Assembly: GCF_007050985.1 (NCBI RefSeq)
Contig: NZ_VHSF01000001.1
Span: forward strand, 1,116,001 to 1,180,000
Direction: 5' to 3'
Length of the DNA stretch: 64,000 bases
Source of the DNA: Christiangramia sabulilitoris
GTDB lineage: Bacteria; Bacteroidota; Bacteroidia; Flavobacteriales; Flavobacteriaceae
Below the pieces are notes generated by a model. It saw only the letters and a list, made by a program, of their open reading frames with translations. It was not told the DNA's origin and ran no database searches. Shown piece after piece: positions 1 to 64,000 of this stretch; the first letter of the stretch is position 1; each line of letters opens with the position of its first letter. The position numbers and the translations under genes were made by a program.

Positions 1-1294
1 CATGCAATAAAGCTTCAGTCTGGGCAAAGTAATTGGCCATTAACTGATCCTGATGGGCATTATTTCCAAATAAGGATCTCTTAAAACCAATAAAATCTGC
101 CGGGATCAATTTTGTTCCCTGATGTATCAGCTGGAAAAATGCATGTTGAGAATTAGTTCCCGGTTCACCCCAGATGATGGTACCGGTTTCATAATTCACT
201 TTATTCCCGTTACGATCCACACTCTTACCGTTACTCTCCATAATAGCCTGTTGCAAATATGAAGGGAATTTGTGCAGATATTGCGAATAAGGGATCACCG
301 CTTCACTTTCTGCCTTAAAGAAATTATTATACCATATGGTTAACAAAGCTAATTGCACAGGGAGGTTTTCCTTAAATGGCGTTAATCTAAAGTGATCATC
401 CATTTTACGGGCTCCTTCAAGTAACGATGTGAAATTATCATAGCCTATAGCCAGGCTTATTGAAAGACCAACGGCACTCCACAGCGAGAATCTACCTCCA
501 ACCCAGTCCCACATCGGGAAAATATTATCAGGATCTATTCCAAAGGCCTCTACTTTCTGCAGGTTGGTGGAAACCGCCACAAAATGTTTAGAAACTTCTT
601 TTTCCGGGACAGATTTCAGGAACCATTCTCTTACCGTCGTAGCATTACTCAATGTCTCCATTGTGGTAAAGGTCTTAGACACTATCAGAAAAAGAGTGGT
701 TTCAGGATTAAGATCTTTTATAGTTTCAAAAACATGATCTCCGTCTACATTAGATATAAAATGCAGGTTCAGGTGATTTTTATAGAACTCCAGGCTCTCG
801 GTGACCATTACCGGTCCCAGGTCAGATCCTCCAATCCCGATATTCACCACGTCTGTGAATGCCTTGCCGGTATAGCCTCTTCTGGTTCCATTTATGATCT
901 CATTACTAAAATCACGGATCCTGGCTTTTACTTCCTGAACTTCAGGAACTACATTTTCGCCTCTAACCTTGATATCTGCTGCCTTTTCTGCTCTAAGGGC
1001 AGTATGCAACACCGGGCGGTTTTCTGTCTGGTTAATAGAATCTCCTGTAAAGTAACTTTCAATTGCATCTTCAAGACCACATTCTTCAGCAAGCTTTAGG
1101 AGCAGGTTTTGAGTCTCTTCAGAAATTCTGTTTTTACTTATATCAACATAAAAATCTTCCCATGTAATGGTGAACTTATCAGCTCGATCTTCATCATTAT
1201 TGAACATATTTCGCATATGCTCATTCTTTATTTCGCTAAAATGCGCCTCTAATTCCTTCCAGGCTTTCGTAGTGGTTGGATCTATATTCTTCAT
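1..1294 (-). CDS. pgi: Glucose-6-phosphate isomerase (partial, C-terminus outside window)
   Basis: Interconverts glucose 6-phosphate and fructose 6-phosphate in the cytoplasm (glycolysis and gluconeogenesis). The frame is open from ATG at 1294 to the window edge, about 431 codons of the roughly 550 usual for the family, so the C-terminal end is missing only because the window ends. The phosphoglucose isomerase signature is visible as [16 protein letters not shown], and the active-site segment as [11 protein letters not shown] near the edge. The N-terminus starts [12 protein letters not shown], as expected for the family. The start codon directly abuts the stop codon of the upstream peptidase gene (1295-1297), so the two are probably co-transcribed. 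No oddities are seen. Confidence 0.95.
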
Positions 1295-2530
1295 CTAAAT
1301 GTTTTTGTAGGGTATCTGTTCTAATTCTTCCATTAAAGGCTGGATATAGGCAAAATATTCATCCTTAAGTCCATCTTCGATCTTCTTGGCAGAGGGTAAA
1401 TTCTGTCTGAAAGGATCTACCTGCTTACCATTAACCCAAAATCTATAACAAACATGCGGACCGGTAGCCAGTCCTGTACTACCAACATAACCAATTACCT
1501 GACCCTGCTTCACGGTCTCCCCTTTTCTCACTGCTCTTTTTGTCATGTGAAGATACTGAGTTGTGTACTTATCATTATGGCGTACTTTCACGTAATTTCC
1601 GTTACCTGAAGTATATCCCGAAGCGATCACCCTTCCATTTGCTGTACTTACAATAGGGGTATTGTATGCTGCAGCATAATCTGTTCCTAAATGCGCCTTC
1701 CATCGTTTCTGTACCGGGTGAAAACGCCTTTTGGTAAATCGTGATGAAATCCTTGAATAATCCAGAGGTGCTTTAAGGAAGAAACTCTGTAAAGCTTTAG
1801 CCTCTTCATCATAGAAGCTGGCCTTCCCGGTTACGGTATCATTGAGATATCTAAAGGCATAGAAAGGTTTATCTGAATGTTTAAAAACAGCAGCGTCCAC
1901 TTTCTCCACTCCAACGAAAACAGTATCATCGATGTATTTTTCATGATAGACCATTTTGAACTGGTCGCCCTTCTGAAGTTTGAAAAAATCTATGCTCCAC
2001 TGGTAAATATTAGACAATTCATAGACCAGCAAATTGCTTAAACCCTGCGTTTCCATAGCTTCTGAAAGAGAAGACACGATTACCCCTGAAACCTCTCTCC
2101 TTTTTACGGTTACCGGTCTTTTTTTCTTCTCTGCATAGATGCTGTCGCCAATAGAAACCACCGTGTAGTTGATCTTATCGTTTTCATAAATAAAAAACTT
2201 CGGGGTTTTAGCAGAATCTTTTGCCTTGAGGATCACATATTTCTTCCCTGCAGTAATTCTTGCAGGATTGAAAGTATCCTTAACCTTATTTGAGATTTCA
2301 AATACTTTTCCATGATCCACGCCATTCTGGTCCATGATATAACCAAAACTATCACCGGGCTGGATAGTATCCTTTATAACTTCAAAATCATTAAGAACAA
2401 ATCCGTATTCTTTCTCTATAGGAGGTAATTTTTCTTTTTTAACCTCGGTTTTTACAGCCTGGTCTTTCTTTTCGTCATTGCAGGCAAGGAATGCCAGCAT
2501 CATCATTAACAATAAACCTAGTCTTTTCAA
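1295..2530 (-). CDS. M23-family (LytM-type) murein peptidase lipoprotein
   Basis: Predicted cell-wall endopeptidase, 411 aa. It opens with a lipoprotein signal (lipobox LAFLAC, Cys17), so it is probably anchored to a periplasm-facing membrane. A charged linker and an uncharacterised middle region precede the peptidase domain at about residues 260-375. The LytM HxxxD zinc motif is present (H280-L-G-T-D284), and QYLHM supplies the usual His328. The second HxH motif reads GPHVCYRF (359-361), so the second zinc-ligand His is a Cys. Family knowledge: LytM-type enzymes cut peptide cross-links. Inference: Cys361 may still bind zinc, or activity may be altered. The gene abuts pgi downstream and lies 5 nt after the dioxygenase gene, in one apparent operon. 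Confidence 0.85.
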   Translation of the reverse strand: MKRLGLLLMMMLAFLACNDEKKDQAVKTEVKKEKLPPIEKEYGFVLNDFEVIKDTIQPGDSFGYIMDQNGVDHGKVFEISNKVKDTFNPARITAGKKYVILKAKDSAKTPKFFIYENDKINYTVVSIGDSIYAEKKKRPVTVKRREVSGVIVSSLSEAMETQGLSNLLVYELSNIYQWSIDFFKLQKGDQFKMVYHEKYIDDTVFVGVEKVDAAVFKHSDKPFYAFRYLNDTVTGKASFYDEEAKALQSFFLKAPLDYSRISSRFTKRRFHPVQKRWKAHLGTDYAAAYNTPIVSTANGRVIASGYTSGNGNYVKVRHNDKYTTQYLHMTKRAVRKGETVKQGQVIGYVGSTGLATGPHVCYRFWVNGKQVDPFRQNLPSAKKIEDGLKDEYFAYIQPLMEELEQIPYKNI

Positions 2531-2535
2531 TTTTT

Positions 2536-3501
2536 TTACTTTTTATTTTCAGTATTAAACGTATGGTTCACCCATTGCTTGCCCCAATTATTTTTTTCTT
2601 CGTCTGTCCACAAGTCGGGGAAAAAAGAGATTCTTTGAAAGCTTGGTGGCAGGAACTTCTTCCAGTTCGTACCGCCGGTTGCTTTAACAGTTTCCCTGTC
2701 TTTGCTCAAATATCTGTAAGCCGCTCCCATATGCATCAAAAGCCAGTTGATATTAACATTAACATCAAGATTTCGCATTGCCTTAATCAGCTCAGGATTA
2801 TTGCGGTCATCCTCATGCATTTTTAAATACCTGTGGTAAACGGTATTTCCATAAACCCCATTGGCAATTCTCAAAAAACGGGGGGTGTATCTCTTTTCGA
2901 ACTGTCTTAAAGTAAGCGTTTTCTCACCTGTTTTAAGATCTATTCCTCCTTTTTTCCAGTAGATGTTTTCATAGAGCTCTTCCGGGGTATTTTCTGCGGA
3001 ATATCCTGAGCGAATATCTGAAGATACAAGATTCTCCAGCGGAGTTGAATAAAGTTCGATCATTCTAAACTGCGCAGATTGAAATCCACTTGCAGGCAGT
3101 AAGGCCATCCTGAATTTCAGGAATTGCTCTCTTTCCATTCCCTTGATCATCACATCAAATGAATCGATAAGAATTCTGAAATACCTGTTAATCCTGTTCA
3201 GTTTTTCAATGAAAAATGAAGCGGTAAGCGTATCACATTCAATGATCTGTTTTTGCTCGTGGATTATGAGTTTAAAATATAATTCTGTAATTTGATGATA
3301 TGTGATAAAGATCATCTCATCAGGGAAGTGCGTATTTGTTTTTTGCAGACTTAATAATGTGTCTACTTCTATATAATCCCAGTAGGATAAATAACGGTCA
3401 TAAAGCAGACCATCCAAATAGGACCCCATATCCTGTCCCGAATTTTTGAACTTTTCCTCAAGTTTAATAATTCGTTCTGCGATCTCGGGTTTAATTTCCA
3501 T
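2536..3501 (-). CDS. kynA: Tryptophan 2,3-dioxygenase family protein
   Basis: Heme enzyme that opens the indole ring of L-tryptophan to N-formylkynurenine, the first step of the kynurenine pathway. It has 321 aa, longer than the roughly 280 of many bacterial enzymes but all-helical and family-like. The diagnostic stretch ITYHQITELYFKLIIHEQ carries the substrate and heme pocket His of the family. GTGGTNWKKFLPP near the C-terminus matches the substrate-carboxylate loop (GTGGSS-like) in a divergent form. It sits in one minus-strand run with the DUF3108 gene (2-nt gap) and near hppD and hmgA, consistent with aromatic amino acid breakdown. Substrate specificity is inferred from the family. Confidence 0.88.
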   Translation of the reverse strand: MEIKPEIAERIIKLEEKFKNSGQDMGSYLDGLLYDRYLSYWDYIEVDTLLSLQKTNTHFPDEMIFITYHQITELYFKLIIHEQKQIIECDTLTASFFIEKLNRINRYFRILIDSFDVMIKGMEREQFLKFRMALLPASGFQSAQFRMIELYSTPLENLVSSDIRSGYSAENTPEELYENIYWKKGGIDLKTGEKTLTLRQFEKRYTPRFLRIANGVYGNTVYHRYLKMHEDDRNNPELIKAMRNLDVNVNINWLLMHMGAAYRYLSKDRETVKATGGTNWKKFLPPSFQRISFFPDLWTDEEKNNWGKQWVNHTFNTENKK

Positions 3502-3503
3502 AT

Positions 3504-4280
3504 TTAATTCATTAAAATACTAAACTGATGTTTAAGACCCTTATATGCTTCTAAATCTGCATCTAAGGACCCAACAGCCAGGTCTGCTTCTATTTTAACG
3601 GGAATTTTATTCTTATCGTCACTTATCCAGAAGGTTAAACTTTCTTTTTCTTTGAACACCCTGCCGGCAAGAACGTATGGTCTGAATTTAAGGGTAGCCA
3701 CATTTCCAAATTTGGTTTTGATCACTTCCCTTCCCAGGAATACCAGCTTAAAATCAACACTTTCATCATCGATGAACATGTTTACCCGCATTTCTTCCCC
3801 GGGCTTCAATTTATCCCCGTCAATTTGGTTGCGAATATAATAAAATGCCGATAACATATCGTGCACATTATTGGGTACAGAGAAGCTACGTCGATTATTA
3901 TTTTCGCGATTTAGCACATGAGCTCTGTTCTCCTTGTGATCAAAGTCTATTTCAAGGTCTTTGGTATATCCACCCTCATTTATTTTTCTGATAAATTTGT
4001 AAGGTTTCCCTGATTTTTTATCAATATACGTTTGGTAATCATCATCCACCTTAAAGAAAAGACTTAATAACCCCGTAGACTTCCCCCTTCCTTTTATATG
4101 GTATACCGGTTTGTTTTCCAGCCTGGTCTCATCCACCTCCAGGGTTGCATAGCTGGCATTAAAGATGCCATAGTGAATACGAAATTTAAACCATTCGCCT
4201 TCCTTATATGCCTTTTGGGAAAATAGCTGAGATGTGCTGAAGATGCAGCAAAGAATGGTAATTGCAAAGATTTTCTTCAT
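3504..4280 (-). CDS. DUF3108 domain-containing secreted protein
   Basis: 258 aa with an N-terminal signal peptide (MKKIFAITILCCIFSTSQLFSQ). The mature part resembles the DUF3108 family, a periplasmic or outer-membrane-associated beta-rich domain of unknown function. GEWFKFRIHYGIFNASYATLEV at the N-terminus and the charged segment about SLTFWISDDKNKIPVKIE near the C-terminus are typical of the family. It is the first gene of an apparent operon with the dioxygenase, the M23 peptidase and pgi, and has a promoter just upstream. No enzymatic motif is seen and no function is assigned. Confidence 0.8.
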   Translation of the reverse strand: MKKIFAITILCCIFSTSQLFSQKAYKEGEWFKFRIHYGIFNASYATLEVDETRLENKPVYHIKGRGKSTGLLSLFFKVDDDYQTYIDKKSGKPYKFIRKINEGGYTKDLEIDFDHKENRAHVLNRENNNRRSFSVPNNVHDMLSAFYYIRNQIDGDKLKPGEEMRVNMFIDDESVDFKLVFLGREVIKTKFGNVATLKFRPYVLAGRVFKEKESLTFWISDDKNKIPVKIEADLAVGSLDADLEAYKGLKHQFSILMN

Positions 4281-4342
4281 AATAATAATTATCCTAACTG
4301 TCAGTATTTCTGGGGTTATAACACCTTTTACAATTACTATTC

Positions 4343-4373
4343 CAAAAGTATCAAAACAAAAAACCCCATCAAA
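4343..4373 (-). promoter_or_regulatory. Bacteroidota-type promoter for the DUF3108-kynA-M23-pgi operon
   Basis: On the minus strand, TACTTTTG (-7 box, complement of 4343-4350) lies 19 nt after TTTG (-33 box, complement of 4370-4373). This fits the TTG/TAnnTTTG promoter of Bacteroidota. The start would lie about 55 nt upstream of the DUF3108 ATG. The -33 box sits within the terminator hairpin of the preceding transcription unit. Confidence 0.55.
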
Positions 4374-4390
4374 TTAATGACGGGGATTTT
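4357..4390 (-). terminator. Intrinsic terminator downstream of hppD
   Basis: Read on the minus strand, CCCCGTC and GATGGGG form a 7-bp stem (one G-U pair) around an AT-rich loop, followed by a T-run. It ends the hmgA-hppD transcript about 195 nt after the hppD stop. Confidence 0.6.
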
Positions 4391-4582
4391 TATCTTATTA
4401 ACCAACTAAAACTTAAATTATGAAAAAAATTTAATAATGATTTTTGGTAACCACTCCAAAAATGCGGTGCAAAAGTCTGATATTTCTATCTTACCCGCAA
4501 TAGTAAAATTAAGTTTAACTAAATATTTATCTAATTGTCAACTTTTCAATTTACCCGCTTAAGTTTTAGCAATTTTTTAAAT
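4391..4582. other. AT-rich non-coding gap with an orphan gene-start-like segment
   Basis: No gene was found between the hppD stop and the terminator. On the plus strand, 4396-4434 looks like the 5' end of a typical flavobacterial exported-protein gene: an A-rich leader, then ATG AAA AAA ATT and an immediate TAA (4420-4434). It may be the remains of a lost gene or a chance match. Confidence 0.35.
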
Positions 4583-5725
4583 TTAATTTAATGTACCTCG
4601 CAAATCCTGCTCTCTTTCGATCGCTTCAAATAGAGCCTTGAAGTTTCCTTTTCCAAAGGACTGCGCTCCTTTTCTCTGAATTATTTCAAAAAACATGGTT
4701 GGTCTGTCCAATACAGGCTTCGTGAAAATCTGTAGAAGATATCCTTCATCATCACGATCTACCAGGACCCCAAGTTCTTTTAATGGCTCCAGTTCCTCGT
4801 CGATCTCTCCTACTCTATCCAGGAGATCATCATAGTAAGTTTCCGGCACATAAAGAAATTCTACTCCCCGATCCCTTAGTGCAGTAACGGTTTCAATAAT
4901 ATTATCTGTAGCCAGAGCAATATGTTGCACGCCGGCTCCATTATAAAAATCTATATATTCCTCGATCTGAGATTTTTTCTTTCCTTCAGCAGGCTCATTG
5001 ATAGGGAATTTAATACGACCATTCCCGTTACTCATCACCTTACTCATCAAAGCGGTATAATCTGTAGAAATATCCTTATCATCAAAAGATACCAGCTGCG
5101 CGAATCCCATCACTTTCCCATAGAATTCCACCCATTTGTTCATTTCGTTCCAGCCAACATTTCCTACCATATGGTCGATAAACTTAAGACCTGTATCTGG
5201 TGATTTCGCTTTGGTATCATAAACTCTGTATCCCGGTAAAAAAGGCCCATCATACTCTCCCCTTTCCACAAAAAGGTGAATAGTTTCACCATAGGTATGA
5301 ATTCCAGAGATCACCGCTTTTCCATTCTCATCTTCAATCTCGTAGGGCTCTACGTAGGACTTAGCACCTCTTTTAGTGGTCTCTTCGTAACTCTTCCTGG
5401 CATCATCCACCCAAAGAGCAACAAATTTAACCCCGTCACCATGCTTATTTATATGCTCGTTGATCTTACCATCTTTTTCCAGCGGCGATGTTAGAACGAT
5501 CCTGATCTTTCCCTGTTGCATTACGTAAGATACGCTGTCCTTCTTTCCGGTTTCAAGCCCTGCATATGCTATTGGCTGAAATCCCCAGGCATGCTGATAG
5601 TAATAAGCTGCCTGCTTGGCATTACCTACATATAGTTCTACAAAGTCTGTTCCCAGTATGGGAAGAAAATCTTCTGCTTCAGGAACTACTTTCTCTAAAT
5701 TTAATGATGTTTTATCTGTTGACAT
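4583..5725 (-). CDS. hppD: 4-hydroxyphenylpyruvate dioxygenase
   Basis: Converts 4-hydroxyphenylpyruvate to homogentisate with O2 and non-heme Fe(II), the second step of tyrosine degradation. It has 380 aa, the usual length, with two vicinal-oxygen-chelate halves. The N-terminal half starts near FVELYVGNAKQAAYYYQ. The catalytic half holds the Fe ligands His in FIDHMVGNVGWNEM, His in GVQHIALATDNI, and Glu in PTMFFEIIQRKG. The C-terminal GKGNFKALFEAIEREQ is typical. It lies downstream of hmgA, which performs the next reaction, and both are on the minus strand with a 101-nt gap. A terminator follows. Confidence 0.96.
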   Translation of the reverse strand: MSTDKTSLNLEKVVPEAEDFLPILGTDFVELYVGNAKQAAYYYQHAWGFQPIAYAGLETGKKDSVSYVMQQGKIRIVLTSPLEKDGKINEHINKHGDGVKFVALWVDDARKSYEETTKRGAKSYVEPYEIEDENGKAVISGIHTYGETIHLFVERGEYDGPFLPGYRVYDTKAKSPDTGLKFIDHMVGNVGWNEMNKWVEFYGKVMGFAQLVSFDDKDISTDYTALMSKVMSNGNGRIKFPINEPAEGKKKSQIEEYIDFYNGAGVQHIALATDNIIETVTALRDRGVEFLYVPETYYDDLLDRVGEIDEELEPLKELGVLVDRDDEGYLLQIFTKPVLDRPTMFFEIIQRKGAQSFGKGNFKALFEAIEREQDLRGTLN

Positions 5726-5783
5726 TTTATTTTATATTTTAAGGATTATTGATATTGTAAAATCTGAAGGTAATATCAAGATC

Positions 5784-5825
5784 TTACCACATCGCTCTAT
5801 CCTGAGCTGATAAATCTTCTTTCAT
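5784..5825 (-). other. Possible 13-codon micro-ORF between hmgA and hppD
   Basis: One base after the hmgA stop codon there is an ATG that opens MKEDLSAQDRAMW and then a stop. It could be a leader peptide, a translational-coupling device for hppD, or chance. Nothing in the sequence proves it is translated. Confidence 0.2.
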
Positions 5826-5826
5826 A

Positions 5827-6999
5827 TTAATGATCATGCCCATCTTCTAACCAGGATTTATGGTAGCTTTCATCGGCTATCTCCATAGCATCCTCAGTTA
5901 ACATTAATGGCTTAAAGGTATCCACCATTACTGCCAGCTCTTCTGTTTCCACCTGGCCAATACTTCTTTCTACCGCACCCGGGTGGGGTCCATGAGGTAT
6001 CCCTGCGGGATGAAGCGAAATATGCCCCGCTTCGATATCATTCCTGCTCATAAAATCACCATCTACATAATACAAGACCTCATCACTGTCTATATTACTG
6101 TGGCTATATGGTGCCGGAATACTTTCAGGGTGATAATCATATTTACGAGGACAAAAGCTGCATACTACGAAGGCATCTGTCTCAAATGTCTGGTGTACTG
6201 GTGGTGGCTGATGTATCCTGCCGGTTATAGGCTCAAAATCGTGAATTGAAAAGGCATATGGATAATTATACCCATCATAGCCTACCACATCGAATGGATG
6301 CGTGGCATAGACCATATCAAAAATTTCTCCTTTTTTCTTGATCTTGATTAGAAAATCCCCTTTTTCATCATTTGTTTCCAGCTCGTATGGCTGCCTTAGA
6401 TCACGTTCACAAAATGGAGAATGCTCCAGCAACTGCCCAAACCAGTTCCTGTATCTTTTTGGGGTATAGATAGGTCTTCTGGATTCCACTATAAACAGCC
6501 TGTTATTCTCGTCATCAAAATCTAATTTATAGATCGTACCCCTGGGGATCAATAGATAATCTCCATATTTAAAATCCAGATTTCCTAAATGTGTTCGCAG
6601 TTTACCACTTCCCTTATGAATAAAAAGAAGTTCGTCTGCATCTGAATTTTTATAGAAATAATCGTCTGTAGAACTTTGAGGGGATGCCAGGATAATATCA
6701 CAATCTGCATTTGTCAATACCGGCTTCCTGCTTTTTAAATAATCTGGATGTGGAGTGACCTGGAAACCTTTCAACCTGTATGATTTCAGGTTATTTTCTA
6801 TAGCGATCTTAGGTTTCACATCATAACTGCCTTTGATCTCTTTCACCTGGGTAGGTCTATGCTCATGATACAGATTTGAGGACATCCCGTCAAAACCTAT
6901 TGTACCAAAAAGTTGCTCATAATATAGACTGCCATCTGGCTTTCTAAAAATGGTATGGCGTTTATGTGGAATTTTACCTAGTTTATGATAAAAAGGCAT
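5827..6999 (-). CDS. hmgA: Homogentisate 1,2-dioxygenase
   Basis: Fe(II) enzyme that opens the ring of homogentisate to maleylacetoacetate in tyrosine and phenylalanine degradation. It has 390 aa, somewhat shorter than the roughly 430-445 of many homologues. Cupin-type iron-binding residues are visible in the C-terminal half: Glu in the SDEVLYYVDG segment and His in HPAGIPHGPHPG. The motif FCPRKYDYHPESIPAPYSH is diagnostic. The C-terminus ends in a short His/Asp tail (DGHDH). It is the first gene of the hmgA-hppD unit. The 173-nt upstream gap to the patatin gene shows only imperfect promoter matches. Confidence 0.94.
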   Translation of the reverse strand: MPFYHKLGKIPHKRHTIFRKPDGSLYYEQLFGTIGFDGMSSNLYHEHRPTQVKEIKGSYDVKPKIAIENNLKSYRLKGFQVTPHPDYLKSRKPVLTNADCDIILASPQSSTDDYFYKNSDADELLFIHKGSGKLRTHLGNLDFKYGDYLLIPRGTIYKLDFDDENNRLFIVESRRPIYTPKRYRNWFGQLLEHSPFCERDLRQPYELETNDEKGDFLIKIKKKGEIFDMVYATHPFDVVGYDGYNYPYAFSIHDFEPITGRIHQPPPVHQTFETDAFVVCSFCPRKYDYHPESIPAPYSHSNIDSDEVLYYVDGDFMSRNDIEAGHISLHPAGIPHGPHPGAVERSIGQVETEELAVMVDTFKPLMLTEDAMEIADESYHKSWLEDGHDH

Positions 7000-7172
7000 A
7001 AGCTTTTGTTTTTAATTCTCGTAAAATCCAGTATTTCTTTAAAGGATTAGGATTTTTTCGAGTTTATTTTTCGATTTATACAAATATCAAGAAAATTTAG
7101 CAAAACAATCTTAAAAACAGTCTAAAAACCATGCTGTAATAAGTGCGCTGGCCGTAACTAATCTTAATACTC

Positions 7173-9401
7173 TTAAAACCAGAATCCAAGACTGAAGAAC
7201 CAGTAGCTTTCCCGGAGTTCAGGAGAGTATGTATACTTTGCTTCTAAAGGCCCCATAAAGGTATCGATCCCGTAACCCAGGGCATAACCAGTAAAGTCTG
7301 GAAGAGTGAACCAGTTTCCGGTGGAATATAAACGGTCTTCCACATTAGCGATATTCGCGCTGGCAATGAGGTGGTTTTTTCGCCATATCTGGTAATCGAT
7401 CTCAAAAAGAGCTTTTATATAACTATCCCCCGAAAGGCTTAGAAAATCGTAACCATAAAATGGCTTAATATTATTAATAAAATCATTCCCGTAGCCACCC
7501 AGGAAAAAGTCAAGAACCTCTGTACCATCATTTCCAATTTTGAAACCTGTTTCAGAAGAAAGACGGGTAGTTAACTTTTTAAAGGGTGTAACCGCATATC
7601 CTATTGTTCCCCTGGCAATAGAGAATTCGGCAAAATTGTCATTAAAGTCTGAAGAATAAAGATACAGGTGAAAATCCCCGCTAAAGCTCACCCCCTTAGT
7701 GGGGAAATATTTATTGTCGTAGGAGTCATACTTTAAATATCCAAAGGCGCTGGCATAATTACTATTATCGAAAACCAACTCGCTATTCTGGTTATTGGGA
7801 TCATTCACCGAGCTGCTGCTTAACTTCAAGTATTTATGTTCCAGCCCTGCACCAATTGAGAATACCTGTTGGAAAAGAGTTTCTACATAAAACTGGTTGG
7901 TGAAATCTTTCAAATTAATCTCCAGCTCGGCAATTGAAGATAAGCCTCCATCATTTTCACTTTGTCTTATATTCTCCAGCTTGACACCTTTTCCGAAGGT
8001 ATTATATCTTGAATTTATCCCCACGCTCCAGTAATAACCTTTATCTATATAATAGTTAAAATTATACCTGAGATTATCACCTACGATCACATCGAGAGAA
8101 GCCACATCATTGGTGAAAAGCAAACTTTTCCTGGTTAGGTTGACTAAGGCACTACTTTTATATAGTTCGTCATAATGCAAACCAAGCCGCAATAACATCT
8201 TATTCTCACTCTCTTCGATCTGCATTGCCAGTGTATAATTACCTTTTTCGTCTACAGGCAGTAGTTGATAATTTATCCGGTCAAAATTCCCGGTCGCTGA
8301 AAGGTTATTAATACCAATATTCAGCTCATTAAAACCATAGGTTTTTTCATAGTTCAGTTTAAGTTTTCCCTGAACGTAAGCTTTAGGATAAGTACTGTTC
8401 CCTTCCAGCGTAAGGCCACTAATATTGAAAGTGTCAATCTTTTCAACCCTATCCCGCTGAAAATCTTCTGAGGTATTCCGGGCCAGATCCTTTATTTCTG
8501 TCAGCTTGCGTAAAGCTGCCACCTTACCTGAATCTATGATCGCATTTCCTTCTTCAAAAGACATTACCGTAAATGGTGAGATATCAGGTTTAATATAAAT
8601 ATCGGTTAAAGGGATCTTTTCTTTCATATCATTGATCGTCCTGAAATTGCTTATTTGGGTCATGATATCAAAAACGCCTTTTAACTTATCTCTTTTTACC
8701 AGGCTATCCTGTACATCAACCCCAATCACAATATCTGCACCTCTTCTGCGAAGTTCTTCAACAGGATAATTATTAGCAACCCCTCCATCGGTAAGCAACT
8801 GGTCATCAATTTTTATGGGACTTAGAATAGTGGGGATCGCTCCGCTGGCAGAAATTGCTTTTGCCAAAGATCCTTTATCAAGGATCACCGCCTCTCCCGT
8901 CTCCACATTGGCAGCCACGCAAAAGAATGGTATTTGAAGTTTACTAAAATCGTTGACATCACTTACATGTATCGTAAGCCGGGACATTAAATTATAGATA
9001 TTCTGACCTTTAAAGAGGCCCGTTGGAAATGAAATATCAAAATTATCGAAAGGAAGGGTGATCGCGTATTTTTCAGAATCCTCTTTTTCGTAGAAGGTTT
9101 TTGCTCTTCTGGGGAGATCATCCTGGATAAGAATATCAAAATTTGTCTGGTTAAAAATGGAATCGAGTTCCCTGGCGGTATATCCAGAAGCATACAAACC
9201 ACCAATGATCGCACCCATACTACTACCCCCTATATAGTCTATTTTTACACCCTGTTCTTCCAGAACTTTCAGCACGCCAATATGAGCCAGTCCTTTTGCT
9301 CCTCCTCCGCTTAGCACCAATCCAATTTTAGGCCCGGCATTCTCCTGGGCTATCCCTGGAAAGGTAAAACAAAGTAAAAGTAGAGCTAAAAGTTTTCGCA
9401 T
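7173..9401 (-). CDS. Patatin-like phospholipase with outer-membrane beta-barrel (PlpD-type)
   Basis: 742 aa. A signal peptide (MRKLLALLLLCFTFPGIAQ) precedes a patatin domain at about residues 25-215, with oxyanion motif GGGAKG, nucleophile motif GGSSMGA (GxSxG) and catalytic-dyad motif DGGVANN. A POTRA-like segment follows near 325-385 (ISGLTLEGNSTYP), then a C-terminal 16-strand-type barrel ending ESYWFFSLGFWF with the terminal aromatic expected for BAM-dependent insertion. This is the PlpD/type Vd layout: a lipid-acyl hydrolase carried by an Omp85-like barrel. Whether the patatin is released or stays attached cannot be told. It starts immediately after the uvrC stop, so the two are co-transcribed. 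Confidence 0.9.
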   Translation of the reverse strand: MRKLLALLLLCFTFPGIAQENAGPKIGLVLSGGGAKGLAHIGVLKVLEEQGVKIDYIGGSSMGAIIGGLYASGYTARELDSIFNQTNFDILIQDDLPRRAKTFYEKEDSEKYAITLPFDNFDISFPTGLFKGQNIYNLMSRLTIHVSDVNDFSKLQIPFFCVAANVETGEAVILDKGSLAKAISASGAIPTILSPIKIDDQLLTDGGVANNYPVEELRRRGADIVIGVDVQDSLVKRDKLKGVFDIMTQISNFRTINDMKEKIPLTDIYIKPDISPFTVMSFEEGNAIIDSGKVAALRKLTEIKDLARNTSEDFQRDRVEKIDTFNISGLTLEGNSTYPKAYVQGKLKLNYEKTYGFNELNIGINNLSATGNFDRINYQLLPVDEKGNYTLAMQIEESENKMLLRLGLHYDELYKSSALVNLTRKSLLFTNDVASLDVIVGDNLRYNFNYYIDKGYYWSVGINSRYNTFGKGVKLENIRQSENDGGLSSIAELEINLKDFTNQFYVETLFQQVFSIGAGLEHKYLKLSSSSVNDPNNQNSELVFDNSNYASAFGYLKYDSYDNKYFPTKGVSFSGDFHLYLYSSDFNDNFAEFSIARGTIGYAVTPFKKLTTRLSSETGFKIGNDGTEVLDFFLGGYGNDFINNIKPFYGYDFLSLSGDSYIKALFEIDYQIWRKNHLIASANIANVEDRLYSTGNWFTLPDFTGYALGYGIDTFMGPLEAKYTYSPELRESYWFFSLGFWF

Positions 9402-11195
9402 TTATTCTGTATGGTAATGATTGTATATAATTCCCGCCCGGGATGCACCTACCACTTCGCTAAGGTCTTTTATCGTGGCCTCTTTCACTCTTTTAAGTGA
9501 TCTGAAATGCTTTAGTAATTCCACCACAGTTTTTTCCCCTATTCCCGGTATAGACTCCAGCTCTGTATTGAGGGCTGCCTTACTCCTTTTATTGCGGTGA
9601 AAGGTGATCCCGAATCTATGCGCCTCATTTCTTAACTGCTGAATGATCTTTAAGGTTTCCGATTTCTTGTCTAAATATAAAGGAATTGGATCTTCGGGGT
9701 AAAATATCTCCTCGAGTCGCTTCGCAATACCTATTATAGCGATCTTTCCCCTCAAACCCAGGTCATCAAGGGCTTTTACCCCGCTAGATAACTGTCCTTT
9801 ACCACCATCTACGATAATAAGTTCCGGCAGATCTTCTCCTTCATTTAATAACCTGCGGTAGCGCCTGAAAACGACTTCCTCCATAGAAGCAAAATCGTCT
9901 GGTCCTTCAACGGTCTTAATATTGAATTTACGATAATCTTTTTTACTCGGCTTACCATTCTTAAATACTACGCAGGCAGCAACAGGATTACTCCCCTGAA
10001 TATTGGAATTATCAAAGCACTCTATATGTCTTGGCTCTTTACTTAACCTAAGGTCCTCCTTCATTTGTGCCATTACCCGGTTAACATGCCGGTCTGGGTC
10101 TACGATCTTCATTTGCTTGAATCTTTCCTGACGGAAATACTTCGCATTTCTTTCAGAAAGTTCAACGATCTTCTTTTTATCACCAAGTTTTGGAACAGTG
10201 ATCTTAAGGTCCTCACCCACATCTACCTTGAAAGGAACGTAAATTTCTTTAGAATTTGAGCTGAATCGTTGACGTATTTCTACAATAGCAAGTTCCAGGA
10301 GCTCATGATCACTTTCATCCAGCTTCTTCTTCATCTCGATGGTATGTGACCTTATAATGGCCCCATGGGAAAGCTGGAGAAAATTCACATAGCCATAACC
10401 TTCATCTGTAACTACTGAAAATACATCCACGTTATTGATCTTTGGATTCACCACCGTTGATTTTGCCTGGTAGTTTTCCAGCACATCGATCTTATTTTTA
10501 ATTCGCTGGGCATCCTCAAATTCCATCTTCTCTGCATGCGCCTTCATTTGATTTCTGAAACGCTGTAAAGAGTCCTTGAAATTACCTTTTACGATCTGCC
10601 TGATGGCCTCGATATTTTCATTATACTCTTCTTCAGATTGCAAAGCCTCGCAGGGTCCCTTGCAATTGCCAAGATGATATTCCAGGCATAGTTTGAATTT
10701 TCCCTGCCTGATTTTGTCTTCTGCCAGATCATAATTACAGGTTCTTAACTTATACAGACCTTTAATTAAATCCAATAAGGTATTAACCGTTTTAAAACTG
10801 GTAAACGGTCCGTAATATTCGCTGCCATCCTTAATCAATCTCCGGGTAGGGAAAACCCTGGGGAACCGCTCATTTTTAATGCATATCCAGGGATAAGTCT
10901 TGTCATCCTTTAGCATCACATTGAAACGAGGTTGCAGCTTCTTTATAAGATTATTTTCGAGTAAAAGAGCATCGGTCTCAGAGGCAACCACGATATGCCT
11001 TATTTCGCGAATTTTCTTGACCATAACCCCAATACGGTGGCTATCGTGATTCTTATTAAAATATGAGGTTACTCGTTTCTTAAGATTTTTGGCCTTGCCA
11101 ACATAAAGTATCTTCCCATTCTTATCGAAATATTGATAAACTCCCGGGCTGTTGGGCAAAGTTTTTAATTGAACTTCCAGAGCAGGTTTTTCCAT
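9402..11195 (-). CDS. uvrC: UvrABC system protein C
   Basis: Nuclease of nucleotide excision repair that makes both incisions around a lesion after UvrAB loading. It has 597 aa, the normal length. The N-terminal GIY-YIG domain at about 10-95 has GVYQYFDKNGKILYVGKAKN. A UVR motif lies near 205-240 (KAHAEKMEFEDAQRIKNKI). The C-terminal RNase H-like endonuclease domain has HIECFDNSNIQGSNPVAACVV and IIVDGGKGQL, and a helix-hairpin-helix pair lies at the end (LESIPGIGEKTVVELLKHF). It is the first gene of a two-gene unit with the patatin gene. A TAnnTTTG match lies only 6 nt upstream of the start and is not convincing as a promoter. Confidence 0.97.
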   Translation of the reverse strand: MEKPALEVQLKTLPNSPGVYQYFDKNGKILYVGKAKNLKKRVTSYFNKNHDSHRIGVMVKKIREIRHIVVASETDALLLENNLIKKLQPRFNVMLKDDKTYPWICIKNERFPRVFPTRRLIKDGSEYYGPFTSFKTVNTLLDLIKGLYKLRTCNYDLAEDKIRQGKFKLCLEYHLGNCKGPCEALQSEEEYNENIEAIRQIVKGNFKDSLQRFRNQMKAHAEKMEFEDAQRIKNKIDVLENYQAKSTVVNPKINNVDVFSVVTDEGYGYVNFLQLSHGAIIRSHTIEMKKKLDESDHELLELAIVEIRQRFSSNSKEIYVPFKVDVGEDLKITVPKLGDKKKIVELSERNAKYFRQERFKQMKIVDPDRHVNRVMAQMKEDLRLSKEPRHIECFDNSNIQGSNPVAACVVFKNGKPSKKDYRKFNIKTVEGPDDFASMEEVVFRRYRRLLNEGEDLPELIIVDGGKGQLSSGVKALDDLGLRGKIAIIGIAKRLEEIFYPEDPIPLYLDKKSETLKIIQQLRNEAHRFGITFHRNKRSKAALNTELESIPGIGEKTVVELLKHFRSLKRVKEATIKDLSEVVGASRAGIIYNHYHTE

Positions 11196-11289
11196 TACTC
11201 CAAATTTAAAATTTAATTGACAGTCTACTTCGTTTTTTGGCGTATAAAATTTTACAGCTATCTGCCCTTAAAATCCAGTAGCCACGTTT

Positions 11290-11297
11290 TAATTTTG
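11290..11297 (+). promoter_or_regulatory. Candidate -7 box in the uvrC/TonB-receptor gap
   Basis: TAATTTTG fits the Bacteroidota -7 consensus TAnnTTTG and faces the TonB-receptor gene about 200 nt downstream. No clear -33 TTG is present at the right distance, so support is weak. The rest of the 284-nt gap shows no gene. Confidence 0.3.
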
Positions 11298-11500
11298 CAC
11301 CTTTTTACCAATTCAGAAAAGCTCTTCCGGCTCCCTCTCTGGCAGATTCCAGTTATTTCAAAAAATTCTGAAGCATACTTTTTTTGAAATTAGAAAATGC
11401 GCTTTACTTTACAATTGCCCAGGTAAACAAAAAACTTTTCTGTCCATTTTCCCGTATATAGGATAGGAACTTTTTTAAAATGCCCCAATCAACCAAAAAA

Positions 11501-13726
11501 ATGAAAGGAATATTCAATATTATTTATCTGATCTGCGGAATCGGTTTTGCCCAAACTCAAATATTTGAAGGTGAAATAAAAGATGCTAATGGAAATCCTC
11601 TGGAAGACGTTGCCATTTATGACAGCTCATCCGGATACCACACTCACACAAATTCTTCAGGAGAATTCAAATTAAAAAATGCCACAGCTGGAAATATCAT
11701 AAATATTACGATCCTTGGTTTTGAGAGGGAAGATTATATGATCAACCCGGAAGACTTTGATAAAGTAAAGGTTTTCGACCTCAGGGAAGCTACATTCAGC
11801 CTGGAACAGATCATTTTGAGTAGTAACCGTGATCCTCTTAACGAGGTAATTAAAGTAGATCTTCAAACCAATCCCGTAAAATCATCACAGGAGATTTTGA
11901 GAAAGGTCCCGGGGCTAATCATTGGTCAGCATGCAGGTGGTGGAAAAGCAGAACAGATCTTTTTGCGGGGATTTGATATAGACCATGGCACAGACATTTC
12001 CCTTTCTGTATGCGGAATGCCGGTAAATATGGTATCTCACGCCCATGGCCAGGGATACAGCGACCTGCATTTTCTAATTCCTGAAACAATTAAAAATATC
12101 GAATTTGGTAAAGGGCCCTACTACGCAGACCAGGGGAATTTTACAACCGCCGGATTTGTCGATTTTAGGACCATGGATAAAATTGATGAAAATATGGTCT
12201 CCCTGGAGTTGGGGCAGTTTAATACAAGGCGAATGGTTGGAATGTTCCAGGTTCTTGATAAAGACTACAGTAGTGCTTATGTGGCCAGTTCTCTAAACCT
12301 CTCTGACGGGCCCTTTGAAAGTGAGCAAAATTTTAATCGCTTCAATATCATGGGTAAGTATAATTATAGAAAACCCGGGAATGAGGAATTAAACCTGACT
12401 CTTTCCCACTTTCAGAGTAAGTGGGATGCCTCGGGACAAATACCCGAAAGAGCCGTTGCAGATGGTTCAATAAATAGGTTTGGAGCTATTGATGATACCG
12501 AAGGAGGTAATACCTCAAGAACTAACCTTCTATTAAATCACACTAAATTCCTTCCAGGTTCAAAAAAGCTAAGATCACGGGCTTTTTACTCTCATTACGA
12601 TTTCGAGCTTTATTCTAATTTCACCTTTTTCCTTGAAGATCCTGTAAATGGAGATCAGATAAAGCAGAAGGAAGACCGTAATATTATAGGTGCAGAGAGC
12701 AGTATTGATTATTCCGGCAATGAATTACCTCTGGGAATGAGTTATTCTGCGGGGATCGGATTCAGGTATGATGATAGTAATCTTAATGAACTATCCAGAA
12801 CTAAAAACAGAAGGGAATTACTGGAAAGGCTATCATACGGGAATATAGACGAAACCAATATTTATAGCTTTTTAAATTCAGAATTTAACCTGGGCGGGCT
12901 TCAGATAAATCCCGGGATCAGATTAGATTACTTTAATTTTGATTATGAGAATCTAATTACTGAAACTTATGACCGCAAAAGTGAAAATAAACTGTTCTTA
13001 AGTCCTAAACTGAACTTTAACTACGCAGCTTCAGGCAACCTGCAATTATATCTTAAAAACGGTATTGGCTTCCACTCGAACGATACCCGGGTAGTAGTTG
13101 CAAGGAATGCGGAAAAAATTCTTCCCGCAGCCTATGGAACAGATCTTGGAATGGTCTTCAAACCCGGCAATAAATGGATCTTTAATGCTGCGGCATGGCT
13201 ATTATTTCTGGAACAGGAATTCGTTTATGTGGGCGATGCAGCGATCGTGGAACCCAGTGGTAAAACCAGAAGATATGGTTTGGATCTTGGCGCCAGGTTT
13301 CAGGCCAATGACTGGTTATACCTTTATACAGACCTTAATTACACCTATGCCAGAAGTATAGAGGCGCCAGATGGAGAGGATTATATTCCCCTGGCACCTG
13401 AGCTTACTTCATCTGGCGGACTGGCAATAGAAAACCTATCAGGATTTTCTGGTGCGATCTCATACCGCTATGTAAATGACCGGCCTGCCAACGAAGATTT
13501 TAGTATTACGGCAGATGGCTATTTAGTTACAGACCTTAATGTGAATTATCGTTATAAGAACATCCAGGTGGGAATAATCGTAGAAAATCTACTAGATACA
13601 GAATGGAACGAAACCCAGTTTGCCACAGAAAGCAGGTTGCGGAATGAACAATCCCCCGTCGAGGAGATCCATTTCACCCCGGGTACTCCTTTCTTTCTCA
13701 GGGGTAAATTAAGCCTGTACTTTTAA
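11501..13726 (+). CDS. TonB-dependent outer-membrane receptor
   Basis: About 741 aa. I chose ATG 11501 because it begins the signal peptide MKGIFNIIYLICGIGFAQ directly; an in-frame ATG at 11480 would add seven residues in front. After the signal comes a carboxypeptidase-like regulatory domain (about 20-95, FEGEIKDANGNPLEDVAIYD), a plug (about 105-220) and a 22-strand-type barrel ending KLSLYF. The plug contains a His-rich stretch, HGTDISLSVCGMPVN then SHAHGQGYSDLHF, which marks a distinct receptor subfamily that I recognise only by sequence style. The substrate is unknown; metal or metal-chelate uptake is a guess. No TonB/SusD partner is adjacent. A terminator follows. Confidence 0.9.
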   Translation: MKGIFNIIYLICGIGFAQTQIFEGEIKDANGNPLEDVAIYDSSSGYHTHTNSSGEFKLKNATAGNIINITILGFEREDYMINPEDFDKVKVFDLREATFSLEQIILSSNRDPLNEVIKVDLQTNPVKSSQEILRKVPGLIIGQHAGGGKAEQIFLRGFDIDHGTDISLSVCGMPVNMVSHAHGQGYSDLHFLIPETIKNIEFGKGPYYADQGNFTTAGFVDFRTMDKIDENMVSLELGQFNTRRMVGMFQVLDKDYSSAYVASSLNLSDGPFESEQNFNRFNIMGKYNYRKPGNEELNLTLSHFQSKWDASGQIPERAVADGSINRFGAIDDTEGGNTSRTNLLLNHTKFLPGSKKLRSRAFYSHYDFELYSNFTFFLEDPVNGDQIKQKEDRNIIGAESSIDYSGNELPLGMSYSAGIGFRYDDSNLNELSRTKNRRELLERLSYGNIDETNIYSFLNSEFNLGGLQINPGIRLDYFNFDYENLITETYDRKSENKLFLSPKLNFNYAASGNLQLYLKNGIGFHSNDTRVVVARNAEKILPAAYGTDLGMVFKPGNKWIFNAAAWLLFLEQEFVYVGDAAIVEPSGKTRRYGLDLGARFQANDWLYLYTDLNYTYARSIEAPDGEDYIPLAPELTSSGGLAIENLSGFSGAISYRYVNDRPANEDFSITADGYLVTDLNVNYRYKNIQVGIIVENLLDTEWNETQFATESRLRNEQSPVEEIHFTPGTPFFLRGKLSLYF

Positions 13727-13730
13727 AATT

Positions 13731-13770
13731 ATACCTGGAAGGATTTTAATCTCCGGGTATATTATTTTTC
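13731..13770 (+). terminator. Intrinsic terminator after the TonB-receptor gene
   Basis: ATACCTGGA and TCCGGGTAT form a 9-bp stem with one G-U pair around a 12-nt loop, followed by ATTATTTTTC. It starts 5 nt after the receptor stop. Confidence 0.65.
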
Positions 13771-13792
13771 CTGGAATAAATATTATATCCCT

Positions 13793-13800
13793 TACTTTTG
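13793..13800 (+). promoter_or_regulatory. Candidate -7 box for the protease-rimK-aspartoacylase operon
   Basis: TACTTTTG matches TAnnTTTG exactly and lies 38 nt upstream of the protease ATG, just after the preceding terminator. No clear TTG is seen at the -33 position. Confidence 0.45.
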
Positions 13801-13838
13801 CTAAAAAATAAAACAACTGCTTTTTAGTATATTGCATT

Positions 13839-14258
13839 ATGGAAAAAAAAGTGATCGGAAGGATTGATAAAGCAGATTTTCCCTCGTTACATCTCAAGGA
13901 GATTGCTATTAAAATCGATACCGGCGCATATACCTCCTCTATACATTGCAATAATATTATCGAGAAAGATGACGGGATACATTGTACCTTCCTTGATGAT
14001 GAGCATCCAGATTACAACGGCAAAGAATTTATTTTCGAAGATTATGATATCACCTTTGTAAGAAGCAGTAATGGTATTATTCAAAAGAGATACCTGGTCC
14101 AGTCCAATATCAAGCTGTTCCAGAAAATTTATAAGATTACGCTTTCCCTCTCAGACAGGCAGGAAATGAGATATCCGGTCCTTATAGGTAGAAAATTTTT
14201 AACCAAGAAATTTATTGTGGACACCGAGTTAATCGACGTGTCTTTTAACATGAAGTAA
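13839..14258 (+). CDS. Retropepsin-like protease (COG4067, annotated as ATP-dependent zinc protease)
   Basis: 139 aa. The family is often labelled ATP-dependent zinc protease, but the visible signature is the aspartic-protease motif IDTGAYTSSIH (D27-T-G-A) and a later VLIGRKFL segment like the second retropepsin-type element. No zinc HExxH or ATP motif is present. Family knowledge: these small proteins often neighbour RimK-type ATP-grasp ligases. Here rimK starts right after its stop codon and an aspartoacylase-like gene follows. Inferred role: trimming or processing the substrate or product of the ligase. It is probably cytoplasmic, as no signal peptide is seen. Confidence 0.8.
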   Translation: MEKKVIGRIDKADFPSLHLKEIAIKIDTGAYTSSIHCNNIIEKDDGIHCTFLDDEHPDYNGKEFIFEDYDITFVRSSNGIIQKRYLVQSNIKLFQKIYKITLSLSDRQEMRYPVLIGRKFLTKKFIVDTELIDVSFNMK

Positions 14259-15131
14259 ATGAAAATAAGAATTCTTTCAAGAAATCCCCGATTATATTCC
14301 ACCAGCCGACTCGTTGAAGCTGCAAAAAAAAGAGATCACGAAGTAGAGGTAATAGACCCTATTAAGTGTGACCTTATTATTGAAAAGAAAAAACCCACAA
14401 TATTTTATAAAGGTCATTGGCTGGAAGAAACAGATGCTATAATTCCCAGGATTGGTGCTTCGGTTACATTTTTTGGTACAGCCGTGGTAAGGCAGTTCGA
14501 AATGATGGGAACCTTTACCACCACCGAATCACAGGCATTGGTAAGAAGCCGGGATAAATTGAGAAGTCTGCAAATACTTTCCAGGGCTAGACTTGGATTA
14601 CCAAAAACTGTGTTCACCAACTATTCTAAAGATGTTTCTGAAATACTGGAACATGTTGGAGGTGCTCCGGTAATCATTAAACTTTTAGAAGGAACACAGG
14701 GATTGGGAGTCGTACTTGCTGAAACTCAAAACGCTGCTGAATCTGTTATTGAAGCTTTTAATGGCTTGCAGGCCAGGGTAATTGTTCAGGAATTTATAAA
14801 AGAAGCCGGTGGAGCAGATATTCGTGCATTCGTAGTAGACGGCCAGGTGGTTGGAGCTATGAAAAGACAGGGTAAAGACGGTGAATTCAGATCTAACTTA
14901 CACCGTGGTGGATCCGCCACAGTTATTCAGCTTACAGATGAAGAGGAGAACGCTGCCATCAAAGCGGCAAAAGCCATGGCCCTTGGTGTTGCCGGGGTAG
15001 ATATGCTGCAGAGTAGTCGTGGCCCGCTTATCCTGGAAGTGAACAGTTCTCCGGGTCTGGAAGGCATCGAGGCTGCTACCGGGAAGGATATCGCCAAGAC
15101 GATTATTAGATATATAGAACGAAACGTATAG
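14259..15131 (+). CDS. rimK: RimK-family ATP-grasp ligase
   Basis: 290 aa ATP-grasp enzyme of the RimK type, which adds glutamate (or another amino acid) to a C-terminal or side-chain carboxylate at the cost of ATP. In E. coli the target is ribosomal protein S6. Visible features are the N-terminal domain with [36 protein letters not shown]-like sequence (here RARLGLPKT), the nucleotide-binding segment [17 protein letters not shown], and the metal/ATP residues in [26 protein letters not shown]. It starts on the base after the protease stop and is followed 3 nt later by the aspartoacylase gene, so this is a tight three-gene operon. The true acceptor here is unknown; the S6 assignment is by homology only. 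Confidence 0.9.
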
Positions 15132-15134
15132 TTT

Positions 15135-16136
15135 ATGCCCCGTATAGACAAGAACAATGTTCTTGAAATTTTAGGTGAAAAAGTATTACCGGGAAAAGGC
15201 GCCACTATTAATTTCAATATGGCTAAGCTGTATACAACCACTTCGGTGGAAGTACCAGTGATCATTGAGCGTTCCAAAAAACCCGGCCCGGTAGTTTTGT
15301 TAACGGCAGGTATTCATGGAGATGAGATCAATGGTGTGGAAGTAGTTCGCCAAATCATCTCTAAAGGCATTAATAAACCAAAAACCGGAACGATCATTTG
15401 CATTCCTATTGTAAACATTTTCGGCTTTTTGAATATGGCACGGGAATTCCCCGATGGCAGAGATCTAAACCGGGTATTTCCGGGTACCAAAAACGGCTCT
15501 CTGGCGAGTCGATTCGCTTTCCAGTTTGTAAAAAAGATCTTACCTATCGCCGACTTTTGTCTGGATTTTCATACCGGTGGCGCAGCACGATTTAATGCCC
15601 CGCAAATCAGGGTGAAAAAAGGAGATGAGCAAAGTATAAAATATGCGAAGATCTTTAATGCTCCTTTTACGATTCACTCAAAGACCATTACCAAATCATA
15701 CAGGGAAACCTGTTCAAAATTAGGTATACCTGTACTATTATTTGAAGGTGGAAAATCCCAGGACAGTAATAAGGAGGTCGCCAGATATGGAGTTGAAGGA
15801 GCTATGAGGATACTGAGTCACCTGGATATGCTCGCTCCAAAATTCGATTATCCTGAAGTAAAAAAGGAAACGGTGCTCATTGGCAGCAGCGCCTGGCTTA
15901 GGGCGAAATACAGCGGACTGCTTCATGTGAAAATACCTTGTGGTAAACATGTGGTAAAAGGAGAGTATATCGCCACCATTACAGACCCTTACGGAAAATT
16001 CAGCCATAAGATCAAGAGCGTCAGCGAGGGTTATGTCATTAATGTAAATGAATCCCCTATCGTGTATCAGGGAGATGCCATTTTTCATATTTCTGTGCAG
16101 CCTAAAACAGAGGAACATGAACAAGGAGGAGCTTAG
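15135..16136 (+). CDS. Succinylglutamate desuccinylase/aspartoacylase-family metallohydrolase
   Basis: 333 aa zinc carboxypeptidase-fold enzyme of the AstE/aspartoacylase group. Zinc ligands are visible in GIHGDEINGVEV (H and E) and FCLDFHTGG (H), with the candidate catalytic Glu in LLFEGGKSQ. The C-terminal beta-rich domain carries HVVKGEYIATITDPYG. Family members cleave N-acyl amino acids. Beside RimK and the retropepsin-like protease, an amide-bond hydrolase would fit as the eraser or processing step for RimK-made bonds; this is inference from context. It overlaps the next gene by 20 nt, which suggests translational coupling. Confidence 0.85.
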   Translation: MPRIDKNNVLEILGEKVLPGKGATINFNMAKLYTTTSVEVPVIIERSKKPGPVVLLTAGIHGDEINGVEVVRQIISKGINKPKTGTIICIPIVNIFGFLNMAREFPDGRDLNRVFPGTKNGSLASRFAFQFVKKILPIADFCLDFHTGGAARFNAPQIRVKKGDEQSIKYAKIFNAPFTIHSKTITKSYRETCSKLGIPVLLFEGGKSQDSNKEVARYGVEGAMRILSHLDMLAPKFDYPEVKKETVLIGSSAWLRAKYSGLLHVKIPCGKHVVKGEYIATITDPYGKFSHKIKSVSEGYVINVNESPIVYQGDAIFHISVQPKTEEHEQGGA

Positions 16137-16689
16137 AAAAAAATACAAGGATCTGAGGAAAACTTTGGAACCTTCAGAAATTGAAGAAAAGAGTCTTGAA
16201 ATAGCCAACAGAACCCTTCAGTTATCCATCTGGGATCACAGATATTACCATATCTTTCTTAGTATTTCTGAAAAAAAAGAAATAGATACCGAGTATTTAT
16301 TACATATTCTCCAGGGAAAAGACAAGGAAGTAATTATTCCGAAGACCAATTTTGGTACCGGTGAGATGCAGAACTACCTGTTAACAGATCATACCGTGAT
16401 TAAGAAAAACCGCTGGGGAATCCCTGAACCGGTAGATGGTATAGAGATAGCCAGTGAAAAACTGGAAGTTATATTTGTTCCCTTGCTGGCATTCGATAAA
16501 CAGGGGCATCGTATAGGTTATGGTAAAGGTTTTTACGACCGGTTCCTGGCATCCTGTAAACCTGAAATTATCAAAGTAGGGCTTTCATTTTTTGAACCGG
16601 TGCAAGAGATAAAAGAGATCATTCAGGATGATATTCCGCTGGACTACTGTGTGACCCCTGAAAAGATTTATGACTTTGGTAAAAAATAA
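16117..16689 (+). CDS. 5-formyltetrahydrofolate cyclo-ligase
   Basis: 190 aa, ATP-dependent conversion of 5-formyl-THF to 5,10-methenyl-THF. The start is set at ATG 16117, preceded by no clear ribosome site, because the homologous N-terminus is MNKEELRKKYKDLRKTL; a longer frame from 16048 would add 23 residues unlike the family. The ATP/folate-binding signature GHRIGYGKGFYDRFLA is present near residue 150, and the earlier basic segment VIIPKTNFGTGEM fits. It overlaps the aspartoacylase gene by 20 nt. A single-domain protein of normal size. Confidence 0.92.
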   Translation: MNKEELRKKYKDLRKTLEPSEIEEKSLEIANRTLQLSIWDHRYYHIFLSISEKKEIDTEYLLHILQGKDKEVIIPKTNFGTGEMQNYLLTDHTVIKKNRWGIPEPVDGIEIASEKLEVIFVPLLAFDKQGHRIGYGKGFYDRFLASCKPEIIKVGLSFFEPVQEIKEIIQDDIPLDYCVTPEKIYDFGKK

Positions 16690-16742
16690 TTTTTGTAGGG
16701 AAAGGCTTAATACGTTATTTTTAACCTGAACAAATCTCTTTG

Positions 16743-18197
16743 ATGCTTAACGATCTGCAGTTAAACAGTATACTGGAAGACTTTGACATTGCCTACTGGA
16801 AAATTAATCTTTTTTCCAAGGATATCGTTTGGTCTAACCATTTCAACATACTGGTAGGCCAACCCGAGATTGAAGAAGACAGGTTCGAGTTTTTTATAAA
16901 TCATATCCTGCATCCAGATTACCGCTACGATTTCAGAATACATTTCGAAAAGCTTATCAAGGAAAATGAGCCGTTTAGTTTTGAGATAAAATTAAAGCTC
17001 GAGAATGGCAAGTACCGCTGGTTCGAATGTAAGAACCAAAAAACCCGCGATACCGAGTTTCGTGAAACGGCCGTTCTGCTATTCGTAAATATCCATCAAA
17101 CCAAGCGTGATCAATACACGATAGAAGAGAATTTTTTCTATTACCGGGAAACTGCAGAGATGACCTCTACCGGAGGCTGGTATGTGGATACCGTAAATAA
17201 GAATATCTACTGGGATGATGTGTCTCTGAAGATCGTTGAATGCCCCCGCGATTTCCAGCCGGCATATAAAGACCGTATGAAATTCTATGCCAAGGAGCAC
17301 CACAACCGGATGCGGAATGCTTTTGACAAGTGCGAAAACTTCGGAATTCCTTTTAAACTGGAACTTAAAATGGTCTCTTTTCAGCATCGGGAATTTTGGG
17401 TAAGACTTACAGGGAAACCGGTCTATAATGACGAACAGGAAGTTGTAGGAATAAGAGGTGTTCTTCAAAATATCGATGAGAACAAAAACAATGAGCTTAA
17501 CCTGCAGAACTCACTGGATATTATCGCCACACAAAATTCGAGATTATTCAACTTTGCCCATATAGTGTCTCATCACCTGCGATCTCATAGCAGCAATCTT
17601 AGCCTCATTGTTGAACTGCTACGGGAATCGAAAACAGATCGTGACAAACTCGATCTGCTGGCAAATGTGGAGGATGTTTCAGACAACCTTGATTCTGCTA
17701 TTTCCAGACTGAATGATATTGTAAGTATCCAGACATCATTGAAGAAAGAACCGGTTACAATTAAGTTTGAAACTGCCCTTGAGGTTGTTCTAGCATCAAT
17801 TTCTTCACTGATTAATCGAGAAAATGCAAAAATCGTCGCTGAATTTCAAGACTTGAAAGAAATTCGCTATATCCCTGAGTATCTTGAAAGTATTTTACTA
17901 AATTTAATCACGAACGCTATCCGGTATAAACAGCCGGGGCGAAAACCAGTCATTTTTATACAGACCTACGTCGAGAACGACAAAGAATACTTAGAAGTCA
18001 GCGACAATGGTATGGGTATAGACCTCGATGAATATGGTGAAAAGATGTTTGGCATGTATAAAACCTTTCATCCCAGTAATCCCGAGGCAAAAGGAATTGG
18101 CTTGTTTATAACGAAAAACCAGGTAGAGGCCCTTGGGGGTACTATATCTGTTAGCAGTACCTTAAATATAGGTACAACATTTAAAATCAAATTCTAG
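16743..18197 (+). CDS. PAS-domain sensor histidine kinase
   Basis: 484 aa, no membrane segments, so a cytoplasmic sensor. Two PAS/PAC-like regions (about 1-120 and 130-250, with GKYRWFECKN and HREFWVRLTGKPVYNDE) precede a dimerisation/phosphoacceptor helix with NFAHIVSHHLRSHSSN (candidate His in HIVSHHLRS). A HATPase_c domain follows, with N box LITNAIRYKQPG, G1 VSDNGMGIDLDEYG and G2 KGIGLFITKN. I use ATG 16743; a TTG three bases earlier is less likely. The response-regulator gene begins 12 nt after the stop, so the two form a cognate pair. The signal is unknown. Confidence 0.9.
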   Translation: MLNDLQLNSILEDFDIAYWKINLFSKDIVWSNHFNILVGQPEIEEDRFEFFINHILHPDYRYDFRIHFEKLIKENEPFSFEIKLKLENGKYRWFECKNQKTRDTEFRETAVLLFVNIHQTKRDQYTIEENFFYYRETAEMTSTGGWYVDTVNKNIYWDDVSLKIVECPRDFQPAYKDRMKFYAKEHHNRMRNAFDKCENFGIPFKLELKMVSFQHREFWVRLTGKPVYNDEQEVVGIRGVLQNIDENKNNELNLQNSLDIIATQNSRLFNFAHIVSHHLRSHSSNLSLIVELLRESKTDRDKLDLLANVEDVSDNLDSAISRLNDIVSIQTSLKKEPVTIKFETALEVVLASISSLINRENAKIVAEFQDLKEIRYIPEYLESILLNLITNAIRYKQPGRKPVIFIQTYVENDKEYLEVSDNGMGIDLDEYGEKMFGMYKTFHPSNPEAKGIGLFITKNQVEALGGTISVSSTLNIGTTFKIKF

Positions 18198-18208
18198 ATT
18201 CTATTACA

Positions 18209-18625
18209 ATGGGGCAAAAAGTAGAACTAGCGTGTATCATCGATGATGATAAGATATACGTGAACTTAGTTAAGAAGATCATTGAGATCAAAAAACTTTC
18301 AGAGAACCTTCTCATTTACAAGAACGGGAAAGAGGCTTTAGATTATTTCAAGGACATTATGGAAAATGTCACCGATGAAGATAAGCTGCCAGACATTATC
18401 TTTCTGGACCTTAATATGCCAGTTATGGATGGCTGGGAATTCCTAAATGAATTTATAAAGATCAAGAACAGCCTGAATAAAAAGATCACTCTTTACGTGG
18501 TGAGTTCCTCTATAGATCCTCGTGATCTTGAGAGAGCCAAATCTTTTAACCTGGTCACCGACTACCTTATAAAACCAATAGAACTTAAAAAGTTCGAAAA
18601 GATCTTTGAAAAAACTGCCGCTTAA
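18209..18625 (+). CDS. Single-domain response regulator
   Basis: 138 aa, a receiver domain only, with no DNA-binding output. The acidic pocket IIDDD, phospho-acceptor Asp in IFLDLNMPVMDGWEF, Thr/Ser-equivalent in YVVSSSID and Lys in YLIKPIEL are all present. Such stand-alone receivers usually act by protein contact or phosphorelay. It follows the PAS kinase by 12 nt and is very probably its partner. The gene ends 3 nt from the convergent lspA stop. Confidence 0.92.
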   Translation: MGQKVELACIIDDDKIYVNLVKKIIEIKKLSENLLIYKNGKEALDYFKDIMENVTDEDKLPDIIFLDLNMPVMDGWEFLNEFIKIKNSLNKKITLYVVSSSIDPRDLERAKSFNLVTDYLIKPIELKKFEKIFEKTAA

Positions 18626-18628
18626 ATC

Positions 18629-19243
18629 TTAATTTTCAGACTTTTTCTCTTTTGGGAATGCTCTTTTGTTGAACAATAACAACATAGCCACTCCAACGCT
18701 TATTGCAGAATCTGCAATATTAAAGACCGGTTCAAAGAAAGTGAAATATTTTCCACCCCAGAACGGGATCCACTCGGGTAAATAGCCCTTCCAAAGAGGG
18801 AAATAAAGCATGTCTACGACCTTCCCATGGAAAAGAGAACTGTAGCCTCCACCTTTCGGTAAAAAGCTCGCTACCTGCCCGTAACTGTCGTTGAAGATAA
18901 TTCCATAGAAAACCGAATCTATAATGTTACCAAAAGCTCCGGCAAAGATCAGGGCAATAGAGATTATAAGAATCCTTGAACCTCCTTTTTTCACTGAATC
19001 CCATAACCAGTATCCAATACCCACAATGGCAATAAGACGAAAAAGGGTTAAGGCTAATTTCCCGTATTCCCCAGGTATTTTAGTACCCCAGGCCATACCT
19101 TCGTTCTCTACAAAAAGAATTCTGAACCAGTCAAAAACCTCGATTTCTTCCCCTAAGGCAAAATTAGTTTTAATATATAACTTGGAAATTTGATCTATTA
19201 AAAGGACCAAAATGATAAGTATTCCTGCTTTTTTAAGGGACAT
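18629..19243 (-). CDS. lspA: Lipoprotein signal peptidase (signal peptidase II)
   Basis: Inner-membrane aspartyl protease that removes signal peptides from diacylglyceryl-modified prolipoproteins. It has 204 aa, longer than the roughly 165 of E. coli because of an extra loop between the catalytic motifs (about residues 115-165), as is common in Bacteroidota. Four hydrophobic segments are visible. The catalytic motifs are GAFGNIIDSVFYG (first Asp; Ser replaces the usual Arg after it) and FNIADSAISVGV (second Asp). It is convergent with the response-regulator gene. Confidence 0.93.
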   Translation of the reverse strand: MSLKKAGILIILVLLIDQISKLYIKTNFALGEEIEVFDWFRILFVENEGMAWGTKIPGEYGKLALTLFRLIAIVGIGYWLWDSVKKGGSRILIISIALIFAGAFGNIIDSVFYGIIFNDSYGQVASFLPKGGGYSSLFHGKVVDMLYFPLWKGYLPEWIPFWGGKYFTFFEPVFNIADSAISVGVAMLLLFNKRAFPKEKKSEN

Positions 19244-19282
19244 GGATCTTTTTTGTTTGAAAACGGGTCAAAAATACTAATA

Positions 19283-19903
19283 TTATTTAGTTTTTCGCAC
19301 CATAATGTTGCCGTCTATACTGGCGAGTTTTAACGGATTTCGACCAGGTAGAAATTCAGGAATATCCACGCGGCCATTTCTACTGCTGGCCTCGATCATT
19401 CCTGTTGAAGTTTCTACGTGAATATAACCCGAGAATGTATTAACCACGGCACTCCCGGTAAATTCAAGAAGTTTGCAGTAACCCTGTTTTAATTCAGCAA
19501 AGATGGATTCGAATTTCCCTGAGCAGTGCAGTGAAGCTATATTAGATTGAACATTTACCTGTAATCCCGAAGGAACCTCCATTTCAATTTCCAGTGAAAA
19601 AACCTTATGTGCACTCAATTTATCATAGCCGCCTCTAAGTTCTTCAGGGTATTGAGTAGAGATCGTCAGGATATTTCCGGCTATTTCTGAATTTACAATA
19701 ATCCGGTTAAAATATTCTCCCTCAGAATGGGTCCTTATTTTTATATGGCTGGTATTGGTAGAAATTATCCTGATAAGATAAACCTCATCTGTCTCTATCT
19801 GGATATTTTGAATCTCTGAAGCGTCTATAACCTCAGCTGTATCTTTCTGCGAAAAAACTACCGAACTAAAAAGCAAACTAATCAAAAGCAACGTCTTCAC
19901 CAT
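19283..19903 (-). CDS. Secreted protein, DUF4097/GIN-domain-like beta-helix
   Basis: About 206 aa. The start is placed at the Met of MVKTLLLISLLFSSVVFSQ, which gives a clean signal peptide; an ATG three codons upstream is also possible. The mature part is rich in beta strands with the pattern seen in DUF4097/head-GIN adhesin-like proteins (LEIEMEVPSGLQVNVQSN, then FSGYIHVETSTGMIEASSRNG, then LASIDGNIMVRKTK). Such domains are typically periplasmic or surface proteins of unknown function. No enzymatic motif. It lies downstream of the dksA-like gene but is separated from it by a strong hairpin, so it probably has its own promoter or is expressed by read-through. Confidence 0.65.
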   Translation of the reverse strand: MVKTLLLISLLFSSVVFSQKDTAEVIDASEIQNIQIETDEVYLIRIISTNTSHIKIRTHSEGEYFNRIIVNSEIAGNILTISTQYPEELRGGYDKLSAHKVFSLEIEMEVPSGLQVNVQSNIASLHCSGKFESIFAELKQGYCKLLEFTGSAVVNTFSGYIHVETSTGMIEASSRNGRVDIPEFLPGRNPLKLASIDGNIMVRKTK

Positions 19904-19920
19904 CTTTGCCAATAAAAGTA

Positions 19921-19952
19921 AAACGTCCGGACGTAATTATCCGGACGTTTTT
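19921..19952 (-). terminator. Strong hairpin terminator after the dksA-like gene
   Basis: AAACGTCCGGA and TCCGGACGTTT form a perfect 11-bp stem with an 8-nt loop. T-rich tracts lie on both sides, so it could work in either direction. It lies 21 nt after the dksA-like stop. Confidence 0.75.
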
Positions 19953-19972
19953 AAATTCTTAAAATTTACAGG

Positions 19973-20356
19973 TTAGCGCTGCATGTTCTTAGCCTCAATG
20001 CTAAGAGTTGCATGCGGAACAAGGAGTAATCTTTCTTTAGCGATAAGCTTCCCGGTAACTCTGCATATACCATAAGTCTTATTCTCGATGCGCATCAACG
20101 CATTCTTAAGATCTCTGATAAACTTTTCCTGACGAATAGCCAGCTGGGAATTCGCTTCTTTACTCATTGTCTCACTTCCTTCTTCAAAAGCTTTAAATGT
20201 TGGAGAGGTATCATCTGTACCATTATTTCCATCATTCTTGTAAGCATTTTGATAGAGCTCAAGTTGTTCCTGCGCTTTCTCGATCTTCTTTTTGATCAGA
20301 GCCTTAAACTCTGCCAGATCGGCATCACTGTAACGTTCTTTTACATCTGTAGACAT
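19973..20356 (-). CDS. DksA/TraR-family protein lacking the zinc cysteines
   Basis: 127 aa. It has a coiled-coil N-terminal part (about 10-95, many Lys/Glu) followed by the C-terminal globular region YGICRVTGKLIAKERL. DksA proteins enter the RNA polymerase secondary channel and, with ppGpp, alter transcription initiation. In E. coli DksA four Cys bind zinc; at the equivalent positions this protein has C98, T101, S119 and A122, so only one remains and no zinc site is expected. The coiled-coil tip region (around NGTDDTSP) keeps acidic residues. It lies 2 nt after ileS, in one operon. Confidence 0.88.
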   Translation of the reverse strand: MSTDVKERYSDADLAEFKALIKKKIEKAQEQLELYQNAYKNDGNNGTDDTSPTFKAFEEGSETMSKEANSQLAIRQEKFIRDLKNALMRIENKTYGICRVTGKLIAKERLLLVPHATLSIEAKNMQR

Positions 20357-20358
20357 GG

Positions 20359-23300
20359 CTAATGTTTTTTAATAAACAATTTGGTGGCAACTTCATCAAA
20401 TTCGACTTCAGCACCTTCATCTACCACCTCTGCAAATTCGAGTGTTGCAGTTAATGTTTCGTTTTTAATATAAGTTATATTATCGTTAACGGCATCCTCG
20501 ATTATACCGTCCTTTTGTAGGGTAACATCTATTGTATCAGTCACTTCGTAGCCTGAATCCTTTCGGAGGTTCTGGATCCTGTTCACCAATTCCCTAGCAA
20601 CACCTTCCTTTTTCAACTCCGGACTGATACTAACGTCCAGTGCTACTGTTAAGCCACCATTACTGGCAACTAACCATCCTTCAATATCCTGAGAGGATAT
20701 CTCCACTTCTTCAAGAGACAATTTAACAAAATTTTTGTTTATTTCTATCTCTATTTCCCCTTTGCGTTCAATTTCAGAAATTTCTTCTGCGCCAAACTGA
20801 CCTATCTTACTGACAATCAGCTTTATATCTTTTCCAAATCTAGGTCCTAAAACTCTAAAATTAGGCTTTATCTGCTTCACTAGCAGGCCGGAAGCATCAT
20901 CAATTATTTGGATTTCCTTAACATTTACTTCAGATTTGATCAAATCTTCCACTGCTTCGATCTCTTTTTTCTGAGTTTCGTCAAGTACCGGTATCATTAT
21001 TCTTTGCAATGGCTGACGCACTTTGATCATCTCCTTTTTACGCAGTGAAAGCACTAAAGAAGAGATGGTTTGAGCTTTCTCCATCTTCCTTTCCAAAGAT
21101 TTATCAACAAATTTTGGTTCATAAACCGGGAAATCAGCGATATGCACAGATTCTGATGAATCTCTACCTGTGGCCGTATTCAGGTCTTTAAATAACCTAT
21201 CCATAAAGAACGGCGCTACCGGAGCTCCTAATTTCGCAACCGTCTCCAGGCAGGTATAAAGAGTTTGATAAGCAGAGATCTTATCCTGCTCATAATCTCC
21301 CTTCCAGAATCTTCTCCTGCTTAATCTAACAAACCAGTTACTAAGGTTCTCCTGAACGAATTCTGAAATTGCCCTGGTCGCTTTAGTTGGCTCATAATCG
21401 GCATAGAACTTATCTACTTTATCAATAAGCGTATGCAATTCTGAAAGTATCCACCGGTCTATTTCGGGTCTTTGCTCTAAAGCTACATCATCTTCAGCAT
21501 AACTGAATTCATCGATATTAGCATATAGCGTAAAGAATGAATAAGTATTGTATAAGGTTCCGAAGAATTTACGCTGAACCTCTCCAATTCCCTCTATATC
21601 GAATTTTAAATTATCCCAAGGATTCGCATTGGAAATCATGTACCAGCGCGTAGCATCTGGTCCAAAGGCTGCAAGGGTCTCGAACGGGTCTACCGCATTC
21701 CCCAGGCGCTTGGACATTTTCTGACCTTTCTTGTCCAGTACCAGTCCATTAGAAACCACATTTTTGTATGCAACATCATCAAAGATCATAGTTGCGATAG
21801 CATGTAAAGTATAGAACCAGCCACGTGTCTGGTCTACCCCTTCTGCTATAAAATCGGCTTTACGCCATTTATCTTCTACTTTTTCCTTGTTCTCGAAAGG
21901 ATAATGCCATTGCGAATATGGCATAGAACCGGAATCAAACCAAACATCAATAAGGTCTGCCTCACGTTTCATCGGTTTACCAGAATCTGAAACAAGGGTA
22001 ATACCATCTACCACATTCTTATGAAGATCTACCTTTTCGTAGTTCTCCTCGCTCATATTACCCGGCTCAAAGTCTTCGAAAATATCTTTCTCAAGAACTC
22101 CTGCCTCAACGGCTTTCGCCATTTCTTCCTTAAGCTGAGCTACAGAACCAATTACCTTTACTTCTACTCCATCTTCGGTTCTCCAAATTGGTAATGGGAT
22201 TCCCCAGTACCGGCTACGGCTTAGGTTCCAGTCATTGGCATTTGCCAGCCAGTTTCCAAAACGCCCCTCACCGGTAGATTTTGGTTTCCAGTTAATGGTC
22301 TGGTTTAGCTCATGCATTCTGTCCTTGAATTCGGTCACTTTAATAAACCATGAATCCAATGGATAATATAATACAGGCTTATCTGTTCTCCAGCAATTTG
22401 GGTAGCTGTGAACATATTTTTCCACTTTAAAGGCCCTGTTCTCTTCTTTTAATTTAATGGCGATCTCAACATCTACAGATTTCTCCGGAGCCTGTCCTTC
22501 GTCATAATATTCATTCTTCACATACTTCCCGGCCAGTTCACCCATTTCTGGTCTGAACTTTCCCTGAAGATCTACAAGAGGAACTAAATTTCCATTCTCA
22601 TCTTTAACCAGGAGTGGCGGCACTTCAGGAGTTGCCTGTTTGGCCACCAGGGCATCGTCTGCACCAAAGGTTGGCGCGGTATGCACGATACCGGTACCAT
22701 CTTCTGTAGTTACAAAATCTCCGGAAATTATTCTGAAGGCGTTTTCAGGATTATCATTTGGCTGGGCATACGGCAGTAATTGCTCATATTTGATCCCAAC
22801 AAGATCTTTTCCGGGAAAACTTTCTCCAATTAAATAAGGGATCTTCTTGTCCTCTTTTGAATAGGAATTCAGATCTTCTTCAGATTCTGCTTTTCTGAAT
22901 TTCTTATCGAATTGCTTTTCAGCAAGCTCCTTCGCCACGATAATACTAACCGGCTCGAAGGTATATTGATTGTAGGTTCTTACTGCAACGTAGTCGATCT
23001 TAGGACCAACGGTTAATGCGGTATTCGAAGGCAGGGTCCATGGAGTTGTGGTCCATGCAATAAAATACAAATTCGGAATTTCCTTTAGAAAATCAGGAAG
23101 TGTATCTTCTTTTACTTTGAACATTGCCGTCACCGTGGTATCGGTTACGTCCTGATAAGTGCCGGGCTGGTTAAGCTCATGGGAGCTCAAACCTGTTCCC
23201 GCTTTTGGTGAATAAGGCTGAATGGTGTAGCCTTTATAGATAAGATCCTTTTTATAGATCTCAGAAAGCAGCCACCAGACTGTTTCCATATATTTGGACT

Positions 23301-23769
23301 TATAGGTAATGTATGGATCTTCCATATCTACCCAATAACCCATCTTTTTGGTAAGGTCATTCCAGACATCGGTATAACGCATCACCGCATTTTTGCAGGC
23401 TTCGTTATATTTTTCAACGCTTATTTTGGTTCCAATATCTTCCTTAGTGATTCCAAGTTCTTTTTCCACTCCAAGCTCGATAGGAAGACCATGAGTATCC
23501 CACCCTGCTTTTCGTTTAACCTGAAATCCTTTTTGAGTCTTATAACGGCAAAAAATATCTTTGATAGAACGAGCCATCACATGATGAATTCCCGGCAAAC
23601 CATTTGCTGAAGGAGGACCTTCAAAAAATATATAAGGTTCTTTTCCTTCGCGGGTAGATACGCTCTTGTCGAAAATATCATTCTCTTCCCAATAATTTAG
23701 GATTTCTTCTGCCACTTTAGGCAGGTCAAGACCTTTGTATTCAGGGAATTTTTTGCTCATTTTATCCAT
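20359..23769 (-). CDS. ileS: Isoleucyl-tRNA synthetase (type 2, GXHH variant)
   Basis: Charges tRNA-Ile with isoleucine and edits valine. It has 1136 aa, the long eukaryote-like type-2 form, as opposed to the roughly 940-aa bacterial type 1. The HIGH-class signature region reads SANGLPGIHHVMARS: the usual HxGH is swapped to G60-I-H-H63. The second signature is KKGQKMSKRLGN (KMSKR). The editing domain (TTTPWTLPSNTALTVGP, DGTGIVHTAPTFGADD) is intact, and a long anticodon-binding and C-terminal extension follows. Type-2 enzymes are generally less sensitive to mupirocin. It is followed 2 nt later by the dksA-like gene. A second Met four codons in (MSKKF) is an alternative start. Confidence 0.96.
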   Translation of the reverse strand: MDKMSKKFPEYKGLDLPKVAEEILNYWEENDIFDKSVSTREGKEPYIFFEGPPSANGLPGIHHVMARSIKDIFCRYKTQKGFQVKRKAGWDTHGLPIELGVEKELGITKEDIGTKISVEKYNEACKNAVMRYTDVWNDLTKKMGYWVDMEDPYITYKSKYMETVWWLLSEIYKKDLIYKGYTIQPYSPKAGTGLSSHELNQPGTYQDVTDTTVTAMFKVKEDTLPDFLKEIPNLYFIAWTTTPWTLPSNTALTVGPKIDYVAVRTYNQYTFEPVSIIVAKELAEKQFDKKFRKAESEEDLNSYSKEDKKIPYLIGESFPGKDLVGIKYEQLLPYAQPNDNPENAFRIISGDFVTTEDGTGIVHTAPTFGADDALVAKQATPEVPPLLVKDENGNLVPLVDLQGKFRPEMGELAGKYVKNEYYDEGQAPEKSVDVEIAIKLKEENRAFKVEKYVHSYPNCWRTDKPVLYYPLDSWFIKVTEFKDRMHELNQTINWKPKSTGEGRFGNWLANANDWNLSRSRYWGIPLPIWRTEDGVEVKVIGSVAQLKEEMAKAVEAGVLEKDIFEDFEPGNMSEENYEKVDLHKNVVDGITLVSDSGKPMKREADLIDVWFDSGSMPYSQWHYPFENKEKVEDKWRKADFIAEGVDQTRGWFYTLHAIATMIFDDVAYKNVVSNGLVLDKKGQKMSKRLGNAVDPFETLAAFGPDATRWYMISNANPWDNLKFDIEGIGEVQRKFFGTLYNTYSFFTLYANIDEFSYAEDDVALEQRPEIDRWILSELHTLIDKVDKFYADYEPTKATRAISEFVQENLSNWFVRLSRRRFWKGDYEQDKISAYQTLYTCLETVAKLGAPVAPFFMDRLFKDLNTATGRDSSESVHIADFPVYEPKFVDKSLERKMEKAQTISSLVLSLRKKEMIKVRQPLQRIMIPVLDETQKKEIEAVEDLIKSEVNVKEIQIIDDASGLLVKQIKPNFRVLGPRFGKDIKLIVSKIGQFGAEEISEIERKGEIEIEINKNFVKLSLEEVEISSQDIEGWLVASNGGLTVALDVSISPELKKEGVARELVNRIQNLRKDSGYEVTDTIDVTLQKDGIIEDAVNDNITYIKNETLTATLEFAEVVDEGAEVEFDEVATKLFIKKH

Positions 23770-23899
23770 TTTTCAAATGATGTGCGAAAATAAGGATTTT
23801 AAACAAAAGATGATATTATTCTAAGCTAAAATACATGTGGATTAATTCTGACAGGAATCCTTAATCCCCTGGAGATTAACACATTTTAAAAATACCAGG

Positions 23900-26299
23900 T
23901 TAAAAGGTATAGGAAAGCGCCAGGATTAGATTTCTCCCGGCAGAGGCAATACCCGATGAATAGGTGCGGTAGCGCTGATCTGTAATATTTTCTATGGAAG
24001 CGGTAGCGAGCCAGTTAGCATTCAATTCATACTGCCCGGTTAGATTCAAGGTATACCATGCCGGCGAGTAAGGATTCCCATTCTCATCCAGGGCATACAG
24101 GTAAGCTTTATCCTGTTCTCCGGGCGCAAGATCCTCAAAATCGAACTGCCCGTTATATTCAGCAAAAAGATCAAATTTCAATCTTCTTTTATTCCAGATC
24201 AAATGGGTATTTCCAAATAAAGGGGCAGCATGTCTCAAAGGCACATACTCTCCACCTTCATTTTCTTCCCCATGGGTATAACTGAATTGGGACTTTAACC
24301 TGAGCGCAACAGAAAAATCTACTTCCAAACCAGCTTCAACCCCATAAACATAGGCATTGGCCACGTTCTGAATAGCCTGTACCCGGCTTAGCTCTCCCTG
24401 ATATTCAATTTCTGTTTCTCCGTTTAAATTAAAATCACGGCGTACCATGGCATTTTCCAGGTAAGTATAATACCCTGTAAGGGCCAGGCGAATATTTTCG
24501 TTGAAATTGAAGTCGGCTCCAAGTTCAGCATTGTAGGCATATTCAGATCTAAGATTTGGATTAGGAACTACTACAGATCCAGGTTCGGAATCAAATATCT
24601 TCCCTATATCATCGATATTTGGAGCACGAAATGCGGTTGAAAGGCCAAGTCTCCAGCCCACAAAATCATTTTGCCTCCAGTTTATACCCAGGCTTCCCGT
24701 TAAAGCACCGGTATTGATATCTGCATTTTCAAAGGGAAAATCATAGAAGCGGTGAGAGAAATCTGCATCTATTAAAATATAATTATACCTGAAACCCGAT
24801 TGCAAGGATAGATCTTCCCTCAACTTCCATTGATAACTGGAATAAAAGGCCATGGATTGCCACATGGAAGCATCGGGATACCTGCTGGCAGTTTCCCCTG
24901 TGTCTAAGGTTTGGATATCGCGAAATCTTCCCTCTGAAGAAACTTTATTCAACACATATTCTAACCCGTAAAACAGTTTACTATTACCAAAATCTTTCTC
25001 AAAATCAAGGTTACCAGACCAGGCATCTACATTTTCTTCGGTGGTAAAAAGTATATTCTCTCCAAAATTCCGGTCATTCCTGCTTTCGCCAAAATTTTGA
25101 TATGCCGCGGTGAACTGTACCCGGTCATAAATTTGAGAATCACTTCTGTGATTGATATTGAAACTTCCAAAGAACCATTTCTGGGGACCATAGTACCACT
25201 CGGCAGCGCGAAACACTCCATCCCGCTTGCGGTAAAGTCTGTCATAACGCGGAAAATCTGAGGTCTCTGAATAGATAATACCAAGATTAAAATCCCAGTC
25301 TTTGGAGGGCATATATTTTATTTTCTGAAGCAGATTTATTTGTTCATAACCCGTAGGTTTTTGAACCAGCGGATCCTCATTCCTTACCATCACATCCACC
25401 CCATTTTCCTGAACCGTATATTCCCTTCGAAGGTAATCATCCGGACCATGCTCTCCCATTTTGAGATCACCAAAATCCGAATAGGTAAGCCCAGACCTGA
25501 AAGCCCAGTTTTCCCGACCGATATTCACATCTGCATGGACCGTATTTTCATTATTCGCGGTAGAGAACCGGGTATAAATATTTCCTGAAACAGAGGCACC
25601 TTCCTTAAAACTGAAATTCGGCTTCAGGGTAAAGAAATTCAAGACGCCTCCAATAGCATCACTTCCATAAATCACAGAACCCGGACCAAGGATAACCTCG
25701 GCACTCTCAACCATAAGAGGATCTACAGAAATGACATTTTGCAAGTTTCCGCTTCTGAAAATAGCAGAATTCATACGAACCCCATCCACGGTTAAAAGCA
25801 GTCTGTTTGTTGAGAATCCTCTTATCATGGGGCTTCCGCCTCCCAATTGGCTCTTTTGCACAAAAACCTGCCCGGTACTTTCCAGTAAATCTGCAGAGGT
25901 TTGCGGACTCACCATTTTGATTTCTGAAGGGGAAATACTTACTATTTTCTGGGGGATCTCATTTTTTTTCAATTTAAACCTGGCTACAGAAAGGGTTACC
26001 TGGTCAAGTTGATTTTCACTTGAATGCAACAACACGATATTGCTGTTATTAACGATTTCCCGTTTTCTGCGGTAAGCTTCCAGATAATATGGCGAGCTAA
26101 AAATGATCACCTCAGTATCTGAAAAATCTGAAATATCTGCTTTCCCGGATTCACCGGTAATAATAGATACAGATCTGTCCTTATTGTAAATCGCTACCTC
26201 CTTTACCGGCTGCCCGGTACTATTATCCAGAACGGTAATTTCCTGTGCTGAAGAAAAATTGAAAATTAAAGTAAATAAGAAAAGTAGTGTTAATCGCAT
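23900..26299 (-). CDS. TonB-dependent outer-membrane receptor
   Basis: 799 aa. Signal peptide (MRLTLLFLFTLIFNFSSAQ), a short carboxypeptidase-like domain (about 20-85), a plug (about 110-225) with QVFVQKSQLGGGSPMIRGF and VILGPGSVIYGSDAIGGVLN, and a barrel ending AGRNLILALSYTF. The plug matches the heme/vitamin/iron-chelate receptor group in style (GGGSPMIRGFSTNRLLLTVDGVRMN), but the substrate cannot be named from sequence. It starts on the base after the recO stop, so the two are co-transcribed even though their functions look unrelated. Confidence 0.9.
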   Translation of the reverse strand: MRLTLLFLFTLIFNFSSAQEITVLDNSTGQPVKEVAIYNKDRSVSIITGESGKADISDFSDTEVIIFSSPYYLEAYRRKREIVNNSNIVLLHSSENQLDQVTLSVARFKLKKNEIPQKIVSISPSEIKMVSPQTSADLLESTGQVFVQKSQLGGGSPMIRGFSTNRLLLTVDGVRMNSAIFRSGNLQNVISVDPLMVESAEVILGPGSVIYGSDAIGGVLNFFTLKPNFSFKEGASVSGNIYTRFSTANNENTVHADVNIGRENWAFRSGLTYSDFGDLKMGEHGPDDYLRREYTVQENGVDVMVRNEDPLVQKPTGYEQINLLQKIKYMPSKDWDFNLGIIYSETSDFPRYDRLYRKRDGVFRAAEWYYGPQKWFFGSFNINHRSDSQIYDRVQFTAAYQNFGESRNDRNFGENILFTTEENVDAWSGNLDFEKDFGNSKLFYGLEYVLNKVSSEGRFRDIQTLDTGETASRYPDASMWQSMAFYSSYQWKLREDLSLQSGFRYNYILIDADFSHRFYDFPFENADINTGALTGSLGINWRQNDFVGWRLGLSTAFRAPNIDDIGKIFDSEPGSVVVPNPNLRSEYAYNAELGADFNFNENIRLALTGYYTYLENAMVRRDFNLNGETEIEYQGELSRVQAIQNVANAYVYGVEAGLEVDFSVALRLKSQFSYTHGEENEGGEYVPLRHAAPLFGNTHLIWNKRRLKFDLFAEYNGQFDFEDLAPGEQDKAYLYALDENGNPYSPAWYTLNLTGQYELNANWLATASIENITDQRYRTYSSGIASAGRNLILALSYTF

Positions 26300-27019
26300 T
26301 TAACCGAAAATTTCATTTAAAACGCTTAAAGATTTTGGTTTGCGAAAACCTTCAATATGCAGACTATAGTACAAAAGCAGCATATTGAGAAAATCATTGC
26401 GTGAAGTCTGATTCAATTTTATGTTAGCTAAGGCATCAAAATCAGTGCCCAAGAGACTTTTCAGCAAATCTACATTTTTACCTTCTATACAGTAATCATT
26501 CGTTGAAATTTCCTGGAACACCCCGTCCAGTAAATTGAAAACAGGCAGGTCTCTCCATTCTGTCTCTGGTTGAAAACCCAAATACCTGGTAAGATTCAAC
26601 AAAAACAATAAATGAAAATTTGCGATACGTTCTGAGGTATCAAGAACGCCAAGGCTATACTCGAGATATTGAAAAAGCGGCTCATTGCTTTCTTCTTCCT
26701 GAATGGTATTCCGCAGCATTTCAGCCAGGAACATGCTCATTGCCTGCTTCACGGGATGCGTGTGCAAGGTCTGGTAATTCCCAATAACCCGAGCTTCCTT
26801 GAGATATTCCATCTTTCCGCCGCCACGATGATTGGCAACAATGTCTAGCTGCGTAAGACTCTGGAACATTGACGCTTTAAATTTCCCTTTTTTAGACTTC
26901 AAAACCCCCTTTAGCATATAGGTACACAACCCATCTGAAAGAGTATATGCCTTGACAATAAGATCTGCCTCAGCATACTTTAAAGCGCTAATTATTATTG
27001 CTTTGGTTTGAATGAGCAT
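26300..27019 (-). CDS. recO: DNA repair protein RecO
   Basis: 239 aa. With RecR, RecO loads RecA on SSB-coated single-stranded DNA in the RecFOR pathway. The N-terminal OB-fold reads MLIQTKAIIISALKYAEADLIVKAY, followed by the helical RecO C-terminal region (LYSLGVL-like sequence, here LEYSLGVLDTSERIANFHLLFL, then GFQPE). The C-terminal Cys zinc finger found in many RecO proteins is absent, as in other Bacteroidota. The TonB-receptor gene follows without gap. A palindromic repeat lies just upstream. Confidence 0.9.
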   Translation of the reverse strand: MLIQTKAIIISALKYAEADLIVKAYTLSDGLCTYMLKGVLKSKKGKFKASMFQSLTQLDIVANHRGGGKMEYLKEARVIGNYQTLHTHPVKQAMSMFLAEMLRNTIQEEESNEPLFQYLEYSLGVLDTSERIANFHLLFLLNLTRYLGFQPETEWRDLPVFNLLDGVFQEISTNDYCIEGKNVDLLKSLLGTDFDALANIKLNQTSRNDFLNMLLLYYSLHIEGFRKPKSLSVLNEIFG

Positions 27020-27049
27020 TCAGAAAATTTGACGTGAATTTATAAAAAA

Positions 27050-27190
27050 AGAGACCGTTTAAAAAGCCTTTTTTCGTCAAGCTGCCCCGACGCATCGGGA
27101 GTTTCAGCTTTTAATTGAATTAGATCTTCAATTATTAATATCCTGAAATAAAACCAGGACGACGTTTTCTTGACTTATTAAACGGCCTCT
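27050..27190. repeat. MITE/REP-like palindromic element between gdhA and recO
   Basis: A 141-bp element with near-perfect 13-nt terminal inverted repeats (27050-27062 AGAGACCGTTTAA against 27178-27190, complement AGAGGCCGTTTAA; 12 of 13 match). Internal hairpins include CCCGA-CGCA-TCGGG at 27086-27099, framed by AAGCTG and CAGCTT. Read on the minus strand, it ends in a T-run and probably also terminates the gdhA transcript. I recall similar flavobacterial intergenic repeats with GTCAAGCTG and related motifs, but copy number must be tested. Confidence 0.6.
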
Positions 27191-27211
27191 CCGTTATCTT
27201 GAAATAGTGAG

Positions 27212-28588
<1,377 letters not shown>

Positions 28589-28605
28589 TTATCCAAATAC
28601 TGCCG

Positions 28606-28613
28606 CAAATATA
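28606..28613 (-). promoter_or_regulatory. Candidate -7 box for gdhA
   Basis: The complement reads TATATTTG, an exact TAnnTTTG match, about 50 nt upstream of the chosen gdhA start. No clear -33 TTG is seen. Confidence 0.4.
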
Positions 28614-28727
28614 AATATTCTCTAAGGATTAAAACTTTCATTTTATCATTTGATATAAAATTAACTTTTATCTTAAAAGTCCCCCGGAATACTAATGCCA
28701 TTAGAAATTTCGTTATTGTAGTTTTGC

Positions 28728-28735
28728 TATATTTG
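28728..28735 (+). promoter_or_regulatory. Candidate -7 box for the THC0290_0291-family gene
   Basis: TATATTTG matches TAnnTTTG and lies 22 nt upstream of the ATG at 28758. The -33 region shows only an imperfect TTTCG. Confidence 0.4.
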
Positions 28736-28757
28736 TTGATACTACTAGGCAATACTC

Positions 28758-29534
28758 ATGATTTATACCAGGGCATTTATTTTTATTCTGCTTGCACTCT
28801 CGCTTTGCCCGGGTAGAACACAGGCTCAGCTGAATATTTCTCACGAACTTGGAGTCATTACCGGTCCGGCCGGTTTTTTTACAGATTATGGTGAAAGGTG
28901 GAACGTTCGAAACAACCTGGAAAATGAGGGATTTGGAATTGGACTGGTACACTATATGAACTTTGCCTTTAAACCTGAATGTAGTTGCCGCCCTACCGCA
29001 CTTTTTTTCACCAAACATTTCAGGATACGATCTGAGATAGATTATATGCGTTCCAAGCTGGATCATTTTGGCCCGGTTGCCTCAAAAAACACTGAAGGCG
29101 GTGCCCAGTTGAGAGCCATGCACGGAAATACTGAATTATACCAGGGTGGTCTAACCCTGGAATATCACTTCTTCGGAATAAAGGAAGCCCGGGATTTTGG
29201 GGTTTTATTTGCTCCGTTTATAGGGCTTGGGGTGAACTTTGTTCATTTTAGACCGGGCGCGTACTCAGACCTGGGACCGCTGGACAATCCCAAAGTTTTG
29301 TTTAATACGTTTGAAGATGGACTATTTCTTGAACCCGGGAATACTTTTGCAATTCAGGGAATGGGCGGGGTGAGATACCGCCTGGGAAGATTCAACGATC
29401 TGCAGCTGGAAGCCAGGGCGATTTATTATGATTCAGATAAGATTGAAGGACTTGATGTGCAGCGTCCACAGAACAAGTTCAATGATTTTGTACTCTGGTT
29501 CAATATCGGGTACATCTATTATCTCAATTTCTAG
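28758..29534 (+). CDS. THC0290_0291-family secreted/outer-membrane protein
   Basis: 258 aa. The signal peptide (MIYTRAFIFILLALSLCPGRTQAQ) is followed by a conserved N-terminal segment ISHELGVITGPAGFFTDYG and ECSCRPTALFF. The C-terminal two thirds alternate hydrophobic and polar residues like a small beta-barrel and end DFVLWFNIGYIYYLNF with an aromatic residue. I recognise the family from flavobacterial proteins of unknown function. No partner gene is adjacent: it is convergent with pncA and overlaps its stop by 4 nt, so the two mRNAs share complementary 3' ends. Confidence 0.7.
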   Translation: MIYTRAFIFILLALSLCPGRTQAQLNISHELGVITGPAGFFTDYGERWNVRNNLENEGFGIGLVHYMNFAFKPECSCRPTALFFTKHFRIRSEIDYMRSKLDHFGPVASKNTEGGAQLRAMHGNTELYQGGLTLEYHFFGIKEARDFGVLFAPFIGLGVNFVHFRPGAYSDLGPLDNPKVLFNTFEDGLFLEPGNTFAIQGMGGVRYRLGRFNDLQLEARAIYYDSDKIEGLDVQRPQNKFNDFVLWFNIGYIYYLNF

Positions 29535-30142
29535 AATTTTAATTCCCCGGAACTTATCACCTTTCCTCCTTTTCTAAGGATATCTATTTTTGCCTTTTCG
29601 AAATCGTTCGCATTGAGTGCCCTGGTGGCATCTTCAATCAAAGTGGCGTCAAAACCTTCACTAATAGCGTCCAGTATAGAAAAGTAAACACAATATTCAG
29701 CAGCAAGGCCACAGAAAAAAAGTTTCCCGACCTGCTTATCTTTCAGGTAACCTCCGAGCCCAGTGGATTTGAGGTGAGCATTATCATAAAAACCACTGTA
29801 GCTATCGATATTAGGGTTGGTTCCCTTTCTGAATATGGCTTCGATTTTCGCTGTTTCCAGGTTTTGGTGGAATTCTGCTCCCTGGGTATTTTGTATACAA
29901 TGTTCCGGCCACAGAACCTGGTCCAGGCCTTCAATCTTAATTACATCAAATTCCTTTGCCCTTTCATGTGAGGTTGAAAAACTGGCGTGGCGTTCCGGAT
30001 GCCAGTCCTGAGTTGCCAGCACCAGGTCGAATTTATCCTGCAAGGTATTGATCACCGGCAGGACCTCGTCCCCTTTTGGCACGGCCAGTGAACCACCGGG
30101 CATAAAATCATTTTGAACATCGATTATTATTAAGGCATTCAT
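29531..30142 (-). CDS. pncA: Nicotinamidase
   Basis: Hydrolyses nicotinamide to nicotinate for NAD salvage. It has 203 aa, the usual size. The catalytic Asp is in ALIIIDVQNDFMPGG, the metal-site residues are in QDWHPERHASF, the Lys is in IFRKGTNPNIDSYSGF, and the catalytic Cys is in FFCGLAAEYCVYFS. It overlaps the end of pncB by 4 nt (ATGA-type), so translation is coupled. The next step of the pathway is encoded just upstream. Confidence 0.95.
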   Translation of the reverse strand: MNALIIIDVQNDFMPGGSLAVPKGDEVLPVINTLQDKFDLVLATQDWHPERHASFSTSHERAKEFDVIKIEGLDQVLWPEHCIQNTQGAEFHQNLETAKIEAIFRKGTNPNIDSYSGFYDNAHLKSTGLGGYLKDKQVGKLFFCGLAAEYCVYFSILDAISEGFDATLIEDATRALNANDFEKAKIDILRKGGKVISSGELKF

Positions 30143-31551
30143 TTTAATTTCTCTTTATAGGTTGTGATCAGTTTTTCCCGTTCGTCCCTTAACGCCCCAC
30201 TAATACCAATTTTATATATATGCGGATTGTTAAATCGCTTGTATTCCAAAGGTAGTTCTGATAGTCGTTCCCGGGAATAAGCTGAAATATCCTGCAGACT
30301 ACGTTTGTTAATGAGCATCTCCCCGTTTTCCATCACTTTTTGCAAAAGTGGTTCCTGGTGGAATTTAGAAAGTTCCATGGATTTATAGGGTTCAAAAGGG
30401 TGGAACATCTGCATCACCCTTTCCTGGTTAGAAAGAGCTATGGCATCTGCTCCAATACATTTCCCGTTATCATCTTTTATTCTGAATACCTGCTTTTTAT
30501 GCGGGAGCGTTATCTTAACTATGCTTTCAGATATCTTAATCCTGGGTTTACCATTGGAATATGCCAGCTTATAAACACCGTCAAGGGCTCCATCGGGGTC
30601 TCCGGTCACCAGGTTAGTGCCAACGCCAAAAATATCAATGGGCGATTGCTGTTCCAGAAGACTTTTGATTACATATTCATCCAGCTGATTTGAAGCAGCG
30701 ATCTTTACATAATCCAGGCCTGCTTCATCAAGTAATTTCCGGCTTTGTTTAGAAAAATAAGAAAGGTCACCACTATCCAGCCTGATGGCTAAAAGCCGTT
30801 CTCCCCTTTCTTCCATTTCCTTGGCCACCTTAATAGCATTGGGGACACCGCTTTTTAGAGTATTATAGGTATCCACCAGTAACACACAGTCCTTAGGTCT
30901 GCCCGCAGCGAAATCCCTGAAAGCCTCCAGTTCATCATCATAGCTCTGTACATAGGAATGTGCCATAGTGCCTGAAACAGGAATTCCAAATTCTTTGCCC
31001 GCAAGCACATTACTGGTGCCATCAAATCCTCCCACTATTGCCGCCCTGGTGGCAAAATAGCCTCCTGTCGCCTGGGCCCGTCTAAGGCCAAAGTCCAGCA
31101 AACTGGCGTGTCCGGCCACTTCCCTTATTCTGCTGGCCTTGGTGGCAATAAGCGTCTGAAAGTTTAATAGATTCAGGAGAATGGTTTCAATGATCTGCGC
31201 TTCAATAATATTCGCTTCAACCTGTAAAACAGGCCTGGTTGGAAAGATGATATCCCCTTCCTGTGAGGAATAAACCGAACCCCTGAATTTGAAATCTTTC
31301 AGGTACTTCAAAAAATCATCTTCAAATGCCTGGGATTTTAAAAACTCAAGATCTGTATCTGTAAATCTTATATTAGAAAGTATCTCCAAAAGATATTCCA
31401 ACCCTGAAAATACTGCATACCCACCGTTATATGGAAGTTCCCTGAAATAATAATCAAAGATAGCCTGATGATCTTTATGTCCTTTTTTAAAATAAACCTG
31501 GGCCATTGCCAGTTGATACTGGTCTGTATATGTAGCAGAAAAATTATTCAT
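30139..31551 (-). CDS. pncB: Nicotinate phosphoribosyltransferase
   Basis: 470 aa. Converts nicotinate and PRPP to nicotinate mononucleotide (Preiss-Handler pathway). Family features: TDQYQLAMAQVYF at the N-terminus, LLNFQTLIATKASRI, DFGLRRAQ, GTMAHSYVQSY and the phosphate-binding region FGVGTNLVTG. The His in GTMAHS is the usual autophosphorylation residue. It sits between the macro-domain gene (14 nt upstream) and pncA (overlapping), and so forms the centre of an NAD-salvage operon. Confidence 0.95.
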   Translation of the reverse strand: MNNFSATYTDQYQLAMAQVYFKKGHKDHQAIFDYYFRELPYNGGYAVFSGLEYLLEILSNIRFTDTDLEFLKSQAFEDDFLKYLKDFKFRGSVYSSQEGDIIFPTRPVLQVEANIIEAQIIETILLNLLNFQTLIATKASRIREVAGHASLLDFGLRRAQATGGYFATRAAIVGGFDGTSNVLAGKEFGIPVSGTMAHSYVQSYDDELEAFRDFAAGRPKDCVLLVDTYNTLKSGVPNAIKVAKEMEERGERLLAIRLDSGDLSYFSKQSRKLLDEAGLDYVKIAASNQLDEYVIKSLLEQQSPIDIFGVGTNLVTGDPDGALDGVYKLAYSNGKPRIKISESIVKITLPHKKQVFRIKDDNGKCIGADAIALSNQERVMQMFHPFEPYKSMELSKFHQEPLLQKVMENGEMLINKRSLQDISAYSRERLSELPLEYKRFNNPHIYKIGISGALRDEREKLITTYKEKLK

Positions 31552-31565
31552 TGAAATAAGTTAGG

Positions 31566-32102
31566 TTAGCCCGGACTTATTTGGGCCAGTTTTGATTTAT
31601 ACAGATTAAAGTCCTCATCGCTGAATAACACAAATTTAATCTTTTTGAGATGCTGAATTCGGGGCAATACTCCTAAAACTGTATTAAAAACAACATCTAT
31701 AGCTTCTAAAGGAGGATATCCAAAAATACCTGTGGAAATAGCCGGAAAACCGATTGATTGTAGTTTATGCTTATCTGCCAGATTGATGGAGTTTTGGTAA
31801 CAGGCAGCCAGGAATTTGTCCCCGGGAATATCTTTGCCATAGACCGGACCCAAGCAATGGATTATATATTTATTTGGCAGACCAAAAGCTTTAGTAATCA
31901 CCGCCTCACCTGGTAAAATAGGTGCAAGATCTTTACATTCCTTATATAAATCTGGTCCGGCTTTGCTATGAATCGCACCGGCAACACCACCGCCGGGAGC
32001 CAGCATCGAGTTTGCAGCGTTTACCACCGCATCCAGGCCCGGCTGTACAGCGATATCCCCTTTGGAAATTTCTATCTGAATATTATTCAGGGTTTTGATC
32101 AT
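31566..32102 (-). CDS. Macro-domain protein (probable O-acetyl-ADP-ribose deacetylase)
   Basis: 178 aa single macro domain. Characteristic motifs are DAVVNAANSMLAPGGGVAGAIHSKAG (with the conserved Asn residues and GGGVAGAI loop) and the second phosphate loop FPAISTGIFGYP. Such proteins bind ADP-ribose and often remove it or deacetylate O-acetyl-ADP-ribose (YmdB type). It is the first gene of the operon with pncB and pncA, so by context it may return ADP-ribose-derived products to NAD metabolism; this link is inference. Confidence 0.9.
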   Translation of the reverse strand: MIKTLNNIQIEISKGDIAVQPGLDAVVNAANSMLAPGGGVAGAIHSKAGPDLYKECKDLAPILPGEAVITKAFGLPNKYIIHCLGPVYGKDIPGDKFLAACYQNSINLADKHKLQSIGFPAISTGIFGYPPLEAIDVVFNTVLGVLPRIQHLKKIKFVLFSDEDFNLYKSKLAQISPG

Positions 32103-32182
32103 ATGAATAAGTTATGTCATTAATATAACTAAATTCCAGAAATGGCCATCAGAGCTTTTTACTTCCGGTAAGAAATAAATAG

Positions 32183-32210
32183 AAAAGCCCCTCTTCTCAG
32201 AGTGGCTTTT
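32183..32210 (-). terminator. Terminator after the phosphate-transporter gene
   Basis: AAAAGCC-x-CTCT, loop TCTC, AGAG-x-GGCTTTT form a stem of 11 pairs with one internal mismatch, 21 nt after the transporter stop on the minus strand. Both sides end in A/T runs. Confidence 0.7.
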
Positions 32211-32231
32211 AATTTGAAGGTTTAAATATGA

Positions 32232-34475
32232 TTATACCTTTTTATAACTGGAGTTATACTCCTCCATAAGATTCATGATCGCATTCATCAATTCCTTAGT
32301 CTCAAGTAACAGGTTAAAATACAAAGTTGTATTCTTTGGACTGGATTCTTCAGTTCTTGTTCTTGCAACCTGCGATTCTATCTTATCATTGATAGATTGC
32401 AGCATTCTTGATTTAGATGCAACAATATCACTTATCTCAGTAAAATTCCTTTCGGTAAAAATTCTATCGATCTTTGTAAGCAATTCACTTAAAGTATCAT
32501 CTACCTCTTTAAGATCGATAATTTGATTGTATTTAAGTGGCTTGTGATTATTATTCACATGCTTGTGACTCTTTTTAGAAATATATTCCAATGATTGAGC
32601 AATATCTGTAAGGTGACCAAGAATAGCGATATAGAAACTACTTCCTCTCACGCTGGTCTCATCAAGACTTTTGATGAAGAAGAAGATATGATCGCGCAGT
32701 TCTTCGATCTCAGCCTCTAGTTTATCCACACCTTTTTTACTCTTCTTCAGTTTCTTTTTATCCTGCTTGGCAAGACCTGTTAAAACATCAGAGTAAATTT
32801 TGTTCGACCTCGAAACAACGTTGGAGATATTATCGGCACTTTCAGCAATAATACCCTGAACTGTTTTGCTTTCAGACTTCTTAAGCCCGGATTTGTCAGC
32901 CTTGGCAGTCGATTTGTTCTTATGTGAAACATAGTTTCTTACTAAAAGTCCGATGGCAGCTAAAAGCAGTATTGCTATTGCAGGTCCTTTTCCTAGGTAA
33001 ATAATATAAGTAAGAATACCTGCTGCAGAGAATGCACTAAAAGCGGTGAAGAACCAACCTCCAATTACATTAAGAACACCCGCAACTCTGTAAACTGCAC
33101 TTTCTCTCCCCCAGGCTTTATCTGCAAGTGAAGTACCCATCGCGACCATAAAGGTTACATAGGTAGTAGATAATGGCAATTTATAAGAGGTAGCGATAGA
33201 GATCAATACCCCGGCAACGGTTAAGTTGATGGAAGCCCTGATCATATCAAAAGCAGGCTGCTCTTCAGATTTATCACCTACAAGAATATCATCTGGCTTA
33301 TAAAAGCTTTTACTGATCTTTCTCTTAGTTCCAGTTGGAAGAATTAGTCTTAGCGTATCTGCAAGTTTTGTACTTCCTGCCACTACGGCCCTGGAAAGCA
33401 TGTTAGGATCAAATTTCTCAGTTCCATGACCTTGTCTGGACAGGCCAATTTCAGTCTCTGCTACAGTTCTTGCCTTTTTAGAGAACCATAGGGTTAATAC
33501 CATAATACCACCTGAAATGAATAACAGAATTGGCTCTGCAGGTACTTTTTCTCTTAAAACTTCCATAGAGAAAGTAGAAGCCGCCTGCCCTGAAGCTACC
33601 CATGCCTCATAAGAGTGGTAAGCTGCCATAGGTACCCCAATAAAGTTCACCAGGTCATTCCCGGAGAATGCCAGGGCCAAACCAAATGTCCCTATCGCGA
33701 TCACTATGATAAGAATACTTTTCTTAAATATCTTCATGAACAACCATGAGAACAGTGTCCAGAAAACAAAGCTTACCCCAATCACTGTAATCCACTGGCT
33801 CGCTAAAATATCTTTAAAACTATCGTAATAAGGAGTTCCTTTTAGCCCTTTGAAGAAAATGAAATATCCAATAGCGGTCAAACAGAACCCTCCAAATAAA
33901 GCTCCAAAGTTTTTGATCTTCTTTTCATACTCAAAAGAGAATACCAGTCTGGACAACCACTGCACCAGAGCACCAATAGTGAAGGCAATGATTACAGAAA
34001 GGAATATTCCCGAAATAATTTCGGTTGCTTTATCTGTATTTATGTATCCTGCCAGGTTTGAAAGCGTTTGCGTATCTGAAGCACTTATTTTGATAAGCGC
34101 CATTACAACCGCTGCCCCAAGTAATTCGAAGACAATAGATACCGTGGTAGATGTAGGCATCCCCAGGGTATTAAAGAAATCCAACAGTAATATATCGGTT
34201 ATCATGACGGCCATAAAAATGATCATGATCTCATCAAAGTAGAACTGGCCGGGCATAAAGATCCCTTTACGTGCTACTTCCATCATTCCACTGGAAAAAA
34301 CAGCCCCGAAAAAGATTCCCAGGCTGGCCACGATCATAATAGTTTTAAAAGAAATGGCTTTAGAACCAATCGCTGAGTTCAAAAAGTTCACTGCATCATT
34401 ACTAACCCCAACCACCAAATCTGCGATGGCAAGAACCACTAATGCTACTAACATCAATAAATAAATATTTTCCAT
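32232..34475 (-). CDS. Inorganic phosphate transporter (Pit/PiT family) with a PhoU-like C-terminal region
   Basis: 747 aa. About a dozen hydrophobic segments span residues 1-500, with the two duplicated PiT signature regions visible: AVNFLNSAIGSKAISFKT with MPTSTTVSIVFELLGAAV in the N half, and LPLSTTYVTFMVAMGTSLAD in the second half. The C-terminal part (about 520-747) is soluble, helical and highly charged (KLEAEIEELRDHIFFFIK, LGHLTDIAQSLEYISKKSHK) and looks like a PhoU-type domain. Family role: H+ or Na+-coupled phosphate uptake. It lies downstream of a phosphate-type porin gene (70-nt gap), which supports phosphate as substrate. Confidence 0.88.
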   Translation of the reverse strand: MENIYLLMLVALVVLAIADLVVGVSNDAVNFLNSAIGSKAISFKTIMIVASLGIFFGAVFSSGMMEVARKGIFMPGQFYFDEIMIIFMAVMITDILLLDFFNTLGMPTSTTVSIVFELLGAAVVMALIKISASDTQTLSNLAGYINTDKATEIISGIFLSVIIAFTIGALVQWLSRLVFSFEYEKKIKNFGALFGGFCLTAIGYFIFFKGLKGTPYYDSFKDILASQWITVIGVSFVFWTLFSWLFMKIFKKSILIIVIAIGTFGLALAFSGNDLVNFIGVPMAAYHSYEAWVASGQAASTFSMEVLREKVPAEPILLFISGGIMVLTLWFSKKARTVAETEIGLSRQGHGTEKFDPNMLSRAVVAGSTKLADTLRLILPTGTKRKISKSFYKPDDILVGDKSEEQPAFDMIRASINLTVAGVLISIATSYKLPLSTTYVTFMVAMGTSLADKAWGRESAVYRVAGVLNVIGGWFFTAFSAFSAAGILTYIIYLGKGPAIAILLLAAIGLLVRNYVSHKNKSTAKADKSGLKKSESKTVQGIIAESADNISNVVSRSNKIYSDVLTGLAKQDKKKLKKSKKGVDKLEAEIEELRDHIFFFIKSLDETSVRGSSFYIAILGHLTDIAQSLEYISKKSHKHVNNNHKPLKYNQIIDLKEVDDTLSELLTKIDRIFTERNFTEISDIVASKSRMLQSINDKIESQVARTRTEESSPKNTTLYFNLLLETKELMNAIMNLMEEYNSSYKKV

Positions 34476-34545
34476 TTTGTCTATTTATAAAGCGGTGCAA
34501 GTATCCAATCAAAAAAAGGAACTAATGTTACCAAATTGTTATTTT

Positions 34546-35751
34546 TTAAAAGTGAAAGTCAAAACCTGCTCTAAAGGAGATGAAATCATTGATTTCGTTC
34601 TGTCTCGCGTAGGTAAGATCTGCCTGGATTTTCAATTTATGTCCAACAATATATTTAGAAGCACCAAGAGTATACTGCTCTGTGTCTAGTAAATTCGTTA
34701 TTTCGTTGAAATCATTCATTGAATATCTTGCTGCAATCTCGTAATTATTCTTAAATAAATAACCTGCCTGGAAATTAAACGCGTCTCCTTCTGCTACAAC
34801 ATATTCAGCAAAATTAGATTCACCCTGTTGTCTGGCCAGTGGTTCATCTGCTTCCCTGTTTGCATATTCAGTCATTACAGACAATCCTTTATATTTAAAA
34901 ACAGCGTCTACGAATATAGAAGTGATATCTGTCTCGTAGATATCCCCATTATCAAGAATCATATAACTACCCTGGTTACTACGAGTTTTAACAGCATTAT
35001 CATTATAATCGTAAACTGCCCCAACCATTAATTTAGGTGTTTGTTCGCGTTCCAGGTCAGAATTTGAATAATCACCTTTTTTCTTAAATTCACCAAAAGG
35101 TAAGAATTCCAGTCTGCTGGTGTATTGCATTCCACCCAGATTTCCTACAGTAATATTTCTACCTTCTCCCTGTGAAAGTGCAAACTTCTCCTTGATAACA
35201 AAGTTTTCACCTACATTGATCTTATGGTGCAATTGCAATCCAATGTCACGGTCTATATTGAACCTGCTGTTTAGGATAGAACGATCTATAAACTGAAGAT
35301 TTCCTGAAGAAATTACACGCTCTACGTTCCCAGGAAGCTTAGTTTGCCCGGCCCATAGTTCAAAATTCTCATAGAAGTTCCACTTAAGTACAGCATCCAG
35401 AATATATCTAGGAGCATTCGCGGTAAACTGATTAGCTCCCCCAATATCATTGTTAGATAATCCCAGCTCGATCTTATATTTTAATTTTGGGGTAAGTGCC
35501 CAGCCATCAAATTTTAACCTGGCTCTTCTTATTAGGAAAGCCTGTTCTGGATTCCCGTAATCTTCACCATCATAATCGAAAATAGTATAAGATCTGAACT
35601 GCATGCGGGGAGCAAACTTTACACTAAAAGAGCTATCCTTTGCAGTATAATTGATAAGGCCTTTTCCAAATTTAGTATCGCTTATCTCCTGCGAAGACAT
35701 ATTGAAAGACATCAAAAGAAAAGCAAATACGAAATAAAATGTATTCTTCAT
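34546..35751 (-). CDS. Phosphate-selective porin O/P family protein
   Basis: About 401 aa. The start is placed at MKNTFYFVFAFLLMSFNMSSQ, which gives a signal peptide; an ATG 11 codons upstream would put a charged tail in front. The mature sequence fits the OprP/OprO family: an N-terminal DTKFGKGLINYTAKDSSFSV, then the strand-rich barrel with RRARLKFDGWALTPKLKYKI, ending FRAGFDFHF with an aromatic terminus. It is expected to be an outer-membrane channel feeding the adjacent PiT-type transporter. Upstream lie a TTTCTTTG-like -7 box and a strong hairpin at 35850-35878. Confidence 0.88.
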   Translation of the reverse strand: MKNTFYFVFAFLLMSFNMSSQEISDTKFGKGLINYTAKDSSFSVKFAPRMQFRSYTIFDYDGEDYGNPEQAFLIRRARLKFDGWALTPKLKYKIELGLSNNDIGGANQFTANAPRYILDAVLKWNFYENFELWAGQTKLPGNVERVISSGNLQFIDRSILNSRFNIDRDIGLQLHHKINVGENFVIKEKFALSQGEGRNITVGNLGGMQYTSRLEFLPFGEFKKKGDYSNSDLEREQTPKLMVGAVYDYNDNAVKTRSNQGSYMILDNGDIYETDITSIFVDAVFKYKGLSVMTEYANREADEPLARQQGESNFAEYVVAEGDAFNFQAGYLFKNNYEIAARYSMNDFNEITNLLDTEQYTLGASKYIVGHKLKIQADLTYARQNEINDFISFRAGFDFHF

Positions 35752-35849
35752 TACAACCGTTTTTTTAGTTTTTGTCGGCCGCAAAGAAACAAAAGGAGTG
35801 TTAAGTTAATGTTAGCATAGCATTAAACCTAAGGTATCATTTAAATGAT

Positions 35850-35878
35850 AAAAAAGGGCTGCCGGAGAGGGCAGCCCT
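35850..35878 (-). terminator. Strong terminator or attenuator-like hairpin upstream of the porin gene
   Basis: On the minus strand, AGGGCTGCC and GGCAGCCCT form a perfect 9-bp stem with a 6-nt loop, followed by TTTTTT. It lies about 100 nt upstream of the porin start and 210 nt after the tRNA-linked array. It is either the last stop for transcripts from the tRNA side or an element in the porin leader. Confidence 0.65.
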
Positions 35879-35884
35879 GCACAC

Positions 35885-36090
35885 TATTTCCATCAAGTCG
35901 ACAAAAACTAAACGATTATAAGCGTGTGCTTAAAGTGCTAACAAATAAATACTACCAGTTTAACCTTATTATCAACAATATATTAAGTTAAAATTAATAA
36001 TGTTTCCTACAGGTGTTCTCTATGCATGGTTTTTTACTAATCACCTTTTAATTTATAGCTCAGCATAGCCTCACGCTCAAACCTTAATTG
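35885..36090. other. Gap without a recognised gene
   Basis: AT-rich stretch between the hairpin upstream of the porin gene and the tRNA-linked repeat array. I see no reading frame of note, hairpin or repeat in it. Confidence 0.4.
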
Positions 36091-36578
36091 CATAAAAAAA
36101 GCCCGGCATAAATACCAGGCTTTTCACTTTGTAGCTCCTCCTCTTGGGCTCCCTTCGACTCGTACCTCGCTCAGGATAAACTTCTCGCCCAAAGTAAAAC
36201 CCATAAAAAAAGCCCGGCGTAAGCACCAGGCTTTTCACTTTGTAGCTCCTCCTCTTGGGCTCCCTTCGACTCGTTCCTCGCTCAGGATAAACTTCTCGCC
36301 CAAAATAATTCCCATAAAAAAAGCCCGGCGTAAACACCAGGCTTTTCACTTTGTAGCTCCTCCTCTTGGGCTCCCTTCGACTCGTTCCTCGCTCAGGATA
36401 AACTTCTCGCCCAAAATAAAACCCATAAAAAAAGCCCGGTGTAAACACCAGGCTTTTCACTTTGTAGCTCCTCCTCTTGGGCTCCCTTCGACTCGTTCCT
36501 CGCTCAGGATAAACTTCTCGCCCAAAATAAAACCCATAAAAAAAGCCCGGTGTAAACACCAAGCTTTTCACTTTGTAG
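36091..36578 (-). repeat. Tandem array of 111-bp units derived from the 3' end of tRNA-Asn plus its terminator
   Basis: The segment CATAAAAAAAGCCCGG starts at 36091, 36202, 36313, 36424 and 36535, exactly 111 bp apart, giving four full units and a fifth part-unit that runs into the tRNA gene. On the minus strand each unit holds a REP-like spacer (TCCTGAGCGAGG...GAGTCGAAGGG), the last 17 nt of tRNA-Asn, a CTACAAAGTGAAAA linker and a GCCTGGTG...GCCGGGC-type terminator with a T7 tail. Units nearest the tRNA are almost identical; the farthest has drifted most. Stems are kept by G-U/A-U changes. The open frame through the array (111 = 3 x 37) is not considered a gene. Confidence 0.9.
36535..36565 (-). 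terminator. First terminator after tRNA-Asn (one of five in series)
   Basis: Minus-strand stem GCTTGGTG-TTTA-CACCGGGC (8 bp with G-U pairs), then TTTTTTT. Equivalent hairpins recur at 36424, 36313, 36202 and 36091. Confidence 0.8.
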
Positions 36579-36652
36579 CTCCTCCTCTTGGGCTCGAACC
36601 AAGGACCCTCTGATTAACAGTCAGATGCTCTAACCAACTGAGCTAAGGAGGA
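36579..36652 (-). tRNA. tRNA-Asn (anticodon GTT)
   Basis: 74 nt without an encoded CCA. Acceptor stem TCCTCCT/AGGAGGA with discriminator G, D stem GCTC/GAGC, anticodon stem TCTGA/TCAGA around CTGTTAA (anticodon GTT), T stem CTTGG/CCAAG with loop TTCGAGC. All arms pair. The 3' 17 nt are repeated four more times in the downstream array. Confidence 0.95.
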
Positions 36653-36675
36653 ATGTTTTGCTCTCAAAGCGGTTG

Positions 36676-36706
36676 CAAATATAAATCAAATTTTAAATGC
36701 TGTCAA
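36676..36706 (-). promoter_or_regulatory. Promoter of tRNA-Asn
   Basis: On the minus strand, TTG (complement of 36704-36706) and TATATTTG (complement of 36676-36683) are 20 nt apart, an exact Bacteroidota promoter. The start would lie about 17 nt before the mature tRNA. Confidence 0.65.
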
Positions 36707-36830
36707 AAGATTTTTTCGATTTTTTTCGAAGAATTTTTTAAGTTTTTTGAATCTATCGGATTGTCAATATTTTAGATACCTCCAACCTTAATGAATATAT
36801 AAATTATTTAAGTTCCGGATTGCCTTAATA

Positions 36831-36861
36831 AAAAAAGCAGCCCATTAATGACTGCTTTTAA
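36831..36861 (-). terminator. Terminator after rseP
   Basis: AAAAGCAG and CTGCTTTT form an 8-bp stem, followed by a T-run on the minus strand. It lies 20 nt after the rseP stop. Confidence 0.7.
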
Positions 36862-36880
36862 ATATTATTAGAATTGAATT

Positions 36881-38197
36881 TTATTCAAATAACCAGCGGT
36901 AAATATCATTCCCGTTTGCGTAAAGTACCAGCGCAATCAATAAAAAGAAACCTACCATCTGTGCGATCTCCATAAATTTATCATTAGGTTTTCTACCGGT
37001 TACCATTTCATATAATAAGAACATAACATGGCCGCCATCAAGGGCAGGAATTGGCAGTATATTCATAAAAGCAAGAATGATGGATAATAAAGCTGTGGTG
37101 TTCCAGAACCCATACCAATTCCAGGTATCAGGAAACAGACCTCCAATAGCACCAAAACCACCTAACTGGGAAGCTCCTTTCTGGGTAAATACATATTTGA
37201 ATTGAGCAATATAATCATGAAGAGTCCAGTAACCGTAATCGAATCCGGCACTAATACTTTCTACCAGACTAAATTCTTTGGTCTGTACCTCCAAACCGGT
37301 CTTAGGACCAATTCCCAGTTTCCCATCTTCATCTGGGGTCACCATTACACTTTGCAATTCGCCGTCTCTCCTGAATATAACCTCTATCTCTTCTCCTTTA
37401 TTCTCATTGGAAACCGGGGCAATCTCGTGCCAGTAACCTATTTCAATGTTATTCAGAGATATGATGCTATCTCCTTTTTTTAGCCCGGCCAATGCGGCAG
37501 ACTTATTTTCAAGAACGGTGTCGAGAACCGGATAATTAATTGGTATAAAAGGCTGCATTATCCCTTCCTGGAACATCTGGCTTCCTATATCTTCAGGAAT
37601 TTCGATGGTTTCTACAGAACCATCCTGGTGCTCTACCGTAATATTTTCTACATCTCTTAGAAAAAGATATTTATTAACGTCATTGTAACTCTCAACATCT
37701 TTCCCATTCATTCTTAAAACCTTGTCCCCGTCTTCAAACCCAAATTGCTTGAAATTTTCAGCAACAGCATAACCATTGGGAAGATCTGCAGGGTCTATAT
37801 AAGGTTTCCCCCATACGAACATGATCATCATGTAAATAAGAAATCCCAGAACCAGGTTTACCGTAACCCCGCCAAGCATAATAATAAGACGCTGCCAGGC
37901 CGGTTTACTTCTAAATTCCCACTCCTTTGGAGGAAGAGCCATCTGCTCCTTATCCATGCTCTCATCTATCATCCCGGCGATCTTCACATAACCACCAAGG
38001 GGCAGCCAGCCTATACCATAGACCGTACCTCCTATTTTCTTCTTAAATAAGGCAAATTTAACATCGAAGAACAGGAAGAATTTCTCAACCCTGGTCTTAA
38101 AAAGTTTGGCCGGTACAAAATGACCAAGTTCATGCAGAACGATCAAAAAGGACAGGCTTAGTATTAATTGTATGGCTTTTACTAAAAATGGATCCAT
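36881..38197 (-). CDS. rseP: Site-2 intramembrane zinc protease (RIP family)
   Basis: 438 aa. Cuts transmembrane segments, typically of anti-sigma factors, and clears signal peptides. The zinc motif HExxH is in the first membrane segment (VLHELGHFVPAK), and the second metal motif is in LPIPALDGGHVMFLL (LDG). One or two PDZ-like domains lie between (about 115-300, with GDKVLRMNGKDVESYNDVN and LKKGDSIISLNN). Four hydrophobic segments frame these. It stands alone, divergent from the SCO1-like gene. Which anti-sigma factor it serves is not visible here. Confidence 0.94.
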   Translation of the reverse strand: MDPFLVKAIQLILSLSFLIVLHELGHFVPAKLFKTRVEKFFLFFDVKFALFKKKIGGTVYGIGWLPLGGYVKIAGMIDESMDKEQMALPPKEWEFRSKPAWQRLIIMLGGVTVNLVLGFLIYMMIMFVWGKPYIDPADLPNGYAVAENFKQFGFEDGDKVLRMNGKDVESYNDVNKYLFLRDVENITVEHQDGSVETIEIPEDIGSQMFQEGIMQPFIPINYPVLDTVLENKSAALAGLKKGDSIISLNNIEIGYWHEIAPVSNENKGEEIEVIFRRDGELQSVMVTPDEDGKLGIGPKTGLEVQTKEFSLVESISAGFDYGYWTLHDYIAQFKYVFTQKGASQLGGFGAIGGLFPDTWNWYGFWNTTALLSIILAFMNILPIPALDGGHVMFLLYEMVTGRKPNDKFMEIAQMVGFFLLIALVLYANGNDIYRWLFE

Positions 38198-38223
38198 CTA
38201 GTTTCTTCAAATTTAAAATCGCA

Positions 38224-38252
38224 CAAAAGTAAGTTTTTATAAGCTCCTACAA
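38224..38252 (-). promoter_or_regulatory. Promoter of rseP
   Basis: Minus-strand TTG (complement of 38250-38252), 18 nt, TACTTTTG (complement of 38224-38231). The predicted start is about 20 nt before the rseP ATG. Confidence 0.6.
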
Positions 38253-38327
38253 AAGTTTAAGTTTCATGTGATATGTCACCATAGTAAAAATTCACCGATA
38301 GAATTCGACTATTTGAACCACAGGCCA

Positions 38328-38335
38328 TAACTTTG
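38328..38335 (+). promoter_or_regulatory. -7 box of the SCO1-like gene, deciding its start codon
   Basis: TAACTTTG matches TAnnTTTG. Because a possible TTG start at 38333 lies inside this box, the true start is more likely ATG 38351. Confidence 0.45.
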
Positions 38336-38350
38336 CAAAAAATTAAACTT

Positions 38351-39022
38351 ATGCTCAAGTTTTTTGCCAGATACAAAACCTTTGCCATAGTTTTCTTTAT
38401 CATCTCGGTAATTATAATTTTCTGTATTTACACTTTACTTAAACCTGTGGAACGTCTTCCTGTATATCAGCCGGATATGGTGAATGCAGAGCTGGTGGAT
38501 TCCACGATGCAGTATGTACGCAAATATCATAGGATCGCAGATTTTGAATTGATTAATCAAAACGGGGATACCATTACTGAAGAATATTATAAAGACAAGA
38601 TCTATATAGCAGATTTTTTCTTCACCACCTGCCTAACTATCTGCCCGATCATGACAGATCATATGATAAAAATACAGGAAGAAATCAAAAATGATGATGA
38701 GATACTTTTGCTTTCGCATACCGTATTCCCTGTTGCAGATAGTGTTCCTGTCTTAAAAAAGTATGCCCTGGAAAAAGGGGTGTTAGATGAAAAGTGGAAC
38801 CTGGTGACCGGCGACAAGAAAGAGATCTATGATCTTGCCCGCAAATCTTACCTGGCCTCTAAATCCAACGGTGATGGCGGTAAATATGATATGATCCACA
38901 CAGAAAATTTTGTCCTTGTAGATAAGAACCGGCAAATTAGGGGATTCTACGACGGGACAGATCCTGAGGCCATTGAAAACCTGATGCATGACCTGAAAGT
39001 GCTGAAGGCAGAGTATCGCTAA
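38351..39022 (+). CDS. SCO1/SenC-family copper-handling thioredoxin-fold protein
   Basis: 223 aa from ATG 38351. One N-terminal membrane anchor (about residues 10-35, FAIVFFIISVIIIFCIYTL) is followed by a periplasm-facing thioredoxin-fold domain. The metal motif CxxxC is in FFTTCLTICPIMTDHM, and the third ligand His is in YDMIHTENFVLVD. SCO1 proteins deliver copper to cytochrome oxidase or act as thiol reductases. No oxidase gene is nearby; the neighbours are rseP and the iron genes feoA and feoB. The feo unit has its own promoter, so a shared function with feo is not implied. Confidence 0.88.
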   Translation: MLKFFARYKTFAIVFFIISVIIIFCIYTLLKPVERLPVYQPDMVNAELVDSTMQYVRKYHRIADFELINQNGDTITEEYYKDKIYIADFFFTTCLTICPIMTDHMIKIQEEIKNDDEILLLSHTVFPVADSVPVLKKYALEKGVLDEKWNLVTGDKKEIYDLARKSYLASKSNGDGGKYDMIHTENFVLVDKNRQIRGFYDGTDPEAIENLMHDLKVLKAEYR

Positions 39023-39040
39023 TAAATTCCCGTTTAACTT

Positions 39041-39069
39041 TTGTATTGCTCTAAATTCCATTACTTTTG
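39041..39069 (+). promoter_or_regulatory. Promoter of feoAB
   Basis: TTG at 39041-39043, 18 nt, TACTTTTG at 39062-39069. The predicted start (about 39076) falls on the palindrome at 39075-39091. Confidence 0.6.
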
Positions 39070-39074
39070 CCTTG

Positions 39075-39091
39075 TTTAAAATCAATCTAAA
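39075..39091 (+). promoter_or_regulatory. Putative iron-regulator (DtxR/MntR-type) operator at feoA
   Basis: TTTAAAATCAATCTAAA: inverted repeat of TTTAGA/TCTAAA type with a 5-nt centre. It differs by a single base from the perfect palindrome at 61020-61036 and covers the expected transcription start, a position suited to repression. Confidence 0.5.
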
Positions 39092-39097
39092 TAAAAG

Positions 39098-39328
39098 GTG
39101 AAGGTGACGGTAGCTAATTTAAAGAGGGGTCAGCGGGGAATAATTAAAACATTCTCTGCAGAAATGCTGCCATTAAAGCTTCTGGAAATGGGTTGTCTTC
39201 CCGGTAATGAAGTGGAACTTGTGCAAACGGCACCATTTCAGGATCCAATGTATTTAAACATCAACGGCAGTCATCTGGCCATAAGAAAAGAAACCGCTCT
39301 TTTAATAGAAATTGAATTAATAGGTTAA
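39098..39328 (+). CDS. feoA: FeoA-domain protein
   Basis: 76 aa SH3-like FeoA protein, a cytoplasmic partner of the ferrous-iron pump FeoB. It begins at GTG 39098 (MKVTVANLKRGQRGIIKTF). It includes LPLKLLEMGCLPGNEVELV and ends LLIEIELIG, as expected. It lies directly upstream of feoB with one intervening base and has its own promoter and operator. Confidence 0.92.
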   Translation: MKVTVANLKRGQRGIIKTFSAEMLPLKLLEMGCLPGNEVELVQTAPFQDPMYLNINGSHLAIRKETALLIEIELIG

Positions 39329-39329
39329 T

Positions 39330-41432
39330 ATGGGTAAGCAAATTAATGTTGCTTTAATTGGTAATCCCAACACCGGCAAGACTTCCGTTTTTAATCAGTT
39401 AACAGGCCTTAATCAAAAGGTTGGTAATTATCCCGGTATCACAGTTGAAAAGAAAGAAGGCATCTGTAAACTTCCCCGGGGATTAAAGGCCCATATTCTT
39501 GACCTTCCGGGTACTTATAGTCTTAATGCTTCCTCTTTTGACGAGAATGTGGTAATTGAACTTCTCCTGAATAAAAACGACAAGGATTTTCCGGATGTAG
39601 CTGTAGTGGTGAGCGATGTTGAAAATCTTAAACGGAACCTGCTTCTTTTTACCCAGATAAAAGACCTTGGAATCCCCACGATTCTGGCCATTAATATGGC
39701 AGACCGGATGGAACGTAAAGGAATTACGCTGGACGTTGAACTTCTTGAAGAACGATTAAAAACCAAAATTGCCCTTATTAGTGCCCGTAAGAGAATGGGC
39801 ATCGACTATCTAAAGGAACTCATCCTTAACTACAGGCATATTTCAGTAGAACCCTGTGTGAACGCATCGGTCATGGATCCTGAATATTTTGGTAATCTGA
39901 GAAAGGCATTTCCAAACCAATCTATTTACAAATTATGGCTGGTAATTACCCAGGATGTCAATTTCGGGAATATAGATCGTGGCGAATTAAAGAAAAACTC
40001 AGATTTCAGTACGAAATCTGTAAGCGATCTTAAAAGGCTTCAGCAGAAAGAGACCATATTAAGATATCAATTTATCAATGGTGTTTTAAAAGAAGCCATG
40101 AAGGTTGATAAAAATGCCGCTACAGATCTAAGATCAAGACTGGACCGCACCTTAACCCATAAATTCTGGGGTTATTTTATCTTCTTCGGAATTTTATTAT
40201 TGATCTTTCAGGCTATTTACAGCTGGTCCAGCTACCCCATGGATATGATCGATGCAGCCTTCGCCTCGTTAAGTGAATGGACCAAGAATAACCTGCCCAA
40301 TGGATCTTTTACCGATCTTATCGCTGAAGGTATCGTCCCGGGACTGGGAGGAATAGTAATTTTTATTCCTCAGATCGCCTTTTTATTCCTGTTCATATCG
40401 ATTCTGGAAGAATCGGGTTATATGAGCCGGGTTGTATTTTTGATGGACCGGATCATGCGCCGCTTCGGGTTAAGCGGGAAGAGTGTGGTACCGCTGGTAT
40501 CAGGTACCGCCTGCGCTATCCCGGCAGTAATGGCAACCAGGAATATTGAAAACTGGAAAGAACGGCTTATCACCATCCTTGTGGTACCCTTCACCACCTG
40601 TTCGGCCAGATTACCTGTGTATCTTATCATTATAGCTTTGGTGATCCCAGACCGTACCTTTTTAGGACTTAATTTACAGGGAATTACCCTTATGATCCTT
40701 TATTTACTTGGTTTCGGGATGGCTATATTTTCAGCCTGGATCCTGAACAAGATCATGAAAACGAAAAGTAAAAGCTATTTCGTTATCGAAATGCCCAACT
40801 ATAAACTACCTATGCTCAAGAACGTTACGATCAACGTTGTTGAAAAAACAAAATCTTTTGTTTTTGGCGCAGGTAAAATTATCCTGGCAATTTCAGTTAT
40901 TCTGTGGGTGCTTGCCAGCTACGGTCCCGGTGAAGATTTTGAGAATGCCGAAGAAATTGTCACATCGCAATACACTACAGAAAGTAATATTTCTCAAAGT
41001 GAGATCGATGAGGAGATCGCTTCTTATAAATTGAAGAATTCCTATATCGGGATCATGGGAAAAGGGATCGAACCAGCGGTAGCCCCATTAGGTTATGACT
41101 GGAAGATCGGGATTGCAATCATTAGCTCCTTCGCAGCGAGAGAGGTCTTTGTTGGTACTTTAGCGACTATTTACAGTGTAGGAAGCGATGAGGAGGAAAC
41201 CATTAAAAACAGAATGGCCGCAGAAACCAACCCGATACTCGGAGGTCCTCTGTTCACTTTCGCCAGCGGAATCAGCCTGCTGTTATTTTATGCTTTTGCT
41301 ATGCAATGTATGAGTACACTGGCCATAGTAAAAAGGGAAACGAATACCTGGAAATGGCCATTATTGCAACTGGTAGTTATGAGTGTTTTTGCTTATGTAG
41401 TGGCACTAATAGCCTTCCAGATCCTTAAGTAG
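39330..41432 (+). CDS. feoB: Ferrous iron transporter FeoB
   Basis: 700 aa inner-membrane Fe(II) uptake protein. The N-terminal G domain has GNPNTGKTS (G1), DLPGTYS (G3) and NMADRMERKG (G4). A helical regulator domain follows, then a membrane part with two Gate regions (about 280-700) that includes SGYMSRVVFLMDRIMRRFGLSG (core Cys motif: SGTACAIPAVMATR with Cys) and a C-terminal core GISLLLFYAFAMQCMSTLAI. Normal length. It lies between feoA and the small FeoB-associated Cys protein gene. Confidence 0.96.
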   Translation: MGKQINVALIGNPNTGKTSVFNQLTGLNQKVGNYPGITVEKKEGICKLPRGLKAHILDLPGTYSLNASSFDENVVIELLLNKNDKDFPDVAVVVSDVENLKRNLLLFTQIKDLGIPTILAINMADRMERKGITLDVELLEERLKTKIALISARKRMGIDYLKELILNYRHISVEPCVNASVMDPEYFGNLRKAFPNQSIYKLWLVITQDVNFGNIDRGELKKNSDFSTKSVSDLKRLQQKETILRYQFINGVLKEAMKVDKNAATDLRSRLDRTLTHKFWGYFIFFGILLLIFQAIYSWSSYPMDMIDAAFASLSEWTKNNLPNGSFTDLIAEGIVPGLGGIVIFIPQIAFLFLFISILEESGYMSRVVFLMDRIMRRFGLSGKSVVPLVSGTACAIPAVMATRNIENWKERLITILVVPFTTCSARLPVYLIIIALVIPDRTFLGLNLQGITLMILYLLGFGMAIFSAWILNKIMKTKSKSYFVIEMPNYKLPMLKNVTINVVEKTKSFVFGAGKIILAISVILWVLASYGPGEDFENAEEIVTSQYTTESNISQSEIDEEIASYKLKNSYIGIMGKGIEPAVAPLGYDWKIGIAIISSFAAREVFVGTLATIYSVGSDEEETIKNRMAAETNPILGGPLFTFASGISLLLFYAFAMQCMSTLAIVKRETNTWKWPLLQLVVMSVFAYVVALIAFQILK

Positions 41433-41443
41433 TAAGGAATAGA

Positions 41444-41614
41444 ATGTTAAACGACTTAAATTATATGGAACTTTTACAGGAAATACTGGTCTTTATAACT
41501 TTCTTATTCGCGTTGGGATATATGATCACCAAATTCGTGTGGAAACCATCTTTCCTGGGAAGAAAGAAAAAAGAGGGTTCCTGCGGTGTATCAGATTGCG
41601 GGTGCAGTGATTAA
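41444..41614 (+). CDS. Small FeoB-associated Cys-rich membrane protein
   Basis: 56 aa, too short for most gene calls, starting 11 nt after the feoB stop. One hydrophobic helix (about residues 11-30, LQEILVFITFLFALGYMITK) is followed by a basic patch and a Cys-rich tail (CGVSDCGCSD). This is the layout of the FeoB-associated Cys-rich membrane proteins that follow feoB in other bacteria and are thought to replace FeoC. A Met seven codons in (MELLQEIL) could also be the start. Metal binding by the three Cys is inference. Confidence 0.75.
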   Translation: MLNDLNYMELLQEILVFITFLFALGYMITKFVWKPSFLGRKKKEGSCGVSDCGCSD

Positions 41615-41617
41615 GGT

Positions 41618-42028
41618 CTAATTATTCTCTTCTGAAATTTTCATCCACAGCCTGTATTCGTCGTCCGAAGTTTTCGATTTGATGCTGGGATAAGGTTCAA
41701 CTTTAAGGCCTTGAATCAGGAGATTTTCAACCCCGAAAACTTCTGAAATATCAACCCCGGCAACCGTTACAATTTTTTCTCCTTTTCGCTTTCCGTCTTC
41801 ATAGAACTCGAGCAGCACCTTTACTTCTCCTGCCCAGACACAAGTAACCTCAATGGGACATCTGGAATCTGAAATCACTTTTTTAAAAACGATCTGCTTA
41901 CTACCATTTAAAGGCAATTGATCGCCTAAACATAATGTAGCTTCCGTGACTTTATATTCATTCTGAACCGGTTGCTGAAAAAACGTAATAGCGGAGTAGC
42001 ACAATATCAGGAATACAGATATTTTCAT
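41618..42028 (-). CDS. Secreted conserved protein of unknown function
   Basis: 136 aa with a signal peptide (MKISVFLILCYSAITFFQQP). The mature part has a Cys pair in SRCPIEVTCVWAGEVKV, likely disulphide-bonded, and is otherwise beta-rich and charged. I do not recognise a function. It lies convergent with the feo unit (3 nt from the small FeoB partner stop) and 48 nt after the ZIP-transporter gene on the same strand, so it may belong to the mntR-zip operon. Confidence 0.6.
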   Translation of the reverse strand: MKISVFLILCYSAITFFQQPVQNEYKVTEATLCLGDQLPLNGSKQIVFKKVISDSRCPIEVTCVWAGEVKVLLEFYEDGKRKGEKIVTVAGVDISEVFGVENLLIQGLKVEPYPSIKSKTSDDEYRLWMKISEENN

Positions 42029-42076
42029 AAGAATCTTTATTTTAAAGACGACCCGCTAATATAAAAGTTGCAGAAA

Positions 42077-42898
42077 TTAACCCAGACCCACATCCAGGGT
42101 CATCATCACCATAAACCCACCTATGAATCCCATGGTGGAAATATCGGTAAAGTTACCTTGCTGAGCTTCCGGCACCACCTCTTCCACTACCACAAAGATC
42201 ATAGCCCCGGCAGCAAAACATAACGCATAAGGCAAAATTGGTTGAAAGGTAAGAACAGCCCATGCGCCTAAAACTGCTGCAACCGGCTCCACAATTGCCG
42301 ACATTTGCCCGTAGTTAAAACTTTTCCAGCGACTTAGACCCTGTCTTCTTAAGGGCATAGCGACCGCAAAACCTTCGGGGAAATTTTGCAGGCCTATCCC
42401 TATTGCCAGGGCTACAGCTCCACCGATACTTGCTCCTTCAAAACCTGCCGCAACTCCTCCAAATAATACACCTACGGCCAGGCCTTCAGGAATGTTATGC
42501 ATGGTTATTGCCAGGGTAAGTAATACAGATTTATGCCAGGGAGTTTTGATTCCTTCAGATTCACTCATTTTAAAATTTACATGAAGGTGAGGCAATACTT
42601 TATCCAATCCAAAAATGAATAAAGCGCCTAATCCAAACCCAACCAGTGCCGGGATCACTTTCACAAAACCTTCTCCCGGGCTCATTTCAATTCCCGGCGC
42701 AAGAAGACTCCAGAAACTGGCTGCCACCATCACACCGCCGGTAAATCCAAGCATTCCGTCAAAAAAAGCCCGGTTCATTCCCTTAAACAGAAATACCAGT
42801 GAAGCACCTAAAGCCGTAAGTCCCCAGGTAAATAGCGTAGCGATGAACGCCGCAAATACCGGGTCCAGTGTTTCAAAATAGTTTATAATATAATCCAT
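42077..42898 (-). CDS. ZIP-family metal transporter
   Basis: 273 aa with eight hydrophobic segments. The metal-binding motifs of helices 4 and 5 are visible: HNIPEGLAVGVLFGG and QNFPEGFAVAMPL. Family role: uptake (sometimes export) of Zn2+, Fe2+ or Mn2+ across the inner membrane. It starts 3 nt after the mntR-like stop, so the regulator and transporter are co-transcribed. The substrate (Mn, Zn or Fe) is not clear from sequence. Confidence 0.9.
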   Translation of the reverse strand: MDYIINYFETLDPVFAAFIATLFTWGLTALGASLVFLFKGMNRAFFDGMLGFTGGVMVAASFWSLLAPGIEMSPGEGFVKVIPALVGFGLGALFIFGLDKVLPHLHVNFKMSESEGIKTPWHKSVLLTLAITMHNIPEGLAVGVLFGGVAAGFEGASIGGAVALAIGIGLQNFPEGFAVAMPLRRQGLSRWKSFNYGQMSAIVEPVAAVLGAWAVLTFQPILPYALCFAAGAMIFVVVEEVVPEAQQGNFTDISTMGFIGGFMVMMTLDVGLG

Positions 42899-42901
42899 TT
42901 C

Positions 42902-43558
42902 TTATGTCGTTTTTATAAATAGGTTAGCCGAAATCAAATTGGAGATCATCAACTCATTTCCATCCATTTCTATTAACATTGACTGATCGAATTCTTCTTT
43001 TTCCAGGACCCTGATCTCTTTGCCAAGAGAAATCTGATTCTTATCCAGGTATTGTAAAAACTCTGTTGAAGAATCCTTTACACCAACGCAAATACCGGTT
43101 TGCTGTTCCTCAAGATCAGATAAAAGAGCCCGGTTAGCCACAGAAAAATTTCCCTGTGCATCTGGAATAGGATCGCCGTGAGGATCCCTTTTTGGGAACT
43201 CCAGGAATTTATCGAGTTCGTTGGTGAGTTTTTCAGACTTGATATGTTCTAGTTGCTCTGCGACTTCATGAACCTCATCCCAATTAAACCCAAGTTTTTC
43301 CACCAGGAAGACTTCCCATAAACGGTGTTTCCTTATTACTTCAATAGCCGCACTTTTCCCGGCAGAACTTAGTTTTACACCCTGGTATTTTTTATAATTC
43401 ACGAGGTCCTTGTCTGATAGCCGCTTGATCATGTCTGTTACTGAAGAAGCCTTGGTCTGCATTTCTTCAGCCAGGGCATTGGTACTCACCCCTCCCTTGT
43501 AAGAATTCTCAAGGTGGAAAATGGCTTTCAAATAATTTTCTTCAGATAAACTGAACAT
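42902..43558 (-). CDS. DtxR/MntR-family metal-dependent transcriptional regulator
   Basis: 218 aa. I start at ATG 43558 (MFSLSEENYLKAI) because the -7 promoter box lies at 43578-43585, inside a longer possible frame beginning at 43588. The N-terminal winged helix carries TKASSVTDMIKRLSDKDLV, the metal-binding/dimer domain follows (KHRLWEVFLVEKLGFNWDEV, then DPHGDPIP), and a C-terminal FeoA-like SH3 domain ends the protein. Such regulators repress metal uptake genes when Fe2+ or Mn2+ is bound. It is in one unit with the ZIP transporter and divergent from a TonB receptor. Confidence 0.92.
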   Translation of the reverse strand: MFSLSEENYLKAIFHLENSYKGGVSTNALAEEMQTKASSVTDMIKRLSDKDLVNYKKYQGVKLSSAGKSAAIEVIRKHRLWEVFLVEKLGFNWDEVHEVAEQLEHIKSEKLTNELDKFLEFPKRDPHGDPIPDAQGNFSVANRALLSDLEEQQTGICVGVKDSSTEFLQYLDKNQISLGKEIRVLEKEEFDQSMLIEMDGNELMISNLISANLFIKTT

Positions 43559-43577
43559 AAATCCTGTTTTATTGGCC

Positions 43578-43608
43578 CAAAAATACATTTTTAAATTTGA
43601 TAAATCAA
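43578..43608 (-). promoter_or_regulatory. Promoter of the mntR-like gene
   Basis: Minus-strand TTG (complement of 43606-43608), 20 nt, TATTTTTG (complement of 43578-43585). It supports the downstream ATG at 43558 as the true start. Confidence 0.6.
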
Positions 43609-43611
43609 TTT

Positions 43612-43627
43612 TTTAGATGAGACTAAA
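43612..43627. promoter_or_regulatory. Candidate operator between mntR and the TonB-receptor gene
   Basis: TTTAG-ATGAGA-CTAAA, a palindrome of the same TTTAG/CTAAA type as at 39075 and 61020, with a 6-nt centre. It touches the mntR -33 box and lies just upstream of the receptor -7 box, so it could control both. Confidence 0.45.
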
Positions 43628-43636
43628 TTTATTTTA

Positions 43637-43644
43637 TACCTTTG
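43637..43644 (+). promoter_or_regulatory. -7 box of the TonB-receptor gene
   Basis: TACCTTTG matches TAnnTTTG, 12 nt upstream of the ATG, so the leader would be very short. No TTG is seen at -33; the candidate operator lies there. Confidence 0.45.
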
Positions 43645-43656
43645 TAAAAAAATTGA

Positions 43657-45957
43657 ATGAGATATTTATCCTTACTTATAATTTTAGTCACCTTTACGGC
43701 TCAATCACAGGAAGCTACTGTCTTTGGACGGGTAACTTCTGAAGAAGGACCTGTAGCTTTCGCCAGCATCTACCTTAAAAATACCGACACTGGTGTGGAC
43801 GTAGATATAGACGGAAATTATGAAATAAAGGTACCGGCAGGCGAGCCTACCTTAATAATTCAGTTCCAGGGTTATCGCACGGTAAAAAGACAGTTGAACC
43901 TGACTAAAAATGAAAGGAAACAACTTAATATCTTTATGGAGCCTAATCCTTCATCGCTGGATGAAATAGTAGTGACCGGAACCAGAACTTCAAAAAGAAG
44001 GACAGATTCTCCCGTAATTGTAAACCTCATTAATAGTGAAACTCTGGAACAGGTTACGGCAACAGACCTTTCCCAGGGTTTAAGATTCCAACCGGGACTT
44101 AGAGTAGAAACAGATTGCCAGACCTGTAATTACACGCAGTTAAGAATGAACGGCCTACAGGGTGGTTATTCGCAAATAATTATCAACGGCAGACCAATTT
44201 TCAGTCCGTTAACAGGTTTATATGGTCTTGAACAGATCCCGGTGAACATGATTGAAAGGATTGAAGTTGTTCGGGGAGGTGTCTCTGCATTATATGGTTC
44301 CAGTGCTATTGGAGGAACGGTGAATGTCATCACCAAGATTCCGAAGCAAAACAGCTACGGCCTCTCCTATACTTATGAAAATATAGATGGACAAACAGAT
44401 CAGAATATCTTTGGAGGAAATGCCACCGTCGTTTCAAAAGACTATAAATCTGGAGCAAATTTCTTCGTGAGCCATAGAACCCGGGGCCTTTACGATGCTA
44501 ATGGAGATAATTTCTCTGAATTACCGGAACTGGAGGATAATTCATTTGGTGTAAATGCTTTCTACATACCTACAGAAGATTCAAAAATAAATCTGAGTCT
44601 GAGCAGCCTTTATGAATACAGGTATGGCGGAGAAATGGTTACCGGTCCTGCTTATCTTTCAAAACAAAGTGAAGAGCGAACCCATAACGTGCTGATGGGT
44701 AGCCTGGATTACCAGGTCAATTTTAATGAGGACAAAAGCTCTCTCATTTTCTATTATGGCGGTCAAACCACAAAGCGGGATCACTATACCGGAATTATTC
44801 CTGATGACGAAGAAGAAAAAAGCGAATTTTTCGCCAATCCACCTTACGGAACTTCTGAAGTTACCACCCACCAGGGAGGTGTACAATACAATCACAGGAT
44901 CGATAATTTTCTAGGTGGTAGTTCTGTTATGACCGGGGGATTGGAATATGTCTATGACGATGTCTATGACGAGATTGAAGCCTACAACTACCTTATAGAC
45001 CAGACAACCCGTAATCTTGGGATCTTTTTTCAAAATGACTGGGATATTTCTAACAACCTGAATTTTCTTTCCGGTTTTCGGGTTGATAAACATAACCTTG
45101 TAGATCATGCGATCGTAAGCCCACGGCTTTCACTGCTTTATAAACTGAAAGAAACCACCCAATTCCGTTTGGGATGGGGAACGGGGTTCAGGGCACCGCA
45201 GGCTTTTGATACCGACTTACACATCGCTTTTGCTGGAGGTGGAATCTCAAGAATTTCCCTGGCAGATAATCTAATTGAAGAGAGATCGAACAGTTACACC
45301 GCCTCGATAAATTATGACCGGGCTACAGAGCACTTTATTTGGGGATACACCGTAGAAGGATTCTACACCACCCTGGATGATGCCTTCTTTTTATCCCCGC
45401 TGGGTGAAGATGATTTTGGGGAAAGATTCGAAAAGAGAAATGGAGAAGGTGCCACGGTAAAAGGGTTTACCCTTGAAACGAGGGCAAACTTCGATTACCT
45501 TTTTGAACTGGAAGCAGGATTTACCCTGCAATCAAGTAATTTTGATGAACCGGTGGAAAACATCGCCGGCCTGGAATCCAGACGGGAATTTCTAAGGACC
45601 CCGAATGACTATGGTTATGCCACTCTTACTTTTACGCCAAATAAAAGATTCAGCGCCACCGCCAATTTTGTTTATACCGACGAGATGGATATAGTTCACT
45701 TCGCGGGAGAAAATACGGGACAGGATATCGATGAATATGATGTTACCCCTTCATTTGCAGAAATCAGCCTGAGGCTGGGATATGATATTCCGTTAAAATC
45801 TATAAACTCGACCCTGGGTATATTTGGTGGAATTAAGAACCTTGGCAATGCTTACCAGGATGATTTTGATACCGGGAAAAATCGAGATAGTAATTATGTA
45901 TACGGGCCGGGGGTTCCCCGTTCTATTTTTGTGGGATTAAAAATTGATTCATTGTAG
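43657..45957 (+). CDS. TonB-dependent receptor, probable iron-chelate or cofactor uptake
   Basis: 766 aa. Signal peptide (MRYLSLLIILVTFTAQSQ), carboxypeptidase-like domain (about 20-95, ATVFGRVTSEEGPVAFASIYL), TonB-box-like region, plug (about 110-225) with DCQTCNYTQLRMNGLQGGYS and VVRGGVSALYGSSAIGG, then barrel. The plug style resembles ferric-siderophore, heme or cobalamin receptors; the exact substrate is unknown. It is divergent from the mntR-like gene and shares an operator with it, and is followed by a thioredoxin gene overlapping by one base, so it is metal-regulated by context. Confidence 0.9.
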   Translation: MRYLSLLIILVTFTAQSQEATVFGRVTSEEGPVAFASIYLKNTDTGVDVDIDGNYEIKVPAGEPTLIIQFQGYRTVKRQLNLTKNERKQLNIFMEPNPSSLDEIVVTGTRTSKRRTDSPVIVNLINSETLEQVTATDLSQGLRFQPGLRVETDCQTCNYTQLRMNGLQGGYSQIIINGRPIFSPLTGLYGLEQIPVNMIERIEVVRGGVSALYGSSAIGGTVNVITKIPKQNSYGLSYTYENIDGQTDQNIFGGNATVVSKDYKSGANFFVSHRTRGLYDANGDNFSELPELEDNSFGVNAFYIPTEDSKINLSLSSLYEYRYGGEMVTGPAYLSKQSEERTHNVLMGSLDYQVNFNEDKSSLIFYYGGQTTKRDHYTGIIPDDEEEKSEFFANPPYGTSEVTTHQGGVQYNHRIDNFLGGSSVMTGGLEYVYDDVYDEIEAYNYLIDQTTRNLGIFFQNDWDISNNLNFLSGFRVDKHNLVDHAIVSPRLSLLYKLKETTQFRLGWGTGFRAPQAFDTDLHIAFAGGGISRISLADNLIEERSNSYTASINYDRATEHFIWGYTVEGFYTTLDDAFFLSPLGEDDFGERFEKRNGEGATVKGFTLETRANFDYLFELEAGFTLQSSNFDEPVENIAGLESRREFLRTPNDYGYATLTFTPNKRFSATANFVYTDEMDIVHFAGENTGQDIDEYDVTPSFAEISLRLGYDIPLKSINSTLGIFGGIKNLGNAYQDDFDTGKNRDSNYVYGPGVPRSIFVGLKIDSL

Positions 45958-46439
45958 TGAAACTAAAAGTTTTACATATAATTTGTATTACCTGTCTTTG
46001 TGCATTCAATTTAAATGCTCAAAAGCAGACCAGTGGGGTTAACTGGATCACTTTTGAGCAATTGTATGATTCCATCCAGAATAAGCCTAAGAAAGTTTTT
46101 ATAGACTTTTATGCCGACTGGTGCATGCCCTGCAGGAAAATGGATAAGGAGGTTTTCCCTGCTCCGGCTATATCCAAAATTCTCAATGAAGATTATTACG
46201 CAGTAAAAATGAATGTTGAAAGTGCCGATACCATCAGGTTTGGTAACCAGATCTTTGTTAATGAAAGATTGAATCGCAGAAATCCCGTGCATCAAATCGC
46301 TCTATTGATGGCGAGAAGAAAAAACAGGCCATTTTCATTACCGGCAATGGTCATTTTGGATGAAAATTTTGAAGCTAAGGCAAGATATTTTCAATTCCTC
46401 AATACAGACCAACTGCTTGACATACTGCAATCAAACTAA
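45957..46439 (+). CDS. Periplasmic thioredoxin-family protein
   Basis: 160 aa. The signal peptide (MKLKVLHIICITCLCAFNLNAQ) is followed by a thioredoxin domain with active site ADWCMPCRKMDKEVF (CMPC). The start overlaps the receptor stop by one base (TAGTG-type junction, GTG start). A DsbD/TlpA-like reductive role in the periplasm is likely from the signal peptide and motif. Its operon position suggests it keeps a receptor or metal-site thiol in order; this is inference. Confidence 0.82.
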   Translation: MKLKVLHIICITCLCAFNLNAQKQTSGVNWITFEQLYDSIQNKPKKVFIDFYADWCMPCRKMDKEVFPAPAISKILNEDYYAVKMNVESADTIRFGNQIFVNERLNRRNPVHQIALLMARRKNRPFSLPAMVILDENFEAKARYFQFLNTDQLLDILQSN

Positions 46440-46526
46440 TTAAATTGTAAGGGTTCACCGGTTTTTACGGCTATTTCTATATAAACCCTTTCCAATAAAA
46501 AATTAAGCTGTTGATTTTGTTATTAG

Positions 46527-46730
46527 ATCTATGGCGTTTTAATAATCCAGATCACACCTCTGTTTGAAGCTTATATGGACTACTGGTGAAGATCTGCAAA
46601 TCATAACGAACTTTCCTACTCTATCAGTACGGGTGTTCAATTATTGTTCACTAATATGTTGATCTCGATTCTGGCCCTACCCGGGATCTTTATTCAGCAG
46701 TGGACAAACCGAACCCCGTACTCTTTTTAA
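46527..46730 (+). pseudogene. Possible decayed fragment of a membrane-protein gene
   Basis: One frame of 68 codons is interrupted by a single TGA (46587-46589). Before it the frame reads IYGVLIIQITPLFEAYMDYW; after it runs ELSYSISTGVQLLFTN, then a hydrophobic stretch MLISILALPGIFIQQ and a basic end WTNRTPYSF with TAA. It has no start codon of its own and I do not recognise the family. It lies in the 319-nt gap between the thioredoxin and TerB/DnaJ genes, which shows no other content. It may be chance. Confidence 0.25.
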
Positions 46731-46758
46731 GGAAATAACATAGATCTTCCAGGGTAAC

Positions 46759-47493
46759 TTAAAGGCCTCTTTCTTCCTGGATCTGTTCGTATGCTTCCTG
46801 TACCTTGGTAAATTTCTCCTGTGCACCTTTGCGGTAAGCTTCATCCATATGACCTAATTTATCGGGATGGTACTTTTTGGCCATTTTTCGGTATGCCTTT
46901 TTCACTTCAGAATCTGTAGCAGATTTATCTATTTCCAGGATAGTATAGGCAGAGTCTGTATTTTTGAAGAACATGGCTTTAATACTCTCAAAGTCCCGTC
47001 TCCCTATCTGGAGATAACCCGCAATTTCCTGGATCACCTGTGCTTCAGCTTCACTTACATGCCCGTCTGCTTTGGCGATTCCGAAGAGAAAATGAATAAT
47101 TTGTAACCTGGTAGGATATTTGGTTCGTGCAGCAAGATATCTCGCAATATTGGAAGCAGAAACCTGCCTGTTTTTCACCACCTCATTAAAAGTGCGAAAG
47201 GTTGCATTCGCACGCTCTTTTCCATAGGCCTGGATAAAATAAGACCTTACATAATCCAGTTCCTGCTGGGATACATTGCCATCTGCCTTGATAACGATCG
47301 AACTTAGCGACAACAAATTCAATTCAAAATCACCGGGCGAAACACTTTGCTTCTGCCCCCCGACCATCGAATTGAAGATACCACCCGTAGACCGGATATA
47401 GTTATCCAGTAAAGAACCTAAAATAAATCCTAGAATAGCACCGGGAAACCTGAAGTACATATATCCCAGAACTGCGGCAAGCCATTTGATCAT
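46759..47493 (-). CDS. TerB/DnaJ-domain protein (DjlA-like)
   Basis: 244 aa. One N-terminal hydrophobic segment (about 5-28, AAVLGYMYFRFPGAILGFILG), a TerB-like helical domain (about 55-165, LNLLSLSSIVIKADGNVSQQELDY and FLFGIAKADGHVSEAEAQVI) and a C-terminal J domain (about 180-244) with the HPD motif in YHPDKLGHM. This is the DjlA layout: a membrane-anchored DnaK co-chaperone. Single-gene unit with its own promoter. Confidence 0.9.
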   Translation of the reverse strand: MIKWLAAVLGYMYFRFPGAILGFILGSLLDNYIRSTGGIFNSMVGGQKQSVSPGDFELNLLSLSSIVIKADGNVSQQELDYVRSYFIQAYGKERANATFRTFNEVVKNRQVSASNIARYLAARTKYPTRLQIIHFLFGIAKADGHVSEAEAQVIQEIAGYLQIGRRDFESIKAMFFKNTDSAYTILEIDKSATDSEVKKAYRKMAKKYHPDKLGHMDEAYRKGAQEKFTKVQEAYEQIQEERGL

Positions 47494-47513
47494 TGGGCAA
47501 TTTTCTTAAAGCG

Positions 47514-47545
47514 CAAAGATAACATTTTCAATATTTAAATAGCAA
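47514..47545 (-). promoter_or_regulatory. Promoter of the TerB/DnaJ gene
   Basis: Minus-strand TTG (complement of 47543-47545), 21 nt, TATCTTTG (complement of 47514-47521), 20 nt upstream of the ATG. Confidence 0.55.
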
Positions 47546-47632
47546 TCTAAGCTGCTCCGTTCTTATTCGATGCGATAAATTGAACCTATTCGCACATAGT
47601 AATTTGAGATACGCAAGCTGAACTTAATTTGG

Positions 47633-47640
47633 TATCTTTG
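47633..47640 (+). promoter_or_regulatory. -7 box of the bacilliredoxin gene
   Basis: TATCTTTG matches TAnnTTTG, 35 nt upstream of the ATG. The -33 element is not clear. Confidence 0.45.
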
Positions 47641-47675
47641 TGCTTCAATAAAGTTTAATAAAAAAGAAATTATAT

Positions 47676-48086
47676 ATGTATCCAGCAGATTTAGTTAAAC
47701 CAATGAGAGAAGATCTTACTAACATTGGATTTCAAGAATTACATACTGTAGAAGATGTGGAAAAAGCAATGAAACTAGAAGGAACAACTTTAGTAGTTGT
47801 GAACTCTGTTTGTGGATGTGCTGCAGCCAATGCACGTCCCGGAGCCAGAATATCTCTACAGAACGCTAAGAAGCCAGATAACCTGGTAACCGTATTTGCA
47901 GGAGTTGATAAAGAAGCTACTGAAAAAGCAAGAGATATGATGGTGCCATTCCCTCCATCTTCTCCTTCTATGGCATTGTTCAAAGATGGTGAGTTGGTTC
48001 ATATGTTAGAGCGTCACCACATTGAAGGTCGCCCTGCAGAAATGATCGCAGAGAACCTGATTGGAGCTTATAACGAATTTTGCTAA
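47676..48086 (+). CDS. BrxA/BrxB-family bacilliredoxin
   Basis: 136 aa thioredoxin-like protein of the YphP/YqiW family with the atypical CGC motif in VNSVCGCAAANARPG. In Bacilli, bacilliredoxins remove bacillithiol from oxidised proteins; whether this organism makes bacillithiol is not visible in the window. Length and motif are typical. The codon use looks plain and conserved, like a well-expressed gene. It has its own promoter and a strong terminator. Confidence 0.9.
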   Translation: MYPADLVKPMREDLTNIGFQELHTVEDVEKAMKLEGTTLVVVNSVCGCAAANARPGARISLQNAKKPDNLVTVFAGVDKEATEKARDMMVPFPPSSPSMALFKDGELVHMLERHHIEGRPAEMIAENLIGAYNEFC

Positions 48087-48110
48087 TACTTTTTATTTTA
48101 GCACATGAAA

Positions 48111-48135
48111 CCACGCATCCTGCGTGGTTTTTTTA
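48111..48135 (+). terminator. Terminator after the bacilliredoxin gene
   Basis: CCACGCA-TCC-TGCGTGG hairpin followed by TTTTTTTT, 24 nt after the stop. Confidence 0.85.
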
Positions 48136-48179
48136 TTCCTGATAACCTGAAATACTTATTTTTGTATTTTTAAATTAAG

Positions 48180-48911
48180 ATGAAAAAAATTTTATCCTAC
48201 CCCTTATCGGTTGTTTTCTATTTTTTCTTTTTCCTGAGCATGTTCATTTTCCACCCCATCCAGTGGATCTGTCTTAAATTAGGAGGTTACCAGGCTCATA
48301 AAAAAAGTGTCGACATCTTCAATTTCTTTCTATTGAAATGTCTGAATATTCTCGGAACTACCTTTACCATAGATAATGGCCATGATCTTCCTACAGACAG
48401 AACTATTATTTTCGTTTCCAACCACCAGGGAATGTATGATATTCCACCAATAATCTGGTATTTTAGAAAACACCACCCCAAATTTGTGAGTAAGAAAGAA
48501 CTGGGAAAGGGAATTCCAAGTATCTCTTTCAATTTAAGGCATGGTGGATCGGTTTTGATAGACCGTAAAAATCGCCGGGAATCCCTGGTGAAAATGAGTG
48601 AATTCGGTGATTATCTTAGAGAAACGAAGAGATCTGCAGTTATTTTCCCGGAAGGAACCCGCAGCAGAACCGGTGCTCCTAAAGAATTCCGCAGAAACGG
48701 ATTGCTCATGCTGTTCAAGAAAATTCCTGATGCCCTCGTTGTTCCTGTTACCATTAACAACTCGTGGAAACTTTTCAAACACGGTAATTTCCCGATAGAC
48801 CTGGGCGTGAACGTACAGCTTAAAGTTCATGAACCTATAGAGGTTAATTCCATGGATGCAGAAAATCTTATCGCCAGGATAGAACGTACCATAATTGCAG
48901 ATATTAAATAA
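48180..48911 (+). CDS. plsC: 1-acyl-sn-glycerol-3-phosphate acyltransferase
   Basis: 243 aa membrane-associated enzyme that makes phosphatidic acid. An N-terminal hydrophobic stretch (about 5-30) precedes the acyltransferase domain, with motif I NHQGMYD (HX4D), motif II in HGGSVLIDRKNR and motif III FPEGTRS. It is followed 10 nt later by the HD-hydrolase gene, and the two are probably co-transcribed. Confidence 0.9.
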   Translation: MKKILSYPLSVVFYFFFFLSMFIFHPIQWICLKLGGYQAHKKSVDIFNFFLLKCLNILGTTFTIDNGHDLPTDRTIIFVSNHQGMYDIPPIIWYFRKHHPKFVSKKELGKGIPSISFNLRHGGSVLIDRKNRRESLVKMSEFGDYLRETKRSAVIFPEGTRSRTGAPKEFRRNGLLMLFKKIPDALVVPVTINNSWKLFKHGNFPIDLGVNVQLKVHEPIEVNSMDAENLIARIERTIIADIK

Positions 48912-48921
48912 GAATATTTTT

Positions 48922-49575
48922 ATGCCCAATAGTAAGCTTGTTGAAAATACGATCGCGTTTGTAAAAAATACTCTCGAAGGAGCCGAAGGAGGTCACGACT
49001 GGTTTCATATTGAACGGGTCTTTAATAATTCGAGGTTGATCGCCGAAGGTGAAGAATCAAATCTTGAAATCGTGGAATTGGGCGCATTGCTTCATGATAT
49101 AGCAGATTCTAAATTCCATAACGGTGACGAAACGGTAGGACCAAAAGTAGCATCAGATTTTTTAAGATCTCAGGGAGCTTCAGCAGAGATTATAAGTCAT
49201 GTAATTAAAATCATCGAAAATATCTCTTTTAAAGGTGGGAATGAGGACCAGGAATTTACATCTACAGAGCTTGACATTGTACAGGACGCAGACAGGCTCG
49301 ATGCTATAGGCGCCATAGGAATTGCCAGGTGTTTCAATTATGGTGGTTTTAAGGGAAGAGCGCTTTATGATCCTGAAATTGAACCCAACCTAAAAATGAC
49401 CAAAGAAGAATACAAAGCTTCTAATGCTCCAACTATCAATCATTTCTACGAAAAATTATTGCTCCTGAAGGACAGAATGAATACCGAAACCGGCAGGAGG
49501 ATCGCAGCAGACAGACATGCTTATATGGTAGGTTTTCTGGATCAGTTTTTCAATGAATGGAATGGAAGGCGATAA
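48922..49575 (+). CDS. HD-domain phosphohydrolase (YedJ-like)
   Basis: 217 aa from ATG 48922 (MPNSKLVENTIAFVKN); a longer frame from 48895 would overlap plsC and is less likely. The HD-fold metal residues are in GGHDWFHIERV (first His), LLHDIADSKFH (HD pair) and VQDADRLDAIG (second Asp). Substrates of this subgroup are unknown. It follows plsC by 10 nt and is convergent with the DNA-glycosylase gene (2-nt gap). Confidence 0.87.
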   Translation: MPNSKLVENTIAFVKNTLEGAEGGHDWFHIERVFNNSRLIAEGEESNLEIVELGALLHDIADSKFHNGDETVGPKVASDFLRSQGASAEIISHVIKIIENISFKGGNEDQEFTSTELDIVQDADRLDAIGAIGIARCFNYGGFKGRALYDPEIEPNLKMTKEEYKASNAPTINHFYEKLLLLKDRMNTETGRRIAADRHAYMVGFLDQFFNEWNGRR

Positions 49576-49577
49576 TC

Positions 49578-50360
49578 TTATTTGATTTCCTGGCATTCAG
49601 GACAAAAATAGGTGCTTCTACCTCCTATTTTTATCATTTCAATTTTCCCCTTTCCATTAGGGCAGCTTTCTCCTTCAGTTCTATGCGTTCGTAAATATGA
49701 ATCTGGAACCGGAACGCCCTCAGTTTTACATTTAGTGACCGTATCCAATATATTAACCATGTTTTTATACATGTTGTGCAGGTCTTTTTTATCCAGATTT
49801 TCTGATTTTGTTTTGGGATGAATGCCGCTTTGGAACAACATTTCATCAACATATAAATTACCCAGCCCTGCTATAAATGACTGATCTATCAGGGCGGTTT
49901 TCACATTCCCTTTCTTCTTTTCGAATAATTTATGGAAATCGCCTTTTTTAAGTCCGGTAGCATGCGGACCTAAATTCTGTTGATGCTTAAAAGCCGACAT
50001 ACTTTCTGTTAGAAACAGTTTTCCAAATTTACGGGGACAGATAAAAGACAGTTTACCTCCATTATCAAAAGTGAGAGTTAACTGTGCATGTTTATGCGTT
50101 TCATCGTGTTTAAAATAATCCAGTTTGCCGGTCATCCCGAAATGGATTACCAGAAAACCTTTCTTTTTCAATTCCACCAACAGATATTTACCTATCTGGG
50201 AGCTTGATATCAACTCGTTGCCAGAAAGGGTATCTACAAAATCTTTCTTTGGAGACTGGAATATTTTATCTGCTCCCGTTTCTACATTTACTATTTGCTG
50301 GTGCAAACTGGTGGATTCTAAATAGATTTTTTGATAGGCCACCTCTGGTAACTCGGGCAT
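49578..50360 (-). CDS. Fpg/Nei-family DNA glycosylase/AP lyase
   Basis: 260 aa base-excision repair enzyme. The catalytic N-terminus MPELPEVAYQK (Pro after Met, and Glu) and the helix-two-turn-helix region (IAGLGNLYVDEMLFQSGIHP) are intact. The C-terminal zinc finger starts HRTEGESCPNG and ends TYFCPECQ: at the spacing of E. coli Fpg the four ligands should be Cys, but here they are C233, G236, C253 and C256, so one is lost. Substrate preference (8-oxoG or oxidised pyrimidines) cannot be read with certainty. It stands in a single unit upstream of a convergent HD-hydrolase gene. Confidence 0.88.
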   Translation of the reverse strand: MPELPEVAYQKIYLESTSLHQQIVNVETGADKIFQSPKKDFVDTLSGNELISSSQIGKYLLVELKKKGFLVIHFGMTGKLDYFKHDETHKHAQLTLTFDNGGKLSFICPRKFGKLFLTESMSAFKHQQNLGPHATGLKKGDFHKLFEKKKGNVKTALIDQSFIAGLGNLYVDEMLFQSGIHPKTKSENLDKKDLHNMYKNMVNILDTVTKCKTEGVPVPDSYLRTHRTEGESCPNGKGKIEMIKIGGRSTYFCPECQEIK

Positions 50361-50404
50361 AATTTTTTGTTTTTAAGTTACTGAAATATCAGAAAAAACT
50401 AAAA

Positions 50405-51478
50405 TCAAAAAAGTTTCATCTGTCCATCTTTGTACTCTTCGTGCAGTTTACAATTTAACTGAGGCTTTTTCCTGTCTTTCAGGTATAATCTCTTAGCTAG
50501 TTTAAACTGTTGCCGCACCTGATCTGCAAACTGCCCTTCACCTTTCATCCTGGTTCCAAACCTGCTATCGTTCAAACTACCACCGTGGATATTTTCAATT
50601 TGGTGGAGGACGCGTTCTGCACGATCTGGCATGGCTTTTTTGATCCAGTCTGAAAAGATCCCTCCAATTGAACCATTTAATCTTACAATGGTGTAGCCAA
50701 CCCCCAATGCGCCCCGATCTGCAACTTCCTTCACCAATGCCAATATCTCGTGATTATTTATGGAAGGAATAATGGGCGCCATCATCACGCTAACAGGAAT
50801 ATTAGCCGAAGCCAGTTTTTCCACTGTTTCCAGTCTTTTTTTAATCGTCGCTGTCCTGGGCTCCAGGATCCTCCTGGTCTCTTCTTTCAGGGAAGTAATA
50901 GAAATATTCACATGCACCAGATTATCTGCAGCCAGTTCCCTGAGAATATCCATATCTCTCTGGATAAGGGCATTTTTTGTGATCATGCCAACGGGATGCC
51001 TGTATTTTAGAAAGGTTTGTAAAAGGGCCCGGGTTATTTTTAATTCTTTCTCAACTGGCTGGTAGCAATCTGTATTTCCAGAAAGTATTATTGGTAAGGC
51101 TTTCCAGGACCTGCTTTTCAATTTCTTCTCTAAAAGCTCTACTGCATTTCTCTTAACAAGGATCTTTTTTTCAAAATCCAGACCAGCACTATAACCCCAG
51201 AATTCATGCGAATTCCGGGCATAGCAATAGATACAACCATGCTCACAACCCTGGTAAGGATTCAGGGAAAAATCCATGCCCACATCGGGGCTGGTTACTT
51301 TGTTAATAATGCTTTTCGGAAAAGTCTCTATCATTGTGGTCCGGTGGTTTTCTGGTTCTTCTCCCTCTGTAGCACAATAATTTAGAAAATCAGCCCTGAT
51401 TTCATGCCTGTGCTCATCAAACCGATTAGACACATTTTTTTGTGCGCCCCTTCCTTTAATATATTCCTCATTCGACAT
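50405..51478 (-). CDS. PA0069-family radical SAM protein
   Basis: 357 aa. The radical SAM iron-sulphur motif CxxxCxxC is in NPYQGCEHGCIYCYARN (C-EHG-C-IY-C). Downstream are the segments SGNTDCYQPVEKEL and IPVSVMMAPIIPSIN typical of the SplB-like/PA0069 group. The natural reaction of this family is unknown. Single gene; both flanks are short gaps. Confidence 0.85.
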   Translation of the reverse strand: MSNEEYIKGRGAQKNVSNRFDEHRHEIRADFLNYCATEGEEPENHRTTMIETFPKSIINKVTSPDVGMDFSLNPYQGCEHGCIYCYARNSHEFWGYSAGLDFEKKILVKRNAVELLEKKLKSRSWKALPIILSGNTDCYQPVEKELKITRALLQTFLKYRHPVGMITKNALIQRDMDILRELAADNLVHVNISITSLKEETRRILEPRTATIKKRLETVEKLASANIPVSVMMAPIIPSINNHEILALVKEVADRGALGVGYTIVRLNGSIGGIFSDWIKKAMPDRAERVLHQIENIHGGSLNDSRFGTRMKGEGQFADQVRQQFKLAKRLYLKDRKKPQLNCKLHEEYKDGQMKLF

Positions 51479-51539
51479 AAAGACAAAAATATGGAATATT
51501 TCCCAATAAAAGGATTTTATCCAAAGTGCTGAGAAAAGA

Positions 51540-51572
51540 AAAGACCAGAACTCTCTGAGTACTGGTCTTTTT
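51540..51572. terminator. Bidirectional terminator between radical SAM and enoyl-CoA hydratase genes
   Basis: AAGACCAG and CTGGTCTT form an 8- to 9-bp stem with T-runs on both sides. It mainly serves the hydratase transcript (minus). Confidence 0.7.
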
Positions 51573-51590
51573 AAATTTTTGCCTGCCTAT

Positions 51591-51603
51591 CCCGAAATTC
51601 GGG
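51591..51603. repeat. Short CCCGA-AAT-TCGGG palindrome
   Basis: 13-bp palindrome followed by a GTTTAAGCTT tail that resembles the flank of the internal hairpin of the element at 27050-27190. Possibly a fragment of the same repeat family. Confidence 0.35.
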
Positions 51604-51653
51604 GTTTAAGCTTACCTGCTTTAGAAAGCAAAGACCCTGAAAAAAGTGAAGCC

Positions 51654-52436
51654 TTATTTACCCGGGAAATCTGCCTTTCGCTTATTAAGAAATGCAGAAG
51701 TACCTTCTTTGAAATCGTCGGTTCCAAAGGAACGTCCAAAGGCATTAATTTCTACCTCGAAACCGTTAACGCCGTCTTCATAATTTGCATTTATCGCCCT
51801 GATCGCTTCAGAAACCGCTACCGTTGAATTTTTCATGATCTTCCCGGCAATTTTCGCAACGAAATCATGCAGATCGTCCAACTCCACCACATGATTTACC
51901 AGGTTATATTGCAGAGCCTGGTTGGCATCGATCATCCCTGCGGTCATGATCATTTCCATCGCTCGTCCTTTACCCACTAACTGCGGAAGCCGTTGTGTAC
52001 CTCCATACCCCGGGATTACTCCAAGAGAAACTTCCGGAAGACCCATTTTTGCATTATCACTGGCAATCCTGAAGTGCGCTGCCATGGCTAGTTCCAGGCC
52101 ACCACCAAGAGCAAATCCATTAACCGCTGCAATTACCGGCTTGGGAAAATTTGCCACGTAGTTAAATAGTTTTTCCTGACCATCTGCCGCAAGTCTTTTT
52201 CCTTCTTTAGGTGAATAATCTGCAAATTCACTTATATCTGCGCCGGCCACGAAAGCCTTTTCACCGCTTCCGGTTATGATCACGACTTTAACCTCATCAT
52301 TTGTCTTAGCTGCCTTAAAAGCCTCGTGTAGCTCCTGTATGGTCTCCCGGTTGAGGGCATTCAGCTTTTTGGGCCTGTTTATGGTGATGGTTAGAATATG
52401 GTCTTCAATCTCTTCTAAAATGTTTTGATAGCTCAT
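51654..52436 (-). CDS. Enoyl-CoA hydratase/isomerase family protein
   Basis: 260 aa from ATG 52436 (MSYQNILEEIEDHIL); a longer frame from 52493 would overlap the kinase gene and is not favoured. The oxyanion region AAVNGFALGGGLELAMA and the catalytic Glu segments around LPEVSLGVIPGYGGTQRLP are intact, as in crotonase hydratases of fatty-acid or amino-acid oxidation. It begins 4 nt after the kinase stop, so the two are co-transcribed. Confidence 0.92.
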   Translation of the reverse strand: MSYQNILEEIEDHILTITINRPKKLNALNRETIQELHEAFKAAKTNDEVKVVIITGSGEKAFVAGADISEFADYSPKEGKRLAADGQEKLFNYVANFPKPVIAAVNGFALGGGLELAMAAHFRIASDNAKMGLPEVSLGVIPGYGGTQRLPQLVGKGRAMEMIMTAGMIDANQALQYNLVNHVVELDDLHDFVAKIAGKIMKNSTVAVSEAIRAINANYEDGVNGFEVEINAFGRSFGTDDFKEGTSAFLNKRKADFPGK

Positions 52437-52440
52437 AATA

Positions 52441-53895
52441 TTATTTTGGAAATCGTACGTTAAATATAGTTCCTTTATTCTGTTTAGAGACAAAGCTTAT
52501 ACTGCCATTATAGGTCTCTACAATGTTTTTTACCATGGCCAGACCAAGTCCCATTCCGCTGGATTTGGTCGTGAACTTAGGCTCAAATACCTTGGCTTTG
52601 TTCTCGTCTGAAATTCCTGATCCATTGTCTGATACGGATATAAGTACCGTTTCTTCTTCCTCTTCTACCATGACCATGATCCGCGGATCCTCCACATCTT
52701 TCAAAGCCTGGGTTGCATTTTTCACCAGGTTGGTTACTACCCTTATAAGTTGTGTTCGGTCAAACTTAGCCAGGATCTCTTCTTTATCACACTTGAATTC
52801 TATATAATTCTCGTTGAAAATATCGAGCGCAAGTTTTACGATCTTCGGAACATTCAAGACCTCGCTCTGTTGTGCCGGCATTTTTGCGAAATTCGAAAAA
52901 GCCGAAGCAATAGAACTCATGGTATCTATCTGGTTGATCAATGTTTTACTGTATTCATCAACTTTGTATTCAATTTCAGGATCATTCCTGTCAAAATTTC
53001 GCTGAAAACTTTGCACGCTCAGCCGCATGGGAGTCAACGGATTCTTGATCTCATGAGCCACCTGTTTGGCCATTTCGCGCCAGGCTTGTTCCCGTTCACT
53101 GGTAGCCAGTTTCACGGCAGATTCCTCGAGCTCATCGATCATACTGTTATATGCCGAAACCAGTGAATAGATCTCTTCAGTTGCGTTGGACAACTCTATC
53201 TTCTGGTTTCTTTTATCCAGTCTTGTTTGATTGATCTTTTCTGAAACTATCTTCAGGGATTTGGTAATATATTTTGAAAGGAAAAAAGATAAAATGATCG
53301 CGATAAGGAGCATGAATAGGTACACCTCTGCCATACGCACCAGGAAATTGTTGAGATCCCGGTTTAGCAAACTATCATCCTGCAAATAAGGCAAATATAA
53401 TATTGCCAGGGGCTTGAATTTATGATCTGTTATATATGAATAGGAAGATTGGTATTTTTGCCCATTAACCTCTGTCTTTCTAAGGTATCTTTTATTGGCC
53501 GAAAGCATCAGTTTTTCGAGTATATCTGCCGAGATTTTTACCTGGGTGGTATCCTTAAAGAACGATTCATCAGATTTGATGATAAGATTTCCATCAAGGT
53601 CATAGATATGGATCTGCATTTCATGAACCTCGGCCATTTCATCGATCTTATTTCGTTCCTTGAAGATGGGTTCAAGATTTTCTGTATCTACTACATAAGT
53701 AGTGCTAGCCAGAACGAATTTTATGTTTTCAAGGATTGCCTTCTGTTTACGCTCCAGCCTTTCTTCATGATAATTTTCAGCTTCCTGCTTATATTGATAA
53801 ACTGTAACCCCAAAGATAAGGATAGAAGCTCCCAGTACCAGTAAGATCATGGAGATGAAGATCCGGGTTCGTAAGGATAATTTAAGCAGTTTCAT
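52441..53895 (-). CDS. NtrY-like sensor histidine kinase
   Basis: 484 aa. Two membrane segments (about 10-32 and 188-210) frame an extracytoplasmic sensor domain. HAMP-like linker, phosphoacceptor His in MAKQVAHEIKNPLTPMRLS, N box LVKNATQALKD, G1 VSDNGSGISDENKAKVF, G2 SSGMGLGLAMVKN. The sequence fits the NtrY/PilS-like group. No response-regulator gene is adjacent, so its partner is unknown. It is followed by the hydratase gene in the same unit. Confidence 0.9.
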   Translation of the reverse strand: MKLLKLSLRTRIFISMILLVLGASILIFGVTVYQYKQEAENYHEERLERKQKAILENIKFVLASTTYVVDTENLEPIFKERNKIDEMAEVHEMQIHIYDLDGNLIIKSDESFFKDTTQVKISADILEKLMLSANKRYLRKTEVNGQKYQSSYSYITDHKFKPLAILYLPYLQDDSLLNRDLNNFLVRMAEVYLFMLLIAIILSFFLSKYITKSLKIVSEKINQTRLDKRNQKIELSNATEEIYSLVSAYNSMIDELEESAVKLATSEREQAWREMAKQVAHEIKNPLTPMRLSVQSFQRNFDRNDPEIEYKVDEYSKTLINQIDTMSSIASAFSNFAKMPAQQSEVLNVPKIVKLALDIFNENYIEFKCDKEEILAKFDRTQLIRVVTNLVKNATQALKDVEDPRIMVMVEEEEETVLISVSDNGSGISDENKAKVFEPKFTTKSSGMGLGLAMVKNIVETYNGSISFVSKQNKGTIFNVRFPK

Positions 53896-53936
53896 AATTG
53901 GCAGCTTGCCTCAATTGTTACAATTATCGCACCACA

Positions 53937-54485
53937 TCAGGCATCTGGATCTTTAGCGCGGATTCTTTTATAGATTCTTATTCCTAACATCAACATAAGA
54001 GCCAGAACAAAAATACCTGCCACCCCGTAGATCCAGTTGATCGCATCCCTTACGATCACCAGGAAGACTACTGAAAACAAAATTAAAGTAGAACCCTCGT
54101 TCCATAAACGCATCTGGTTTGAGGTCCATTTTATTATATCCTGTTGAAGCTCTTTAAAAATAAGATGACATTTAAAATGATAAGCATATAGCAATACTAC
54201 AAAACCCAGCTTTACATGCATCCAGGATTGTTGTAACCAGTCTGGAACCATCACCAGTAAAGTAATGGCAAAGATACTCGCCAGGATCGCCGAAGGCCAG
54301 GTAATTATAAACCAGAGCCTCCTGGTCATAAGTTTTAGCTGACGAATAAGAATACTCCTCTCAGGCTCTTCTTTCCCGCTGGCCTCGATCTGGTAGATAA
54401 ATAGTCTTGGAATATAGAACAAACCTGCAAACCAGGTGATCACAAAGATGAGATGCAGGGCTTTTATGTAATTGTAATATTCCAT
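53937..54485 (-). CDS. hemJ: HemJ/CopD-family membrane protein, probable protoporphyrinogen IX oxidase
   Basis: 182 aa with four to five hydrophobic helices. The N-terminal segment KALHLIFVITWFAGLFYIPR contains the conserved His and Arg of the HemJ family, which oxidises protoporphyrinogen IX in bacteria without HemG or HemY. The LIFKELQQD region also fits. It overlaps the end of the Asp-box gene (TAATG). Other heme genes (hemH, hemA, hemC, hemD) lie within 10 kb, which supports the role; the CopD name often given to such proteins is less apt. Confidence 0.8.
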   Translation of the reverse strand: MEYYNYIKALHLIFVITWFAGLFYIPRLFIYQIEASGKEEPERSILIRQLKLMTRRLWFIITWPSAILASIFAITLLVMVPDWLQQSWMHVKLGFVVLLYAYHFKCHLIFKELQQDIIKWTSNQMRLWNEGSTLILFSVVFLVIVRDAINWIYGVAGIFVLALMLMLGIRIYKRIRAKDPDA

Positions 54486-57400
54486 TAATCTTCAGTCTCC
54501 ACGAATAGATAATTCAATTCCAATTCGTTGAATTGATTATTAAAATCTTTTATCTCCTCTTGTAGCAGATTATCAAATTTATCCAACTCTTTATTTATTG
54601 CAGCGGTCAGCTCATTTTTAACTGCGATATCCTGGGTGGTTGGAGGAAAATCATCCATTCCTACCAGGCTATTCAGATGTGCCAGTTTATTGGTGAGTTT
54701 AATTGGAAAATTGAGAGGGTCCTGGTTACTTCTGTTTTTGGTCTGGTAAAGTGCGTTTTCGATCTCAGATAGTTGTTCACTTAATGTTTCAGCCTTTTCA
54801 AGCAAAGGCTGCACCTTGACATTTCCTTTATATTGCTTCTGAAAATCCTTTAACTGAGCATCGACCATTCTCATTTTCCGGATGCTTTTATGTGCTTTAT
54901 CAACAGTGCTGTTAACGCTGCTGATAAATTCATACTGCTTCTGCATACCAGCAACATCCGCTTCGGCATTAGCATTTGGCAGGATGCTAAATTCTTCAGT
55001 TAATACCTCACCATCTACTTCCAGAACAACTTTATAGGTTCCAGGTACCGCCTGTGGTGCTTCGGTACTCGCCCACCATAAGATCATTCCATCCAGTTTT
55101 TCTGCACCTTCACCGCGCATATCCCAGTTATGCATATTAGCTCCAGGAGTTACCTCAAGCTTATTCCTGTCATCTGTGGTGCTGAAACTTTGAATAGTAT
55201 CATTATCCTTGTTCAAATAACTAAGCTTTACTTCCTTATTTTCAGTTTCCTTTAGGTAGAAGTATGTAATAACCCCGGCAGGATGATTCTTTCCCGCTGT
55301 GAGCGATTTAGAAGAATAACCATCCATTCTATAACTATCCTTAGGTTTAAACAGAATATTCGAATTCTTAGTGTCTTTCTTTAACTGATGGATCAGGGTA
55401 AGATCATCAATGATCCAAAGGCTTCGACCCTGGGTTGCTACAATCAGGTTATTATCTTTAATGGTAAGATCTGTAATTGGAACAATCGGGAGATTCAGCT
55501 GAAATTGTTTCCAGGTTGATCCGTCATCAAAGGAAATATACATTCCGGTTTCGGTTCCGGCATAAAGCAATCCTTTTTGTTCTGGATCTTCTCGCAATAC
55601 CCTGGTAAAATGCTCTGCCGCAATCCCATTAGTAATTTTTTTCCAGGACTTGCCAAAATCTGTGGTTTTGTAAAGATAGGGTACAAAATCACCCAGTTTA
55701 TATCTGGTACCTGCAACGTAAGCAGTTCCCGCATCGAAAGCAGAGGGTTCTATACTATTGATCATCATCCATTCCGGCATTCCCTTTGGTGTTACATTCT
55801 GCCAGTTTTTACCTCCATCCATCGTTACATGGATCAATCCGTCATCACTACCTGTCCAGATCACCCCTTCCTGTACCGGAGATTCTGCGGCAGCGAAAAT
55901 TGTACTGTAATATTCTACGGAAGTATTATCCTGGGTGATAGGCCCGCCCGAAGATTTTTGCTTTGTTTTGTCATTCCGGGTTAGATCTGGACTTATCTCT
56001 TCCCAGCTCTCACCTTCATTGGTGGTAACATGAAGATGGTTGGAAGCAGTGTAAAGTTTGTCCGGATTATGTGGCGAAAAGAAAACAGGGAAATTCCACT
56101 GAAACCTGTATTTAAGGTTTTCTGCCCCATGTCCCATAGGATTGTCTGGCCATACACTAATACTTCTAACTGTTCCCGTTTCATGGTTATATCGTGTAAG
56201 AAACCCGTCATAGCTGCCTCCATAAACAATTTCACTATTCTCGGGGTCAACGGCTATATGGGCGCTTTCACCACCCGCTGTAGGTTCCCAGTCGTTTTCT
56301 CCTATACTCCCGCCTTCAGTTCTATGTTTGATCCTTACTGTAGAATTATCCTGTTGAGCAGCATATATCCGGTAAGGGAATGAATTATCTGTTGTAACCC
56401 TGTAAAACTGCGCAGTAGGCTGGTTATGGTAAGTACTCCAGGTTTCACCACCATCATAAGTTACCTGTGCCCCGCCGTCATCTCCCATGATCATACGATC
56501 AGGGTCATTTGGCGCGATCCAAAGATCATGATGATCTCCATGAGGAGCATTTGCGGCGGAAAATGATTTTCCTCCATCTGTACTTTTATGATAATTTACA
56601 TTTAGCACATATACAATATCCTTATTTTTTGGATCTGCGTAGATACGGGTGTAATACCAGGCTCGTTGCCGTAGGCTGCGGTCATCATTGATCTGTTCCC
56701 AGCTTTCTCCTCCATCATCACTGCGGTAGACACCTCCTTTTTCTTTATTCTCTACGATAGCCCAGACTCTGTCACTATCTACCGGAGATACAGTAACCCC
56801 GATGATTCCCAAAGTATCTGACGGGAAGCCTTTATTTTTGGAGATCTCCTTCCAGTTTTCCCCGCTATCTGTACTTTTCCATAATGCCGAACCTTCTCCT
56901 CCACTGCTTAAACTGTAAGGAGTTCTTTGTACATTCCAGGTAGAAGCAAATAAGATCCTTGGATTATTTGGATCCATAATGAGATCTACCGCCCCCGATT
57001 GTGAGTTAGAAAAAAGAACTTTTCTCCAGTTTTTCCCGCCATCTGTAGATTTATATACTCCCCGCTCTTCAGTGGGTTTGTATATATTTCCCAGTACTGC
57101 AGCGTATACGGTGTTATAATCATCTGGATGTGTCACCATCCTTGCCACGTGCCTGCTTTTCTCAAGACCTGCCTTATTCCAGGTTTTTCCGGCATCTTCC
57201 GTTTTCCATATTCCGTAGCCGGAAGAGACATTACCGCGTACGGTTTTCTCTCCACCACCCACATAAATCACGTTGGGATCACTCTTGGCAACTTCGATAG
57301 AACCAATAGATCCACCAAAATATCCATCTGATAAATTTTCCCAGCTACGCCCACCGTTTTCAGTTTTCCAGACACCCCCACCGGCGGCACCAAAATAAAA

Positions 57401-57586
57401 CAGGTTAGGTTTACCGGGCACTCCGGTTACGGCAGCACTACGACCACCTCTAAAGGGACCGATTAACCGATACTCGAGAGCATCATACAGTTTTTCATCA
57501 TAATTCTGAGCGCTTAACTGGTCTGTAAAAAGGCTGCTAAATAGCAGGCAGACACATATGCTTAAATGCAGTAATCTCTTATTCAT
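54485..57586 (-). CDS. Sortilin-like secreted protein with Asp-box (BNR) repeats
   Basis: 1033 aa. The signal peptide (MNKRLLHLSICVCLLFSSLFTDQLSAQ) is followed by a long beta-propeller region (about 30-770) with at least ten Asp-box-like repeats of the S/T-x-D-x-G-x-x-W type, such as KTENGGRSWENL, KTEDAGKTWNKA, KSTDGGKNWRKV, RSDDGGESWEQI, MDGGKNWQNV and FDDGSTWKQF. The C-terminal part is helical and charged (about 880-1030, coiled-coil-like). Database names such as glycosyl hydrolase or VPS10/sortilin are common, but no catalytic residues can be named here. HemJ follows with a 1-nt overlap (TAATG). Confidence 0.85.
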   Translation of the reverse strand: MNKRLLHLSICVCLLFSSLFTDQLSAQNYDEKLYDALEYRLIGPFRGGRSAAVTGVPGKPNLFYFGAAGGGVWKTENGGRSWENLSDGYFGGSIGSIEVAKSDPNVIYVGGGEKTVRGNVSSGYGIWKTEDAGKTWNKAGLEKSRHVARMVTHPDDYNTVYAAVLGNIYKPTEERGVYKSTDGGKNWRKVLFSNSQSGAVDLIMDPNNPRILFASTWNVQRTPYSLSSGGEGSALWKSTDSGENWKEISKNKGFPSDTLGIIGVTVSPVDSDRVWAIVENKEKGGVYRSDDGGESWEQINDDRSLRQRAWYYTRIYADPKNKDIVYVLNVNYHKSTDGGKSFSAANAPHGDHHDLWIAPNDPDRMIMGDDGGAQVTYDGGETWSTYHNQPTAQFYRVTTDNSFPYRIYAAQQDNSTVRIKHRTEGGSIGENDWEPTAGGESAHIAVDPENSEIVYGGSYDGFLTRYNHETGTVRSISVWPDNPMGHGAENLKYRFQWNFPVFFSPHNPDKLYTASNHLHVTTNEGESWEEISPDLTRNDKTKQKSSGGPITQDNTSVEYYSTIFAAAESPVQEGVIWTGSDDGLIHVTMDGGKNWQNVTPKGMPEWMMINSIEPSAFDAGTAYVAGTRYKLGDFVPYLYKTTDFGKSWKKITNGIAAEHFTRVLREDPEQKGLLYAGTETGMYISFDDGSTWKQFQLNLPIVPITDLTIKDNNLIVATQGRSLWIIDDLTLIHQLKKDTKNSNILFKPKDSYRMDGYSSKSLTAGKNHPAGVITYFYLKETENKEVKLSYLNKDNDTIQSFSTTDDRNKLEVTPGANMHNWDMRGEGAEKLDGMILWWASTEAPQAVPGTYKVVLEVDGEVLTEEFSILPNANAEADVAGMQKQYEFISSVNSTVDKAHKSIRKMRMVDAQLKDFQKQYKGNVKVQPLLEKAETLSEQLSEIENALYQTKNRSNQDPLNFPIKLTNKLAHLNSLVGMDDFPPTTQDIAVKNELTAAINKELDKFDNLLQEEIKDFNNQFNELELNYLFVETED

Positions 57587-57644
57587 TTGGATCTGGGTTG
57601 AAAAAGTTTTAAAGATAAGGATTTAAGTGAATTTTCAAGAGGGC

Positions 57645-58985
57645 TTATTTCAGGGTTCTAACTATCTCGCGGTTCAGAAAATATGCGGTAATAATGGTAG
57701 ACAATAAATCTGCAATAGGAAAAGAGATCCAGACCCCGATCTCTCCGTAATAATAGGGTAAAATCAGTATAAGCGGGATAAATATAAAACCCTGCCGGGA
57801 CAAAGTGAGCAGGAAAGCGGGCACAGCTTTACCTATCGCCTGAAAATACGCTGCTCCAATCAGCTGAATAGTTACAATCGGGATCGCCCCGAAGACCCAG
57901 CGCATTGCATCTGGTGTTTGTGCTATGATAGATTCTTCATTGGTAAATACTTTTACTATTTCCGGGGCAAAGAACATAATCCCCAGAAAAATGAGCAGCC
58001 CCATTATGGAAGCATAAAGAATTGCTGTATTTATGCTTTTTCTTACCCTGGAGTACTTTGCCGCGCCGTAATTAAAACCGGCTATAGGAAGAAATCCCTG
58101 GGTTACTCCCAGAACGGGAAACAAAGCGAACATGAGCATCCTCGCGATAATGGCATATACGGTCACAGAATCTTCTCCACCAAGGTCAAACAAAATATTG
58201 TTCATTAACAGGTAAGTGACACTTACCACTGCCTGCCTGGAAAGAGTGACCGCACCTAGTGAAGAGATTTCCTTTAAAATTGGCAGGTTTAGACTAAAAT
58301 GTGAAACACTGATCTTTAATTCAGAATTTTTTGAAAGAAAGAACCAGATAATATAGCCAAGGCAAAGCACATAAGATGCGGTAGTTGCCAGGGCCGCTCC
58401 CTCCATTCCCATATTCAGCTGATTTATTAGAATATAGTCCAGGATCAGGTTCCCTACAGATGGAATGATCATAGCGATCATGGCAAATCTAGGCTTTCCC
58501 TCTGCCCTGATGACGTTATTCCCCATCATGGCCAGCGCCAGGAATGGCACCCCGCAGAGTACAATGATATAGTAGATCCTGGCGGGATCAAAAATTTCTC
58601 CTTTACCCCCAAAGGCCGGGATTAAACTGTCTACAAAGAGTAGTCCTGGAATCACCAGTACAGTAGAAAGCAAAATGGTAAGCGTTATTTGGTTGCCAAA
58701 GGTCTTTAATGCCTTAGTCCTCTCGTCGGCACCAAGAGCCCTGGAGATAATAGAAGATCCACCAATCCCGATGGCCATCCCCAAAGCGGCTATAAAAAAA
58801 GAAACCGGCAGTACCACATTAATAGCCGCTATGGCAATTGGTCCTATCCAGTTTCCAACAAATATAGTATCTACAAGAATATTAAGGGACATCACCAATA
58901 TTCCTATAGAGGCTGGAACAGCTTGCTGGATGAGCAGCTTTCCTATAGGTTTTTCACCCAGCTCCTTAGAGTTTTTGACATTCAT
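57645..58985 (-). CDS. MATE-family efflux transporter
   Basis: 446 aa from ATG 58985 (MNVKNSKELGEKPIGKLL), which overlaps the hemH stop by one base (TAATG); a longer frame starting at 59015 is less likely. Twelve hydrophobic segments are visible with the internal two-fold pattern of MATE transporters (NILVDTIFVGNWIGPIAIAA in the first half, GVTQGFLPIAGFNYGAAKY in the second). Drug/metabolite:cation antiport is the family role. Coupling to hemH suggests, but does not prove, a porphyrin-related substrate. Confidence 0.88.
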   Translation of the reverse strand: MNVKNSKELGEKPIGKLLIQQAVPASIGILVMSLNILVDTIFVGNWIGPIAIAAINVVLPVSFFIAALGMAIGIGGSSIISRALGADERTKALKTFGNQITLTILLSTVLVIPGLLFVDSLIPAFGGKGEIFDPARIYYIIVLCGVPFLALAMMGNNVIRAEGKPRFAMIAMIIPSVGNLILDYILINQLNMGMEGAALATTASYVLCLGYIIWFFLSKNSELKISVSHFSLNLPILKEISSLGAVTLSRQAVVSVTYLLMNNILFDLGGEDSVTVYAIIARMLMFALFPVLGVTQGFLPIAGFNYGAAKYSRVRKSINTAILYASIMGLLIFLGIMFFAPEIVKVFTNEESIIAQTPDAMRWVFGAIPIVTIQLIGAAYFQAIGKAVPAFLLTLSRQGFIFIPLILILPYYYGEIGVWISFPIADLLSTIITAYFLNREIVRTLK

Positions 58986-60019
58986 TATGCCTCGACCGGC
59001 GTTTGATGAGCCCACTCATCAATCCATCTGGAAAGTACTTTCACCCATTCTTCACGGTCATTCAGGCAGGGAACCACGGTAAATTTTTTACCTCCAACCT
59101 CGTGAAAGATTTCTTCACCTTCCATGGCGATCTCCTCCAGTGTTTCCAGGCAATCTGAAACAAATGCCGGGGTGACGATAGCAAGGTTCTTCATTCCCTG
59201 TTTTCCAAATCTTTCGATAGTTCGGTCTGTATATGGTTTTAGCCATGGGTCGAAACCTAATCTGGACTGGAAGGAAACACTATACGTGTTAGGTTTCATT
59301 TCTAAATATTCTGCTACTAATCTCGTGGTCTCATAGCATTGGTGGCGATAACAGAACTGATGGGCGGTAGATGCCGACTGGCAACAGGAGCCATCTATTT
59401 TACAATGCGAGTTAGTAATATCACTTTTTCTTATATGTCTTTCCGGGACTCCGTGGTACGAAAAAAGAATGTGTTCGTATTCCTTATCTATCAGGGTTTC
59501 GTCTATACTGTTGGCAAGAGTCCTGATATAATCCGGGTGATTATAAAAAGGAGGCACCGTGGTAAAGCTCATTTCGGGAAAATGCTTTTTCCGGAGTTCT
59601 TCGGCCAGCACCAGAATAGTTTCAGTAGTCGCCATGGCGAACTGTGGGTATAACGGGAATAGCAATACCTCATCCACTCCTTTATCATGCAATTCCTGTA
59701 AACCCTGAAGGATACTCGGGGTTCCATACCTCATCGCCAGAGCAATGGGAACAGAAGTATTATCATCTATCTTAGACTGCAATCTTTCTGAAAGTACAAT
59801 AAGAGGTGAACCTTCTTCCCACCAGATCTTCTGATAAGCCTCGGCAGATTTCTTTGGCCTGGTATTCAGGATGATTCCCTTTACCAGCAAAGTTCTGGCC
59901 CAGTAAGGAACATCTATCACACGCTCATCCATCAGGAATTCACCAAGGTATTTTTTAACGTCTTTGGGGTTTGTACTATCCGGTGAACCCAGATTTACCA
60001 TCAATACGCCTTTGCTCAT
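58985..60019 (-). CDS. hemH: Ferrochelatase
   Basis: 344 aa; inserts Fe2+ into protoporphyrin IX, the last step of protoheme synthesis. Family motifs: LLFPLYPQFAMATTET, the catalytic His in FSYHGVPERHIRK, and SFQSRLGFDPWLKPYTD. The Glu-containing C-terminal region (VSDCLETLEEIAMEGEE) is intact. It carries Cys residues in the GSCCQSAS segment. It is translationally coupled to the MATE gene downstream. It stands on the opposite strand to hemA with the AraC gene between. Confidence 0.96.
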   Translation of the reverse strand: MSKGVLMVNLGSPDSTNPKDVKKYLGEFLMDERVIDVPYWARTLLVKGIILNTRPKKSAEAYQKIWWEEGSPLIVLSERLQSKIDDNTSVPIALAMRYGTPSILQGLQELHDKGVDEVLLFPLYPQFAMATTETILVLAEELRKKHFPEMSFTTVPPFYNHPDYIRTLANSIDETLIDKEYEHILFSYHGVPERHIRKSDITNSHCKIDGSCCQSASTAHQFCYRHQCYETTRLVAEYLEMKPNTYSVSFQSRLGFDPWLKPYTDRTIERFGKQGMKNLAIVTPAFVSDCLETLEEIAMEGEEIFHEVGGKKFTVVPCLNDREEWVKVLSRWIDEWAHQTPVEA

Positions 60020-60109
60020 AATTTTTCTTTTTCAACTCAAAAATAATAATCTGTATCAAACCTGAATCTTCTTTTCAATTAGAGTTTTCTATGGTTAGAT
60101 AATAGCAGA

Positions 60110-61000
60110 TCAATTTACTGAAAGTGTATATTTCTTCGGGGTGGTCCCGAATTTCTTTTTAAAGCCGGCAATAAAATGACTGGCAGTACTGTAACCAACC
60201 TTCAGGCCTACTTCGTTTACATTATATTCTCCCGTTTCCAGCAATTTACGGGCATATTCCATTTTGTAGTCAAAAAGGAAACTATATACCGAATCTCCGT
60301 AGATCTGCTTAAAGCCCTCTTTTAATTTTTTCAGACTTAGACCAATTTCATCTGAGAGTTCCTGTAATGAAGGTGGTTCAGCCATCCTGGCAATCACAAT
60401 ATCCTTAGCCTTTCTTATTTTTTTAATATTCTCTTCATCGCTTAAAAAGGGACATTGTTCCAGGTCTGGATTTTCTGCTTTATTAAAATAGAGGCTTAAT
60501 AATTCAAAAGCCTTGGCTTTGAAGTACAGGTTTTTAATACTAGGCGTTAGGTTGAAATTCATTAACTGATTAAGCACCACCGCCATAGAAGGTGTAATTG
60601 GAGCGTCTTTATAGTATTTCTTATCCTTATTATCTGAACTCAGAAAAGTGATATAATCTGCCTCCTGAGAAAATAAAGCATGAAATTTTTTTATGGAAAT
60701 TACCAGCGAGATCAGCCAGGATTCAGAGGCCAGGGAGACATTTAGCGGCAGGTCCTGTTGAGGATTATACAGCAGCAAAGAATTTTCTTCTGCCAGCGGT
60801 AATTCATAGTTTCCATTATTAAATAGAAACTTGCTCCCACCTTTCACATTAAAGTGAAATTGAATAAAACTATTATCTATATCCCTGGACATCAGCTTAT
60901 CTTCTGAAGTATCATTCTGAAACTTCAAAATGAAAAAACCATCTTCTATCTTAATTTCCTCAGAGATACTTACAGCGTTATTTTTTAAGTGATCTTCCAT
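60110..61000 (-). CDS. AraC-family transcriptional regulator
   Basis: About 296 aa from MEDHLKNNAVS (an ATG three codons upstream is the alternative). The N-terminal part (about 1-180) is a ligand or partner-binding region without a named fold. The C-terminal AraC DNA-binding domain has two helix-turn-helix motifs (LQELSDEIGLSLKKLKEGF and NVNEVGLKVGYSTASHFI) and ends FKKKFGTTPKKYTLSVN. It is divergent from hemA, whose intergenic region carries two palindromes, so it may control heme genes in response to iron or siderophore-like ligands; this is inference. Confidence 0.88.
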   Translation of the reverse strand: MEDHLKNNAVSISEEIKIEDGFFILKFQNDTSEDKLMSRDIDNSFIQFHFNVKGGSKFLFNNGNYELPLAEENSLLLYNPQQDLPLNVSLASESWLISLVISIKKFHALFSQEADYITFLSSDNKDKKYYKDAPITPSMAVVLNQLMNFNLTPSIKNLYFKAKAFELLSLYFNKAENPDLEQCPFLSDEENIKKIRKAKDIVIARMAEPPSLQELSDEIGLSLKKLKEGFKQIYGDSVYSFLFDYKMEYARKLLETGEYNVNEVGLKVGYSTASHFIAGFKKKFGTTPKKYTLSVN

Positions 61001-61019
61001 AGATTTCATTTTTCATTTA

Positions 61020-61036
61020 TTTAGAATCAATCTAAA
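61020..61036. promoter_or_regulatory. Perfect TTTAGA-ATCAA-TCTAAA operator in the AraC/hemA gap
   Basis: A perfect 6-5-6 inverted repeat. The copy at feoA (39075) differs by one base, and a looser relative lies at 43612. A DtxR/MntR-type regulator is the likely reader. Confidence 0.55.
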
Positions 61037-61104
61037 CTAATTCTTCTATACACTCTATCATTACTACAAAAGTAGGGCATTTTCATATTTCGGGAGCGAA
61101 TTTC

Positions 61105-61118
61105 ATGATAATTATCAT
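61105..61118. promoter_or_regulatory. Fur-box-like palindrome upstream of hemA
   Basis: ATGATAATTATCAT is a perfect 14-bp palindrome that resembles half of a classical Fur box (GATAAT/ATTATC). It lies between the divergent AraC and hemA promoters. Confidence 0.4.
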
Positions 61119-61169
61119 CTATCGACACATTTAGTGCCTCCAGCGTTATTTTTTCATTTAACCTTACCT

Positions 61170-61177
61170 TAATTTTG
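61170..61177 (+). promoter_or_regulatory. -7 box of the hemACD operon
   Basis: TAATTTTG matches TAnnTTTG, 25 nt upstream of the hemA ATG. No clear -33 TTG is present. Confidence 0.45.
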
Positions 61178-61202
61178 CACCCGTGTCCACCTAAACTGAT
61201 GC

Positions 61203-62459
61203 ATGGAAGATTATCACATTTCTAAAGGAAAGCACTTTTATACTATAGGATTAAGCTACAAGAAAGCTGATGCTGAGATCAGAGGTCATTTTAGCCTTAC
61301 TGAAGAAGGCAAGCAAAGACTTCTTGTACAGGCTAAAGATGAAGGGATCGATGGTATTTTAGTGACTTCTACCTGTAACCGAACTGAAATTTACGGTTTC
61401 GCCCAACACCCATTTCAGCTCATCAAATTGCTTTGCGAGCATACTCACGGTACTGTGGAGGAGTTCGAAAAAGTGGCTTACGTCTATAAGAACAAACAGG
61501 CGATTTCGCATATCTTTAAGGTAGGAACCGGGCTGGACAGCCAGATCCTGGGAGATTTCGAGATCATTAGTCAGCTCAAGGTAGCTTTTGTAAGATCAAA
61601 GAAGCTAGGACTGGTAAATGCTTTTTTGGAAAGACTGGTGAATGCCGTGATCCAGGCGAGTAAACGAATTAAAAACGAAACAGAGATCTCCAGTGGTGCA
61701 ACTTCAGTATCCTTTGCCTCTGTACAGTATATTTTAAAAAATGTGGAAGATGTTTCTGAAAAGAACATACTTCTTTTCGGGACGGGTAAGATTGGTAGAA
61801 ATACCTGTGAAAACCTTATAAAACATACCCGCAATAATCATATCACCTTAATCAACCGTACCAAGGATAAGGCCGAAAAGATAGCCGGCAAGTTCAACCT
61901 TATTGTAAAGGACTACGCAGATCTGCAGGCAGAAATACGCAATACAGATATTCTTATAGTTGCGACAGGTGCACACAATCCTACGATCTCGAAAGAACTC
62001 ATCTATCCAAAAAAAGAACTCTTAGTACTGGATCTCTCCATTCCTAAAAATGTTTCAGACGATGTTCAGGATCTTGAAAACGTAAAACTTATCCATCTGG
62101 ATCATCTTTCACAAATGACCGATGAAACCCTGGAGCGCAGGAAACAATTCATTCCGCAGGCGAAAGAGATCATTAATGAAGTGGAGAACGAATTCAATCA
62201 ATGGCTGGAAACCAGGAAATTTGCTCCTACAATTAAAGCTTTAAAGAAAAAGCTTAAGATGATGAAAGAAGATGAACTTAACTTTCAGCGTAGAAAAATA
62301 TCTGACTTTAATGACGAGCAGGCAGAAATCGTTAGTAACAGGATCATACAAAAGATCATGAAACATTTTGCCAATCATTTAAAGGAAGACAGCGAAACCA
62401 CAGATGAAAGCCTTGAATTAATTCAGAAGGTTTTTCAACTGGAAGAAGTTAGCAAATGA
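61203..62459 (+). CDS. hemA: Glutamyl-tRNA reductase
   Basis: 418 aa; reduces Glu-tRNA to glutamate 1-semialdehyde, the first committed step of the C5 pathway to heme. The catalytic Cys is in TSTCNRTEIYGF, the NADPH site in LLFGTGKIGRNTCENL, and TGLDSQILGDFEIISQ is diagnostic. ATG 61203 is used (an overlapping ATG at 61199 is out of frame). hemC starts within the last codons (4-nt ATGA overlap), so the genes are coupled. Confidence 0.97.
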   Translation: MEDYHISKGKHFYTIGLSYKKADAEIRGHFSLTEEGKQRLLVQAKDEGIDGILVTSTCNRTEIYGFAQHPFQLIKLLCEHTHGTVEEFEKVAYVYKNKQAISHIFKVGTGLDSQILGDFEIISQLKVAFVRSKKLGLVNAFLERLVNAVIQASKRIKNETEISSGATSVSFASVQYILKNVEDVSEKNILLFGTGKIGRNTCENLIKHTRNNHITLINRTKDKAEKIAGKFNLIVKDYADLQAEIRNTDILIVATGAHNPTISKELIYPKKELLVLDLSIPKNVSDDVQDLENVKLIHLDHLSQMTDETLERRKQFIPQAKEIINEVENEFNQWLETRKFAPTIKALKKKLKMMKEDELNFQRRKISDFNDEQAEIVSNRIIQKIMKHFANHLKEDSETTDESLELIQKVFQLEEVSK

Positions 62460-63370
62460 GCAAAATAATAAGAATAGGTACCCGCGACAGCGAATTAGCG
62501 CTTTGGCAGGCCAGAACCGTTCAAAATGCTCTGGAAAAAACAGGCCATAAATCTGAACTGGTTCCGGTAAAATCCACCGGCGATCTAAACCTGGATCAGC
62601 CATTATATGAAATGGGAATTACAGGTATTTTCACCAAAACCCTCGATGTTGCTATGATCAAAGGAGAGGTGGATATTGCGGTACATTCCATGAAAGATGT
62701 CCCTACGGCCTTACCCAAAGGTATCGTGGAAGCTGCGGTTATGAAAAGAGCGAGCAATAAGGATATCCTTGTTCATAAAGGGACAGAATTCCTGGAAAAC
62801 GGAGTTGGAACTATCGCTACAGGTAGCCTGCGACGCAAAGCGCAGTGGTTACATAGATACCCAAACCATAAGGTAGTGGATCTTCGCGGGAATGTAAATA
62901 CCCGTATGCAGAAGCTGAAAGATAATGATTGGGATGGAGCCATTTTTGCTGCGGCCGGTCTGGAAAGAATAGATTTGAAACCTGAGAATTTCCTAGATCT
63001 AAACTGGATGATCCCGGCTCCCGCACAGGGTGCTATGCTCATCGTAGCTAATGAAAAAGACACCTACTGCCGGGAAACAATTGCTTTATTAAATCATAGG
63101 GAATCTGAGATCTGTGTGCATATAGAACGCGAATTTCTTAAAGTTCTCGAAGGCGGTTGTACTGCACCAATTGGAGCATTGGCCAGAATAGTAGACAATG
63201 AGGTCTATTTGAAAGGAGCCTTATTTAGCCTGGACGGAACGAAAAAGATAGAGGTAGATAAAAAAACACCAGTTTCACAGGTTGAAAATTTTGGGAAAGA
63301 AGCTGCACTGGAAATTTTGAATAAAGGAGGAAAGGAATTGATGGCTGAAATTAAAACGGTACTTAAATAG
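62456..63370 (+). CDS. hemC: Hydroxymethylbilane synthase (porphobilinogen deaminase)
   Basis: 304 aa; polymerises four porphobilinogens. N-terminal motif IRIGTRDSELALWQA, the substrate Arg region ATGSLRRKAQWLHRY, and the dipyrromethane-cofactor Cys in VLEGGCTAPIGA are all present. It overlaps hemA by 4 nt and is followed 7 nt later by hemD, in the usual heme operon order. Confidence 0.97.
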   Translation: MSKIIRIGTRDSELALWQARTVQNALEKTGHKSELVPVKSTGDLNLDQPLYEMGITGIFTKTLDVAMIKGEVDIAVHSMKDVPTALPKGIVEAAVMKRASNKDILVHKGTEFLENGVGTIATGSLRRKAQWLHRYPNHKVVDLRGNVNTRMQKLKDNDWDGAIFAAAGLERIDLKPENFLDLNWMIPAPAQGAMLIVANEKDTYCRETIALLNHRESEICVHIEREFLKVLEGGCTAPIGALARIVDNEVYLKGALFSLDGTKKIEVDKKTPVSQVENFGKEAALEILNKGGKELMAEIKTVLK

Positions 63371-63377
63371 CTGAACA

Positions 63378-64000
63378 ATGCCTACTGTTCTTTCCACCAA
63401 AAAGCTCGCCCTGAATCAAAAAGAATTACTGCTCAATAGCGGAATTGGTATAGTGGAATATGATGCAATTTCAATTGAATTTATTGATTTTCAATTGGAG
63501 AGTCTTGAAATTGAATATGCAATTTTCACCAGTAAAAATGCGGTAAAGGCTGTGGAAGGAAAGTTAACTTCTGCTACAAAGTGTTTTTGTGTAGGTGAGA
63601 AAACTTCGGCTTATGCCAGGGATATAGGCTTTCAAGTCTTGGAACAGGCTGATAATGCCAGTAAGCTTGCAAATATCCTGATTCAAAAATACAGAAATGG
63701 TAAATTTCATTTTTTCAGCGGGAATAAACGCAGGGAAGAATTACCGGCATTGCTAAAAGAAAATAATATTGCCTTTGCAGAAACAAAGGTTTACAATACG
63801 CATTTGAATAAAAGAGAATTTAAATCTCAGTTTGACGGTATCTTATTTTTTAGCCCAAGCGCCGTCATAAGTTTTACCGCCACAAATAAACTTGAAACAA
63901 AGGCATTTTGTATTGGAGAAACTACAGCCTCAGAAGCCAGAAAACATACAGATAAAATTATCGTGGCAAACAAACCGGGCATTGAAAACGTCATCGCCAA
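63378..64000 (+). CDS. hemD: Uroporphyrinogen-III synthase (partial, 3' end outside window)
   Basis: Reads MPTVLSTKKLALNQKELLL from ATG 63378 and stays open to the edge (about 207 codons of the usual 220-270). HemD closes and inverts ring D of hydroxymethylbilane. Family traits: FTSKNAVKAVE, CFCVGEKTSAYARDIGF, FFSGNKRREELP and the final GILFFSPSAVISF segment. It follows hemC by 7 nt. It is truncated only by the window. Confidence 0.88.
   Translation, partial: MPTVLSTKKLALNQKELLLNSGIGIVEYDAISIEFIDFQLESLEIEYAIFTSKNAVKAVEGKLTSATKCFCVGEKTSAYARDIGFQVLEQADNASKLANILIQKYRNGKFHFFSGNKRREELPALLKENNIAFAETKVYNTHLNKREFKSQFDGILFFSPSAVISFTATNKLETKAFCIGETTASEARKHTDKIIVANKPGIENVIA

Follow-up and report, generated by a model that had tools for sequence, protein, structure and literature searches.

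The array behind tRNA-Asn

The window, that is, the whole 64-kb stretch of Christiangramia sabulilitoris DNA that was analysed, carries a tRNA-Asn(GTT) gene on the minus strand at 36578-36652, which places the tandem array at 36091-36595 downstream of the gene. TRF reports this array with exactly these limits, a period of 111, 4.5 copies and a 96% match. The tail of the tRNA, GAGCCCAAGAGGAGGAG, is found five times in the window, with minus-strand starts at 36595, 36484, 36373, 36262 and 36151. One of these is the 3' end of tRNA-Asn itself and four are copies. Elsewhere in the 64 kb the tail does not occur at two or fewer mismatches, and it was found 0 times in 100 shuffles. The period and the tail positions agree with the first-pass annotation, which had described five terminators exactly 111 bp apart and full units that contain a 17-nt tail. 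The array consists of four complete units and a fifth terminator, and its features are as follows (units numbered from the tRNA).

36578-36652, minus: tRNA-Asn(GTT) gene (ARAGORN; Rfam tRNA, 69 bits)
36485-36595, minus: unit 1, the gene's own 3' end (tail), trailer with terminator, and linker (TRF, unit comparison)
36374-36484, minus: unit 2, tail copy, terminator and linker; 1 difference from unit 1 (unit comparison)
36263-36373, minus: unit 3; 4 differences from unit 1 (unit comparison)
36152-36262, minus: unit 4; 5 differences from unit 1 (unit comparison)
36058-36151, minus: unit 5, partial, tail copy, terminator and decayed linker (36081-36058) (unit comparison, shuffles)
36542-36567, minus: terminator hairpin 1, then a T run; -14.2 kcal/mol
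36431-36456, minus: terminator hairpin 2; -17.0 kcal/mol
36320-36345, minus: terminator hairpin 3; -16.6 kcal/mol
36209-36234, minus: terminator hairpin 4; -16.6 kcal/mol
36098-36123, minus: terminator hairpin 5, with a compensatory A-U pair; -15.2 kcal/mol
36475-36527, minus: linker hairpin 1, with arm TTTTGGGC, GAGAAG and REP-like core; pairs with the tail copy GCCCAA (pattern, arm test, fold, covariation)
36364-36416, minus: linker hairpin 2 (pattern, fold)
36253-36305, minus: linker hairpin 3 (pattern)
36142-36194, minus: linker hairpin 4 (pattern, fold)

Units 1-4 show 1-5 differences per 111 nt. Unit 5 retains its terminator with 5-7 differences in 66 nt, and its linker has decayed; aligned in the correct register, it remains matched in 19 of 25 columns, and 40 of 2000 shuffles score as high. 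The earlier observation that copies near the tRNA are alike and the farthest has drifted is borne out by these numbers. For each of the five terminators the predicted structure is one and the same 11-bp hairpin, with energies of -14.2 to -17.0 kcal/mol and z-scores of -3.9 to -5.1. A stable hairpin followed by a T run, as in an intrinsic terminator, is found in all five, and a simple terminator pattern scan detected none of them (0/5). The single fold persists despite substitutions that include a G-C to A-U swap, so that the stem changes do keep the hairpins paired, as had been claimed. A second hairpin in each unit, formed by TTGGGC and GCCCAA, had also been proposed. It is present in the predicted fold; however, the fold energy is no better than that of shuffles (z -0.62, -0.62 and 0.25 for the three linkers folded). 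It is the comparison across tRNAs that speaks for the pairing, and not the energy of any single linker.

In an Rfam scan of 35900-36800 the gathering score was reached by the tRNA alone, and RF00391 was absent up to an E-value of 5. Seven neighbouring ORFs, among them those for a PHO4 transporter, a porin O/P protein and an M50 protease, gave no matches to integrase or transposase families. An open frame of 164 aa (36077-36571, minus strand) spans the array. It is most likely a by-product of the repeat period, since 111 nt equal 37 codons. The frame matches DUF961 (2.9e-6, 28.1 bits, cut-off 25), and no single stretch of it passes alone.

A linker that recurs behind tRNA genes

The linker has the consensus GAGAAG-YYTRT-CCTGAGC..GYCGAAGG-RA. 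The pattern GAGAAGNNTNTCCYGAGC gave 52 matches in 14 of 24 Christiangramia/Gramella genomes, and a stricter pattern gave 88 matches, spread over 39 of the 299 family genomes sampled and 36 of 236 genera; each had 0 matches in the reversed control. The 126 linkers considered here, 52 from the genus and 74 from outside it, were gathered by pattern, so the conservation of their core is biased. A tRNA on the same strand lies within 900 nt upstream of 117 of the 126, and in 106 a copy of the tail of that tRNA (at least 10 matching nt, at most 2 mismatches) follows the linker. The tail copies start at T-loop position 57-59 and run to the discriminator. The tie to tRNA 3' ends that was first noted for this one array is thus both general and specific. 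The 126 linkers fall into 91 places, 22 of which have 2-4 units. A pattern scan of named genomes, which shares some species with this set, found at least 119 stretches with at least 142 elements, with a tRNA at at least 124 and a tail copy at at least 115.

Nine of the 126 linkers have no called tRNA (two each in L208, L181 and L212, and one each in L156, L102 and L167). The two in L208 and one of those in L181 follow the broken 3' half of a tRNA or the array that belongs to it, and the other in L181 is the second unit there. The L156 linker is preceded by another element, the two in L212 are at a contig edge, and no recognisable tRNA was found for L102 and L167. In L208 and L181 tail-repeat units stand behind what appear to be broken 3' halves of tRNAs, with a complete tRNA not called.

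With both scans pooled, linkers are found at tRNAs for at least 13 amino acids; among the matches listed, Pro and Ser occur only in records with Patescibacteria titles. The C. sabulilitoris genome has 10 linkers, the most among the 24 genus genomes, and besides tRNA-Asn they are located at tRNA-Met, tRNA-Gly, tRNA-His and two tRNA-Thr loci. The linker is not special to tRNA-Asn, and the array is an example of a widespread repeat type and not a local accident. No earlier description of Flavobacteriaceae tRNA-tail repeats was found in the titles and abstracts retrieved from the open-access literature.

An arm that follows the tRNA

The stretch directly before GAGAAG is complementary to the tail, beginning at tRNA position 59, and it differs from tRNA to tRNA. 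Examples of arm and tail are GGGAC/GTCCC at Thr, AGGGT/ACCC at Gly, CGGAG/CTCCG at Ala, GAGAC/GTCTC at Leu, and AGGAC/GTCCT or AGGGC/GCCCT at Gln. This variable, tRNA-matched arm is a feature that the first-pass annotation did not contain. A perfect 5-bp arm with tRNA positions 59-63 is present in 53 of 117 cases, against 4.3% when other tRNA types are used, and an arm of at least 4 bp with the next tail copy is present in 130 of 213, against 18% for random pairings. Arm-tail pairing stands at 0.69 and falls to 0.18-0.35 when the partner is slid. Among 139 ungapped sequences, Watson-Crick pairs at positions 59-63 number 123, 112, 126, 110 and 93, and past position 63 they number 59, 46, 36, 29 and 38. 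Arm-tail pairs account for 5 of the 25 best-scoring covarying column pairs in these 139 sequences, in which the strongest pair of all is inside the tail and the near constancy of the core lowers the effective sequence number to only 7.

These pairings bear on a rival account of the array, a plain tandem duplication that has no role and in which the arm pairing is a decaying leftover of the origin. The near identity of the units and the decay of the distal one in the window are in keeping with it, as is the fact that 16 of 24 genus genomes are empty directly behind tRNA-Asn. An exact 5-bp arm is found in 76 of the 186 core-bearing tail copies and missing from 110, which is also what a decaying leftover would give. 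However, one break point, with GAGAAG and an arm matched to the tRNA, is seen again and again at tRNAs for at least 13 amino acids and in Enterobacterales, and pairing, with changes on both sides, has been retained at positions 59-63 but becomes weaker past them. We consider a plain duplication to be quite unlikely.

tRNA-Asn in related genomes and integrase islands

Unit number across relatives, which had been put forward as a check, varies from 0 to 4 at tRNA-Asn in the 24 genus genomes. C. sabulilitoris has 4 units and G015 has 2, the second without a tail copy. A single unit was found by script in G001, G004, G005 and G009, and by eye in G017 and in G011, where it has no tail copy; in the other 16 genomes no unit is directly behind tRNA-Asn. 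At locus L003 the second terminator, behind the tail copy, is similar to the one in an empty relative (L007) and the first terminator differs, and the first and second terminators are also different at L035. The founding step was therefore not a simple tandem duplication. At tRNA-Gly (L044, L061) the first and second terminators are alike. By eye, one of the tRNA-Asn terminator types occurs alone in G002 and the other alone in G019, G006 and others. This distribution would fit a loss, through recombination of one tail with another, as well as a gain through insertion.

Integrase islands at tRNA-Asn in G007 and G013 are flanked by an exact 43-nt duplication that begins in the anticodon loop, and the island in G012 has a shorter duplication from about the T-stem. 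The G007 and G013 islands (L372 2667-3917, with an integrase gene, and L374) have a distal copy that is followed by an ordinary-looking terminator. The G012 island apparently entered the tRNA-Asn gene and displaced an older tail unit by about 20 kb.

It had been suggested that the tail copies are a nest of tandem attB-like sites, and they could also be remnants left by tyrosine integrases. Crossovers in the T-loop are known for integrases, and integrase islands of the relatives do use tRNA-Asn. An integrase gene follows a tail copy in provirus L336, and at L005 what comes after the tail copy is similar to island sequence found elsewhere. Against this, the island duplications do not start from position 57-59; they are 43 nt from the anticodon loop or begin at about the T-stem, versus 17-18 nt from the T-loop in the array. 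The G012 island chose the tRNA gene, as it appears, although a tail copy existed. Recombinases of 304-320 aa near some tRNA-Thr and tRNA-Trp linkers, in 9 of 10 genomes searched, resemble a housekeeping gene, presumably a XerC neighbour judging from synteny. The suggestion does not hold up well against these duplications, and we regard attachment sites or integrase remnants as a very improbable explanation of the tail copies.

REP-like hairpins and the search for a carrier

The inner hairpin of the linker, TGAGC-N2-3-GTCGAA, has 40 matches in the C. sabulilitoris genome, including the tRNA-linked ones, and 2 in the reversed control. The description of the spacer as REP-like is therefore justified, in that the inner part of the linker belongs to a dispersed hairpin family. 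Thirty distinct copies were examined (L342-L371); 8 are of the tRNA type and 22 are without the tRNA-type GAGAAG. Matched arms of at least 4 bp flank 15 of these 22 dispersed copies, e.g. CACAT/ATGTG and TGCAC/GTGCA, against 6.6% for crossed pairings. In L005, L100 and L293 hairpin copies are nested or repeated within the linker core, as if REP-like units enter one another.

A profile search found no match to the Y1 transposase family (RAYT, PF01797) in the C. sabulilitoris genome, and 8 of the 24 genus genomes have one. In a comparison that ignores kinship, linkers (p 0.03) and REP-like matches (p 0.053) are more numerous where a Y1 transposase is present. Mobilisation by a RAYT, as raised in the first-pass annotation, is disfavoured by the fact that the most linker-rich genus genome, with 10 linkers, is the one from C. 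sabulilitoris.

Two records beyond the family have the core. L247 (tRNA-Pro, two units) contains the exact 31-nt core, the tail of its own tRNA and an 11-bp perfect arm, and L236 (tRNA-Ser) contains the exact core, the tail of its own tRNA and a 3-bp arm. They were assigned by their record titles, CPR2 and Shapirobacteria, which we take to be Patescibacteria, and contamination of the contigs is possible. The full 31-nt core was not found in phage or plasmid records, where the best match was a plasmid with 81% coverage and 92% identity. Eight Sphingomonas parapaucimobilis plasmids (NZ_CP155753 and sisters) have 1-23 places each that resemble approximately positions 6-29 of the core. Among viral contigs there were 9 matching stretches, with a tail element in L336 (by eye) and L337. 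At the start of the viral-collection contig of L336 (13300-13743, minus strand) is a tail unit similar to that of tRNA-Asn, after which come GGTTCCCA direct repeats and then an integrase gene.

A GIY-YIG nuclease was considered as a carrier and rejected; of 30 loci (L066-L095), two have a tRNA (L078, L095) and four have the CCTGAGC..GTCGAAGG element (L076, L081, L090, L095), so that both are present in L095 only. PF01541 (GIY-YIG) matches are present in all 24 genus genomes. On the other side, G003:C10 has two such matches about 0.2-0.5 kb behind a tRNA-Lys unit. Small GIY-YIG matches also occur in regularly spaced tandem at G011:C1:1374364-1375626 (about 520 bp), G014:C17:165-1113 (368 bp), G015:C65:9777-11505 and G000:C1:901878-902457.

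The linker could be a mobile REP-like hairpin that is aimed at the T-loop of tRNA genes. A trans-acting enzyme would then insert the core and copy the tail, the target would supply the arm, and tandem arrays would result from repeated insertions. The two Patescibacteria-titled records, in which the same core has a host-specific arm and tail, are consistent with mobility, as are the dispersal of the inner hairpin with matched arms, the unlike terminators of L003, of which the second is like that of the empty L007, and the higher linker number in Y1-transposase genomes (the p of 0.03 is uncorrected). However, C. sabulilitoris has its 10 linkers without a PF01797 match, phage and plasmid records gave no carrier with the full core, and arm pairing drops after 5-6 nt, as it would in a selected stem. 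On this evidence a mobile hairpin is unlikely to be the explanation, though it is the less unlikely one when set beside plain duplication.

Growth of the array and its possible role

The interior of other arrays is homogeneous as well. At L250 in Tamlana nanhaiensis (7201-7811) there are six linkers at 116-bp spacing, and units 2-6 are identical, which fits local tandem amplification; the first unit of such loci contains tRNA sequence and is not comparable. The farthest unit is the most diverged at L206 (Gln) and L198 (Trp), as in the window, and this far-end gradient is absent in L207 and L250.

The array is a real, recurrent and structured repeat and not a nest of attachment sites. Its unit anatomy recurs behind tRNAs for at least 13 amino acids with an arm that varies with the tRNA, and the break point and GAGAA are found in Enterobacterales as well. 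We think it probable that the array is the Flavobacteriaceae counterpart of the tyrT/RtT tRNA-tail repeats and has grown by local tandem amplification. One founding unit would have arisen at the tRNA, comprising the tail (57-59 to discriminator), the trailer with its terminator, and a hairpin linker, its left arm complementary to the next tail copy and joined to GAGAAG and a REP-like core. Unequal recombination or slippage during replication would then have increased the number of the near-identical 111-bp direct repeats and kept them alike, with the farthest unit left to drift. In RNA the array would form the trailer of the tRNA, with the first terminator ending most transcripts and the later ones acting as back-ups. 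Read-through RNA would fold each tail copy into a linker hairpin, and RtT-like fragments may be released. A putative role for the array as back-up terminators or as a source of RNA fragments is plausible.

Comparison with known systems

Tyrosine-integrase islands have in common with the array that the 3' portion of a tRNA gene is present more than once, but their copies are kilobases apart and an integrase gene is present. The boundaries of the array are not those of the att duplications at tRNA-Asn in G007, G013 and G012. REP sequences and BIMEs resemble the linkers in being short, dispersed intergenic palindromes that are sometimes in tandem. The hairpins are dispersed in C. sabulilitoris as RAYT-moved REPs are, whereas the Y1 transposase is missing from the profile matches of that genome. 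The Christiangramia core, TGAGC-N2-3-GTCGAA with variable matched arms, is unlike the GTAG- and CGTC-tagged REP families in the main text of PMC3733652, where 'tcga' has 0 occurrences at the start of a word.

The nearest precedent is found in E. coli, where the 178-bp tyrT repeats, which contain a tRNA tail, were recognised decades ago. To our knowledge they have no accepted origin or role. The tyrT/tyrV locus of K-12 has 4 tail copies from position 59; the three repeats behind tyrV each have a 10-bp arm, GGGGAAGGAT, then GAGAAG and the tail copy. An exact arm is absent at the tail copy between the two tRNA-Tyr genes in K-12, Klebsiella and Salmonella. The tRNA-Pro units at proK in E. coli, K. 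pneumoniae and K. aerogenes have the arm GAGGAT followed by GAGAAC, and the unit contains a terminator (by eye), as in the Christiangramia array. These were found in a search with the E. coli core in which matches start downstream of GAGAAC, so this motif was not selected for. A Providencia tRNA-Lys, reached by the same search, shows the same break point, an arm with a one-base gap, and GAGAA. At proK the sequence made up of arm, GAGAA and CCTCC corresponds to a reverse-complemented tRNA T-arm in which GAGAA has replaced the loop TCGAA. This suggests an inverted copy of the T-arm as the possible source of both the arm and GAGAA.

Rfam labels the E. coli tyrT, enteric proK and Providencia tRNA-Lys elements all as RtT. 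The RtT core is found in 4692 of 5426 E. coli genomes, at 1-10 places (median 3). The RF00391 model had 0 matches in the 24 genus genomes, with a positive E. coli control, and none at an E-value of 0.01 in 7 Flavobacteriaceae or Patescibacteria loci. The Christiangramia array is not filed as RtT for this reason. PMC4986893 reports that RtT RNA is set free from tRNA transcripts, while the array is known as DNA sequence. The E. coli tail copies also include CCA, unlike those of Christiangramia, and the core sequences differ.

The likeness is one of anatomy, a point that the first-pass annotation lacked. As in the E. coli repeats, the units of the array follow a tRNA in tandem, each ends in a tail copy that begins at position 59, the copy number varies, and an arm complementary to the tail is followed by GAGAA. 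Shared sequence is limited to GAGAA, the arm and the boundary, so that a common descent of the two repeats is no more than possible. Tail repeats in Flavobacteriaceae, Enterobacterales (with RtT as the enteric branch) and Patescibacteria could be one cross-phylum repeat made by a shared, undescribed process at T-loop position 57-59, with the arm copied from the tRNA; we put this forward tentatively and find it rather doubtful. A second set of tail repeats, spread over many tRNAs and genera, offers a comparative handle in the T-loop break point, GAGAA, the tRNA-following arm and the variation in copy number. With it the origin and function of tRNA-tail repeats become directly testable, and REP-like hairpins are tied to tRNA genes.
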